Below, piece by piece: positions 1 through 34,023 of a stretch of DNA of 34,023 nucleotides. Numbering within the stretch: position 1 is the stretch's first letter; every line of letters starts with the position of its first letter. This stretch comes from a virus: positions 1-34,023 of the IMG/VR virus record IMGVR_UViG_3300027733_000012. One strand, 5' to 3'. A program made the position numbers and the translations under genes. The notes below the pieces were generated by a model. The model was given only the letters and a program-made list of their open reading frames with translations, was not told where the DNA came from and ran no database searches.

Positions 1-127
1 CCACCGAGGTGGAGCCAGCAATCGCCACCGTCACGGTGAGCGCAGTCGAATCGACCGTGTTGTCCTGTGCCTCGGTCCAGTCAGGCTGCGTGGTCTCAGC
101 CAGGTCGGCAACCTCAATCTCAATCGA
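1..127. repeat. Terminal overlap, copy 1 (same as 33897-34023)
   Basis: The first 127 bases are identical to the last 127. The reading frame of the major tail protein continues correctly from the right end into the left end when the two copies are merged. This shows that the contig is a closed circle of 33,896 bases. The length equals a common maximum assembler k-mer, so I read it as an assembly overlap and not as a biological terminal repeat. Virion DNA ends (cos, pac or direct terminal repeats) cannot be read from it. Confidence 0.93.
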
Positions 128-904
128 GGGCGAGCTGGTCAGGGTTATCATGGCGATTCCCATGCCATAGGTCTGCTGCGCATCGAGCACATCTGACAGT
201 GCAAAGCCCGGGTCGTAAGACACCTTGGCAAGAGCCGTCGTGGCCGAGCTCAGGGGACCAGCAGCAGACAGTGCGCAGGCCGTGCCGACCAGAGGAGGAG
301 TGTAAACGTAGGACGGAACTAACCCTGGGGAGGTTACCGAGCCGACAGGCTGCCACTGGCCCTTGATGGACCACTCCACCATAATCTTGCCGCCGGCCTC
401 AAACGAGAACTTGGGGATGCACACGCAGCCGCTGGCCGAGTACTTCTTGCCCGTCGGGGTTTCCTCGTACACGATGGTAAAGGTCGAGGCCGAGTAAGCG
501 TTAGACGACCGACTTGCCGCGATGTCGTAGATAGCCTGGCTGCTGAAGGTGTAGTCCTCGGCGGTGCCTGTGACCTTAAACGGGCAAGACCGAAACAGGG
601 CATACAGAGGCGTGGTCAATGTGCCAAAGTCGACAGTGAAGTTCTGGGCAGTGCCAAAGTTCCACAACAGCTCGGTCGTGAAGCTGATGTCCCAGCCGAT
701 GCCGCCCGTCTTGGCTGCCAGCTCACCACCGTAGGGAGTCATAATGTCAGCGCGACGGATGATGCCAGCGCCACGAGGCGTGAACTTAGGCGTGCCAACG
801 GTCGGCACAAAGTCTGAGCCGGCAGGTGTGACGAGGGTGCCAGGCGTGACCTCGAGCTTGATGTAGACGCCGCTTGTGTTACTCGCATTCAATACTTGAG
901 CCAT
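1..904 (-). CDS. Major tail (tube) protein, N-terminal part; continues at the other contig end
   Basis: The start ATG is at 904, with GAGGT six bases upstream. The frame runs leftward off the window (301 codons) and continues from 33897 to a TAA at 33751, giving 349 residues in all. It begins MAQVLNASNTSGVYIKLEV and is rich in Gly, Ser and Thr with alternating beta-type segments, as expected of a tail tube protein. The call rests mainly on position: the tail completion/terminator genes lie upstream, and the tail chaperone pair and tape measure lie directly downstream, the standard siphovirus order. The tail would polymerise this protein around the tape measure. The last ~100 residues could form an Ig-like or surface domain, but I cannot show that. 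The gene is not truncated in the phage; only the linear contig cuts it. Confidence 0.75.
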   Translation of the reverse strand, partial: MAQVLNASNTSGVYIKLEVTPGTLVTPAGSDFVPTVGTPKFTPRGAGIIRRADIMTPYGGELAAKTGGIGWDISFTTELLWNFGTAQNFTVDFGTLTTPLYALFRSCPFKVTGTAEDYTFSSQAIYDIAASRSSNAYSASTFTIVYEETPTGKKYSASGCVCIPKFSFEAGGKIMVEWSIKGQWQPVGSVTSPGLVPSYVYTPPLVGTACALSAAGPLSSATTALAKVSYDPGFALSDVLDAQQTYGMGIAMITLTSSPSIEIEVADLAETTQPDWTEAQDNTVDSTALTVTVAIAGSTSV

Positions 905-907
905 GGT

Positions 908-1522
908 CTACCTCGCTATGCCCCGTCGTTGATGGACGAGTATTGTTGCTCGAACAGTCTGCTGTATCACTGTTTGCCCCGTGTCATCGAGGCCGACCGC
1001 AAAGTCAGTCGGTGTCACACCTGACCCGGGCAGGCAGTTAAAGATGCCCGTTTGCACAAAGGCCGGTGTGTTCTGATTGCGGGCGTCGTAGTTGACTAGG
1101 CCATACACAGGCGAGGTCAAGATGATGAGGATGCCCTCGATGTAGGCACGCAGGCAGGTCTCGTAGACCTCTTCCGTGAACGGTGCCGTAGTCGACAGAG
1201 GCTGCGCATCACCGAACCCATCGTAGTAGCCCCAGTCGGCATTCACCGACACCTCGAGCTCGTGCACCTGGTCCATCGCACCGAGCGCGTCGATAATCTC
1301 GCTCGTGGTGCGCAGCACGCTCAAGCCAAAGGCAGGCTGCTGCTCGGCAGTCCACTGTGCACGACGGCTCGTGTAGATGTTGGTCGTCAGAGGCGATGGC
1401 AGCCCCGGCACGCCCATGCCAGCCAAGAAGGTGGCGTCACATACCGTCGGCCAGTTAGCCACCACCAAATCGCGCGCTGTGTTGCTCGCTACCTGTGGGC
1501 CCCAGTAGAGCTCGGCACTCAT
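908..1522 (-). CDS. Probable tail terminator / neck protein
   Basis: A 204-residue protein starting at ATG 1522, preceded by a good GGAGG; the ATG overlaps the previous stop as ATGA. It has no transmembrane segment or recognisable catalytic motif. It mixes aromatic-rich and hydrophobic strands (for example YIEGILIILTSPVYGLVNY) with a basic C-terminus. Its place between the virion-morphogenesis (gpG-like) protein and the major tail protein is the usual slot for a tail terminator that caps the tube and joins it to the head. Function is inferred from gene order and size only; a second head-tail connector component is the main alternative. Confidence 0.5.
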   Translation of the reverse strand: MSAELYWGPQVASNTARDLVVANWPTVCDATFLAGMGVPGLPSPLTTNIYTSRRAQWTAEQQPAFGLSVLRTTSEIIDALGAMDQVHELEVSVNADWGYYDGFGDAQPLSTTAPFTEEVYETCLRAYIEGILIILTSPVYGLVNYDARNQNTPAFVQTGIFNCLPGSGVTPTDFAVGLDDTGQTVIQQTVRATILVHQRRGIAR

Positions 1523-2175
1523 GGCTTGCCTCCAACGCTCATCAGGTAACGCACCGCAAACTCGTTGCTCGTGATACCGACCTTGGAGCCAGACGCCTGC
1601 ATCATCGCCAGGCTCTTCATCGCATCGCGCACCGCGTCAATGAACGGGTCGCCAAAGCGCACCAGTGGCCGCTTAGGGGTAGGGATGGTCACCGTGCCAC
1701 TCTTCTTGCGAGAGGTGCGACGCGTGTATGCTCCAACGCCCTTGTCGTGGTTCTCAGCATAGGGCACCGCGCTGCCCAGCTCGACCTTGTTGCCGGTCAC
1801 AGTGTAGACGTAGTTGGGGTCGTTGACCAAGCAGAAGCTAGGCCAGAGCCTCTCCTTCTCTGCCTTGGTCTGGCTCTGCGGCCGAGCATTCCAACGCAGG
1901 ATGCCGCCTGGCTGTATCGTCTTGACGCCAAGGGACCACCGCTTGATGGGGAGCCAGTACCGCTGCTCCTGCCGAGTGTAGCCCGGCCACTTAGGACCCG
2001 TGCTGCTGCCCTGCGTGGCGAACATCACACGACGGCTCTCGGCCCATGCCAGGCTCAAGGGGCTGCTCTTGTCGCCCCAGAACTTCTGCCACTCGCCTGC
2101 GTTGCGGATAGCCGCCTCGAGCTGGTAGACGCCCTGATGGCTGTTGTCCTTCATGGTTATCTTGAAGCTGCTCAT
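1519..2175 (-). CDS. Phage virion morphogenesis / tail completion protein (Mu gpG or HK97 gp10-like)
   Basis: 218 residues, ATG at 2175 three bases after the previous stop. Near residue 140 it has GSAVPYAENHDKGV, the signature-like stretch of the virion morphogenesis/tail completion family, where a conserved Y-A-x-x-H and a following glycine precede a C-terminal proline/arginine segment; here that is PKRPLVRFGD. In these families the protein binds the head-tail interface and helps close the neck or start the tail tube. The N-terminus is rich in Trp, Gln and Arg. Neighbours (a head-tail connector before it, tail terminator after it) agree. Which of the related families it belongs to would need a profile search. 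Confidence 0.65.
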   Translation of the reverse strand: MSSFKITMKDNSHQGVYQLEAAIRNAGEWQKFWGDKSSPLSLAWAESRRVMFATQGSSTGPKWPGYTRQEQRYWLPIKRWSLGVKTIQPGGILRWNARPQSQTKAEKERLWPSFCLVNDPNYVYTVTGNKVELGSAVPYAENHDKGVGAYTRRTSRKKSGTVTIPTPKRPLVRFGDPFIDAVRDAMKSLAMMQASGSKVGITSNEFAVRYLMSVGGKP

Positions 2176-2177
2176 GC

Positions 2178-2657
2178 CTACATCTTATCGGTGTTGGCAT
2201 TCACTGCAAGCCGAGAACCGCTGTTGAGCGTCTTGAGAGTAATCTCGGCCGTGTAGTCAGCATTGCTGTGCAGGATGTTCGGTGCACTCGTGCCTGTCGG
2301 CCGCGTCGTGCCCATGTCGCCCGGCAGCTTGCGCAGGCGGTCCATCAGGTCGTAGGCCTGCTTGTCCCATTCATCGGCCGCCGTGTTGCTGTTCTGGTTA
2401 CGCATGCGCACCACATCAGCCGCCAGCTTGAGCAGGATGTACCTGCCTGCCATCCGATACATCGGCAGCGTCGGCTGCGCATTGAGGCCCTGCGGCGATA
2501 CACCCATGCCCTCGAGGAAGCCGTTGATTTCGGCTGCGTGGTCCTCGATGATGCTATCAGCCTGCGCTGACGTAGGCGTGCTATCGTTGGCAAACGCTAT
2601 CTTGGGTAGCAGCCTGCCAATGTCGGCTCGCACAATGCCAAAGGTGTAAATCGCCAT
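2178..2657 (-). CDS. Head-tail connector / head completion protein (Mu gp36, DUF1320-like)
   Basis: A 159-residue protein. The ORF opens further upstream, but the ATG at 2657 is chosen because a perfect AAGGAGG lies seven bases before it. It is mainly helical: an N-terminal segment (IVRADIGRLLPKIAF), a helix with acidic residues (SIIEDHAAEINGFLEGMGV), then a long amphipathic helix pair containing RMAGRYILLKLAADVVRMR. That plan, and the location just after the major capsid protein, match the DUF1320/gp36 group of connector proteins, which form a ring under the portal. Assignment is by architecture and gene order, not by a decisive motif. Confidence 0.6.
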   Translation of the reverse strand: MAIYTFGIVRADIGRLLPKIAFANDSTPTSAQADSIIEDHAAEINGFLEGMGVSPQGLNAQPTLPMYRMAGRYILLKLAADVVRMRNQNSNTAADEWDKQAYDLMDRLRKLPGDMGTTRPTGTSAPNILHSNADYTAEITLKTLNSGSRLAVNANTDKM

Positions 2658-2676
2658 GGTGCCTCCTTGAGTAGAA

Positions 2677-2733
2677 CTGGGCGGGGGGATGAGCACCCAG
2701 CCCTACTCGAGAAGGGCGAGCCGTAGCCCGCCC
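2677..2733 (-). terminator. Hairpin with UACG tetraloop after the capsid gene; alternative pairings upstream of the connector gene
   Basis: In the minus-strand RNA, twelve bases after the capsid stop codon, 2733-2726 pairs with 2721-2714 (GGGCGGGC against GCUCGCCC, one G-U wobble) around a UACG loop closed by C-G, the very stable UNCG class. Only UUCUC follows, so this is not a classical U-tract terminator; it may attenuate transcription or protect the 3' end of the capsid message. The GGGC at 2714-2717 can instead pair with GCCC at 2700-2703, and a further CTGGG/CCCAG stem (2677-2681 with 2696-2700) sits just before the connector ribosome site. The structures are visible; the role is inference. 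Confidence 0.5.
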
Positions 2734-2744
2734 CCGTCAATGGC

Positions 2745-3770
2745 CTACGAGAGGCCGGTAGCGAGACGGGCCCACTTGTTGGCCGTGCCGCCAAGGACGG
2801 TCACGCCAAAGTCGGACTCGACGTACATGCCAACGCCAGCCGGGTTGAATGCCGAGTAGCTGAAGAGCTGGCCGAGCGCCGCGTTGGGCTCCGGCGTCAT
2901 CGTCTGAAGGAAGCCAGAGTCGCCATAGGCCTCGGCAACCTTGAAGAGCGCGACGTTGCCCGTGGTCATGACAACCGAGCCAGTCTGAGTGGCGATGGTC
3001 GGCAGGTACTGCGGCATAATCTTGAGCTCAAGCGGGACGATGAGCTTGCTGCCAAAGAACGAGTTGAGCTGGCTCATGTCCGACGAACCGGCACGGTACT
3101 GAGCAGTGCCGTCCGACTTGGACGCGATGCCGTAGCCCATCTGGAACACTTCGTTTTTCTGCATCAGGATGTTGGCAGTCGCAAGGTTGCAGACCGCAAC
3201 CCACTTGCCGCTCTCGATGTCGCAGCCGTCAGCAGCCGACGCCAGGAGGAAGTCGTTGAAGTCCTTCTGAAGCGTCGCAGCAGCCGTGCCGCCACCAGTG
3301 ACAGCACCGGTGCTGGCAAAGTTGGCCGTGTCGTTGAGCGCAGCGCCGACAACCGCAGCGTGCAGCTGGGCACCCTGCACCGCGAGCTTCTCGGCATAGC
3401 GAGCCTGGATGTCCTCGCCACGACGGGCGAACTCCTCAATCTGCTTGAGAGTGAGAATCTGGTGGCCCCAGCGGTACAGGCTGCTGTTGTAAGCGGCCGA
3501 GGTCACACGAAGGCCGCCCGGCATCGCGGGGGTGTCGTAGTTGACCGGCTGCGGCACCTGATTGCTGACAGCGCCCGCGCCAGCCTGGAGCAGCGCGTCG
3601 TTCTCAGCGAAGTAATGGTAGTAGCCCTGACGAGTCTCGACCTTGACCACCGGCGAGAGCTCGGCCGCAACCTTGCTCGAGGAACCAGTGCGGAAGAGCG
3701 AGATGCGCTGGAGGATACCAGGACGCAGACCACCGGTGTTTACACCAACTGACGGGAAAGCATAAGCCAT
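2745..3770 (-). CDS. Major capsid protein
   Basis: 341 residues, ATG at 3770 with GAGGT nine bases upstream. It forms the icosahedral shell. The call rests on place (after the protease/scaffold and decoration genes, before connector genes), length, and composition: no signal or membrane segment, an N-terminal helix, a long mixed alpha/beta middle (QILTLKQIEEFARRGEDIQ near residue 110, then a Gly/Thr/Ala loop), and a C-terminal beta-rich part with SDFGVTVLGG. A separate scaffold/protease gene upstream means no long delta domain is needed here, and none is seen. It is probably an HK97-fold or Mu-T-like capsid protein; I cannot show the fold from sequence alone. Confidence 0.78.
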   Translation of the reverse strand: MAYAFPSVGVNTGGLRPGILQRISLFRTGSSSKVAAELSPVVKVETRQGYYHYFAENDALLQAGAGAVSNQVPQPVNYDTPAMPGGLRVTSAAYNSSLYRWGHQILTLKQIEEFARRGEDIQARYAEKLAVQGAQLHAAVVGAALNDTANFASTGAVTGGGTAAATLQKDFNDFLLASAADGCDIESGKWVAVCNLATANILMQKNEVFQMGYGIASKSDGTAQYRAGSSDMSQLNSFFGSKLIVPLELKIMPQYLPTIATQTGSVVMTTGNVALFKVAEAYGDSGFLQTMTPEPNAALGQLFSYSAFNPAGVGMYVESDFGVTVLGGTANKWARLATGLS

Positions 3771-3789
3771 GACGAGACCTCGAGGTTGA

Positions 3790-3803
3790 GCACCCTAGGG
3801 TGC
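3790..3803. repeat. 14-bp perfect palindrome between decoration and capsid genes
   Basis: GCACCCTAGGGTGC reads the same on both strands. It lies in the 44-base gap upstream of the major capsid gene, 20 bases before its ATG and just ahead of its ribosome site. In RNA it would form a short GCACC/GGUGC hairpin; in DNA it could be a dimer-binding site. The half-site TAGGGTGC recurs at 3816-3823 at the end of the preceding gene, so an alternative pairing is possible. It is one of several hairpins placed just before ribosome sites in this genome. Confidence 0.6.
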
Positions 3804-3814
3804 AGGTTTGTTAC

Positions 3815-4285
3815 TTAGGGTGCGACGTACTGCACGACGGCAGGTTGAAACCGCATGAGGCACTGCTGGCCAGACGCAGCGTCGGTCAGGGCATAGCCCC
3901 AAATCCAATCGTTTTCTGCCGCTGCAACCTGCGCCAACGAAACAAACGTTCCGTCTGCATCGCTGTTGTCGATAAGGAGGAATTCGCCAGCACTGACCGT
4001 GCCGTAGGTGCTGATGAGAACCTGCACCACGCAGCCGAGCTGGTCCACGAGCTCGAGCGAGGCGTCACCGATGGACGACGGGTAGGTGCCCGGCGTGAGG
4101 CTGTCAGTGCCCGTCACGATGATGCCGTAGGGAACTCGACCCGACGTGTCAGCAATGCTCACAGTGTTGGCGATAGGGTCACCGTCGTAACCAAGGTACA
4201 CGCCACAACCTTCACGGCTGGTCAGGTCCTGACCAATCTGGTTGATGATGTTCGGTGTCTTGTATGTCGTTGCGCCAAGAGCCAT
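3815..4285 (-). CDS. Capsid decoration-type protein, copy 2 of a tandem pair
   Basis: 156 residues. It is clearly paralogous to the next gene upstream: both start MALG..TYKTPN, share a central PYGI(I/V)V block, then ELVD.LGCVVQV / EIVD.IGCVVQV, and end WGYALT.AASGQQ(C/F)LMRFQP. The beta-rich fold with a G-Y-A-L...A-A-S-G-Q C-terminus resembles small head-stabilising or decoration proteins, which bind outside the capsid lattice. Position between the protease/scaffold and the major capsid gene supports this. Copy 2 carries a longer middle loop (Ser/Thr/Asp-rich). Only a weak ribosome site precedes the ATG, so it may be translated by coupling with copy 1, whose stop lies three bases before this ATG. 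Confidence 0.6.
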   Translation of the reverse strand: MALGATTYKTPNIINQIGQDLTSREGCGVYLGYDGDPIANTVSIADTSGRVPYGIIVTGTDSLTPGTYPSSIGDASLELVDQLGCVVQVLISTYGTVSAGEFLLIDNSDADGTFVSLAQVAAAENDWIWGYALTDAASGQQCLMRFQPAVVQYVAP

Positions 4286-4288
4286 GGC

Positions 4289-4708
4289 TTAGACCTGCTT
4301 GATGAACGGCTGAAAACGCATGAGGAACTGCTGGCCCGACGCGGCTGCCGTGAGCGCGTAGCCCCAAACATACTCACCGACGGTCCCAGCGCCTGCGATG
4401 AACGCCGCGTTGCCGTCGACCTGGAGCGAGTCGCCAATCGCAATCGTACCGCCAGCACCGACCTGCACAACGCAACCGATGGCGTCGACAATCTCGAGCG
4501 CGCCAGCTGCAATCGGGCCGGTGTAGGTGCCATCAACCGAGGCAGCGCCAACAACGACGATGCCGTAGGGCAGCGAGGTCTGCGCTGTGGCAAGGCCAAT
4601 CGTGCCCTGCGCAGTCAGCGTCACGCCACGACCTTCCTTGTCGGTGAGGTCGGCAGTGATGTTGGTAATCTGATTGGGGGTCTTGTATGTCAGGGGTCCG
4701 AGAGCCAT
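4289..4708 (-). CDS. Capsid decoration-type protein, copy 1 of a tandem pair
   Basis: 139 residues, ATG at 4708 with AAGGAG about eight bases upstream. It is a shorter sister of the following gene: roughly half of positions appear identical by eye, strongest in the first 15 residues and the last 25. Copy 1 has a more compact, Gly/Ala-rich middle. It is likely a capsid decoration or head-fibre base protein. Two diverged copies suggest either mixed decoration at different lattice sites or one copy specialised for surface binding. A leader hairpin (4721-4735) directly precedes the ribosome site. Confidence 0.6.
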   Translation of the reverse strand: MALGPLTYKTPNQITNITADLTDKEGRGVTLTAQGTIGLATAQTSLPYGIVVVGAASVDGTYTGPIAAGALEIVDAIGCVVQVGAGGTIAIGDSLQVDGNAAFIAGAGTVGEYVWGYALTAAASGQQFLMRFQPFIKQV

Positions 4709-4720
4709 GGTCAGTCTCCT

Positions 4721-4735
4721 TGCCCGTCATGGGCA
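4721..4735 (-). promoter_or_regulatory. Pre-ribosome-site hairpin of the decoration gene leader
   Basis: In minus-strand RNA, UGCCC-AUGAC-GGGCA forms a perfect 5-bp stem ending immediately next to the AAGGAG of the decoration gene. The same UGCCC/GGGCA stem with a 6-base loop occurs before the early gene at 16268. A role in mRNA stability or access to the ribosome site is possible but unproven. Confidence 0.45.
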
Positions 4736-4743
4736 GTTGGTTG

Positions 4744-5445
4744 TTAGTTGCTACCGCGAGTCGACTTCATCTCGAGCACCGCGTCAGGCGCCTTGCCGAA
4801 CGAGAGCCACGAGGCAGCGAGGCCGACCGTGATGCTCTCCTTGCTCGCAAGCTCCGTGATGAGCTTCCACTGGTCGTCGTCCGACAGGTTCGCGAAGTGC
4901 TTGCTGCCCGGCTTGAGGGCCTCACCGAGGTTCGCCTCACGCGAGCCAACACCAACCGGTGCAATCGTGCGAGGAGCAGGGGCCGACGGCTTGACCGTGC
5001 TGGCAGGAGCGAAGTCAGCGAGCATCGCCTCAAACTTGCCCTTGCCGGCAACGAACGCGTCAGCAAGCATCGTCTCGGTGGCCGAGCTCACCTTGCGGTT
5101 GCCAAGCGAGGTGCGAACATGAGCCAGTGCAGCAGTGCGCTTGGCGACCGCCAGCTCACGCTTGAGCTTGATGACCTCAGACAGGAGAGCCTCGTCGTCC
5201 TTCGGCTCCTCCTCGATGGCCTCGTCCTTGACCTCGTCGACAGCCTCCTCGATGCCCTTGGCCCTCTCGAGCTCGGCAATCGCCGCAGCCTCAATCGCCT
5301 CGGCCTCCTCGTTGAGGTCGGGGTTGGCAGCATGCGCCTCAGAGTGCATCTCAGGGAACAGCTTAGCCATCAGAGCAGCAACCGCCGCCTCATCAAGGCC
5401 AGCCTCTGCACAGTAAGCAGCGCAATCATCTTTGGTCATCGCCAT
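4744..5445 (-). CDS. Candidate internally initiated scaffold protein (nested in the protease gene)
   Basis: An in-frame ATG at 5445 (protein begins MAMTKDDCAAYCAEAGLDEA) is preceded by AGAGGG with seven bases between, a better ribosome site than many genes here have. The 233-residue product would be just the acidic, coiled-coil scaffold half without the protease, as in Mu I/Z and lambda C/Nu3. The spacing and domain boundary are seen; that the start is used is inference from those precedents. Confidence 0.5.
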   Translation of the reverse strand: MAMTKDDCAAYCAEAGLDEAAVAALMAKLFPEMHSEAHAANPDLNEEAEAIEAAAIAELERAKGIEEAVDEVKDEAIEEEPKDDEALLSEVIKLKRELAVAKRTAALAHVRTSLGNRKVSSATETMLADAFVAGKGKFEAMLADFAPASTVKPSAPAPRTIAPVGVGSREANLGEALKPGSKHFANLSDDDQWKLITELASKESITVGLAASWLSFGKAPDAVLEMKSTRGSN

Positions 5446-6006
5446 GTCAGCACCCTCTGAAAGTGATACGCCGCGCATGTCTGCAACGGGCACCTGTTGA
5501 TTTTTGATTTGGGGGATGGTCACGAAGCTGACCTCACCGATGGCAAACGGGTAGCTGGGGCTGTCGTCGAGCTCAGTGCCTGCCCATGCCCGGATGTTGG
5601 GCGAGACATAGGGCACCTCACCCGCATCGAACGCTGCTGCCCACTTGGGGCTCGTGATGTCGAGCCCGCCGTAAATCATGCGCGAGCTCGGCTGCTTGAT
5701 GCCATGCTTGGCCGCCTCGGCCTTGGTCAGCACCACGATGCGACGCAGGTAGCCAGCCGCCGTGCCGTCCTTGTTGTGCTCCACCGCAATCGCAGGGGCA
5801 TAGTCCGACAGCCAACGCTCGAGAGACTCGACCGCGTCATCGAACCGGAACTGCAACTTGTCGGCATCTGTCTCGGCTGCGTCAAAGCGCCAGGTAGTGC
5901 CATGCGCGTTGATGCTGCCCTCTGGCAACAGAGACACCCAGCGAAGCCCGGTGTCGTCACCGAGGTTCACCTGCTGAGTCTTGAGCTTGAGACGGGATGC
6001 ACGCAT
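4744..6006 (-). CDS. Mu I-like prohead protease with C-terminal scaffold
   Basis: 420 residues from ATG 6006, chosen over an in-frame GTG six bases upstream because AGAGG is correctly spaced for the ATG. The N-terminal ~185 residues have the Mu protein I pattern: AVEHNKDGTAAGYLRRIVVL (candidate catalytic His region), then VPYVSPNIRAW, then AIGEVSFVTIP; this phage protease family matures the prohead. The second part is acidic (a Glu/Asp/Ala run near residues 225-275), then a coiled coil (LLSEVIKLKRELAVAKR), as in scaffolds. In Mu the scaffold (Z) is made from an internal start in gene I; here an internal ATG with its own ribosome site is present (see next entry). The catalytic triad was not verified. 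Confidence 0.8.
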   Translation of the reverse strand: MRASRLKLKTQQVNLGDDTGLRWVSLLPEGSINAHGTTWRFDAAETDADKLQFRFDDAVESLERWLSDYAPAIAVEHNKDGTAAGYLRRIVVLTKAEAAKHGIKQPSSRMIYGGLDITSPKWAAAFDAGEVPYVSPNIRAWAGTELDDSPSYPFAIGEVSFVTIPQIKNQQVPVADMRGVSLSEGADMAMTKDDCAAYCAEAGLDEAAVAALMAKLFPEMHSEAHAANPDLNEEAEAIEAAAIAELERAKGIEEAVDEVKDEAIEEEPKDDEALLSEVIKLKRELAVAKRTAALAHVRTSLGNRKVSSATETMLADAFVAGKGKFEAMLADFAPASTVKPSAPAPRTIAPVGVGSREANLGEALKPGSKHFANLSDDDQWKLITELASKESITVGLAASWLSFGKAPDAVLEMKSTRGSN

Positions 6007-6122
6007 GCCCACCTCTTTGCACCCTATCTCAAGCCACTTCTACCCCCTTGCACTGCGGTAGTGCTGTGCTAGTGCGACAACCGCTGCGCTACTGCGGCAC
6101 CATCAACACGGGCGGTATTCTT
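6007..6122. promoter_or_regulatory. Divergent intergenic region with operator-like repeats
   Basis: This gap separates the minus-strand protease gene from the plus-strand winged-helix gene. It contains an inverted repeat GCACT-gcggt-AGTGC (6050-6064), a further TAGTGC (6070-6075) and a direct repeat ACTGCGG (6052-6058 and 6091-6097). A winged-helix gene facing its own repeat-rich upstream region is typical of autoregulation. A possible -35-like TTGCAC lies at 6048-6053 without a convincing -10. Promoter positions are not established. Confidence 0.4.
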
Positions 6123-6380
6123 TTGGCTACTCTCACCAGACGACAACGCATGGTCCTCGATGCTCTCCTCATCTGCCATCGAAAGCCGAGCATGCACCCC
6201 TCCCCTCGCTGGCTCGCAAACCACATCGAGCACTGGGGCGAGAAGGCTGTCAGAGCAGACATCGCCAACCTTATCGCTCTTGGACTAATCGAGGATGTCG
6301 AGGTCGGCACCGGCTCGGCTCCGTCAAAGTACAAACTCCACCAGTGCGACTGCACCTACTGCACCTCGAGGCCCTCATGA
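6123..6380 (+). CDS. Small winged-helix DNA-binding protein (LexA N-terminus-like)
   Basis: The frame is open from 5997 (ATG), but homology-like sequence begins at about 6123 (TTG), giving 85 residues; the start is uncertain, and ATG 6150 is another option. TLTRRQRMVLDALL...MHPSPRWLANHIEHW followed by AVRADIANLIALGLIEDVE matches the LexA-type winged helix: LT-RQ-x-VLD, P-S-x-R-x-(L/I)A in the second helix, then a recognition helix and wing leading to a GLIE-type turn. There is no protease domain, so it is not a SOS-cleavable LexA. It ends in a cysteine-rich tail (CDCTYC). It is likely a regulator of the late arm it sits in, or of itself. The cassette lies opposite to all neighbouring late genes. 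Confidence 0.65.
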   Translation: MATLTRRQRMVLDALLICHRKPSMHPSPRWLANHIEHWGEKAVRADIANLIALGLIEDVEVGTGSAPSKYKLHQCDCTYCTSRPS

Positions 6381-6595
6381 CCAAGCCCGCTTTCAAGCCA
6401 TGGAACCTGCCCCTCTCGGCCGAGGCTAAGGCACGCGCCATCAGCCACATCAACGAGCGGCACGAGATGCTCCTGGCACTCGGTCCCGTCGCCTTTGCCG
6501 CCATGGGCAGGCACGACAAGGCACGCTATGCCCACATTCAGCTGCTCAACCATGGCTACGATGCCCAGCTCTACACCGAGCCCGTGCCCGACTAG
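6377..6595 (+). CDS. Small unknown protein coupled to the winged-helix gene
   Basis: 72 residues from ATG 6377, which overlaps the upstream stop as ATGA and has GAGG before it. It begins MTKPAFKPWNLPLSAEAKA and has one amphipathic helix (RAISHINERHEMLLALG) and a Tyr/His-containing C-terminal half. I do not recognise the family. Translational coupling implies joint function with the winged-helix protein, perhaps as a partner or antagonist. Its TAG stop lies in the CTAG at 6592-6595 that also supplies the stop of the convergent portal gene. Confidence 0.6.
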   Translation: MTKPAFKPWNLPLSAEAKARAISHINERHEMLLALGPVAFAAMGRHDKARYAHIQLLNHGYDAQLYTEPVPD

Positions 6596-9459
6596 CGCGA
6601 GTAGATGGCAAACCAGCCGCATCTGCATCGACCCGCGCCACCGAGGCAGTTGGGGTCGGGCAACGGCGGCAGCTCGAGGCCAACACCCTTGGTCACATAG
6701 TCCGACACCTTCACTCGCTCGCCCGTGTCAGCAGCTGCACAGATGCTGCACCGCTTGCCATCGGGGATGCTTGACCGCACCACATAGGTCGGCACCGCGC
6801 CAACCGCCGTCGGGGCCTGTGCATACGTTGCAGTGCGTGCTGCCGCCTCTACCATGTTCCGGCTATCTCGAGCCGAGTCAAGCAGGCCGAGCGGCGTGAT
6901 GCGGCTCATCCATGTGGCTGCGTCGGCACCGGCTAGCAGCGCGTTCTCAACCTCCGTCTGCACGCGGTTGCAGATGGTCTCGGCCGCCGTCTGTGTCAGT
7001 GCCGCCGCTCGAGCGAACTGAGCATTGCTCATCGTAGCCATGGCTGCGCTTGCGTCTGCTACCTCGGCCGCTGGCATCGTGTTGGCAGGTGCATCAGGCA
7101 GCGACTTGCGCGCCTCGTCCAAGACATCGCCCTCGACAGCCGTGCGGAGCTGGGCCGCGTTGTTCGATAGGCTCTGGTTGTAGAGGTCCAAGAACTTGGC
7201 ATAGATGGCATCGCGCTCGCCTGCCTGCCAGCCGTTCTTGAGAGCCTCCTTCACCGCGCCTCGATGAGCCGAGGCAATCGCCTCAATGCTCATGCTCAGC
7301 TTGGCGTCGAGGTCCTGGCGTGACTCGGCCAAGGTTACCCAGCCGACCACGAGCTCCTCTGGCCGCAGCTCACGAGGTGCCAAGAACTCTTTGCCGTCGC
7401 CTCCGACTACGAGGACGCCTTCACCTTCGCCGTCGCTCAAGTCGCCGCTGCCCTCGATGCAACCCTCGCCTAGCCGTGCTGCCCGGTGATGAGCTGCCGA
7501 GGCATAGGCCATCATTAGACCACGCACCCACTGCTTGCACTCGTTGCCGCCTCGCAGCTGGTACGAGTGATAGCAGGCGCCCTTATCAGTAAACGACTTC
7601 GTGCTGGCTACCCTCGGCAGCGTTGCACTAAACCACTCTGCCAAGCGCATCACCCGGGACCATGCCAACCGCTTGCCAGCTGCGAGGTCACGAGCAATCA
7701 GCAGCGCCTCGCTGTCAGAGGTCTTGCCCTTGCTCACCGCACGATGAGCATCGAGCGCCGCAGCTGCTGCCGAGCGCACCGAGTCGGGCACCACCACATC
7801 GGGCCGCTCTGCAAGCGAGGCAGACAAGATGGTGGCTGCCTCGGCCATCATCGTCTCGCTGGCCGCCGTCGACACTGGCTTGAACGCGCTGCTGTCGCCA
7901 ATCGTCGCAGGCACCTCGATGTTCTCGCCTACCTGCACCTGTGGCACCGCCGCCGCCGCCGTATCTGGCGAGGCAGGGGCAGTTGTAAAGGATTCCTTTA
8001 CAGCTGGAGCCGCTGCCATAGGCTTGAGCATAGCCAGCTGAGCAGCAATCATCGAGTCGGCCGTCGTGCGGCTCATGCCTGCCGAGACCAGCAAGAGAGC
8101 AGCCGCCTCTGGTGCAAGAGGAGCAGGGTTGGCAGGCGTTGCCACCAACATGCCGAGCACCTGCTGCGCAATCTGCAAGGAGCCGGCAAGCAGCGGGGCA
8201 GGCGTCTCCGCATTGACCTCGACACCCTCCTGCACCGGCAGCTCTGGCGCGCCAATCACCTTGCGTGCCCATGCCTCGTCGCCCGGGCCGCGTGTCAGCA
8301 GACCCGCCTGGACACCTTGCACATACGCTGCCCAACCGTCCATGCCCGTCGTCATCTCGGCCGACTGCACCTGCACTCGAGGCAGCTTGCCAGTGTAGCC
8401 TACGTCCTTCGCAAGCCACTGAAACATGCCCCGGCTTGCACGGTCAAAGACGTTGTTGAGCCACGCCTTGGCCTTGCGACCTGCTGCCCCGTCGAGCGTC
8501 TCGGCCATCGCACGAGAGCCGAACTGAGCAATGCCTGCCAGAGGCGCGTTGAGCTTCTTCTCAATCTGGCGGTCCCAGTACTCGAGCTGCTCAATGATGG
8601 CAGGTGGAGTGCCAGAGGGGTACCGCATCTCAACGTCGACCTGCTTAGGCCGCAGAAGGTACTTGCGCTGGCCGTCGCTGAACTGCTGACCAAACGTGTT
8701 GAACGCGTCGATGTCGTCCTCGGTGACGCTCGGCTCGTAGGCGATGTCCAAGAAGCCCCAGCTCAGCTGGTTGTAGATGCCTGCGTTGATGGCAATCTGC
8801 TTCCACAGCTCGAACGGCTGCAGGCAGTCACGCAGCATCGACCGGCCCTCGAACTCCATCGCGCCGGCAGTGCCGTAGACCGTGTGCACCAGCTGGTTGG
8901 CATCAAGGTCGTCATAGCCGTTAGGCGTCGAGAACCGAGCGCCACCAAAGAGGTGACCGTCGGGACGCCACAGCATGACCGCATTGTGTGCGACTGGGTA
9001 CCACTCAATCTGCGTGTCGTTGAGCCGACGAGGGAACATGAGGCCAAAGCCCATGAACGTGTCGAGCAAGGGGTAACTCCACAAAGCAGAGCCGCCCTCA
9101 ATCATCCCCTCGTACACCACCGCATCCTCAATGGTTGCAGCTCGGCAGAGGTCCATGAACGCCAGCTCCTCGGTGCCAGGAGCGCGGTTGTGAGTCCACA
9201 CCACCTCCTTGGGCAGAGCCGAGCCCTCGTTGATGGCCCAGTAGCAAGCAGAGGCAATGCCGACGTGCGTCTGCATCATCTCAGCATACTTGCCCGGTAG
9301 ACCGCCAACACCTCGGCGGTCCATCGGCAGGAATGTCAGATTCGGGTCGGCATCAGGCAGGCCACCTCGAGCGTTACGGGCGCCAGACATGTTGACGCGG
9401 GCGCTCGCTTGCGCCGCCGTCATCGGTATCACTCCGTTAGCCAGTACCGGCTTTACCAT
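6592..9459 (-). CDS. Portal protein fused to a MuF-like head morphogenesis domain
   Basis: 955 residues from ATG 9459 (AGAGG upstream; the longer frame to 9567 overlaps terminase and is rejected). Residues 1-~420 look like a DUF935/Mu gp29-type portal, the twelve-fold DNA channel: KYAEMMQTHVGIASACYWAI near the N-terminus and IEKKLNAPLAGIAQFGSRAM about two-thirds into the domain. An Ala/Pro-rich linker follows. At ~600-690 is a segment AGKRLAWSRVMRLAEWF...YQLRGGNECKQWV, like a domain I recall from phage head proteins with a W-G-G-D motif. The end (896-955) has SSIPDGKRCSIC...PDPNCLGGAGRCRC, the Cys-containing terminus of MuF/SPP1 gp7 proteins. Portal and MuF are normally separate genes. The first 7 bases overlap the TerL stop. 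Confidence 0.75.
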   Translation of the reverse strand: MVKPVLANGVIPMTAAQASARVNMSGARNARGGLPDADPNLTFLPMDRRGVGGLPGKYAEMMQTHVGIASACYWAINEGSALPKEVVWTHNRAPGTEELAFMDLCRAATIEDAVVYEGMIEGGSALWSYPLLDTFMGFGLMFPRRLNDTQIEWYPVAHNAVMLWRPDGHLFGGARFSTPNGYDDLDANQLVHTVYGTAGAMEFEGRSMLRDCLQPFELWKQIAINAGIYNQLSWGFLDIAYEPSVTEDDIDAFNTFGQQFSDGQRKYLLRPKQVDVEMRYPSGTPPAIIEQLEYWDRQIEKKLNAPLAGIAQFGSRAMAETLDGAAGRKAKAWLNNVFDRASRGMFQWLAKDVGYTGKLPRVQVQSAEMTTGMDGWAAYVQGVQAGLLTRGPGDEAWARKVIGAPELPVQEGVEVNAETPAPLLAGSLQIAQQVLGMLVATPANPAPLAPEAAALLLVSAGMSRTTADSMIAAQLAMLKPMAAAPAVKESFTTAPASPDTAAAAVPQVQVGENIEVPATIGDSSAFKPVSTAASETMMAEAATILSASLAERPDVVVPDSVRSAAAAALDAHRAVSKGKTSDSEALLIARDLAAGKRLAWSRVMRLAEWFSATLPRVASTKSFTDKGACYHSYQLRGGNECKQWVRGLMMAYASAAHHRAARLGEGCIEGSGDLSDGEGEGVLVVGGDGKEFLAPRELRPEELVVGWVTLAESRQDLDAKLSMSIEAIASAHRGAVKEALKNGWQAGERDAIYAKFLDLYNQSLSNNAAQLRTAVEGDVLDEARKSLPDAPANTMPAAEVADASAAMATMSNAQFARAAALTQTAAETICNRVQTEVENALLAGADAATWMSRITPLGLLDSARDSRNMVEAAARTATYAQAPTAVGAVPTYVVRSSIPDGKRCSICAAADTGERVKVSDYVTKGVGLELPPLPDPNCLGGAGRCRCGWFAIYSR

Positions 9460-10715
9460 GTCTTGCCTCTGCTTGGTGTTGTCGACGCGCTGCCCATGTA
9501 GGCTCGCCTCGTTTGCGCTGTCACTCCCATACGCTCGGCACCGTACCACGCCAGAGCGTGAGCACACACGGTGTCGTCGTGCACACCGCTCGGCGCGCCA
9601 TACACTACTCGGCCCTGCTTTACATCATACTCGAACGCCTCGAGCTCGGCGCGGTGCGGGCCGTCGAGCACGCTCGTTCTACCTTGTTGCAGCGCCAGTG
9701 CAAGCCCCTCCATCAACCCCTGCTTGCTGGCCGAGCTGAAGATGAACGCCTCGCACCACAGCCGAGCCGATGACAGCTGCTCACCGACGGCGTCGCCAAC
9801 GCCCGTCGCATCGTAGAACAGGCAGGCCTTGTTGCCCGGGCCGACGATGCGTGAGACCTCCGACACCAGCGAGGAGTAGCTCAAGCCGTGCCAGCGGTAC
9901 ATCACCGAGACGTGACGGTTGCTGTCGAGGCCCATCAGCACCGCGTAGTCTCGCTTGCGTGCTATGTCTAAACCCCACACCCGCACTGGGTTGCCTGTCG
10001 GCTGCCCGTTGTTGAGCTCAGCACAGGCCCGCACCGCGTCGATGCCAAACGGATTCTGCCCGTCGTCGGCTGGCTCGCAGTAGTAGAGCTCACGAAACAC
10101 AGCTGCCGGCAGCGACCGCCGCGCCATCTCGAGGTCGCCTGCCGAGAAGAGGCCACCGGCAATCGCATCGTCGGCCGTCAGCCTGTGGTAGGCAAAGCCC
10201 GGCTCGCCGCTCTCGCCCTTGCGTGACCACTGGTAGTGACGGTTGGCCCTGCCTCGCACGTTGCCACACAGCCGCAGCTTGCCGCGTGTCTTGGTGGTGG
10301 TGCTGTACACCGCGTCGACGGCATCGTCCTTCATGCGGCTGGCCTCGTCCAGGACGGCGCTGCTCACTGCCGAGCCATAGAGGTTGTCGGGCTTGTCAGC
10401 AGACCGAAAGCTCCACCGCCTATCACCAGGCGCAATGATGGCCTTGTCAGCGAGCGCCTGCCGGAACCCCACCTGACCACGCAGCAAGGACCATGCGACG
10501 CGGTAGGCCATCATGCTCTGTTCGTAGACCGGCGCCACCCACCAGTGCTCGGCGTCAGGCGGCCCCTCGAGCAGCTGCTTGATTTGCCACACGATGGCCG
10601 AGGTGGTCTTGCCGCTCTTGGTCGTGCTCTCGATGCAGACGATGCGTGACGGGTCGTTGATGGCGTCCCACTGCTTGGCATACAGCGCAGGCAGCGTGAC
10701 CTCGGCAGTCGCCAT
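9453..10715 (-). CDS. terL: Terminase large subunit (ATPase-nuclease)
   Basis: 420 residues; the ATG at 10715 overlaps the TerS stop as TGATG, with GAGG seven bases upstream (an in-frame GTG three bases earlier is less likely). It is the motor that cuts and pumps DNA into the prohead. The Walker A-type loop TTKSGKTT is at residues 31-38, Walker B AVLDE at 120-124 with the catalytic Glu124, and a coupling-like STTTKTRGKL follows. The RNase H-fold nuclease is marked by GLDIARKRDYAV (~residue 245), FYDATGVGDAV (~300) and HDDTVCAHALA (~385), which supply the expected three acidic positions. Length is at the short end for TerL but all motifs are present. Confidence 0.92.
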   Translation of the reverse strand: MATAEVTLPALYAKQWDAINDPSRIVCIESTTKSGKTTSAIVWQIKQLLEGPPDAEHWWVAPVYEQSMMAYRVAWSLLRGQVGFRQALADKAIIAPGDRRWSFRSADKPDNLYGSAVSSAVLDEASRMKDDAVDAVYSTTTKTRGKLRLCGNVRGRANRHYQWSRKGESGEPGFAYHRLTADDAIAGGLFSAGDLEMARRSLPAAVFRELYYCEPADDGQNPFGIDAVRACAELNNGQPTGNPVRVWGLDIARKRDYAVLMGLDSNRHVSVMYRWHGLSYSSLVSEVSRIVGPGNKACLFYDATGVGDAVGEQLSSARLWCEAFIFSSASKQGLMEGLALALQQGRTSVLDGPHRAELEAFEYDVKQGRVVYGAPSGVHDDTVCAHALAWYGAERMGVTAQTRRAYMGSASTTPSRGKTW

Positions 10716-11128
10716 CACTCGGCCTCGTCGACCCGCGTCACGCGAGGTATCGTCACCGTGAACTTGATAGGCTCCCCGCCGCTGGTCAGGTCAAGGGCCG
10801 ACTTGGTCACAGCGTCGAGGCCATTGAGCTTGGCACGCCTGTCCTCGATGCTGAGCACCGTGCTCACTGCCTTGAGGTCACCCTCCTTGGCCTGCGTCCA
10901 CACCGAGCGCAGCAGCTGGTCGAGACGCTCGGCTGCCTCCTTGCGCTCCTCGGTAGCACTCGCCACCGCATGCTCCTGGACCTCCTTGCGGGCCTGCGTC
11001 AGCAGCTCGGTGATGGTGACCCGGCTCAACCCCAGCTTGAGGGCGATGTCGTTGTGCGACCACCCACCTAGCCGCAGCTCCCATGCCTGCCTCAAGAACT
11101 CGGCGCGCTGTTCGTTGCTCAGTGCCAT
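10715..11128 (-). CDS. terS: Terminase small subunit
   Basis: 137 residues from ATG 11128; the frame extends to 11323, but that extension crosses the GTAACA repeats and lacks coding character. N-terminal helix-turn-helix: GGWSHNDIALKLGLSRVTITELL (about residues 25-47), followed by a long helical oligomerisation region (residues 50-95) and a short beta C-terminal tail that in other phages contacts the large subunit. TerS recognises the packaging site; in many phages that site is in or near this gene. Only a weak ribosome site precedes the ATG, and the best promoter would start transcription at or next to it, so the message may be leaderless. Confidence 0.78.
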   Translation of the reverse strand: MALSNEQRAEFLRQAWELRLGGWSHNDIALKLGLSRVTITELLTQARKEVQEHAVASATEERKEAAERLDQLLRSVWTQAKEGDLKAVSTVLSIEDRRAKLNGLDAVTKSALDLTSGGEPIKFTVTIPRVTRVDEAE

Positions 11129-11135
11129 GAAGCCG

Positions 11136-11164
11136 ATTGTGCCACTGGTCGCTCGGCAGGTCAA
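11136..11164 (-). promoter_or_regulatory. Candidate sigma70-type promoter for the late arm
   Basis: Reading the minus strand, TTGACC (11164-11159) and CACAAT (11141-11136) are separated by exactly 17 bases. The -10 lies seven bases before the TerS ATG, so transcription would begin at or beside the start codon. A second, perfect TTGACA lies at 11178-11173 but has no good -10 at the right distance. The GTAACA repeats begin just upstream, so a protein bound there could activate or block this promoter. Confidence 0.4.
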
Positions 11165-11184
11165 GCGCAGCCTGTCAAAAGAGC

Positions 11185-11467
11185 GGTAACACGGTAACAT
11201 CGACTTTGTTACCGTCCGACAGCCGCAAGCCATTGAACTGCCTAGCGAAATCGGAGCGGTAACATAGTAACACGATTTTTGCACATACCATGTGTAAGTC
11301 GAGGGGGGTCTCCTTGTGCGCACGCCCGTGAGCCCGCGCGCGCGTATAGGTGCTTGTTTTGGATGTTACTCATGTTACTCTATCAAAAAACTACTACTAT
11401 CTATAAACAAAACAGAGAGATAAGCGGTAACATCAGCGGTAACATCGGAGTAACATGCCATGTTACC
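11185..11467. repeat. GTAACA iteron cluster; candidate replication origin / control region
   Basis: Eleven copies of a (G/A)GTAACA core occur here and hardly elsewhere. Forward copies start at 11185, 11193, 11258, 11266, 11426, 11438 and 11449; reverse copies (TGTTAC(C/T)) start at 11207, 11364, 11373 and 11461. The extended consensus is about CGGTAACATC. They fall in four clusters with 8-12 base spacing. Between the third and fourth clusters is the most AT-rich stretch of the genome (11379-11423: A-runs and CTACTACTATCTATAAAC), a plausible unwinding element. The cluster sits between the divergent arms and upstream of the primase-helicase, the classic place for an iteron origin; operators for a regulator are the main alternative. 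Repeats are seen; function is inferred. Confidence 0.7.
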
Positions 11468-11792
11468 GCAAATCGGCTAAGTCGTTGAAACCTCGTTGCG
11501 GGCCTCTGGCGAGGGTCCTCGAGGAGCTCGAAACCGGCTCAAAACAGGGGGGCCTCGCGCGCGGACGCGAGGCTCGAGGCCCTCTCAGCGATGCATCTCG
11601 ACCACCAGCCCAAAAGGCATCGAGGCCCTCTCTCCTGGTGCCACGACAGCGGAGAGAGGACCTCGACTCAGCACTCTTGACAGGAGGTAGTCAGGAGGGC
11701 ATATTGGTCAGCGAGCCGCGACAACGGCTCATCAACCTGATGGCCTCGGTATACCCGAGGTGCCTAGTTTTTGCAAGCCCCCACGAGGTATC
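11468..11792 (+). promoter_or_regulatory. Structured untranslated leader before the primase gene
   Basis: About 325 bases without a convincing gene. It contains four perfect inverted repeats: GCCTCGCG/CGCGAGGC with a 6-base loop (11552-11573); CCTCTCTCC/GGAGAGAGG with a 15-base loop (11627-11659); GAGCCG/CGGCTC with a 6-base loop (11713-11730); and CCTCGG/CCGAGG with a 5-base loop (11744-11760). CGAGGCCCTCTC occurs twice (11574-11585 and 11621-11632). The last hairpin is followed seven bases later by TTTTT, like a weak attenuator, and the primase ribosome site comes after it. This may be an RNA leader controlling primase expression, or single-strand initiation sites belonging to the origin. 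Confidence 0.5.
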
Positions 11793-14591
11793 ATGCAAGA
11801 TGTATTGAGCGCGTTCGCACAAGCAGCGGAGGCCGAGCGCGGTCTCCTATTCCCTGACGGCGTCATAGCCAATGGCGAGCACCACAGGGTGCCGACGGTG
11901 TCCAAGCCGGACAAGAAGAACGGCTGGTATGTGGTGCACCTCAACGACGGGCCGGGGCAGAGTGGTGTGGTGGTGGCAGTGTTCAATGACCTTGCAGCTG
12001 GGCAGCCGGATGTGAAGTGGTCGAGCACGGCGAACAAGAGGCCAGAGGTGAACCTCGAGGAGGCGACAGCGACGATGAAGAAGAAGATAGCAGCTGCTGC
12101 CAAGGTGAAGGTGGACAAGGCCGAGGCAGCGGTGAACGAGGTGACGGCCGAGATAGCGCGGTCAAAGCCAGTGCAAGAGGCATTCGGTTACCTCGAGCAC
12201 AAGGGCGTAAGGTCGGTGCCAGGACTGTACCGCAGTGGGCAGACGCTGGTGGTGCCGCTGAAGGACGATAAGCAGCGTGTGGTGAACATGCAGCGCATCT
12301 GGCAGGACAGCGACGGTGTGTGGCAGAAGCGGTACCAGAAGAACGCAACGCGGGTGGGGACCTACTTTGCCATCAAGGCGAGCCCCGACACGGTAGCGAT
12401 TTGCGAGGGCGTGGCGACCGGCATCAGTGTCCATGAGGCGACAGGGTGGACAGTGCTTGCAGCTGGGGACACGACGCAGCTGGTGGCGGTGGCTAAGATG
12501 GCTCGTCGGATGATGCCAGGCGCTCGCATCATCCTTTGTGCCGACGATGACCGCATGACGGAGGGCAACCCAGGAGTGACCAAGGCACGAGAGGCGGCCG
12601 AGGCGGTTCGTGGCGAGGTGCGGGTGCCGGTGTTTGACGACCTTGATAGCCGAGGGACCGACTACAACGACCTGCATCAAGAGCAGGGGTTGTCGGAGGT
12701 GAAGTTGCAGCTGGAGGCCAAGGTCGAGCCGGTGGACGATGTGCCGCTGCCAGAGGAGGCACCCTACTACGAGGAGAAGCTCGGCAAGGAGAAGCCAGCA
12801 GGTGAGGAGGCATGGGTGCCGGATGGGTACGAGTTCACTAACACCGGTGCAGTGATACGGTTGCCGCCTGCCGACAGCGAGAAGCCCCCGACGCTCGTGA
12901 GCTCACAGCCATTGTGGGTAGCAGGGGTGCGGGTGGACGCGGTCGATGGCACAAGGTCGATGCTGGTGAAGTGGTGCACACCTCGAGCAGGTGAGTTCGG
13001 CCGGTTCGATAGGCCGCACCAGGTCATCGTGGACCGAGGCACGCTGCTCAATGCCCGCAGCATCGTGGCTCTGGCAAGCGCAGGGTTCCCGGTAGACTCG
13101 ACATGTGCGAGCGAGGTGGTGCTGTACCTGCGCAAGAGTGAGTCGCAGTACCTCGCCACGACGGTGCGAGCGGCGCAAGAGATGGTGGCAAGCGTGACAG
13201 GCTGGCATGGGGCGCTCGATTGGACTGCCTCGAGCTTCTTGATAGGCGAGAAGCAGGCGGGTTTGGGTTGCCCGACGTTCGAGAACCTCAACCCTGAGCT
13301 GGCGCGGCATGTGGGCGCGTTCACGGTGAGTGGCGAGGCATCGAAGCAGCTGGTGGTGCTGCGAGACATCGTTGACCAGCACCCCGACATGGCGACGGTG
13401 GTTGCGGTAGCTTTGGCGTCACCTTTGATGCGGGTAGTGTCGGCACCGGTGTTTGTCCTCGACATCGCCTGCGAGAGTAGCCGAGGCAAGACCAAGGCGC
13501 TGCTGGTGGCTGCGTCGGTGTATGGCTCGCCACAGACGATGCGGTCATGGGACACAACGAAGTACGCGCTCGAGATAGTGGCGAATGCGCAGCGGGGGTT
13601 GCCGTTGTTGCTCGATGAGACGCAGCGAGCGAGCAAGCCAGAGATGGTGCAGCCGATGGTCTACGACCTGTGCAACGTCGAGGGCAAGATGCGAGGCAAG
13701 GCCGACGGTGGAGTGCGGGCTATCTCTCGGTACGAGTCGCTGGTCATCAGCACAGGTGAGCAGAGCATAGCAGCCTTTGGCGACGCAGGCGGTGCTAGGG
13801 CGCGAATCCTGACCATCCAAGGCAGCCCTTGGAACGTGGGTATGCCCAAGCCTACGCCAGAGGCCATCAGGGCCTTGACGGTGTACCAGAGCCAGAGCCT
13901 CGACACCTTGTCGGACCACTACGGGCACGCGGGCCGGATGTTTGCCGAGAAGGTGGCGGTGCTGACAGAGGACGAGAGGCGTGAGCTGCGAGCTCGTTAT
14001 CGTGAGCTGGTGCATGCTCGGTCGGTGTCGGTGGAGGAGCTCAGCCCCAGTCACCCGATTGGGTCTCGGCTGTCGACGTATGCTGCGCTGATTGACCTTG
14101 CCGGCGAGCTGGCCGAGCGTTGGCTCGAGATGAAGCCGGCGGCATGGCTGTCGAGGGAGCGATGGTCAGCGATGCTCGGTTGCGGCCGTCCTGCCGACGT
14201 GGCAACGCAGGCGATGGAGCGGCTGGTGGCATGGGGTTGGTCAAGGTCAGCGCAGCTGCACGGCCATGGTGATGCGACCAAGACGTTGGGGCGCGATGCC
14301 ATCGGGACCTTCTCGGTTGATGGGGTGACAGGCAGGCCCAAGTTGCAGTTTGTGATGGCAACGGCCAACGACATGCTGCGCTCGGCAGGGTACCAGCCGG
14401 GAGCAGTAGCAGCGACATGGGCCTCACGCGGTTGGCTCAATGGCGACAAGGGGTCAAATACCTCTAAAGTCGTTAGTGTGGCAGGGTTCAAGGTGCGCAT
14501 GTACGACTTGAGCACGGTAGCACACTCGCTGCATGTGTGGCCGAGCGAGGATGCGGCAGAGAACATCTTTGCCGGTGATGTTCCGTTCTGA
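11793..14591 (+). CDS. Primase-helicase: TOPRIM primase plus DUF927-type ATPase
   Basis: 932 residues from ATG 11793 (CGAGGT close upstream; an in-frame GTG at 11760 lies in a hairpin). Residues ~120-190 resemble the part preceding TOPRIM in phage/plasmid primases (FGYLEHKGVRSVPGLYRSG...LVVPL). TOPRIM spans ~200-300: AICEG with Glu205, then CADDD (Asp251-253) and GTDYNDLH. The second half is DUF927-like: residues 370-550, Walker A ESSRGKTK (561-568), Walker B LPLLLDE (603-609), sensor-like VISTGE (651-656) and an arginine-bearing GARARIL. It would unwind and prime the origin region next to it, with host polymerase extending. The protein ends ...FAGDVPF, like the SSB C-terminal tip that recruits host replication proteins. 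Confidence 0.82.
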   Translation: MQDVLSAFAQAAEAERGLLFPDGVIANGEHHRVPTVSKPDKKNGWYVVHLNDGPGQSGVVVAVFNDLAAGQPDVKWSSTANKRPEVNLEEATATMKKKIAAAAKVKVDKAEAAVNEVTAEIARSKPVQEAFGYLEHKGVRSVPGLYRSGQTLVVPLKDDKQRVVNMQRIWQDSDGVWQKRYQKNATRVGTYFAIKASPDTVAICEGVATGISVHEATGWTVLAAGDTTQLVAVAKMARRMMPGARIILCADDDRMTEGNPGVTKAREAAEAVRGEVRVPVFDDLDSRGTDYNDLHQEQGLSEVKLQLEAKVEPVDDVPLPEEAPYYEEKLGKEKPAGEEAWVPDGYEFTNTGAVIRLPPADSEKPPTLVSSQPLWVAGVRVDAVDGTRSMLVKWCTPRAGEFGRFDRPHQVIVDRGTLLNARSIVALASAGFPVDSTCASEVVLYLRKSESQYLATTVRAAQEMVASVTGWHGALDWTASSFLIGEKQAGLGCPTFENLNPELARHVGAFTVSGEASKQLVVLRDIVDQHPDMATVVAVALASPLMRVVSAPVFVLDIACESSRGKTKALLVAASVYGSPQTMRSWDTTKYALEIVANAQRGLPLLLDETQRASKPEMVQPMVYDLCNVEGKMRGKADGGVRAISRYESLVISTGEQSIAAFGDAGGARARILTIQGSPWNVGMPKPTPEAIRALTVYQSQSLDTLSDHYGHAGRMFAEKVAVLTEDERRELRARYRELVHARSVSVEELSPSHPIGSRLSTYAALIDLAGELAERWLEMKPAAWLSRERWSAMLGCGRPADVATQAMERLVAWGWSRSAQLHGHGDATKTLGRDAIGTFSVDGVTGRPKLQFVMATANDMLRSAGYQPGAVAATWASRGWLNGDKGSNTSKVVSVAGFKVRMYDLSTVAHSLHVWPSEDAAENIFAGDVPF

Positions 14592-14626
14592 GCAGAAATC
14601 GACATCGGGGGGCAGAAATCGACATC
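14592..14626. repeat. Two direct copies of a 15-bp sequence just after the primase stop
   Basis: GCAGAAATCGACATC occurs at 14592-14606 and 14612-14626, a 20-base period, starting right after the primase stop codon. It is followed by the partly complementary AACGATGTTGAC and by CAGGT-gaat-ACCTG (14641-14654), a perfect 5-bp hairpin. It may be a protein-binding site or part of a terminator/processing region. The following gene has its own leader. Confidence 0.55.
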
Positions 14627-14672
14627 AACGATGTTGACCGCAGGTGAATACCTGTTAGGACCTCTTCTCACA

Positions 14673-14722
14673 GGCAGCGACAACTGCCCGCCCTACATAG
14701 TCACCCCGCCCCGCTTAGGGGC
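14673..14722 (+). ncRNA. Two-hairpin leader element, copy 1
   Basis: Hairpin 1 is GGCAG-cgacaa-CTGCC (14673-14688). Hairpin 2 is GCCCC-GCTTA-GGGGC (14708-14722) and is followed by CAGGAGAGAAGCC and the ATG at 14741. Hairpin 2 is the same 15-mer, except one loop base, as at 16587-16601. The order (stem with an A-containing loop, spacer, GC-pure stem, ribosome site) is shared with the leaders before the genes at 16268 and 16621. Confidence 0.5.
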
Positions 14723-14740
14723 ACACCCAGGAGAGAAGCC

Positions 14741-15157
14741 ATGAGGCTTACCATCGAGAACGCGTCCGAGACCTTCCTCACCCTCGTCAACACCATCACC
14801 GGTACTGAGTTCACTCAGACCAAGACCTGCATCATCGGTGACACCCGGTGCCAGAGCATCAAGCGCCACGAGGGCACTGGCACGCTGGTCGACTATTCCT
14901 TCACGCTCGCCATCCTCGAGACGGGCCGTGATGCCTCTGGCGAGCAGCTGCACGACATGCGTGTGATTGCCAACCGCACGGTCAACCTGCCTTGGTCGCA
15001 GGGCAACCGCACGACCATCACGTCGGTGGCTATCTCTGACCAGTCGCCCATCGACCTCAACAACCTTGGCCTTGCCATCGAGCACTGCATCGACCGGCTG
15101 ACCGAGCAGGCTGAGGTTCTCTCGCAGCATGTGCGCAGCGAGGTGGCCTATGTCTAA
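14741..15157 (+). CDS. Unknown early protein upstream of the exonuclease
   Basis: 138 residues, ATG 14741 with AGGAGAG before it. It starts MRLTIENASETFLTLVNTITG and is a soluble mixed alpha/beta protein with a likely C-terminal helix (NNLGLAIEHCIDRLTEQAEVL). I recognise no motif. It overlaps the exonuclease start by eight bases, so the two are probably co-translated and functionally linked, perhaps as a recombination accessory or exonuclease partner. No annotation beyond that is supported. Confidence 0.75.
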   Translation: MRLTIENASETFLTLVNTITGTEFTQTKTCIIGDTRCQSIKRHEGTGTLVDYSFTLAILETGRDASGEQLHDMRVIANRTVNLPWSQGNRTTITSVAISDQSPIDLNNLGLAIEHCIDRLTEQAEVLSQHVRSEVAYV

Positions 15158-16199
15158 GGTCAACTACCCCAACGCAGTGCGAGAGATTCCCGTCCACGAG
15201 CACGGCAGCCGCGAGTGGCTCATCGAGCGTGCCAACACCCTCGGTGCATCTGAGCTGGGCAAGGCGCTCGGCGTGTCGCCCTACGGTGGCCTGCTGTCGC
15301 TGGTCATCGAGAAGCGCCAGTCGCGCGCCGGCAACCCCGATGTCATCACCTCTGATGCGATGCAGGATGGTCAGGATGCCGAAGACACGGTCCTGCGCAT
15401 GGCATGGCGTCGCCTTCAGCAGCTCGCAGGCGGTGCCTACTACAGCACGCCGCAGCCAGAAATGGTCAAGGGCACTGCCATCGCGCTCGGTGCCCTGTCT
15501 GCCACGCCTGATGCGCTCATCATCGACCAAGAGACGATGAATGCGGTTAGTCTTATCGAGGCAAAGCTCGACCGCTCGCGCAACACCGACTGGGCCGAGG
15601 TGCTCGAGAACGGCTTTGGTCACTTGAACGGGCAAGACCTCAGGTTGAACTACTGGTGGCAAGTCCAAAGTCAGCTGTATTGCTCGGGTCTTTCAGTAGG
15701 TTACCTCGCAGTTTGGACTGTGTTCAACTTCTATCTCATCGAGATTGAGGCAGACGAGGCCGCAGCCGAGGTGATTGCCCAGGTAGGCCCGACCGTGATG
15801 GCATGGGTTGTCGACTCGGCCGACCGTCTGCCTGCTCCGACTGATGCCGACGGGCTGCGCACCATCGCAAGCACGGTGCGTCCTGCCTCTGAGGGGCCGA
15901 TTGAGGTGGAGGGAGCAGTGGCCGAGGCCCTTGCTGCCTATGTCTCGCTGGGCAAGCAGATTGACGCCCTTGATGAGCAGCGCGACGCAGCCAAGCGCAT
16001 CATCCTCGAGGCGCACAATGCAGGTGCCAAGCTGGCCTCGGCCGACGGCATCAAGAGCAGCTTCATCGCAGCGTCGGAGCGTGTCAGCCTGGACACCAAG
16101 AAGCTCGAGAGTGACCACCCCGCGCTGGTGGCTGACTACCGCAAGGTGACGCAGGTGTCGGCCTCGTGCCGCGTGACTGCCCCGCGCAGCAAGGGCTAA
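15150..16199 (+). CDS. YqaJ-type viral recombinase / exonuclease
   Basis: 349 residues from ATG 15150 inside the end of the previous gene. The PD-(D/E)XK nuclease core is visible: SREWLIERANTLGASELGKALG (substrate-entry motif with the conserved Arg and T/G-A-S), QDGQDAED (Glu78 in the conserved G-x-x-x-E position), SATPDALI with Asp121, then LIEAK (Glu137, Lys139), and NYWWQVQSQLYCSGL, the Y-x-x-Q-x-Q motif of this family. Such enzymes degrade one strand of a duplex to give single-stranded DNA on which a RecT-type protein anneals; a RecT gene follows 1 kb downstream. The C-terminal third (AYVSLGKQIDALDEQRDAAKRII) is a coiled coil often attached to phage YqaJ proteins. Confidence 0.85.
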   Translation: MSKVNYPNAVREIPVHEHGSREWLIERANTLGASELGKALGVSPYGGLLSLVIEKRQSRAGNPDVITSDAMQDGQDAEDTVLRMAWRRLQQLAGGAYYSTPQPEMVKGTAIALGALSATPDALIIDQETMNAVSLIEAKLDRSRNTDWAEVLENGFGHLNGQDLRLNYWWQVQSQLYCSGLSVGYLAVWTVFNFYLIEIEADEAAAEVIAQVGPTVMAWVVDSADRLPAPTDADGLRTIASTVRPASEGPIEVEGAVAEALAAYVSLGKQIDALDEQRDAAKRIILEAHNAGAKLASADGIKSSFIAASERVSLDTKKLESDHPALVADYRKVTQVSASCRVTAPRSKG

Positions 16200-16203
16200 G
16201 CCC

Positions 16204-16249
16204 AGTGGCAGGTGCAACCCCTGCCATGCTGCCTGCCCGATGTTGGGCA
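16204..16249 (+). ncRNA. Two-hairpin leader element, copy 2
   Basis: Hairpin 1 is GGCAGG-TGCAACC-CCTGCC (16207-16225), extended outward by a T-A pair and a G-U pair. The linker ATGCTGCC follows, then hairpin 2 TGCCC-GATGTT-GGGCA (16234-16249), then AAGGAGAGAGAG and the ATG at 16268. Compared with copy 3, the stem pairs change together while the loop start (TGCAA) and linker (TGCTGCCT) stay the same, which points to a selected RNA structure. Confidence 0.55.
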
Positions 16250-16267
16250 AGCCAAGGAGAGAGAGCC

Positions 16268-16546
16268 ATGAGCAAGAAGCTGAAGAGAGAGATAGTGATG
16301 ATGGCTGTGCAGCGTCGTGTGTTGCCGCTCAAGGACGAGACAGCGGTGCAGCACGCGGTGCGAGCCTACAAGATTGCGCAGGACTGCATGGCTGCGCTCG
16401 AGGACAAGGTGGAGGCCGAGCCCGCGCCTGCCGCACCTGCCGAGGTGTCAGACTGGACCGTGAAGCTGGCCGGCGCTGACCTCATCAAGATGTGGACCCC
16501 GACAGGCAACCGTTGGGTGACCATCAGCAAGCAGCTCAAGGACTAA
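16268..16546 (+). CDS. Unknown small early protein
   Basis: 92 residues; ATG 16268 is chosen for the AAGGAG upstream. The frame is open before it, but that stretch is the structured leader. It begins MSKKLKREIVMMAVQRRV (basic), has a helix (AVQHAVRAYKIAQDCMAALEDK), a Glu/Ala/Pro hinge, and a compact C-terminal part with WTVKLAGADLIKMW. No family is recognised. It lies between the exonuclease and RecT, so a role with recombination or early takeover is possible. Confidence 0.7.
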   Translation: MSKKLKREIVMMAVQRRVLPLKDETAVQHAVRAYKIAQDCMAALEDKVEAEPAPAAPAEVSDWTVKLAGADLIKMWTPTGNRWVTISKQLKD

Positions 16547-16552
16547 GCCTGC

Positions 16553-16601
16553 TGCCGGGTGCAAGCCCCGGCGTGCTGCCTCACCCGCCCCGATTAGGGG
16601 C
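16553..16601 (+). ncRNA. Two-hairpin leader element, copy 3
   Basis: Hairpin 1 is GCCGGG-TGCAAGC-CCCGGC (16554-16572). The linker GTGCTGCCTCACC follows, then hairpin 2 GCCCC-GATTA-GGGGC (16587-16601), then AAGGAGG and the ATG at 16621. Against copy 2, hairpin 1 shows two double compensatory changes (G-C to C-G and A-T to G-C) with the 7-base loop kept as TGCAA(C/G)C. Confidence 0.55.
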
Positions 16602-16620
16602 ATTTGAGAAGGAGGATGAG

Positions 16621-17220
16621 ATGAGTAACCAGATGCGACTGATTGACCTGACAGATGAGACGACGGCCGAGTGGCGCGAGCGCATCGAGCACAAGCTCGA
16701 CAGCATGAACCGCAAGATTGACGCGCTCCTGGCTGCCAAGACCGACGACCAGCCTGCCCTGCTTGCCATGGTTGCAGCTGGCCCTGCGCTGGTGGTGCCC
16801 AACGAGGATGAGGCTATGCCTGTCCTGGCATCCTGCCCCACCTGCAACACCAAGGCTTACACCGAGGCTGGCATCGCAGACTTCTTTGGCTGGCGCACGC
16901 CTGCCGGCCGTGAGACCATCGTGCAGTCCTGGTGCCGGGAGTGCCGTGCCCTCGAGCAGGCCACGAGCCCGCGCAAGAAGCAACGCCTGCCCGATGATGT
17001 GCGTGAGCTCGGCATCCAAGCGCGTGACCTTCACAAGCTGGCCGACGCCAAAGCCGAGGAGCGTGCCAAGGTGCTCGCAGGCAGCAAGGGCCGTGAGACC
17101 AAGGAGAGCGTTGTGCTCTTGGTCGAAGAGCAGGACCTGCGCACCGAGGCAGTTCGTCTGCTGTCTGAGTACGACCAGAAGCGCGGTATCCTCCGCAAGG
17201 CCAAGAAGGCCACCAACTAA
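16621..17220 (+). CDS. Zinc-ribbon-like unknown early protein
   Basis: 199 residues; ATG 16621 has a perfect AAGGAGG five bases upstream. An N-terminal coiled coil (EWRERIEHKLDSMNRKIDALLAAK) is followed by a four-cysteine site: CPTC at about residues 72-75 and CREC at about 108-111, with FFGW and WCREC between. This spacing and the F-x-x-W...S-W-C-R-x-C-R pattern resemble small zinc ribbons of phage DNA-associated proteins. The C-terminal half is a charged helix, rich in Lys/Arg/Glu. It probably binds nucleic acid, perhaps aiding the exonuclease/RecT pair around it. Function is unproven; no HNH catalytic histidine pair was seen. Confidence 0.7.
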   Translation: MSNQMRLIDLTDETTAEWRERIEHKLDSMNRKIDALLAAKTDDQPALLAMVAAGPALVVPNEDEAMPVLASCPTCNTKAYTEAGIADFFGWRTPAGRETIVQSWCRECRALEQATSPRKKQRLPDDVRELGIQARDLHKLADAKAEERAKVLAGSKGRETKESVVLLVEEQDLRTEAVRLLSEYDQKRGILRKAKKATN

Positions 17221-17223
17221 CCT

Positions 17224-17234
17224 CCCCCCCCCCC
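17224..17234 (+). repeat. Run of eleven C bases in the RecT leader
   Basis: A homopolymer C11 directly follows the previous stop, with GCAAGAGAGAGAG and the RecT ATG after it. It occupies the place where the two preceding genes have hairpin 2. Its length may vary between virions or be miscounted by sequencing. It is outside coding sequence, so any slippage would change leader length and not frame. Confidence 0.85.
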
Positions 17235-17252
17235 GCAAGAGAGAGAGACCCC

Positions 17253-18098
17253 ATGAGCATGCAGATTGCCAAGAACCAACACCCCGTCGAGGGCTGGCTG
17301 TCTAACCCAGACAACTTTGCCAAGGTCGCCAACGCGCTGCCGACGCACCTCAATGCCGAGCGCATGCGCCGGCTCTACCTCACCGTGTTCAACAACAGCC
17401 CGGCACTCAAGGCGTGCAGCCCTGCCTCCGTCATCGGCTGCCTGCTCAAGTCTGCCCAGCTCGGCCTCGAGCCGGATGGTGGCAAGCTCTACCTTATCCC
17501 GCGTGGTGGCGAGTGCACGGTGCAGATTGGCTTTCAGGGCTACATCGAGCTCGCCCGCCGCTCTGGTCAGATTGCCGCCATCGAGGCCAACATCGTCTAC
17601 GAGACAGACGACTTCTCGATTGCCTACCATCTCGACAGCAAGTTTGAGCATCGGCCCAACCTGCGTCGTGCAGCCGACGACAAGGTGCTCGGCGTGTATT
17701 GCTATGCCAAGCTGACCTCTGGCGAGCGGCTGTTCACATGGATGAGCCACGCCGATGTCGAGCATGTGCGTCGCACGAGTTCTGGCAACAGCAGCACCTG
17801 GACCAAGCACTGGGGCGAGATGGCGAAAAAGACGGTGCTCAAGCGTGCCGCCAAGATGCTGCCCAGCTCGATTGAGATGGCTGCTGCTATCGAGACCGAG
17901 GCCGAGCACGAGGGCTACCAGCAGGAGGCGCCTGTGGTGTCTCATCAGGTGGTGACGACTCCGACGGCAGTAGGTGGTGCCCGGCTGCCTGCTCCTCCGC
18001 CGCCCATCGAGGTGACGGCCGAGGAGGTCGAGGTCACTGAGCTGGCTGCAACCGAGGCTGCTACCGAGCCCCTCAACCTCGACGAGGTGCCGTTTTGA
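17253..18098 (+). CDS. recT: RecT-family single-strand annealing protein
   Basis: 281 residues from ATG 17253 (purine-rich GAGAGAGAG upstream). The RecT core is clear: PASVIGCLLKSAQLGLEPDGGKLYLIPRGGE (about residues 58-90), then VQIGFQGYIELARRSGQI, and later KTVLKRAAKMLP. It coats and anneals single strands produced by the upstream exonuclease, giving a two-component Red/RecET-like recombination system. After about residue 215 the protein becomes a Pro/Glu/Val/Ala-rich disordered tail ending NLDEVPF, resembling the acidic DDDIPF tip of bacterial SSB. That tail could recruit host SSB-interacting proteins. The following gene starts within its stop codon (TTGA). Confidence 0.88.
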   Translation: MSMQIAKNQHPVEGWLSNPDNFAKVANALPTHLNAERMRRLYLTVFNNSPALKACSPASVIGCLLKSAQLGLEPDGGKLYLIPRGGECTVQIGFQGYIELARRSGQIAAIEANIVYETDDFSIAYHLDSKFEHRPNLRRAADDKVLGVYCYAKLTSGERLFTWMSHADVEHVRRTSSGNSSTWTKHWGEMAKKTVLKRAAKMLPSSIEMAAAIETEAEHEGYQQEAPVVSHQVVTTPTAVGGARLPAPPPPIEVTAEEVEVTELAATEAATEPLNLDEVPF

Positions 18099-18412
18099 GT
18101 AACTACCCTCACGCCCGCGCCGTCCTGGCGTCTCGCATCGTGCAGCTGCACGGCACCCAGCACCGGCTGGCTCAGCTCCTTGGCGAGAGCCGGCAGCTGC
18201 TGCTGCAACGGCAGAAGTCGGCAGCCAAGTATGCCAACAGCCACGGCTGGTGGTCCAACCTGCTCATCATGGAGCCTACCTGGCTGCTCGAGGAGATGCA
18301 GAGCCGGCCGATGCCGAGCCCGATGTTGGTTGCTGCCGCTGTTGAGCTCAACCAGAACACCTACAACCAGTACCGCCGTGTTGGCGGTCGCCCCCGCAAG
18401 GTGAAGCCATGA
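18095..18412 (+). CDS. Unknown small protein with AT-hook-like end (TTG start)
   Basis: 105 residues. The start is TTG 18095, overlapping the RecT stop as TTGA, with GAGG eight bases before it; no ATG occurs until well inside. The first half is helical (ASRIVQLHGTQHRLAQLLGESRQLLLQ), reminiscent of a helix-turn-helix without a clear match. A Trp-rich middle follows (HGWWSNLLIMEPTWLLEEM), then LNQNTYNQYRRVGGRPRKVKP, whose GGRPRK resembles an AT-hook core. DNA binding is likely; the job is unknown. Confidence 0.65.
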   Translation: MSNYPHARAVLASRIVQLHGTQHRLAQLLGESRQLLLQRQKSAAKYANSHGWWSNLLIMEPTWLLEEMQSRPMPSPMLVAAAVELNQNTYNQYRRVGGRPRKVKP

Positions 18413-19317
18413 GTACCGACTACTACATCAAACTAGGTCATGAATGCGCAGCCAGAGGCTGGTTCTTTTGGGAGCCTGGCATGCTCGCTCGCAGTGCGAC
18501 TACTGGACCGAAAGGCGGCTTTCGCAAGTGTCGCGTGATTGGCGAGATGGGCGACGGAACGCCTAAGACCAACAGCGGCAAGTACGTTATGCCGGTGCAC
18601 ATGTGCCTCGGCTGCGAGCTTGAGCTGGTTCTCCCGGACCTCACCGATGCTGCAACGGTCGGCTGCCTGCTTGACCTTGCGCGGCGCAACATCGGTCGCA
18701 ACGTTTCTCCCATCTGGTCAGAGGATGGCTCATGGCATGTTTCTGGCTTTCCGCAGTGCTTCCCAAGCGAGGCCGAGGCATTGATGGCAGCCACCGACAA
18801 GGCAGTGCCTAACTCGGCAGCAATGGCAGCAAAGAGGTTGCAGCTGCAAGCCGATACCAAGGCTCGGTTGCAGGCCGAGAAAGATGAAGCTGTCGCGCTT
18901 GAGAAGCGACGCGCTGAAGCAGCTCGTGAGCGCGCTGCCGAGTGGGCTCGCACTGAGCCCCAGCGTCGTGCCGAATCAATCGCCTTTAGAGCAGCGGAAG
19001 AAGCCAAGATGCAGGCAAAGCGCGACAAGCTTGCCGCGTCTAACCTTGCTCGGTTGGCTAAGGTTTGGGACCGCTGGCCTGCCATGAGCAACGAGGAGTT
19101 GGCCAAAGAGCATCTCAACTTGACCATGACCCTCTCCAAACTGGTCGAGGCTCATCAGGCAACAAAGGTTGAGACTAGCTTGTACAACAAGCATGGCCAC
19201 CACGGCGGCGTGAAGAAGCCATCTCCCGGTCTGCAGGCTCGTGCGCATCATGTGCGCGACGCGAGCGCTCTTCTTGTAGCCATGAAGCAGGAAATGACGA
19301 AGCGGGGCAAGCCATGA
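18409..19317 (+). CDS. Unknown protein with central coiled coil
   Basis: 302 residues, ATG 18409 overlapping the previous stop (ATGA). The N-terminal ~130 residues form a globular domain with scattered Cys/His (HMCLGCELEL). Residues ~140-225 are a long charged coiled coil (KARLQAEKDEAVALEKRRAEAARER). The last ~80 residues (MSNEELAKEHLNLTMTLSKLV...VAMKQEMTKRGKP) resemble the whole of the next protein: a helix, a loop, then a helix ending in an E-x-x-(K/R)RG box. I see no enzyme motif. The base composition looks slightly less GC-extreme than in its neighbours (more AAG/GTT-type codons). Confidence 0.75.
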   Translation: MSTDYYIKLGHECAARGWFFWEPGMLARSATTGPKGGFRKCRVIGEMGDGTPKTNSGKYVMPVHMCLGCELELVLPDLTDAATVGCLLDLARRNIGRNVSPIWSEDGSWHVSGFPQCFPSEAEALMAATDKAVPNSAAMAAKRLQLQADTKARLQAEKDEAVALEKRRAEAARERAAEWARTEPQRRAESIAFRAAEEAKMQAKRDKLAASNLARLAKVWDRWPAMSNEELAKEHLNLTMTLSKLVEAHQATKVETSLYNKHGHHGGVKKPSPGLQARAHHVRDASALLVAMKQEMTKRGKP

Positions 19318-19613
19318 CCAAGCCCCTACCAGAGATGTCGGTGGCCGAGCTCAATGAGCAAATCTGGCTGCACCACGAGATGGTCGGCCACCTCGAGCGC
19401 CGCAACCTGCGGTTCAAGACCAGCCTGCTGAAGTTCGAGACAGGGGTAGCCAAGAAGTGGCGAGACGACGAGACCGGGCATGGCCGGCTGTTCTGCGAGC
19501 TGGTCATCATGGGCCTCGATGAAGAGGAGCAGGCCATCGAGGCCGAGAGGACCGAGCTCTTCAAGGTGCTGGCTCTAATCAAGACCGAGGCCCAGCGCAG
19601 GGGGTTGGCATGA
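19314..19613 (+). CDS. Small helical protein, member of a local paralogous set
   Basis: 99 residues, ATG 19314 in an ATGA overlap. Two long helices flank a charged loop: MSVAELNEQIWLHHEMVGHLE at the start and EEEQAIEAERTELFKVLALI near the end, finishing EAQRRGLA. Matching plans occur in the C-terminal parts of both neighbouring proteins and in the protein at 20269. It is probably a small helical-bundle or adaptor protein; no function can be assigned. Confidence 0.7.
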   Translation: MTKPLPEMSVAELNEQIWLHHEMVGHLERRNLRFKTSLLKFETGVAKKWRDDETGHGRLFCELVIMGLDEEEQAIEAERTELFKVLALIKTEAQRRGLA

Positions 19614-20272
19614 GCTCAGCAGCTGACAGGCGAGCGGAGGCCATCGAGCGCATCGGCAAGGTGCGTGCCGAGGTCGAAGCCAAGGAGGCCGAGAAGGCAG
19701 CCAAGGCCGAGGCCGCCAAGCAGCGCAAGCGGGAGACCAAGAGGCGCTGGGCAGCGCAGCACCCTGAGAGGGCCAAGGCTCTGCAAGCCAAGAAGAACGC
19801 CAACAAGAACGACCGCATCAACGCCCGTCTTGCGTCCGACCCTGCCTACCGTGAGGAGCGCAAGGTCAAGCGGCAGGAGAAGTACCAGGAGAACAAAGAG
19901 CGCCTCGCAGCCAAGCGCCAAGCCCGGCTCGAGGAGGTCAAAGCCATGAGAGACAAGCTAACCCAGTTGACCAACCCAACCCCTACCGAGGACATCATGA
20001 CCGCTGACGACAAGAACATCCTAAACAAGATTGAGGCAGCCAAGGCCGAGATGGGGCGCCTCATGGTCACGCTCGATGACCTGCACAACGAGCAGACTTT
20101 GCTCGAGGAGGGTGACGCATGGGTCGAGAGTACGCCCTACTGCGAGCTGGTTGCCGAGGGCATCGCCATCAACATTGCCGAGCGGCAGGCGACCTTCGAG
20201 TGGAAGTACAAGCAAGCGGCTATCTCGGTGTGGATGTACCGCATCGAGGCCAAGCGCCGTGGCCTGCTGTGA
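19610..20272 (+). CDS. Lys/Arg-rich N-domain joined to the paralogous helical domain
   Basis: 220 residues, ATG 19610 in an ATGA overlap. Residues 1-~115 are extremely rich in Ala, Lys, Arg and Glu, with repeats such as RRWAAQHPERAKALQAKKN and RQEKYQENKERLAAKRQARL, the type of basic helical repeat often found before HNH nucleases, though no HNH domain follows. Residues ~130-220 repeat the local helical domain and end YRIEAKRRGLL, nearly the same ending as its upstream neighbour. An internal ATG at 19997 (MTADDKNIL) would express the second domain alone, so this may be a fusion. It is likely nucleic-acid binding. Confidence 0.7.
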   Translation: MSSAADRRAEAIERIGKVRAEVEAKEAEKAAKAEAAKQRKRETKRRWAAQHPERAKALQAKKNANKNDRINARLASDPAYREERKVKRQEKYQENKERLAAKRQARLEEVKAMRDKLTQLTNPTPTEDIMTADDKNILNKIEAAKAEMGRLMVTLDDLHNEQTLLEEGDAWVESTPYCELVAEGIAINIAERQATFEWKYKQAAISVWMYRIEAKRRGLL

Positions 20273-20637
20273 GCACCGAATTCACCGGAAAAGCCGGAGA
20301 GTTGAGGGACCTGCCAGACGATGAGCTCTTGGCCGGATGGGAGTTGCATCGGGCTTTGAGCGAGGCAGCCTACCGCAGGCTGCGTGAGATTGCCTCGGAG
20401 GAGGCCGACTACAACCGCCGCAGGTACCTCGAGCTGGCTCGCACGCCAGTGGGCAAGGCAGAGTACATTGCGCAGATTTCACTGTTCCGTTTAGCCGAGG
20501 TCACACCTCGACAGGCTTTCTATGACGCGAGCGAGTTCTGCCGTCAGTGTGCAGATGAGTGGGAGCGTCGGGGCAACGAGGTGCACAACCCGCGTATCGA
20601 GAAGCTCAAGGCGCAGCTCAAGGGTGGCAAACCGTGA
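20269..20637 (+). CDS. Small helical protein of the local paralogous set (GTG start)
   Basis: 122 residues from GTG 20269, which forms GTGA with the previous stop; the frame is open further upstream only as a shadow. It starts MSTEFTGKAGELRDLPDDELL, has long charged helices, and contains CADEWERRGNE, matching the E-x-x-RRG box of the neighbours, followed by an extra Lys-rich tail. Function unknown. It lies immediately before the resolvase gene and is coupled to it (GTGA). Confidence 0.7.
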   Translation: MSTEFTGKAGELRDLPDDELLAGWELHRALSEAAYRRLREIASEEADYNRRRYLELARTPVGKAEYIAQISLFRLAEVTPRQAFYDASEFCRQCADEWERRGNEVHNPRIEKLKAQLKGGKP

Positions 20638-21125
20638 CCCGCATCATCTACACAGGCGTTGACCCGGGCAAGAGCGGCGCAATCGCCAGCCTCGACCAGG
20701 ACGGCACCATCCTCAAGGTGTCGAGGTTCAATCAGGCCGACACCGAGGGGCGCATCGCGCTCATCATCGGTGACCACTTTGCCGAGCTCGAGGACTGCAT
20801 CCACGCTGCCACCATCGAGCGTGTCGGAGCCATGCCTAAGCAGGGTCTGAGCAGCACCTTTGTCTTTGGCCGTGTCTATGGCGAGGCATGGGCAGGACTG
20901 GTGCTCAGCAAGGCCCGCGTGTCGAGCGTCGCCCCATCTACCTGGCAGAGCGACATGAGGCTGCCCAAGAAGGTCGAGTACGCTGCACACAAGCGCGCCA
21001 TCAAGGCCGAGGCCGAGACCCGGTGGGGCCGCACCTTCACGCTTGACCAAGTTGACGCCATTTGGATAGCCGAATGGGCACGACTCAAGGGGCCGTGGTC
21101 ACGCGGCGCAACAGCTGGAGGGTAG
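20634..21125 (+). CDS. RuvC-like Holliday junction resolvase / RNase H-fold nuclease
   Basis: 163 residues from GTG 20634 (GTGA overlap). The first strand is IIYTGVDPGKSGAIA with Asp10, the second acidic site is TIERV with Glu62 followed by KQGLSSTFVFGRVYG, and the C-terminal helix has LDQVDAIWIAEWA with Asp138/Asp141. Together these are the RuvC fold catalytic set. Phage RuvC-like enzymes resolve branched DNA before packaging. APSTWQSDMRLP and HKRAIKAEA lie where such proteins contact DNA. It fits with the exonuclease and RecT upstream. Confidence 0.85.
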   Translation: MTRIIYTGVDPGKSGAIASLDQDGTILKVSRFNQADTEGRIALIIGDHFAELEDCIHAATIERVGAMPKQGLSSTFVFGRVYGEAWAGLVLSKARVSSVAPSTWQSDMRLPKKVEYAAHKRAIKAEAETRWGRTFTLDQVDAIWIAEWARLKGPWSRGATAGG

Positions 21126-21127
21126 CC

Positions 21128-21526
21128 ATGCACGACGAGTGGACCAGACCTCTGATGCCGACAGCGCACATGCTTGAGCTCCACTTTGGCGGCCGCTGGT
21201 CAGTCCTGCATGAGGGCCGGCGACTGGCTCTGGCTGCTCACCAGCCGGTGCCTTGGACCATGGCTCTTGTCTCTGACTACGGGATGCTGCGCATGGAGCT
21301 GCGTCTGAGTGAGGGCGGTCTCTTCTTGGCAGCCATCACCTACGAGGACTTTGACCAGCCTCTGGTGGTGTCAGCAGGGGCCGTATTCACCGAGGCAATC
21401 AGCAGTGTGCTGCGTGCCTACCGCAACACCGTGAACAGCCTGCCAGAGCCCGTCACAGGGCTGCCTGATGAGCGCGGTGCCTACTACCGACAACACCTCA
21501 CCTTGAAGCGGAAGCAAGCCAGATGA
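21128..21526 (+). CDS. Unknown early protein
   Basis: 132 residues; ATG 21128 is preceded by GGAGGG. It starts MHDEWTRPLMPTAHMLELHF. It has beta-type alternation (WTMALVSDYGMLRMELRL, GLFLAAITYEDF), a helix (TEAISSVLRAYRNTV) and a basic C-terminus (LTLKRKQAR). I recognise no motif. It is co-transcribed with the resolvase and coupled to the tiny membrane protein that follows. Confidence 0.7.
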   Translation: MHDEWTRPLMPTAHMLELHFGGRWSVLHEGRRLALAAHQPVPWTMALVSDYGMLRMELRLSEGGLFLAAITYEDFDQPLVVSAGAVFTEAISSVLRAYRNTVNSLPEPVTGLPDERGAYYRQHLTLKRKQAR

Positions 21527-21675
21527 GCACAGCCTACTCTTACATGGTTGCCGGCGTGAAGCTGGTGCCCGACAACCGCAAGGTGCAGCCCGACCCTCTG
21601 CTCCTGGCATTCATGGTCCTCTTCTTTGCCTATGTCATCTGGCTGTTCGTGCGGGCCGACCGTGACAAGCCGTGA
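21523..21675 (+). CDS. Tiny single-pass membrane protein A
   Basis: 50 residues, ATG 21523 in an ATGA overlap. The first 25 residues are soluble, then one hydrophobic helix runs LLLAFMVLFFAYVIWLFV, followed by charged RADRDKP. This would place a short positively charged end in the cytoplasm. It lies in the early arm, far from the lysis genes, so an inner-membrane early function (for example superinfection exclusion or host interference) is as likely as holin accessory action. Confidence 0.6.
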   Translation: MSTAYSYMVAGVKLVPDNRKVQPDPLLLAFMVLFFAYVIWLFVRADRDKP

Positions 21676-21785
21676 GCTGGTTCTTTTGCGCTCTCGTGGA
21701 TGCCGTCATGCGTGACCCTGTCATCGTCGTGATGGGCATCATCCTTCTTATCTCTACCTTCGCTGACCAAATCGACCGCTGGTGA
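21672..21785 (+). CDS. Tiny single-pass membrane protein B (GTG start)
   Basis: 37 residues from GTG 21672, overlapping the stop of the previous gene as GTGA and ending four bases before the next ATG. A short polar N-terminus containing MRDP precedes a hydrophobic helix PVIVVMGIILLISTFA, then DQIDRW. It resembles other tiny phage membrane proteins only in general form. The tight coupling of two such genes in a row suggests they act together. Confidence 0.55.
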   Translation: MSWFFCALVDAVMRDPVIVVMGIILLISTFADQIDRW

Positions 21786-21789
21786 CCCG

Positions 21790-22995
21790 ATGACCATGGA
21801 TGCAAAGCAGATGAGGCGCAAGCCTCTCGATGATGAGGGCGACATCGCCCGACCCGACCGCCTCGAGGCGCTTGCCATGCGTCGTCTCGTTGCAGCTCGT
21901 GGCTACTGGCTCTCTCCGATGCACGCGACCACGCCGGTGCCGAGGCTTGATGGCAAGGAGCTCAGCATCGACATTAGCCAGGCACACAGCACGGCACCGA
22001 TTGTGTCGAGGTTTGAGACGGGCAAGAACGTGCTCAACCGCATCGACAACCCGGGGCAGAAGCGCGGCAGCACGAGCAGCTACGACACACAGGTCAACCA
22101 GAGAGCTCTGGCTAGTCACGAGCGCCTGTCGTCGAGCGAGCGTGAGGTGATGGAACGCAGCAAAGAGGAGCGGCGCAAGACCGAGATTGAGGACAAGGCG
22201 CGCCGCATGCGTGAGATTGAGGTCGAACTGCTGCCCCAGCTCACCGAGGAGGACAAGGCGCGCAACCTTGCCAAGGCCAACCGCATCAAAGCCAAGGCAG
22301 CCAAGTACGAGGCCGAGCAGAAGCGGCTCAAGGACCTGCGAGACAAGGCTGTCGAGGCCAAGCGTGGCATGAGCCTAGCCGAGCGTGAGCAGGCAGACCT
22401 CAAGCGCAAGCGTGAGCAGTCTCAAGCGCGTCGTGCAGCCGAGAAGGCAAAGCGGCTTGCAGCTGCACCGCCTGCCCCTATCGTCGAGCCCAAGCCGCCT
22501 GCCAAGCGAGGGCGTCCAAAGGCCGCGCCTGTGGCTCTCAACCTCGAGCCGACCAAGGAGCTCATCTCGGCCGATGAGGAGGCGAGGGCAACCCCTCTGC
22601 ACATCATCCTCAAGCTCACGCTGCAAGACCGCATTGGCGCATGGCAGCGGTACTGCCGCAGCAGTGGCAAGCCGATAACGCCAGAGACGGAGGCTGCGCA
22701 GATGCTGCTGGTGGAGCAGACCCTGATGGACCACGTCAACCAAGACCCGGACTACCTCTACAAGTGGATGGAGAAGCGCATCATTCATGCCCGCTCGGCC
22801 GTCATCATCAAGCGAGAGAAGAGGCGGGGCAACATCGACGAGAGCAGCGCAGCCGAGGTCAGAGCCGCAATCAACCCCATGGCAGCCAAGCGCCAGGCTC
22901 TTGAGGCGATGACGCCAGAGGAGAAGGTGCAGCGCCGCAAGGAGATGAACAAGGTCTACAAGCTCAACCGTCGTGCGGCAGGTAAGGCGAACTGA
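21790..22995 (+). CDS. Large basic helical protein with AT-hook-like motif
   Basis: 401 residues, ATG 21790. Residues ~105-230 are a very long charged helix region (EERRKTEIEDKARRMREIEV, KRLKDLRDKAVEAKRGMSLA), then a Pro-rich stretch with PPAKRGRPKAAP, whose RGRP core is that of an AT-hook minor-groove binder. The C-terminal part (~280-401) is globular and helical with IGAWQRYCRSSGKPI and a Lys/Arg-rich end. A DNA-binding or nucleoid-type role is likely, perhaps in early takeover or genome organisation. The family is not recognised; the many Lys/Arg/Glu repeats could also give false similarity to unrelated coiled coils. Confidence 0.75.
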   Translation: MTMDAKQMRRKPLDDEGDIARPDRLEALAMRRLVAARGYWLSPMHATTPVPRLDGKELSIDISQAHSTAPIVSRFETGKNVLNRIDNPGQKRGSTSSYDTQVNQRALASHERLSSSEREVMERSKEERRKTEIEDKARRMREIEVELLPQLTEEDKARNLAKANRIKAKAAKYEAEQKRLKDLRDKAVEAKRGMSLAEREQADLKRKREQSQARRAAEKAKRLAAAPPAPIVEPKPPAKRGRPKAAPVALNLEPTKELISADEEARATPLHIILKLTLQDRIGAWQRYCRSSGKPITPETEAAQMLLVEQTLMDHVNQDPDYLYKWMEKRIIHARSAVIIKREKRRGNIDESSAAEVRAAINPMAAKRQALEAMTPEEKVQRRKEMNKVYKLNRRAAGKAN

Positions 22996-23276
22996 TGAGG
23001 CAGATGACACCAGAGCAGCGGGCTGATGCTATCGCTCGCATCACAGCCGTTGTAGAGGCCAAGCGCCTTGAGGATGATGCGGCTGCCGAGACGGTGGCTA
23101 AGGTTGCCGAGGTCAAGACAGAGGCACGTCGAGCAGCCTGCAAGGAGTACACCAAGCGGTGGCATGCCAAGTGCAAGGCCAAGCGGGAGGCAGACCCTGC
23201 CAAGCGTGAAGCCTACCTCGAGCAGCAGCGCATCAAGGACCGAGCCTACTACCACGCAAGGAAAGCCAGACAATGA
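22995..23276 (+). CDS. Small Lys/Arg/Ala-rich protein
   Basis: 93 residues, ATG 22995 in a TGATG overlap. It begins MRQMTPEQRADAIARITAVV. It is nearly all charged helix, with KEYTKRWHAKCKAKREADPAKREAYLEQQ-type repeats (in blocks), like the N-terminal domain of the protein at 19610. It is probably nucleic-acid binding or a partner of the preceding protein. No catalytic motif. Confidence 0.65.
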   Translation: MRQMTPEQRADAIARITAVVEAKRLEDDAAAETVAKVAEVKTEARRAACKEYTKRWHAKCKAKREADPAKREAYLEQQRIKDRAYYHARKARQ

Positions 23277-23722
23277 GCACCCCATCCTACAAGCGAGATG
23301 CGATTGAGTACCGGCGCGAGGTCATGGTGCGCACCGCAGCTGCATCGACTGGCTATGCCTGGTCGTTGGCCTCGCAGCCGTTTGCCGACTTCATCCTGAC
23401 CAAGCGAGGCACCAGTCGTGACCACTTCATCTTGGTGAAGGTCTACGAGTGCATGAGCCCGGGCACAGGCGACCTCTGCATCGACGCTGCCGAGTGGGCC
23501 GCTGGTACTGTAGCAGCTCGTGCCCTCGGCTGTGCCTTTGGTGTGCTGAGACGCACGCCTGACGGTGTGCAGATGATGGTTAACGGCATCGACAATGAGG
23601 GCCATAAGCCAGAGCTCGAGGTCGCCAACGGCTTTGTCGAGGTTCGCATCGCCACCGACTGGTTCGGTCCCAACGTGCAGCTGCCCAATGGTCAAACATG
23701 GCAGCACCTCAAGGCAGATTAG
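23273..23722 (+). CDS. Unknown protein, last gene of the early arm
   Basis: 149 residues, ATG 23273 in an ATGA overlap. A globular protein with mixed strands (FADFILTKRGTSRDHFILVKVY), cysteines at CMSPGTGDLC, and a helix (AAEWAAGTVAARALGCAFGVL). It ends 3 bases before the convergent inverted repeat. No family recognised. Confidence 0.7.
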   Translation: MSTPSYKRDAIEYRREVMVRTAAASTGYAWSLASQPFADFILTKRGTSRDHFILVKVYECMSPGTGDLCIDAAEWAAGTVAARALGCAFGVLRRTPDGVQMMVNGIDNEGHKPELEVANGFVEVRIATDWFGPNVQLPNGQTWQHLKAD

Positions 23723-23724
23723 GG

Positions 23725-23776
23725 TGGTGTGACCGGCCCCGTAAGGACCCGCATCCGTGAACAACCGGTCACACCA
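23725..23776. terminator. 12-bp perfect inverted repeat between convergent arms; probable bidirectional terminator
   Basis: TGGTGTGACCGG (23725-23736) and CCGGTCACACCA (23765-23776) pair perfectly around a 28-base loop. The early arm ends at 23722 and the lysis arm at 23782, so transcripts from both sides run into it. No U-tract follows on either strand, so if it terminates it would need a factor or act as an RNA end-protecting hairpin. A binding site (for packaging or a regulator) is the alternative. Confidence 0.6.
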
Positions 23777-23781
23777 TAAGT

Positions 23782-24180
23782 CTAAGCAGGCGGCTGCTCG
23801 GCAGGAGTCGCACCGCGCTCACCTACGCTGCTGGGACTGCGGCTGCCTGCGTCAAAGATGTTAGCCATGGCCGAGCCAAGGATGCCCGTCATGACCAGCA
23901 GGATGTCCTTGCTCATCTGGAAGTACGACACGCCGATACCGTCTGCATCGACGCTGCCGGGCACATACCAGTTCACGAGCGTGAGGATGCCAAGGAAGCC
24001 CATCAGCGCGGCAATGCCGAGGAAGATGAGGCGAAGGATGGAGAGCTTGCGGGCTGCCTTACGGTCGGCCGCAGCAATCTCAATGGCGATGCCCCGATTG
24101 AGGCGCGCCACCTCGGCCTCGGCAATCGCAGCACGAGCCAGAGCATCAGAGAGGGTGATAGAGGGGTCTTGCTCAATCAT
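23782..24180 (-). CDS. Putative holin with two transmembrane segments
   Basis: 132 residues, ATG 24180. A soluble helical N-terminus (ALARAAIAEAEVARLNRG) is followed by a strong hydrophobic helix ILRLIFLGIAALMGFLGIL (about residues 48-70) and a second one, DILLVMTGILGSAMANI (~90-108), then a polar Ser/Pro/Glu-rich tail. Two segments, small size and location beside the endolysin fit a class II holin that opens the inner membrane for lysis, but three membrane proteins occur here, and which one is the true holin cannot be told by sequence alone. Confidence 0.6.
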   Translation of the reverse strand: MIEQDPSITLSDALARAAIAEAEVARLNRGIAIEIAAADRKAARKLSILRLIFLGIAALMGFLGILTLVNWYVPGSVDADGIGVSYFQMSKDILLVMTGILGSAMANIFDAGSRSPSSVGERGATPAEQPPA

Positions 24181-24182
24181 GG

Positions 24183-24491
24183 CTACTCGTCCCAGTGATT
24201 GACTTGGTTCTCAAGTCGGCCAACGCGCCTGCCGAGGTCCTGGACATCGTCAGCCAGCCTGTTGAGGGTAGCCGCATCAGGCATCTCATCGAGGCGGCTG
24301 CGCATCTCCTTGACCTCGGCCCTCAGCTCCTTCCACTCTTCGCGCATCATGTTGAAGGCAAACGAGCCAAGCAGCAGGATGATGGTCGATGCAACAGAGC
24401 CAATGACGGTGATGACGCGCCATATGGTCGGCAGGCCCACCACGGCCTTGGCAGCGAGCGACTCTACCGAGCCGGTGCGCTCACTCGCCAT
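24183..24491 (-). CDS. Membrane-anchored coiled-coil protein of the lysis cassette
   Basis: 102 residues; ATG 24491 is chosen because the longer frame overlaps the preceding gene. One transmembrane helix, VITVIGSVASTIILLLGSFAF (residues ~24-44 by count, in parts), is followed by a long coiled coil (EEWKELRAEVKEMRSRLDEM and LADDVQDLGRRVGRLENQV). The layout resembles a spanin-like or holin-partner protein that spans the periplasm. No outer-membrane lipobox protein was found to pair with it, so a classical two-component spanin is not shown. Confidence 0.6.
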   Translation of the reverse strand: MASERTGSVESLAAKAVVGLPTIWRVITVIGSVASTIILLLGSFAFNMMREEWKELRAEVKEMRSRLDEMPDAATLNRLADDVQDLGRRVGRLENQVNHWDE

Positions 24492-24732
24492 TGGTGTCAA
24501 CCGAGGTCTTGGCTGCGTCGGCATCGAGAGCCCGCTCAACCTTGGTCTTGACCTCGACATTGCCAGCCGCAAGGGCCGAGGCACCACCAGCAAGGGCCAC
24601 CCACATCGGTATGGTCACCGCACCGATGCCGCCTGTGGCAGCTGTCACGACGACTGGCACGACAGTTCCGATGAGGCCACCGAACACGAGGCCCCAGTTG
24701 AGGCCACCTTTGCTGTTTGTGAGCTTGACCAC
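24481..24732 (-). CDS. Small membrane protein next to endolysin (GTG start)
   Basis: 83 residues from GTG 24732, with an excellent AGGAGG upstream overlapping the endolysin stop. Hydrophobic segments GLVFGGLIGTVVPVVVTAA and TIPMWVALAGGASALAAG (residues ~14-32 and ~42-59) suggest two membrane passes, followed by a polar tail. It could be the holin or an antiholin; the strong ribosome site contrasts with the weak ones of the next two genes. It overlaps the following gene by 11 bases. Confidence 0.6.
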   Translation of the reverse strand: MVKLTNSKGGLNWGLVFGGLIGTVVPVVVTAATGGIGAVTIPMWVALAGGASALAAGNVEVKTKVERALDADAAKTSVDTNGE

Positions 24733-24740
24733 GTTGCCTC

Positions 24741-25514
24741 CTAGACCGTTGCAGGGTCGAACCATCCGACCGTCTTGTTGATGATTTCAGCGTCCGACCA
24801 CTTGTGGGTCTTGCGATACACGCCGTCACCCTCGCGGCTGCCTGCTGCGTTAGTGTTACCCTCGATGGTGTGGAAGCCGACTGCATCGACGGCAACCACG
24901 ATGCCGGTGTGACCTTGGCACCAAGAGCCCTTGCGAGCTGCCGAGGCTGCCGCAGGGTCTTGAGCTCGTGACCAGATGTAGCCGGGCTTGACCTTGGTCT
25001 GATAGCCGGCATCGAGCGGCGTGACCTTGACGGCATTCTTGCCGCTCATCTGAAAGAGCGAGACGGCTGAGCCAGAGCACCACTTAGGCGGCTTGGCGAG
25101 TCCTCGGCTGGTCATGACGCACCAGCTCACAAAGGCAGCGCACCAGGGCGAGCCCTTGGTCATGCCGAGGCAGTGTAGGTACTTCTCGACATCGGGGCCT
25201 GCGTTCTTGCCGACCTCTCGCACGCCCTTATTGGCCTCGGCCGTGGCGGTAGCGATGAGAGCCAGAGCAGCCTCTGTGATGTTGATGGGCGCGGCAGGCG
25301 GTGCGGCAGGTGCAGGCGGTTCTCTGAGAGCAGCGAGCGTGCCGGGTCCGAGCTTGCCGTCGGCAGGCAGGCCATGCTGCGCTTGCAAGGTGCGCACCGC
25401 AGCGGCAAAAACGGGGTCAGAAGGGTTGAGCGTGCACAGCGGTAGAGGTAGGTCGGCAACCTGCCAGAGCACCCCTGCTTTGCTGCTGTTGTAGGCTACT
25501 GCTGCGTCGCTCAT
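24741..25514 (-). CDS. Endolysin: peptidoglycan-binding domain plus CHAP-type peptidase
   Basis: 257 residues, ATG 25514. An N-terminal peptidoglycan-binding repeat (AVRTLQAQHGLPADGKLGPGT, residues ~39-59, in outline) is followed by an Ala/Pro linker, then an NlpC/P60-CHAP-like catalytic domain: KGSPWCAAFVSWC with nucleophile Cys125, GHTGIVVAV with His202, and TIEGNTN with Glu218/Asn220. It has no signal peptide, so export needs a holin. It digests the cell wall at the end of infection. A cell-wall binding domain at the N-terminus is typical of phages of Gram-negative hosts, though not exclusive to them. Confidence 0.85.
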   Translation of the reverse strand: MSDAAVAYNSSKAGVLWQVADLPLPLCTLNPSDPVFAAAVRTLQAQHGLPADGKLGPGTLAALREPPAPAAPPAAPINITEAALALIATATAEANKGVREVGKNAGPDVEKYLHCLGMTKGSPWCAAFVSWCVMTSRGLAKPPKWCSGSAVSLFQMSGKNAVKVTPLDAGYQTKVKPGYIWSRAQDPAAASAARKGSWCQGHTGIVVAVDAVGFHTIEGNTNAAGSREGDGVYRKTHKWSDAEIINKTVGWFDPATV

Positions 25515-25517
25515 GGT

Positions 25518-25940
25518 TCAGTCCTTCTTGGGTCGGCCGCGCTTGGCCTTGGTGGCTACTGGTACAGACTCGAGCTTGGCAATGTCGGCAGCGAGCGCAG
25601 CCTTGGCAGCCATCTTGTCCTTGAGCCAGCCGGGCTGCTCGAGGTTGACCACCTTGCCAATCTGCACGTCCTTGGGCTGCTCCTCCTTGAACTCCCATTG
25701 AATGCCGCTCGAGCTCGGTGTCTCGATGACCTCAAGAGGCTTGCCGCTCACAGTGACCCGCTCACGCATCGAGGAGAGGATGGCCTCGAGGGCAGTGATG
25801 ACAGCTGGCTCATCAAAGTGCCGTGTGACCACCTCGATGTGCATGTTGCCCGGCGTCCTGACAACGATGCCGTCACGTGTCGGGTACGAGGTGCAGTGCT
25901 TGAGCTCAGAGAAGAGGCTGGCAAGTGAATGAATGCTCAT
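25518..25940 (-). CDS. Unknown protein with AT-hook-like C-terminus, between tail tip and lysis genes
   Basis: 140 residues, ATG 25940. A globular alpha/beta N-terminal part (HIEVVTRHFDEPAVITALEAIL) is followed by a Gln/Pro/Lys segment and a C-terminus KAKRGRPKKD, the AT-hook core. A DNA-binding ending on a gene inside the tail/lysis block is unexpected; it may be a regulator. Not recognised. Confidence 0.65.
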   Translation of the reverse strand: MSIHSLASLFSELKHCTSYPTRDGIVVRTPGNMHIEVVTRHFDEPAVITALEAILSSMRERVTVSGKPLEVIETPSSSGIQWEFKEEQPKDVQIGKVVNLEQPGWLKDKMAAKAALAADIAKLESVPVATKAKRGRPKKD

Positions 25941-25955
25941 GGTCTCGTGCGGGGG

Positions 25956-26417
25956 TTACGGGAGGTCGGCAGCCGTGAGAATCTGCTCTTGCATGTTGAT
26001 GCCGTAGATGGTCACTGGCGAGCCGGTGTTACTCTTTACCTCAACCGTGATGCCAAACCAAGTAGAAGGTGGAATGCCAGTAATTTGGTCGATGATGCAG
26101 CCCATTCCACCTGTGGTCAGGGCAGTTGTGCCGTAGGAGGTAATGACGCGCACATTGCAATCGTCAGAGGCCGTGACGCCAATCAGCATGATGCCATTGG
26201 CAGTAGGCAGCATCTTGGCCTGAAAGCCGTAGGCTACCTGGTACGAGGCCGAGGCCGTAGTCACTACCTTGGGCAGGCTGGCAATGAGGCGCCGGCGCGT
26301 GGCAAACACGAACCGGTCACGCAGGACCAAGCTCCTCATGCTCGATGCCTGTATCCAATCGCCTGCAATGAGGCCGACCGGTGCGGCTGGCTCAATGTCT
26401 GGTACAGCAAAAGACAT
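25956..26417 (-). CDS. Tail tip or tail-associated protein
   Basis: 153 residues, ATG 26417 sharing one base with the upstream stop (TAATG). Beta-rich (YQVAYGFQAKMLPTANGIMLI, in outline; FGITVEVKSNTGSPVTI), without membrane or enzyme motifs. It is the last of a TAATG-coupled series following the tail hub, so it is likely a small tail-tip or fibre-associated subunit. The assignment is positional. Confidence 0.55.
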   Translation of the reverse strand: MSFAVPDIEPAAPVGLIAGDWIQASSMRSLVLRDRFVFATRRRLIASLPKVVTTASASYQVAYGFQAKMLPTANGIMLIGVTASDDCNVRVITSYGTTALTTGGMGCIIDQITGIPPSTWFGITVEVKSNTGSPVTIYGINMQEQILTAADLP

Positions 26418-27823
26418 TATTGCACCTTGCAGTTGAAGGCATAGATGTAGAGGTCGGCCGTGGCCGTGATGGTGCCGTAGTAGACCGCATCGGTGGTACC
26501 GTTGCTGCCCTGTGCAATCTCAGTCGCCACATTGGGGCCCCATGCGAAGCGCACCGACAAACCTTTCGCTGCATCTTGTATGGGCATGGCATCGCGCATG
26601 CCCCAGAGCTGGTCACCTGCCAGCACGCCATTCATAAACATTGCAGTACCAGGTTGCGGGTTAACCGTGATTTGACCAGTGATGCGCGGCACTGGCATGT
26701 TTGTATGCGTGATGTCGTTGTCGACCGTGTTGCCTTGGAAGTCACGCACGCCAAAGGTGATGTCGGGCGCAGCGTCAGTTGCAGTGTAAGCCACCGCTCG
26801 GAAGCTGACCAGCAGCTGCTGCACCGACTTGTTGGTCTGGACAAAGAAGGCGAAGGTGGCCTCTTCGCCTGCCGGGAGCACGCATCCGAGGTAGCCGCCA
26901 GTGCTAAGCAGTGTGCCTGCGTTGGGCTGTAAATTAGCCATGGCCGGGTCAATCTGATTGCTGATGCGCTTTATACTTGTTGGCTGCTGATAGACATAAG
27001 GTGAACGCACCGAGCCAAACGCAGGCCAAGATGTCTCAACCGAGATGGAGAACAGCTCAAGTCGGCCGAGCTCGTAGAGGTTAGCATTGTTCTTGGGCGC
27101 GCCAGTCGTGTTGGTGGTCAAAATAGGAGGGGTAGTCTCCAGCTCAGGCCACACCACCAGCACACCATGCGGAGGCCGGTCAGCGTTGATGTTGTGCTTG
27201 AACGCGCACACTTGGTAATTGAGCAGCGCATCGGGTGAAGGTGCTGGGTTGCCCGCGCTTGGGTCAAACGAGATGAGATGGTACATCTCATAGTAGCCAG
27301 TGGCCAGCGTGAACGGATAGTTTGAGCCAAATGGCTCACAGAACACCTGATTGCCAACGCCTCCGACTACCTCGACGGTGCCGACTGGCTCCTCGCTCAC
27401 ATCGGACTGAAACGAGATGAGAAAAGCTCGCCGGCCGGTCAAGCCAGAGCTGGTAACCGCTATGTCAATCGAAGTCGGAGAGGCACTGCCTGGCACATCG
27501 CTGTCGACCTGCCAACCTGTGTCGATGTCTTGCACGTAGATTCTGCCACCGATGGCCGCATTGGTCGTGCGGTAGAACACCTTGACCACAAAGGTGATTG
27601 CGTTGTTGCCAACATCAACAACAATGATTGTGCCGCGCCTGTCTAAGGCCGAGGCCCACTTGACCTTGGCATCGCCTTCAGCAGTGGTCGGGTAGACAAA
27701 GGTGGCAAGCCTTGTCAGCTGCTTGTCATAGGTGTTTACATTGGCGGCTAGGCTCTTGCCCACAAAAGCCGAGAGCGGCTGGTCAGCAACAACCGTCGTA
27801 TCATCGAGCTTAACCCATTGCAT
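26417..27823 (-). CDS. Distal tail / receptor-binding region protein
   Basis: 468 residues, ATG 27823 directly abutting the upstream stop (TAAATG). Rich in beta strands, Thr, Asn, Gly and Pro, as in tail fibre or receptor-binding proteins. No collagen-like or chaperone segment is seen. Its place after the tail hub is where siphoviruses encode receptor-binding proteins, and no other fibre gene is present, so this or the neighbouring 153-residue protein is the best receptor-binding candidate. Confidence 0.55.
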   Translation of the reverse strand: MQWVKLDDTTVVADQPLSAFVGKSLAANVNTYDKQLTRLATFVYPTTAEGDAKVKWASALDRRGTIIVVDVGNNAITFVVKVFYRTTNAAIGGRIYVQDIDTGWQVDSDVPGSASPTSIDIAVTSSGLTGRRAFLISFQSDVSEEPVGTVEVVGGVGNQVFCEPFGSNYPFTLATGYYEMYHLISFDPSAGNPAPSPDALLNYQVCAFKHNINADRPPHGVLVVWPELETTPPILTTNTTGAPKNNANLYELGRLELFSISVETSWPAFGSVRSPYVYQQPTSIKRISNQIDPAMANLQPNAGTLLSTGGYLGCVLPAGEEATFAFFVQTNKSVQQLLVSFRAVAYTATDAAPDITFGVRDFQGNTVDNDITHTNMPVPRITGQITVNPQPGTAMFMNGVLAGDQLWGMRDAMPIQDAAKGLSVRFAWGPNVATEIAQGSNGTTDAVYYGTITATADLYIYAFNCKVQ

Positions 27824-30289
27824 TTATCGCACCCACTTTCTTGCGTTGTTGGTCGAGCCGTCCACCTGCGCAGCGTCGTCAGCTTGAAAGACATCATAAA
27901 TTGCGTTGATGTTGATTGAGCCAAAGTAGGATGCATCGGCAAGCACAATGATGTCACCAGGCACCGCATAGTACTCAAAGCCTGGCAGGTTGAGGTAGTT
28001 GCCAGAGACTCCTTTGAGCTGGCCCTGGTACTTGAAGGTACCGTACTGGTCGAGCAGCTGCACCTCGTACCATGAGCCATTTCGTTGGTACGTCAGCTCG
28101 AACGCATTTGCATCACAAGTGGGTTGGCCCGGCTGCGCATCATCAGGTCCAGCCGTAAAAACGTTCTCGCCCACCTGTATGAGGTCACCACCCGGCACAT
28201 CCTCCACAAGGGCCGAGCAGGACCAAACCGGTATCTTGTTATCCGGCGACACATAGCCCGGCAAGATGATGGTGTAGGCCGTTGTCGGTGTCTGCCACGA
28301 GCGCGCTGCCTTGAGCACATAGCCAGTCAAAGCCTGCACACCCAGCTCGCCCTCGCTGTTGACGAGGTAGTCGGAGGTCAGCGCCACCTCTTGGCCTACT
28401 ATGAGCTTAAGTTGTGAGTCACGCAGCGATAGGTCGACGCGAGCTGCGCTCTGGCTGTACCGCATGATGAGGCCAAAGGCGTTAGCCATCATTTGAGTGT
28501 TGCCCCACGACGGGTCATCAGGGTTAGCACCTTGACCAGAGAACCAGTGACCGATGGTCATCTCCTTGCCAAGGCCGCTCGATGCTAGGTCGATGTTGAG
28601 GTAGGGCACATCGTAGGTTACCACTTCAGGGCTAACCTGAGTGCAGTACTTAGCTGTGACGCGCATGAGGCAGAGGCCGCGCTCAAATGTCAGCTTGATG
28701 CTGGGGTCCGATAAGGCCGCGTCACTTACCAGGGCTGGCACCGCGCGAACGCCGGACCACGAGCCAAAGCAGAACTTGCCTTGGTCGTAGACCATGTAGG
28801 CGCCAAGGCGCTTGAGGATGCCGTCGAGCACATCAGCGACCGTCTTGGCCGACTCGTGTTCATAAGGTAGTACAACACGAGGAATGTTCCCCTGCGTAAG
28901 AATCAACTCAGTGTCAATCGTAACCACATCTGGCCTGACTAGATTTTTGGTCAGAGCGTTCAAGCTCGGCATGTCAATGATGTCACTAATGGCATCAATT
29001 GGGAATGGCAGCCATGCCGACTCATTGGGCGCGCGAGCCCCGAGGTAAAGAGTGAGGTCGGCTGAGTAAGAGCCCAGCAGCAGGTCTACAATGAGAGAGG
29101 GAAAGTCTACGGCTTCTAGGCAGTTCTCGCCCCGCATCGTGGCAGACTGTGGCGTCATTGTAGTAGAGTATAAAGGGGCCGCACGATTAAGGCCATTGAA
29201 CGTTGCATCAACCGAAATTATTGGTCCTTTGCTATTTACGTCGTAGTAACCTTTAACAAACGACATAGGATAAGACGTGGTTGTTGCAACATTGGTTCCC
29301 CAATCAAGCGTGATGTCATTATTGACAATAATGACATCTGGTCTTTCAGAGTCAAATGCCAGCGGAACACCAATGCCCCCGTTGTCTTTTTCACGCAGCT
29401 GCCACAGCTTTACTGCCGTTTCACCTGTTTTAGGCAGAATCGGATTGTAACGAGGCCCGTAGACACCGGCCTCCCATGGTGTGGTGGTATCCGGTCGCAG
29501 AACCACGCTGTTGGTTTCCGCGTTGTACACACTACCGGCATCCCGAATGGCGGAAACAGTGACTGGACCCCATGCCGGGATGAACGGGGCCTGCTTGAGG
29601 TAGGCCATCATGCTCGAGCAATCGACCTTGATGAGGTTCTGCTGCCCTGCCGAGGTGTCGTTGCTCACCTTGTTGACATAGCCTCGAAAGATGAGCTTCT
29701 CATCAGAGAGATTTGTCTCTGACGTTGTGATGACAACCGGCAGCTGCTCGCAGCCGCCAAGAGGGTTGCCGCCGTTGAGGTCGTAGACGATGGAGCCAAG
29801 AGGCTCGTTGCCGACACCCTGAGCCGTCATGCCAATTGGCACATTGGCGCAGCCCCACACACGAACACCTGTCAGCACAGGGCTGTTCGAGACTATCTTG
29901 AACACCGTGTTCTGCACGCGGTAGTAGGCGCTCACCGTGAACAGAGCAGGGTTAGGCACCGGTATCTCAACCGTGCCAGCAGCAGGCAACACATAGCCAA
30001 TAAGACGCACTGGCTGGTGCAAGGCTGCGTCATACACCTCACGCTTGCCTCGGCTCAACAACAAGCGACGGGTAGCTGGCGTCGACAGCACCGTGAAGCT
30101 CGTGGTGCTATCCGAACCCAGCGAGCCAAAAACCTGTATCTCGCTGCTGAGCTGGTCAGACAGAGACACCACCGTGCCAGGAACCAACGTTGAGAACCCC
30201 GCAATCTCCCGAGTTGTGAACACGGCAGGGTTTACTGAACTCGTGTCACCTAGCCCAAGTATCTTGATGGCTACAACGCGCTTGCTCAT
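27824..30289 (-). CDS. Tail hub / baseplate protein (tail tip J-like)
   Basis: 821 residues, ATG 30289 (TAATG overlap). The largest tail-tip protein, with beta-rich domains and KTVADVLDGILKRLGAYMVY near two-thirds, typical of hub proteins that assemble under the tube and may open the cell envelope. The segment coding for residues ~245-470 (about 28870-29560) is visibly more AT-rich than the rest (A/T third positions, TTTAC, TTATTG), suggesting a region acquired from another phage lineage. The frame is intact. Confidence 0.65.
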   Translation of the reverse strand: MSKRVVAIKILGLGDTSSVNPAVFTTREIAGFSTLVPGTVVSLSDQLSSEIQVFGSLGSDSTTSFTVLSTPATRRLLLSRGKREVYDAALHQPVRLIGYVLPAAGTVEIPVPNPALFTVSAYYRVQNTVFKIVSNSPVLTGVRVWGCANVPIGMTAQGVGNEPLGSIVYDLNGGNPLGGCEQLPVVITTSETNLSDEKLIFRGYVNKVSNDTSAGQQNLIKVDCSSMMAYLKQAPFIPAWGPVTVSAIRDAGSVYNAETNSVVLRPDTTTPWEAGVYGPRYNPILPKTGETAVKLWQLREKDNGGIGVPLAFDSERPDVIIVNNDITLDWGTNVATTTSYPMSFVKGYYDVNSKGPIISVDATFNGLNRAAPLYSTTMTPQSATMRGENCLEAVDFPSLIVDLLLGSYSADLTLYLGARAPNESAWLPFPIDAISDIIDMPSLNALTKNLVRPDVVTIDTELILTQGNIPRVVLPYEHESAKTVADVLDGILKRLGAYMVYDQGKFCFGSWSGVRAVPALVSDAALSDPSIKLTFERGLCLMRVTAKYCTQVSPEVVTYDVPYLNIDLASSGLGKEMTIGHWFSGQGANPDDPSWGNTQMMANAFGLIMRYSQSAARVDLSLRDSQLKLIVGQEVALTSDYLVNSEGELGVQALTGYVLKAARSWQTPTTAYTIILPGYVSPDNKIPVWSCSALVEDVPGGDLIQVGENVFTAGPDDAQPGQPTCDANAFELTYQRNGSWYEVQLLDQYGTFKYQGQLKGVSGNYLNLPGFEYYAVPGDIIVLADASYFGSININAIYDVFQADDAAQVDGSTNNARKWVR

Positions 30290-31152
30290 TAGGTCTCACC
30301 CCGGAACACGAGGCCAGCCGTCGACCACAGACGAGGCTCATCTGCCGCCGTCACGAAGTCCTCGGCCGAGCCCTTGTTGCTCACGCCTGGCATACGGCAC
30401 ACCTGATAGGTGCCTGGCGCCGTGCCTGCTACCGTTGTTGCCGCACGGTAGAGCCGAAAAGTCTTGCCCTCCGACGCTGCCTCAACCAGCCCCTCAAGCG
30501 TGTTGTTCACATCGTACACTTCACGGTTGGCTGCGTTGGCATAAATCTGAATGTTGGCAAACCACCGCGTGTAGTTCGCTGCGCAGAAGATGGTGCTCAT
30601 CATCTCGAGGTCGGCAACCGCGCCCCAGTTGACCACGTCGGTCGTCAGCCCGCTCATGTCGCTTGAGCTCGAGGCCGCTCGCTGCGTCAGCATCCGACGC
30701 ACATCACCTGCCAACCCAGCAGGACCCCAAAACATGCCCGGGTTGATGGTGGTCACCAGAAAGCCAGACTGAGGAATGGGAGAGGTTATGGCTGCCGGTA
30801 TCGTCTTAAACTGAGTATTGAAGCCGAACTTGATTGCTTTGGCTACCGTGCCAAAGTTCAGGACGATGGCCGTGGTCCTCGTGTTTCTCCAAACAATGCC
30901 AAGCGGGCTGTTCGAGGGGCCGGGACCGTCGGTGTATTGAAAAATCGTTTCAGTGATAGCACCTGGATAAACCGAGTTGACGGCGCCAGTTAGGTAGGCA
31001 GCCGCTGTGTCGATGGCTGCTTCTCTGGTGCTGGTGTCGTCGACGCCAAAGCCATAGCACGTTGTGGCTACGTTGTACGGTGCGGCAGGCGTGGCGCCGT
31101 CGACGGTAAATGGTCCGACCGTGTCTGACCAGGTGATGAGGGGAAAGTTCAT
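30289..31152 (-). CDS. Distal tail protein / tail-tip subunit
   Basis: 287 residues, ATG 31152 (TAATG). Beta-rich with many Thr/Ala/Asn (NFPLITWSDTVGPFTVDGA at the start; FANIQIYANAANREVYDV late). It lies between tape measure and hub, the slot of the distal tail protein, which connects the tube to the hub. No motif distinguishes it further. Confidence 0.6.
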   Translation of the reverse strand: MNFPLITWSDTVGPFTVDGATPAAPYNVATTCYGFGVDDTSTREAAIDTAAAYLTGAVNSVYPGAITETIFQYTDGPGPSNSPLGIVWRNTRTTAIVLNFGTVAKAIKFGFNTQFKTIPAAITSPIPQSGFLVTTINPGMFWGPAGLAGDVRRMLTQRAASSSSDMSGLTTDVVNWGAVADLEMMSTIFCAANYTRWFANIQIYANAANREVYDVNNTLEGLVEAASEGKTFRLYRAATTVAGTAPGTYQVCRMPGVSNKGSAEDFVTAADEPRLWSTAGLVFRGET

Positions 31153-33002
31153 TAGTAGGCTCCTTGACTGAGCAGGCCGCGCTGGCGGGCGCTCTCTTGC
31201 ATCTGCGCAAACTGGCGGGCCACACTCTCGCCGTCGGCAAAGACCGAGTCAACACGCAGGTTGAATGAGTAGTTGTTGCTGGCCTTATCAGCATCTGGCT
31301 CCTTCGCAGTAGCCGGTGTATCGCCTGCGTTCGGCTTCTTTGTCGGCATCATTGCGTTGCCTATCATGTAGGCTGCCGTGCCTGCCGCTGCCATGCCGAT
31401 AGCCATAGGGTTGAACTCGGCCGCATAGACCCCTGCCTTGACCATGGCTTGGTCACCAAGGCCGATGATGACGTTGGCAATCTGCGTGCGGGCAAAGTCT
31501 GACGCTGACTTAGCCGTGAGCTTGCCGGCTGCCAGCTCTTTGCCGGTGGCCTGCATGAAGGCTCCCAGCTCTTGGCCGAGCCTTTCCTTGGTGCTTGCTA
31601 GGATGGCAGCGTTGCGCTCCTCTGTCTCTTTGACAGTCAGCTCGCCTCGAGCATGAATCTCGGCATCGTGGTCGTCGAGCATCTTCTGACTGAAATCGAG
31701 CAAGCTCTCAGCAGCTGCCTTTTCCTTCTCGTACTTGGCATCGCGCTGCTCATCTTCCCACTTCATCTGGTCGAGCTCGTTCTCCTGCTCGAGCTTGTCG
31801 TTTCTTGCCTTAAGCGCTGCCAGCTCCTCATCGGCCTTTGTCGCAGCGTCAATCTTCCCTTGGTTCTCCTTGCCTATCCGAGCGATGAGCTCATCGAGGG
31901 TTTCTGGCGTCTCCCCAGGTGCCTTGCCTCCGCCGCCGCCGCTGGTCTTGGCTGGAGGTGGGGTTGCAGCAACATCCTTGAATCCAGCTATGATAGCATT
32001 GGTCAAATCAAGCTGCTCTTGAGTCGCTTTTGATACACCCTCGCGCTGCTTCATTTGTTGCGCCATGACCAACTGGCCCTGCACAAGCATCTCGTTGTTG
32101 TAGACGCGCCGGGCCTCCGCGAGGTCAGAATGAGACAGCTTCTCCTCACCGAGGTCTCGTATGTACTTGAGTCGAGCCTCTTCTGCCTTTTTTGCTATCT
32201 CAGGCTGAGCAGCAACAACAGCCGACGCCGAACTGAGTGCATCTGCCGTAGCCTCAGTAGCCAAAAGGTCGAGCTTGTAGGACTCTCCTTTGGCGACGTC
32301 CCGCGCAAGCTCAGCTTGTCGCACGTTCTCTGTCTCACCTCGCAGGCCCATCAGTTTGAGGCGCAACCCATCGATGCCCTCGGCAACCTTGGCCAAGCCA
32401 GTGATTTTGGTGTTGTCTGCCAACTGGTCGAGCTTGTCGCTGGCCTCGACAACATACCCGGCAGTCTCGTGTGCATCGGTGCCAAGCGCGATTATCAAGG
32501 TGCTGAGAGCCTTGATGGGTATCAGCAGCACATCAACAGCCGTTTTCATGGCGTCAAAGATGCCGGTGAGACGGGCGCCCATGTCCTCCATGGACCCGCC
32601 GCCTAGCACCGCCTCAGCAAAGGCGCCCTTGACGGCAAAGAGGCTCTTCTCTGCGTTGTCCCAGACCTTCTGACCCTCATCACCATACGACCGGAACAGC
32701 GCCTCAGATGAATCGAGAAACGCGCCAGCCAACTTGCTCGCACCCTCGAATGCCAAACCAACACCACCGATTGCCTTGATGGCGCTAGGACCACCGAGCT
32801 TTGACATGAGGTTGCCGGCAGCGACATCAGCCTGGTCAGCAACCTCCTTGAGCTGGTCGGATAGCTTCTTGCCCTGAGCACCAAGGTCACTGAGGGACTT
32901 CTTGCCCTTGGTGCCCATGTCACCCATGGCCGCTTTGGCCTTGTCGAGCGAACTGACTAGGCCACTGCTGTCGCCATCAATCTCTGCAACCGTCTTAGCC
33001 AT
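31152..33002 (-). CDS. Tape measure protein
   Basis: 616 residues, ATG 33002 (AAGGG upstream). The N-terminus MAKTVAEIDGDSSGLVSSLD, Lys/Gly-rich and then helical, the small hydrophobic patches (AIKAIGGVGLAFEGASKLAGAFL; IPIKALSTLIIALG) and long charged coiled coils (residues ~370-470, EELAALKARNDKLEQENELD) are typical. Late in the protein come NPMAIGMAAAGTAAYMIGNAM and a KKP-rich linker. It sets tail length: by the usual 1.5 angstrom per residue this predicts a tail of roughly 90 nm. It follows the chaperone pair directly. Confidence 0.85.
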   Translation of the reverse strand: MAKTVAEIDGDSSGLVSSLDKAKAAMGDMGTKGKKSLSDLGAQGKKLSDQLKEVADQADVAAGNLMSKLGGPSAIKAIGGVGLAFEGASKLAGAFLDSSEALFRSYGDEGQKVWDNAEKSLFAVKGAFAEAVLGGGSMEDMGARLTGIFDAMKTAVDVLLIPIKALSTLIIALGTDAHETAGYVVEASDKLDQLADNTKITGLAKVAEGIDGLRLKLMGLRGETENVRQAELARDVAKGESYKLDLLATEATADALSSASAVVAAQPEIAKKAEEARLKYIRDLGEEKLSHSDLAEARRVYNNEMLVQGQLVMAQQMKQREGVSKATQEQLDLTNAIIAGFKDVAATPPPAKTSGGGGGKAPGETPETLDELIARIGKENQGKIDAATKADEELAALKARNDKLEQENELDQMKWEDEQRDAKYEKEKAAAESLLDFSQKMLDDHDAEIHARGELTVKETEERNAAILASTKERLGQELGAFMQATGKELAAGKLTAKSASDFARTQIANVIIGLGDQAMVKAGVYAAEFNPMAIGMAAAGTAAYMIGNAMMPTKKPNAGDTPATAKEPDADKASNNYSFNLRVDSVFADGESVARQFAQMQESARQRGLLSQGAY

Positions 33003-33006
33003 GGGG

Positions 33007-33731
33007 TCAGCCCTTACCGAACATTTGTGCTATCCGCTCGGCCGACTTGCGCTTGCGCTCCTCGTACCGTCGACCACCCTCTTGCAGCTCGTACTGCACA
33101 AAGGTAGCCAGCTCAAGTTGCGAATGTGTCAGGTCACGGGCTGTGACCGCAGGCGTGCCGCGCTCAAGCCACTTGCCGATGCGGTTGGCCTCCCAAAAGC
33201 CCTGTGGCTCGGTCGTGAGCACGAGGCAGGTGGTCGGCTTGGCCTCCATCTCCTCGTGACCTAGACCCTGCCTGTATCCCATCGTGCAGCCTCTCTCATG
33301 CCGTGTTGCGTCGGGACACTCCCAGCAGCGAAAGTTGTGCGACATCGTCAGCCGGGCAAAGTCTCGCCACGCCACACGGCTTAGGTTTTTGGGTAGCCCG
33401 CCGTCGCCACCGCCGATGCGATGTTGCCGAGGTCGGTCCAAGGTATCTTCACCAGCCATGCCGACCGTGCTGCTGGCGTCGCCTCTTTGTCGAGCTCCTG
33501 GGCAAACCCCTCAGAGGCAGACACGCAGGCCGTGAGCAGAGAGATGTGCAGCTGCACCAGTGCCTCAAGAGCAGTCTCGTCGGCATCCTCGGCACGCAGC
33601 CGACCTCTCACCTTGTCGAGCGCACCGTAGTACCGAGCACCCTCGAGCGCGTTAGGCTCTCGCACCAACAGCCGACCCTTCTGGCTCTTGACCTCTACCT
33701 CAATCCACATGTTCTCGTTGAACTCAATCAT
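33007..33731 (-). CDS. Tail assembly chaperone, frameshifted fusion (GT-like)
   Basis: Produced by reading 33731 to the slip site at 33393-33387, then shifting -1 and reading to TGA at 33007, giving about 241 residues (115 + 126). The second frame has no start of its own near the overlap and begins mid-protein (…GGLPKNLSRVAWRDF). Its C-terminal part has CWECPDATRHERGC, four closely spaced Cys/His that could bind metal, and a Lys/Arg end. Such G/GT pairs, made in a fixed ratio, help the tape measure and tube assemble. The shift itself is inferred from the slippery sequence and the precise frame match. Confidence 0.75.
33350..33393 (-). promoter_or_regulatory. Programmed -1 frameshift site: CCCAAAA plus hairpin
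   Basis: In the minus-strand mRNA the heptamer C-CCA-AAA (33393-33387) fits the X-XXY-YYZ rule, five codons before the stop of frame 0 at most, and the -1 frame reads on without a gap. Five bases later AGCCG (33381-33377) can pair with CGGCT (33354-33350), giving a stem that may stimulate slipping. Both the site and its position match known tail chaperone frameshifts. Confidence 0.72.
33381..33731 (-). CDS. Tail assembly chaperone (G-like, unshifted)
   Basis: 116 residues from ATG 33731 (AAGGGGG upstream), ending TAA at 33381, just past the slip site. It begins MIEFNENMWIEVEVKSQKGR: a small beta-start, helical protein (ALVQLHISLLTACVSA). In the frameshift model this is the abundant product and 33007-33731 the minor one. 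It lies between the major tail protein and tape measure, as expected. Confidence 0.75.
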   Translation of the reverse strand: MIEFNENMWIEVEVKSQKGRLLVREPNALEGARYYGALDKVRGRLRAEDADETALEALVQLHISLLTACVSASEGFAQELDKEATPAARSAWLVKIPWTDLGNIASAVATAGYPKT

Positions 33732-33750
33732 CCCATCCCCCTTGTGTGCC

Positions 33751-34023
33751 TTACGGCGCGTTAAAACTAATCGAACCAATGTCAGACACGCTGTTGGCGT
33801 TGACGATGCCTGCGAACTTGAGACCGATGTTGCGGTAGCCGTTGCTCTCGCCCGGTGTCGGCCACTGAATCAGCTGCGGCTCGTTGAGGCTAAACACCAC
33901 CGAGGTGGAGCCAGCAATCGCCACCGTCACGGTGAGCGCAGTCGAATCGACCGTGTTGTCCTGTGCCTCGGTCCAGTCAGGCTGCGTGGTCTCAGCCAGG
34001 TCGGCAACCTCAATCTCAATCGA
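33751..34023 (-). CDS. Major tail (tube) protein, C-terminal part (joins 1-904)
   Basis: This is the other piece of the gene split by the contig ends. From the junction at 33897 it adds 48 residues, ending ...GSISFNAP and TAA at 33751; 33897-34023 duplicate the opening 127 bases. The final segment (GLKFAGIVNANSVSDIG) looks like strands closing a tail-tube domain. The tail chaperone ATG at 33731 lies 19 bases downstream in transcription. Confidence 0.75.
   Translation of the reverse strand, partial: SIEIEVADLAETTQPDWTEAQDNTVDSTALTVTVAIAGSTSVVFSLNEPQLIQWPTPGESNGYRNIGLKFAGIVNANSVSDIGSISFNAP
33897..34023. repeat. Terminal overlap, copy 2 (same as 1-127)
   Basis: The exact repeat of the first 127 bases. 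It should be removed once when the circle is built. See the entry at position 1. Confidence 0.93.

Follow-up and report, generated by a model that had tools for sequence, protein, structure and literature searches.

Eleven GTAACA repeats between the diverging early and late arms

The DNA analyzed here is a stretch of 34,023 nucleotides (positions 1 to 34,023 of IMG/VR record IMGVR_UViG_3300027733_000012), referred to below as the window. Its ends share a 127-bp terminal direct repeat, which makes a complete, circularized assembly of 33,896 bp probable. Two gene arms diverge within it. To the left, on the minus strand, terS (ATG at 11128) is followed by the large terminase and late genes; homologues of terS in other phages are likewise found immediately before the large terminase gene. 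The rightward arm, on the plus strand, opens with a gene for a primase-helicase (ATG at 11793) whose start is preceded by a GAGGT ribosome-binding site, and the early genes beyond it include a YqaJ/RecE-like exonuclease, RecT, and a Holliday-junction resolvase. A reading made earlier from the sequence only had placed a repeat array between these diverging arms and beside the replication gene, and that location was borne out. On one side, 58 bp lie between the start codon of terS and the first iteron; on the other, 326 bp separate the end of the array from the primase-helicase start (Table 1).

Table 1. Features of the terS/primase-helicase junction, in window coordinates
Feature	Position	Strand	Description
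terS, small terminase subunit	10715–11128	-	137 aa, helix-turn-helix; first late-arm gene; rival candidate binder
Promoter-like site toward terS	11136–11164	-	TTGACC-17-CACAAT with TG; consensus match only; outside array
Iterons	11186+, 11194+, 11207-, 11259+, 11267+, 11364-, 11373-, 11427+, 11439+, 11450+, 11461-		Exact GTAACA
Cluster a (++-)	11186–11212		11186+ and 11194+ 8 bp apart, then 11207-; exact GTAACA; order same in relatives
Cluster b (++)	11259–11272	+	Tandem pair 11259+, 11267+, 8 bp apart; exact GTAACA; kept in relatives
b–c spacer, 86 bp	11276–11361		Contains ATACCATGTGTAA and the sole TTWTNCACA of the window
Cluster c (--)	11364–11378	-	Inverted tandem pair 11364-, 11373-, 9 bp apart; exact GTAACA; kept in relatives
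AT-rich tract	11381–11422		76% A+T; within the genome's least stable DNA; putative unwinding element
Cluster d (+++-)	11427–11466		11427+, 11439+, 11450+, 11461-; exact GTAACA; kept in relatives
Promoter-like site toward primase-helicase	11677–11705	+	TTGACA-17-CATATT; 211 bp past last iteron; consensus match only
Terminator-like hairpin	11743–11805		GCCTCGGTATACCCGAGGT then GCCTAGTTTT
Primase-helicase	11793–14591	+	932 aa; Toprim, DUF927, and C-terminal domain; ends DVPF

The array spans 281 bp (11186–11466) and holds eleven exact copies of GTAACA, seven on the plus strand and four on the minus strand. A recount returned the eleven sites in both orientations and the four clusters originally described; start-to-start spacing within clusters was 8–13 bp, close to the 8–12 claimed but with a higher upper end. 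The whole window has 15 copies, against an expected 5.3 ± 2.1, and only four of them fall in the remaining 33.7 kb, so that counting along the genome, as had been proposed, showed clustering rather than an equal density elsewhere. The Poisson probability of the hexamer cluster was ~10^-18 relative to base composition, and that of the 7-mer cluster was 10^-19, compared with 10^-6 for the best of 20 shuffles. The base preceding the hexamer was G at seven of the eleven sites (GGTAACA) and A at the other four (AGTAACA).

The iterons had also been described as surrounding the most AT-rich stretch. The least stable DNA does lie inside the array, but in the tract between the third and fourth clusters and not mid-array. 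The least stable 30-bp and 50-bp stretches of the genome begin at 11376 and 11374, respectively, with a 30-bp minimum of -31.5 against a genome mean of -46.4 ± 2.9, and the 86 bp separating clusters b and c are just 42% A+T. Within that spacer, ATACCATGTGTAA (11285–11297) was kept in all relatives seen despite variable surroundings. The same spacer holds the single TTWTNCACA of the window (11277–11285; 0.76 expected), which we treated as a chance match to a DnaA box because it is not kept in relatives; a DnaA-dependent origin, for which several conserved boxes would be expected, was rejected.

Neither promoter-like site overlaps any repeat, the nearest iteron being 22 bp upstream of the one facing terS. 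Two related contigs, L005 and L018, have TTGACA at the place corresponding to the site that faces the primase-helicase. The terminator-like hairpin between that site and the start codon is conserved-looking in the same two contigs, and its left arm could pair with CGAGG at the ribosome-binding site; it is a possible attenuator. Elsewhere, two small plus-strand reading frames (5997–6595) lie within the minus-strand late arm, and as relatives keep them at 87–88% and 59–61%, they are probably real genes running against the local direction. Cumulative GC skew, a check suggested for an origin, reached its minimum near the array, at 11635, and its maximum at 29803, about opposite on the 33.9-kb circle and away from the point of gene convergence (~23.75 kb). 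This fits a bidirectional origin at the array, the signal being weak and in part linked to gene orientation.

We found six further viral contigs of the same lineage. All eleven sites were present in identical order and orientation in the five that cover the array; the sixth (L013, with a TerS 99% identical) stops inside the array and keeps the five sites it covers. The primase-helicases of these relatives were 92% identical to that of the window in L003, L004, and L009/L006, and 78–80% identical in L005 and L018. Conservation of the repeats, which had been put forward as a check, was strong: when the window was aligned with L003, L004, and L005, 66 of 66 hexamer columns were invariant, as opposed to 122 of the 222 remaining columns of that stretch (Fisher p 5e-15, four sequences). 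The base following GTAACA is mostly T in the clade of the window and G at most sites in L005 and L018, a concerted change that suggests that one protein reads all sites of the array. Beyond this lineage, querying phage records at the DNA level with the array region gave no match, and when viral contigs were scanned for the double-iteron pattern, the hits outside the relatives were three unrelated contigs (L007, L010, and L011) with chance-like matches. An 18-member alignment contained no stretch conserved enough to scan with.

The DUF927 helicase and arrays beside its relatives

Domain searches identified DUF927 (4e-30) and Toprim in the primase-helicase, and profile comparison to solved structures matched SaPIbov1 Rep (8TCH, 2e-44) and SCCmec Cch (5DGK, 4e-29). 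The DUF927 half was modeled from 76 sequences with a mean pLDDT of 76.5; an earlier whole-protein prediction from four sequences (mean pLDDT 33.8) was discarded. The model aligned over nearly the full length with SaPIbov1 Rep (Z 30.5) and Cch (Z 30.3), followed by MCM helicases (Z 14), while D5-type helicases were weakly similar. SaPI Rep recognizes, through its C-terminal domain, a multi-iteron origin directly downstream of its gene; DUF927-containing Cch is related to SaPIbov1 Rep, and binding of Cch2, via its C-terminal domain, to direct repeats downstream of the gene that encodes it has been demonstrated (PMC7581432). The sequence-only reading had seen no obvious initiator gene, a view that did not survive, as the neighboring gene encodes a protein related to SaPIbov1 Rep, an initiator helicase that reportedly recognizes its iterons by way of its C-terminal domain.

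Both the primase-helicase (AGDVPF, 14577–14591) and RecT (LDEVPF, 18080–18098) carry SSB-like C-terminal tails of acidic residues followed by PF. The helicase of L005 ends in DPDVPF, and in phage FP_Epona and several Firmicutes phages, too, the helicase has acidic residues and PF at or close to its C terminus. Such tails might recruit host SSB-binding proteins.

We then turned to 17 distant DUF927 elements found in records of phages and plasmids. Most had a strong array, with a different short motif, within ~100 bp after the helicase stop codon. Motifs following the DUF927 gene were GGGGAAC in phiAH14b, GTAACAG in a Vibrio harveyi element (L030), GTTACAC in a Photobacterium element (L029), GGTAACC in phage THSA-485A, TGAACCA in a Klebsiella satellite-like plasmid, and GGTGAAA in phage FP_Epona. 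A Geobacillus plasmid (L026, TGTCACAA) and a Legionella plasmid (L031, TGGGACA) also had arrays after the gene and have no annotated terminase, which indicates that the repeats travel with DUF927 and not with TerS.

For a larger survey, we drew 160 loci from bacterial genomes and from viral contigs; 146 of these loci were usable. A cluster with a probability below 1e-6 was found within 600 bp downstream in 64% of the 146 DUF927 loci, compared with 5.5% of 1058 control segments taken from these loci and 1.4% of the 140 segments upstream. At a threshold of 1e-10, the corresponding values were 51% downstream, 0.9% for controls, and 0.7% upstream, and after removal of redundancy 49 of 74 loci had a downstream cluster. 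The SaPIbov1-type rep locus of phage PT1028 served as a positive control and yielded nine copies of AGTTCCC in 285 bp directly after rep. Loci from Nitrosospira and Gallionellaceae carried CGGTAAC, with the same core as the phage of the window. In a partial Mantel test, motif distance correlated with helicase distance (r 0.43); helicase-core and C-terminal distances correlate at 0.94 and are not separable in this comparison. About one-third of the 146 loci were without an array by the 7-mer cluster scan, which found none in the 600 bp downstream in viral contigs L164, L174, L175, L179, L181, L182, L186, L188, L190, and L199; their origin may be elsewhere, may use another signal, or may lie in a masked stretch. 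Within the Legionella and betaproteobacterial set (L040–L119), many Legionella genomes have at least one DUF927 element, and several copies have few or no recognizable TGGGACA sites downstream; these may be decayed integrated elements.

To compare layouts, site order, orientation, and spacing were matched with a 5 bp tolerance and set against 100 shuffles. Eight to nine of the eleven window sites matched the Vibrio, Photobacterium, Faecalibacterium-phage, and Streptomyces-plasmid arrays, better than 100 of 100 shuffles. Order and spacing are therefore shared beyond chance in at least four elements while the motif drifts. Matches to the THSA and Geobacillus arrays did not exceed shuffles, and many other DUF927 arrays had other layouts. 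The V. harveyi and Photobacterium plasmid-prophages matched eight and nine sites, respectively, and have their AT core in the same interval; their arrays, however, are directly downstream of a helicase gene with an unfused primase, whereas the window array is upstream of a gene in which the primase is fused.

Similarity to SaPIbov1 extends from the nearly full-length helicase fold to the short iterons in both orientations, in ~300 bp beside the helicase gene and with an AT-rich stretch. By eye, the two arrays also share a succession of cluster, tandem pair, ~100 bp gap, inverted site, and further sites, although numerically this match (6 of 11 sites, with 23 of 100 shuffles as good) was not significant. 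They differ in motif (GGTAACA in the window, AGTTCCC in SaPIbov1), in the AT tract (between clusters three and four versus two and three), in the upstream position of the window array, and in the Toprim primase fused to the window helicase. SCCmec Cch has the same DUF927 helicase as the window, whereas Cch2 belongs to the D5/SaPI5 Rep-like helicase family and has a putative origin of three AAGTG iterons. In satellite phage P4, the alpha primase-helicase binds short GGTGAACA-type iterons in both orientations at ori1 and crr. Alpha is a D5-type helicase, unlike the DUF927 protein of the window.

A candidate replication origin and its alternatives

We consider it likely, with a probability of roughly 0.8, that the array is the replication origin of this phage and is bound by the adjacent Toprim-DUF927 primase-helicase. 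An iteron-type origin with the primase-helicase itself as the binder had been among the possibilities first raised, and the comparative evidence (DUF927 association, fold, and conservation) supports it well. What is computed directly is the array, its conservation, the helicase that partners it, and the comparable arrays that accompany other DUF927 genes. Multiple short iterons in both orientations occur within ~300 bp, AT-rich and least stable DNA lies among them, and the helicase is a DUF927 MCM-like AAA+ protein with the SaPIbov1 Rep/Cch fold. The usual, though not strictly defining, position directly downstream of the helicase gene is not found here, and counts against the origin reading given how rare upstream arrays were in the survey. 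As the array lies 326 bp upstream, it is best read as a variant of the SaPIbov1/Cch-type iteron origin. What is unusual is this upstream placement, in a divergent junction beside terS, and the fusion of primase to helicase.

By analogy with SaPIbov1 Rep and Cch, the primase-helicase would bind the GTAACA iterons, probably via its C-terminal domain, and would assemble as one or two hexameric MCM-like rings, the hexamer number being taken from those proteins. Oligomers around or beside the AT-rich tract would melt 11381–11422, and the helicase would load itself, with no separate loader, and unwind the DNA. The fused Toprim domain would then prime, a host polymerase would extend, and firing from the array would be bidirectional.

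The gene on the other side of the array suggests a different binder. Packaging sites frequently lie within or next to terS, TerS here has a helix-turn-helix, and the repeats start 58 bp from its start codon, so the repeats could be binding sites for the small terminase subunit at a pac or cos site. We regard this as very improbable, since analogous arrays accompany DUF927 genes in plasmids without an annotated terminase. Six actinophages have a homologous TerS; in the three with readable upstream DNA, nothing better than 1e-6 was seen there, and the strongest repeat signal among the six was a within-gene 7-mer (1e-7.8). Equally little credence can be given to a multi-site operator through which a phage regulator would control the divergent early and late arms. 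The array does lie between these arms, and a candidate regulator, the product of the 5997–6380 frame, is 87–88% conserved in both relatives with loci that span it; that protein, however, has no Pfam or PHROGs match, both promoter-like sites are outside the array, and arrays accompany DUF927 in elements whose surroundings are unrelated. The master operator of the sequence-only reading thus gained no positive support, nor did its idea of one protein governing replication and late transcription, again with both promoter-like sites outside the array. As an addition to the origin reading rather than an alternative, occupancy of a primase-helicase-bound origin could also adjust the terS or primase promoters. 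Iteron-binding initiators often autoregulate, and an iteron lies 22 bp from the terS promoter-like site; the primase promoter-like site is >200 bp from the array. We consider such a dual role rather unlikely; coupling of the array to late transcription is no more than possible.

Returning to the array as an origin, a broader proposal can be offered tentatively, at less than even odds: the self-loading DUF927 helicases found in phages, satellites, plasmids, and integrated elements across several phyla may as a rule be accompanied by an iteron origin of their own next to the gene, whose motif drifts freely and whose layout of cluster, pair, gap, inverted pair, and cluster persists in part of the family. 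In this phage, the origin would have moved to the early/late junction, where initiator binding could influence terS transcription. An uncultured phage lineage thereby gains a specific, testable origin and initiator. The search rule of repeats just beside a DUF927 gene gives candidate origins in about two-thirds of the elements examined, across Proteobacteria, Firmicutes, and Actinobacteria, and origin recognition and opening by self-loading helicases become testable in many natural pairs of motif and helicase.

Follow-up and report, generated by a model that had tools for sequence, protein, structure and literature searches.

The C-terminal tip (SSB-Ct) of SSB, the single-stranded DNA-binding protein of E. 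coli, reads ...DFDDDIPF. The terminal Phe and the penultimate Pro are described as mattering most in recognition of such tips, and in E. coli the loss of the terminal Phe or a change of the Pro is described as abolishing or weakening binding (PMC10164576). Two replication proteins of phage T7, gp4 and gp2.5, have C-terminal contact tails: those of the helicase are reported to contact T7 polymerase, and that of gp2.5 is implicated in contacts with the polymerase and the primase-helicase (PMC8472574, PMC5686142). In phage HK620, the SSB tip NDYPPF is described as required to stimulate the annealase Sak4 (PMC5928155).

We analysed a stretch of viral DNA of 34,023 nucleotides (IMG/VR record IMGVR_UViG_3300027733_000012, hereafter the window), in which a primase-helicase and a RecT annealase both end in an SSB-like tip. 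As described for bacterial SSB-Ct (PMC10164576), a C-terminal Phe, a penultimate Pro and upstream acidic residues are present, and the RecT linker, like that of bacterial SSB, appears to be disordered. In contrast to bacterial SSB-Ct, the window tips are less acidic, the primase one least, and are carried by a primase-helicase and an annealase instead of an OB-fold SSB. The likeness to T7 lies in two replication proteins of one phage with C-terminal tails of this kind, but one of the window proteins is an annealase, the end is the host-like PF, and no phage polymerase, such as the T7 tails contact, was recognisable in 40 of the 41 window genes (E 0.01). With HK620 the locus shares an SSB-like tip tied to phage single-strand annealing; there, however, it is the phage SSB that bears the tip, which the annealase is described as requiring in order to act on that SSB (PMC5928155), whereas here the annealase itself bears one. 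As with lambda Redbeta, an annealase of the RecT/Redbeta group is linked to host SSB biology, yet Redbeta is reported to bind SSB (PMC8303780), while the window RecT appears to imitate it.

Two proteins with a common C-terminal end

The primase-helicase (932 aa; 11793..14591, + strand) matches Toprim_3, DUF927 and, weakly, HTH_56 (PF13362, E 5.5e-11, and PF06048, E 3.9e-30, both above cut-off; PF18662, E 0.0033, under its cut-off); its PHROG match is phrog_8841, DNA primase/helicase (E 1.3e-64). RecT, a single-strand annealing protein of 281 aa (17253..18098, +), matches phrog_148 (E 1.2e-75) and, over the annealase core at residues 37-223, PF03837 (E 2.2e-49). C-terminal to the core lies an acidic linker rich in P, A, E and T (residues 212-276; 17886..18080, +), which looks disordered from its composition; the net charge of residues 212-281 is -13, against +6 in the core. 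Residues 877-932 of the primase, which include its C-terminal tip, were modelled with a pLDDT below 50, within a model that is poor as a whole (pTM 0.35).

The primase ORF ends in AENIFAGDVPF and the RecT ORF in EPLNLDEVPF, both directly before their TGA stops (14589-14591 and 18096-18098, respectively), as the original prediction had it. Read directly, the two tips are G-D-V-P-F (14574..14588, +) and D-E-V-P-F (18081..18095, +); VPF forms the last three residues of both proteins, with the C-terminal Phe and penultimate Pro in place. The same prediction likened both ends to the acidic SSB tip. This holds for the PF of both proteins and for the acidity of RecT (LDEVPF), while the primase is weakly acidic at its end, where just one of the last five residues (GDVPF) is acidic, fewer than in the DDDIPF of E. 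coli; the charge over its last 20 residues is -4.

We searched both strands of the 34-kb window for the DNA pattern GANNTNCCNTTYTRA, which stands for [DE]-x-P-F-stop with x hydrophobic, and found exactly two matches, at 14577-14591 and 18084-18098, both of which are gene ends, namely those of the primase and RecT. The expectation from 100 dinucleotide shuffles was a mean of 0.02, with two matches reached in 0 of 100, in agreement with the earlier claim that the shared end is unlikely to be due to chance. Of the 41 hand-listed genes, all but one, which the ends of the window divide, were surveyed, and none of the 38 other C-termini ended in PF.

The end codons might instead be kept at the level of DNA, for translation or regulation. 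A TTG start of the next gene, at 18095, overlaps the RecT stop, and a 13-bp repeat, AGAAATCGACATC, stands at 14594 and 14614, 3' of the primase stop. The overlap, however, constrains just the stop codon together with the final base of the preceding Phe codon, the codons of the two tips differ (GTTCCGTTC versus GTGCCGTTT) as do their contexts, and the D and V codons of the primase tip vary synonymously among relatives; we regard a constraint of this type as very improbable.

Conservation of the tips among relatives

In a small sample of seven records with closely similar RecT sequences (90-97% identity), in which comparing the codons of the final residues gives low power by itself, DEVPF ends RecT in all seven (the window and L001-L006). 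DVPF ends the primase in all six records that include its 3' end (the window and L002-L006), L001 being left out of this count because its record is without the primase. Within the clade the RecT linker is variable and D-x-P-F constant, and non-synonymous changes are relatively frequent in the linker compared with the annealase core.

This pattern bears on an account in which the acidic tails act in cis and free of any partner, competing with DNA for the protein's own binding surface and tuning ssDNA binding or annealing. The charge of the RecT tail fits such an action, as does the phage Enc34 SSB, which is described as gaining dsDNA binding when its acidic tail is removed (PMC5686142). A charge effect, however, needs no fixed P-F of the kind that stays constant beside the varying linker, and the primase tip is hardly acidic, and we consider action in cis unlikely.

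Primases at identities down to 78% retain DVPF, and the two residues preceding it vary among lineages (AG, GG, GD, GP, DP). Beyond these, two of the three sister primases, at 29-31% identity, have DDPF as their end and the third does not; the sister RecTs end in DDGFPL. The primase of L029 ends in SEPWD, with no PF, and the ends in the deeper relative L107 are DSEIP and EFPWA, its primase also lacking PF. Among the 70 distinct RecT tails sampled, 66 have no PF end, and outside the window clade no other RecT lineage of this sample has one; the tip is therefore rejected as a general property of RecT. Two matches to the DNA pattern occur in window-clade records only, among 19 records searched. 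Homologues without the end were named in the original prediction as refuting it; the distant homologues, which mostly lack the end, count against it on that ground. The close clade keeps the end in both proteins, and it is there that a conserved, non-chance shared end is supported.

It could be argued that both ends became PF once, by coincidence in an ancestor, and persist as a relic because the clade is young. Both tips are found in one clade only, distant relatives vary, and at the protein level the estimate for at least two tip ends in 41 genes is about 1%. This is to be set against the DNA-level expectation given above, the retention of DVPF behind residues that differ from lineage to lineage, DDPF on two sister primases, and an excess of the tip across the IMG/VR collection; in view of these, we find a relic quite unlikely.

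The tip in other phages

The 3,421 distinct proteins predicted at 235 loci include 32 PF ends, against 6.5 expected, and this excess is the largest by count of the P-X and X-F endings at the same loci. In IMG/VR, D-[DE]-hydrophobic-P-F-TGA was found in at least 120 stretches, compared with 30 for an F-P control; among the matches listed, it ended an ORF of at least 60 aa in 114 of 120 cases, compared with 6 of 30 for the control. Twenty-seven of these 114 ORFs (again among the matches listed) match the SSB family phrog_44, and others match gp2.5-like SSBs (4), DUF669 proteins (4), ResIII helicases (3), Cas4-domain exonucleases (2), an ERF (1) and a RecT (1). The tip is strongly over-represented in IMG/VR, chiefly on SSBs and also on ERF, RecT, Cas4-like exonucleases and helicases.

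Like the window proteins, an ERF (L285), a SAP-RecT (L322), Cas4-like exonucleases (L268, L273), ResIII-type helicases and the helicase of Roseobacter phage CRP-901 (...FEEIPF) are non-SSB DNA-handling proteins with a D/E-x-P-F end; they differ from the window proteins in family. Six relatives of tip proteins from cultured phages, examined alongside the CRP-901 helicase, are all without the tip: the Cas4-like gp17 of CRP-901, the helicase and Cas4 nuclease of Pseudoalteromonas phage H40/1, the helicase of Escherichia phage Halfdan, and the ERFs of Pkon1 and Octadecabacter DB virus 2. Among the titles and abstract openings listed by full-text literature searches, none concerned SSB-like tips of a phage RecT or DUF927 primase.

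SSB and DNA polymerase in the genome

The genome had been said to show no SSB of its own, and none was recognised here: at E <= 1 the SSB family PF00436 had no match in any of 10 records, of which the window is one, against 12 of 14 control genomes, and a PHROGs scan of 40 of the 41 window genes at E <= 0.01 yielded no SSB and no DNA polymerase, though a divergent polymerase may be present. Neither the primase nor RecT matches PF00436, the OB-fold SSB domain. Since most sampled RecT phages also lack an SSB (PF00436 is absent from 25 of 30 RecT-phage records without the tip), this lack does not by itself explain the tip, and we reject it as a sufficient cause.

Proposed role of the tips

We hypothesize, with confidence that is evenly balanced, that the tails of the primase and RecT are mimics of the SSB C-terminus that dock host SSB-interacting proteins. 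Both proteins would have a flexible tail ending in an SSB-Ct mimic, whose terminal Phe and carboxylate, Pro and nearby acidic residues would fit the SSB-Ct pocket of those host proteins, candidates being Pol III chi, PriA, DnaG, RecO, RecG, RecQ and ExoI. With no SSB or polymerase recognisable in the phage, showing a tag of this sort on its enzymes of the fork and of recombination would draw host proteins for replication restart and repair to the phage DNA, with no host SSB acting as a bridge. Members of the RecT family are described as binders of the SSB tip (PMC8303780, PMC10711431), so the tips may also meet RecT itself.

Docking within the phage, as in T7, is the main alternative and strikes us as rather unlikely. 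The tips would then bind a pocket on the YqaJ/RecE-like exonuclease, on a 138-aa protein encoded between the primase and the exonuclease, or on an SSB-binding face of RecT, and the primase, through its tip, would recruit either the nuclease or RecT to the phage fork. The genes for the primase, the nuclease (15150..16199, +; PF09588, E 8.4e-8; phrog_434, E 1.2e-34), which is the expected RecT partner, and RecT lie in this order in a single same-strand stretch. The T7 tails offer a precedent, the Redbeta CTD is reported to bind E. coli SSB, and recognition of the last seven residues of SSB is ascribed to RecT proteins (PMC8303780, PMC10711431). The PF end, however, is the form of host SSB, the scan described above recognised no DNA polymerase with which T7-like tails could engage, the window RecT looks like a core plus an acidic linker with no evident folded CTD, and other phage lineages bear such tips on different protein families.

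There is a broader reading, which we put forward tentatively and on balance doubt: several lineages may independently have placed the tip on primase-helicases, annealases, exonucleases and helicases of their own. Each phage enzyme would directly present the recruitment signal of the host, and phage DNA would be handled like a fork or break coated by SSB, again with no host SSB as a bridge; in the window clade, the tip sits on one fork protein plus one recombination protein. If the tips do bind host SSB partners, an end of 4-6 residues would explain the recruitment of host replication and repair proteins by a small phage with no recognisable polymerase or SSB. The tip would also be a compact handle for transferring RecT recombineering proteins between hosts, a portability that SSB-tip compatibility is said to limit (PMC10711431), and D/E-x-P-F-stop would serve as a simple text signature for DNA-metabolism proteins in unannotated phage genes.

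Other features of the locus

The 138-aa protein (14741..15157, +) has no PF end, is conserved at 57-80% identity across 5 relatives and has no match in Pfam or PHROGs. That it might be an OB-fold SSB is unsupported: its low-confidence model (pLDDT 69.4, the remaining four models being at 47-51) consists of a helix, strands and a long helix. The best PDB matches of the model are actin capping protein subunits (Z ~10) and DR_1245 (Z 8.5), with no OB-fold chains among the matches listed, and they may reflect merely a common arrangement of these elements. Rfam and tRNA searches of the window gave no match. A close-relative search of genome contigs with the primase returned nothing, and a wider one remote primases only. 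The nearest phage matches of the terminase are from a Tunturiibacter phage and a Thermus phage, at ~31%.

An SSB-like tip on two enzymes of one phage

The 34,023-base virus record carries a direct terminal repeat of 127 bases (1-127 and 33897-34023), suggesting that the window is a complete genome. One block on the plus strand begins with a Toprim-DUF927 primase-helicase (11793-14591) and a conserved 138-residue protein without a Pfam or PHROG match (14741-15157), followed by a YqaJ/RecE-like exonuclease, two small genes and RecT (17253-18098); a gene resembling a Holliday junction resolvase lies farther along. A long run of C (17224-17235) lies immediately upstream of recT. As the original prediction had noted, the primase and RecT both end in an SSB-like tip: we read NIFAGDVPF and NLDEVPF, respectively, directly before TGA.

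That such a shared end is unlikely by chance, as was also proposed, is borne out by two estimates. The pattern GANNTNCCNTTYTRA, which encodes [DE]-hydrophobic-P-F-stop, has two matches in the window, the primase and RecT ends, against a mean of 0.02 in 100 dinucleotide shuffles, none of which reached two. From protein ends, the probability of at least two tip ends among 41 genes is about 1%, on a rough background (12 tip proteins outside the window group and SSBs, among about 3,400) drawn from RecT and primase gene neighbourhoods with mechanically called ORFs.

Conservation of the tip

In six IMG/VR records RecT shares 90-97% identity with that of the window, and together with the window's own, all seven end in DEVPF. 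DVPF likewise ends the primase in all six records that hold its 3' end, window included, with identities of 92% to 76% over the stretches compared; the two preceding residues vary (AG, GG, GD, GP, DP). In one of these primases (L006/L106) the reading frame is interrupted mid-gene, perhaps through a sequencing error or because the gene itself is defective, and the 3' end with DVPF is retained. Among close relatives the primase tip D and V codons show synonymous changes, as does the RecT tip D codon in two records. In the linker of RecT (codons 211-275) there are 9-11 non-synonymous changes relative to three relatives and 2 relative to the closest, against zero in the last six codons, which are too few for a strong test alone.

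The sister group (L027, L028, L029 and L109) has primases 29-31% identical and, by blast of L027-L029, RecTs 45-47% identical to those of the window. The sister primases end in YPDDPF in two of the three records with that end and in SEPWD in the third, and all four RecTs end in EDDGFPL. In a deeper relative, L107, the primase ends in DSEIP (about 10742) and RecT in GEFPWA (about 14806); both ends seem to fall just short of the tip. Among 104 RecT ORFs (from the best 80 of 591 relatives and those previously collected), 4 of 70 distinct tails end in PF. The expectation that homologues keep D-x-(V/I)-P-F thus holds within the close clade and fails for the sister and deeper RecTs and for the primases ending in SEPWD and DSEIP. 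These 4 PF tails all belong to the window clade, so on RecT the canonical end is a property of that clade; on the primase it is somewhat older or repeated.

Absence of a recognisable SSB gene

The genome shows no recognisable SSB, in line with the claim: PF00436 was found in none of 10 records (window and relatives), and PHROGs gave no SSB or DNA polymerase match in any of the 40 window genes scanned, out of 41. In a second set of 13, several of them short fragments, PF00436 was found in two bacterial genomes and in none of 11 viral records. Seven of these 11 bear the tip on ERF, RecT, a Cas4-like exonuclease or a ResIII helicase, the last assigned from its RPYQ start and family counts. PF00436 occurs in no more than 5 of 30 further RecT records, so that lack of an SSB is the common state among them and no distinguishing mark of the tip.

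The 138-residue protein is a possible DNA-binding protein not recognised as such; its low-confidence model, which is not reliable, shows similarity to actin capping protein subunits and to DR_1245. In the sister group a short ORF occupies the equivalent slot (L029, about 5953-6306).

Spread of the tip

Among 3,421 distinct predicted proteins from 235 loci, 32 end in PF against 6.5 expected, and 29 of these have an acidic residue at most three positions before P. The 29 comprise eight window-clade ends, two sister primases, seven SSBs (five Pfam-tested, one annotated as ssDNA-binding and one, L214, by sequence only), one match to SSB family phrog_378, seven members of a 66-67-residue cysteine-containing family, two Toprim primases from bacterial genomes (L221 by test, L222 by similarity), one DUF1654 protein and one unknown protein. 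The 66-67-residue family ends in W-D-x-[IV]-P-F and is found in phages with related Toprim primases (L110, L111, L137, L148, L149, L152 and L154, about 1,000-2,100, minus strand); two of three scanned members match phrog_23504, of unknown function.

Across IMG/VR, D-[DE]-hydrophobic-P-F-TGA occurs in at least 120 stretches, against 30 in total for a control with F and P exchanged. An ORF of at least 60 residues ends at the pattern in 114 of the 120 matches listed and in 6 of the 30 controls. Among these 114, 27 match the phrog_44 SSB and 26 the Pfam SSB, with gp2.5-like and DUF669 SSBs, three ResIII helicases, two Cas4-domain exonucleases, one ERF and one RecT also present (counts overlap, as one protein may match several families); many are unknowns. 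The tip was absent from six other cultured relatives examined, and one cultured case, the helicase of Roseobacter phage CRP-901, ends in FEEIPF.

Possible function of the tips

We hypothesize that the primase and RecT tips most likely dock host proteins that read SSB. Candidate partners, in a list drawn partly from the papers cited here, are chi, PriA, DnaG, RecO, RecG, RecQ and ExoI. In E. coli, as described in PMC10164576, sites for the SSB C-terminal tip take up the terminal Phe in a hydrophobic pocket, its carboxylate at a basic lip and the Asp residues along a basic ridge; loss of the Phe or substitution of the Pro abolishes or weakens binding. The Phe and Pro are present in both phage ends, and D-E precedes V in RecT.

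The main rival is a contact within the phage. The tails of T7 helicase and gp2.5 contact T7 replisome proteins (PMC8472574 and PMC5686142). Binding to SSB, or to the tip of it, is also reported for RecT/Redbeta proteins (PMC8303780 and PMC10711431); RecT itself might then be the protein that the primase tip attracts. In HK620, most Sak4 stimulation needs the phage SSB end NDYPPF, according to PMC5928155; such ends thus function in phage recombination, although there the direction is reversed, with the tip on the phage SSB. Imitation of the SSB tip to borrow host partners, as originally envisaged, is plausible and partly supported. Here the SSB-like tip sits on phage enzymes other than SSB, two of them in one genome.

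Just past the primase stop lies a 13-bp tandem repeat, AGAAATCGACATC (14594-14606 and 14614-14626; only two copies in the window), possibly a regulatory site; similar sequence also follows the primase stop in close relatives and sister records.

Follow-up and report, generated by a model that had tools for sequence, protein, structure and literature searches.

Comparative evidence for two-hairpin RNA leaders in the replication-recombination operon of a small family of uncultured phages

Why should the wide gaps between early genes of one phage operon carry the same pair of small hairpins? The question is raised by a virus record of 34,023 bases (G000; "the window" is this whole stretch), in which such leaders stand in wide gaps before a subset of the non-structural genes, those of DNA replication and recombination (Table 1); the terminase gene is on the minus strand. 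An earlier note, made from the sequence alone, held that the spacers before the genes at 16268 and 16621 share one plan, and both two-hairpin leaders (A and B) were indeed located as described. Their core consists of TAAGCC, a stem enclosing a UGCAASC loop, and GCYGCCU. Hairpin 1 begins 6 nt past the preceding stop codon, the stems are short and perfect, and 8 to 13 nt separate the two hairpins; the ribosome sites of the leaders read CCAAGGAGAGAGAG, GAGAAGGAGGATGAG and CCCAGGAGAGAAG.

Table 1. Positions of leader elements and neighbouring genes in the window
Feature	Position	Strand	Sequence or remark
Leader D promoter	11677-11705	+	TTGACA-17-CATATT; 10/12 matches; conserved; best promoter of region
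Leader D hairpin 1	11713-11730	+	GAGCCG-CGACAA-CGGCTC; at expected transcript 5' end
Leader D second hairpin	11743-11772	+	CCTCGG-TATAC-CCGAGG, then TGCCTAGTTTTT; terminator-like
Primase/helicase gene	ORF from 11760, more likely ATG 11793, to 14591	+	
Leader C promoter-like site	14634-14661	+	TTGACC-16-TAGGAC; TTGACA-17-TAGGAC in L007
Leader C hairpin 1	14673-14688	+	GGCAG-CGACAA-CTGCC; 11 nt after promoter-like site
Leader C hairpin 2	14708-14722	+	GCCCC-GCTTA-GGGGC; 18 nt before ATG 14741
p138 gene	start 14741	+	
RecE/YqaJ exonuclease gene	15129-16199	+	
Leader A hairpin 1	16206-16226	+	7-bp stem TGGCAGG/CCTGCCA; loop UGCAACC 16213-16219, T-loop-like
Leader A linker	16227-16234	+	TGCTGCCT; GCYGCCT in every copy
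Leader A hairpin 2	16235-16248	+	GCCC-GATGTT-GGGC
Leader A ribosome site	16254-16259	+	AAGGAG
p92 gene	start 16268	+	92 aa; downstream of leader A
Leader B hairpin 1	16554-16572	+	GCCGGG/CCCGGC, 6 bp (7 with U-G); loop UGCAAGC 16560-16566
Leader B linker	16574-16581	+	TGCTGCCT; GCYGCCT in every copy
Leader B hairpin 2	16587-16601	+	GCCCC-GATTA-GGGGC
Leader B ribosome site	16609-16615	+	AAGGAGG
p199 gene	start 16621	+	downstream of leader B
RecT gene	start 17253	+	

The virus family concerned is small and uncultured, with bacterial hosts. We found no isolate phage close to the window and no near matches among annotated phages; searches with RecT, p199, p138 and the primase all returned the same few IMG/VR contigs, and among farther relatives sought through the primase (in viral and genome collections), p138 and RecT, none with the leader was found. 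Gene order is kept between the window and its relatives. Leaders A and B recur at identical gene junctions in three contigs (L003, 3300041016_001135; L004, 3300007734_000529; L005, 3300011336_000588), two others (L006, 3300037502_002931; L007, 3300017747_004125) lack p92, and a further one, L002, starts directly before RecT. The comparative set comprises six phages, and because the leaders are known from these six, in two clades, the independent events are few.

The evidence for leader structure is comparative; the folding energies of the A and B copies are unremarkable (z of -0.3 to -1.6, not significant alone). When the copies of hairpin 1 are aligned, which requires no gaps, 98% of the pair cells are paired and three of the seven pairs show two-sided changes, part of this covariation being the difference between the paralogues A and B; if the partners are slid by 1 to 3 columns as a control, pairing drops to 33-49% and the two-sided changes nearly disappear. 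At the orthologous B site, a C-G pair has become U-A in L004 and L005 (GCCGGG/CCCGGC to GCUGGG/CCCAGC). The GG/CC closing pairs of hairpin 1 are invariant in every copy while the outer pairs vary, and the outermost is U-A or U-G, a pairing possible only in plus-strand RNA. Hairpin 2 is independently compensated at orthologous positions, with every change two-sided and no pair broken: in leader C its stem reads GCCCC/GGGGC, GCCUC/GAGGC or GCUCC/GGAGC (compensated in L004, L006 and L007), and in leader B of L004 GCCCC/GGGGC has been replaced by GCUGC/GCAGC. We take this comparison to show that both hairpins form in plus-strand RNA and are under selection. The earlier note had read selection on RNA structure from the window; paired changes in both hairpins bear this out in the relatives, where the TGCAA loop and the linker are also kept.

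Between the window and its three close relatives, the A and B cores are 84-100% identical but the downstream genes only about 48-70% (p92 64-70% and p199 roughly 48-60% in L003-L005, the ends of p199 in the relatives having been set approximately for these figures). Core A alone is 100, 97 and 97% identical to the window in L003, L004 and L005, against 56-68% for the rest of leader A. The stop-to-ATG distances vary among relatives by amounts not divisible by three, and the gap is therefore not coding. Judged by these comparisons, the leaders are real RNA control elements; the process that they control is what we infer below.

How specific is the sequence? Taken by itself, the linker 8-mer TGCTGCCT is unremarkable (5 occurrences in the window against 3.5 expected), and we rejected it, like the loop GGTGCAASCCC with mismatches, as a genome-wide word, given occurrence at chance level. 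The worry that such sequences occur by chance throughout the genome thus holds for linker or loop alone but not for the complete core, which is specific to relatives: a pattern with fixed TAAGCC and loop and a free stem is found in only five contigs in all IMG/VR, all of them relatives of the window phage. A covariance model, the check proposed in the earlier note, retrieved 10 strong copies in eight records including the window, exactly the leaders at the A, B and fused sites (the fused site is described below); the next match has E=0.04, and nothing else was credible. With the pattern GTGCAASCCC-N6-GCNGCCT, the stem was present, among the new loci, only in the two from the L006 and L007 contigs. 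No Rfam 15 family reached its gathering threshold in the window, the best sub-threshold matches being at chance level, so that the form is, as had been supposed, undescribed as far as Rfam goes.

The closest known kind of element is the SAS/ESAS repeats of Cluster K mycobacteriophages and Cluster EF Microbacterium phages, along with Cluster EG repeats 14-21 bp before starts (PMC3203893, PMC7302621). These repeats, too, occupy wide gaps ahead of some but not all non-structural phage genes, near the ribosome site and with inverted repeats upstream. However, SAS is a 13-bp word that includes the ribosome site, GGGATAGGAGCCC (PMC3203893, PMC7302621), and neither this word nor a close form of it stands at the ribosome sites here. 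ESAS are imperfect 17-bp inverted repeats with conserved arms and a variable spacer, whereas here the arms (5-7 bp) are variable and compensated and the loop is conserved; the linker and the two-hairpin order are further differences. The authors of the ESAS work found little support for RNA hairpins and favored DNA-binding sites (PMC3203893, PMC7302621), whereas the paired changes here support RNA, and it is this comparative proof of RNA pairing that distinguishes our leaders from SAS/ESAS. Start-associated early repeats of phages were described more than ten years ago, but no consensus has formed on how they work, be it as DNA or as RNA. The compensated stems point to RNA in this phage family, and two features lend themselves to testing: the specific, T-loop-like loop and a constant geometry with respect to the start codon.

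That geometry concerns hairpin 2, whose end lies 17-20 nt before the start codon in 16 of 16 leaders (A, B, C and fused), with the starts of leader B in L003, L004 and L005 and of the fused leader in L007 moved by eye to the ATG after GATGAR. The distance stays in this range despite differing stems, loops and spacers; a hairpin of this kind lies 14-22 nt upstream of about 2.2% of the positions in the window. A hairpin end at 17-20 nt falls roughly where the footprint of 30S initiation has its upstream limit. Two more window starts (18409, and 3770 on the minus strand) have 5- to 6-bp hairpins at 19-20 nt. The first of these hairpins, ACCGCC-GTGTT-GGCGGT at 18372-18388, ends 20 nt before its start within the coding end of the preceding gene; it is kept in L006 and L007, has a G-U pair in L002 and is weaker in L003-L005. 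Predicted ribosome-site accessibility is ordinary (A, B and C rank 8, 18 and 6 of 32 starts), and we discarded the idea that these leaders have better accessibility, which is not seen in the prediction.

We favor the reading, with a probability of roughly 0.4, that leaders A and B are post-transcriptional cis-acting modules in the gaps of the replication-recombination operon, each making the next gene an expression unit of its own; the mechanism we infer is as follows. Hairpin 2, placed where the initiating 30S subunit has its upstream limit, would prevent base pairing between the ribosome site and sequence farther upstream, and might also shield the 5' side of the downstream message. The loop of hairpin 1 and the conserved linker would be the part recognized by a factor, and if the linker is cut, hairpin 1 could in addition shield the 3' end of the upstream message. 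Against such a module stand the ordinary predicted accessibility of the ribosome sites and the high GC content of the linker, which sets it apart from typical RNase E sites. In the promoter-linked leaders C and D, a first hairpin with a CGACAA loop would fill the same slot, at the 5' end of the transcript.

The same facts may be read differently, and we regard a protein-bound translational operator as the main rival, with antitermination next. One phage protein would bind hairpin 1, and the CGACAA hairpins as well, and thereby repress or co-ordinate the translation of several early genes, much as T4 gp43 acts on its own message. A loop that never varies, on a stem that changes freely and with compensation, is what loop recognition usually leaves behind, and several early genes of one operon are preceded by the same element. 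The gp43 operators of T4 and RB69 offer a parallel: upstream of an early replication gene, at a distance of about 40 nt from its start, stands a hairpin with a near-constant loop (PMC3014915); here, in contrast, the element is common to several genes, a second hairpin intervenes, and no candidate binding protein was identified, with no RNA-binding family found in p138, p92 or p199. Moreover, the A and B loops differ from those of C and D, which makes a single protein for all unlikely. We consider this explanation possible but doubtful.

What might recognize hairpin 1 is suggested by its loop. As defined in a survey of riboswitch structures, a T-loop has two closing G-C pairs that show a strand bias, a U-A pair (trans Watson-Crick/Hoogsteen in the folded RNA), a GNR triloop and, on the 3' side, two bases that bulge out (PMC2258182). 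Hairpin 1 reads GG-U-GCA-A-(C/G)C-CC, which matches this consensus in sequence in every copy, and the UGCAASC loop probably folds as a T-loop. The T-arm of tRNA and the T-loops of the AdoCbl, FMN and TPP riboswitches are alike in loop sequence and closing pairs (PMC2258182), but here the hairpin is isolated in an intergenic leader, and no ligand-binding core or partner strand was found. It is conceivable, though a long shot, that a T-arm-like hairpin after stop codons lets a factor that recognizes the tRNA elbow act on the early gene gaps, in processing or in coupling termination to re-initiation; equally conjectural candidates for that factor are RNase P, a T-arm modification enzyme and the L1 stalk of the ribosome. 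Recruitment of an elbow-binding factor would be a new way of organizing polycistronic phage messages. Four other pairings were rejected: loop-loop kissing of hairpins 1 and 2 (pairs in some copies of the alignments only); a pairing between the bulged bases of the loop and the two nucleotides that precede the stem, which covaries on paper but cannot span a 7-bp helix and fails in some copies; the linker as an anti-Shine-Dalgarno sequence (4 bp in B, 3 in A); and a stop-codon hairpin GGGC-TAA-GCCC, not formed in B of the window.

Leader C had been proposed as a third copy. It does share hairpin 2 (loop GCTTA against GATTA), but its first loop is CGACAA and it lacks both TGCAA and TGCTGCCT; one three-copy leader family is not supported, and C has a different first hairpin with a similar second. 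C and D lie behind promoters and A and B do not; the promoter-like site of C is conserved in six phages but is a weak match, not called by the promoter scan. Hairpin 1 of D lies before the primase gene, 7-8 nt behind its promoter, and in L006 and L007 its stem is GGCAG/CTGCC with the loop unchanged. When the CGACAA hairpins are compared, all five pairs change two-sidedly and the loop is invariant; the CGACAA loop also reappears in hairpin 2 of leader B in L004.

These placements bear on antitermination, in which the nascent hairpins would modify RNA polymerase, as does put RNA, which lets polymerase pass terminators in cis with no need of a phage protein, or load a nut-like complex, allowing read-through of early terminators. 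C and D begin at the predicted transcript 5' end, and in D a terminator-like hairpin with TTTTT follows. In another group of phages and prophages, promoters with dyad operators are followed by the exact 16-mer of hairpin C, then by a second hairpin and mostly a boxA-like CTGCTCTTT, and Leptolyngbya phage Lbo-JY16 has a homologous leader with a compensated stem (GCCAG-CCACAA-CTGGC), then CGCTCTTTACACAA. Yet A and B lie inside the operon, recurring ahead of genes just 0.3 kb apart, and the conserved boxA of lambda-type nut sites, CGCTCTT(T)A next to a hairpin, has no counterpart here: the boxA-like CTCTT that precedes hairpin C is not conserved in L005-L007, and none exists at D, A or B. The HK022 put RNA likewise forms two hairpins within about 70 nt of an early phage transcript, one copy just behind a promoter (PMC9378689), but its long, bulged stems almost abut and occur once per early operon, whereas ours are short and perfect, with a linker and operon-internal copies. 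With a background of 1.1% and about 117 matches, one further lineage in which a promoter precedes the 16-mer is close to what chance would give; in bacterial genomes the 16-mer occurs mostly by chance, and extended by NGGCAG it was absent from 399 genomes of one genus. For our leaders, antitermination appears rather unlikely. The leaders of the other phages and prophages (L056:6875-7060; L053, L077, L078, L079, L090; L092:2465-2660) are long and conserved, starting at the transcript start with GGCAG-CGACAA-CTGCC and mostly having a GAAA loop in the second hairpin; their sequences suggest undescribed antitermination leaders.

Two simpler explanations were weighed. In L006 and L007, a single fused leader has its first hairpin from A and its second hairpin, spacer and ribosome site from B, and the repeats therefore also serve as gene-exchange boundaries, selected or not. 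That they mainly allow gain or loss of cassettes such as p92, with regulation secondary, is improbable: compensatory changes are not required for homology to serve recombination, and the stems of A and B have stayed distinct rather than converging. The notion of intrinsic terminators or attenuators between genes, very improbable in our view, draws on GC-rich stems in the gaps and on the ATTT after leader B (ATTTT in L004), but A, C and most B copies have no T-run, and the scan, which does call the second hairpin of D a terminator, calls none in leaders A, B and C.

The surroundings of the leaders hold further repeats. Just upstream of promoter D, a long inverted repeat at 11621-11666 (CGAGG-C-CCTCTCTCC ... 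GGAGAGAGG-A-CCTCG) shows two-sided stem changes in relatives with its loop TGRTGCCACGACA kept (folding z -4.38), and many GGTAACA repeats, direct and inverted, lie in or beside the divergent control region at 11184-11470 and could be replication iterons or repressor sites. Directly upstream of promoter C, two CAGAAATCGACATC copies stand 20 bp apart (14593-14626), and a palindrome, CAGGTGAATACCTG, lies between its -35 and -10; all of these are largely lost in L006 and L007. At 11760-11795, the primase ORF opens at GTG 11760, GAGG and a conserved ATG follow at 11785-11795, and the stretch from GTG to ATG is kept at the nucleotide level, like leader RNA. The gap before RecT (17221-17252) is without hairpins and has instead a C-run, 13 C in the window and shorter or interrupted in relatives.
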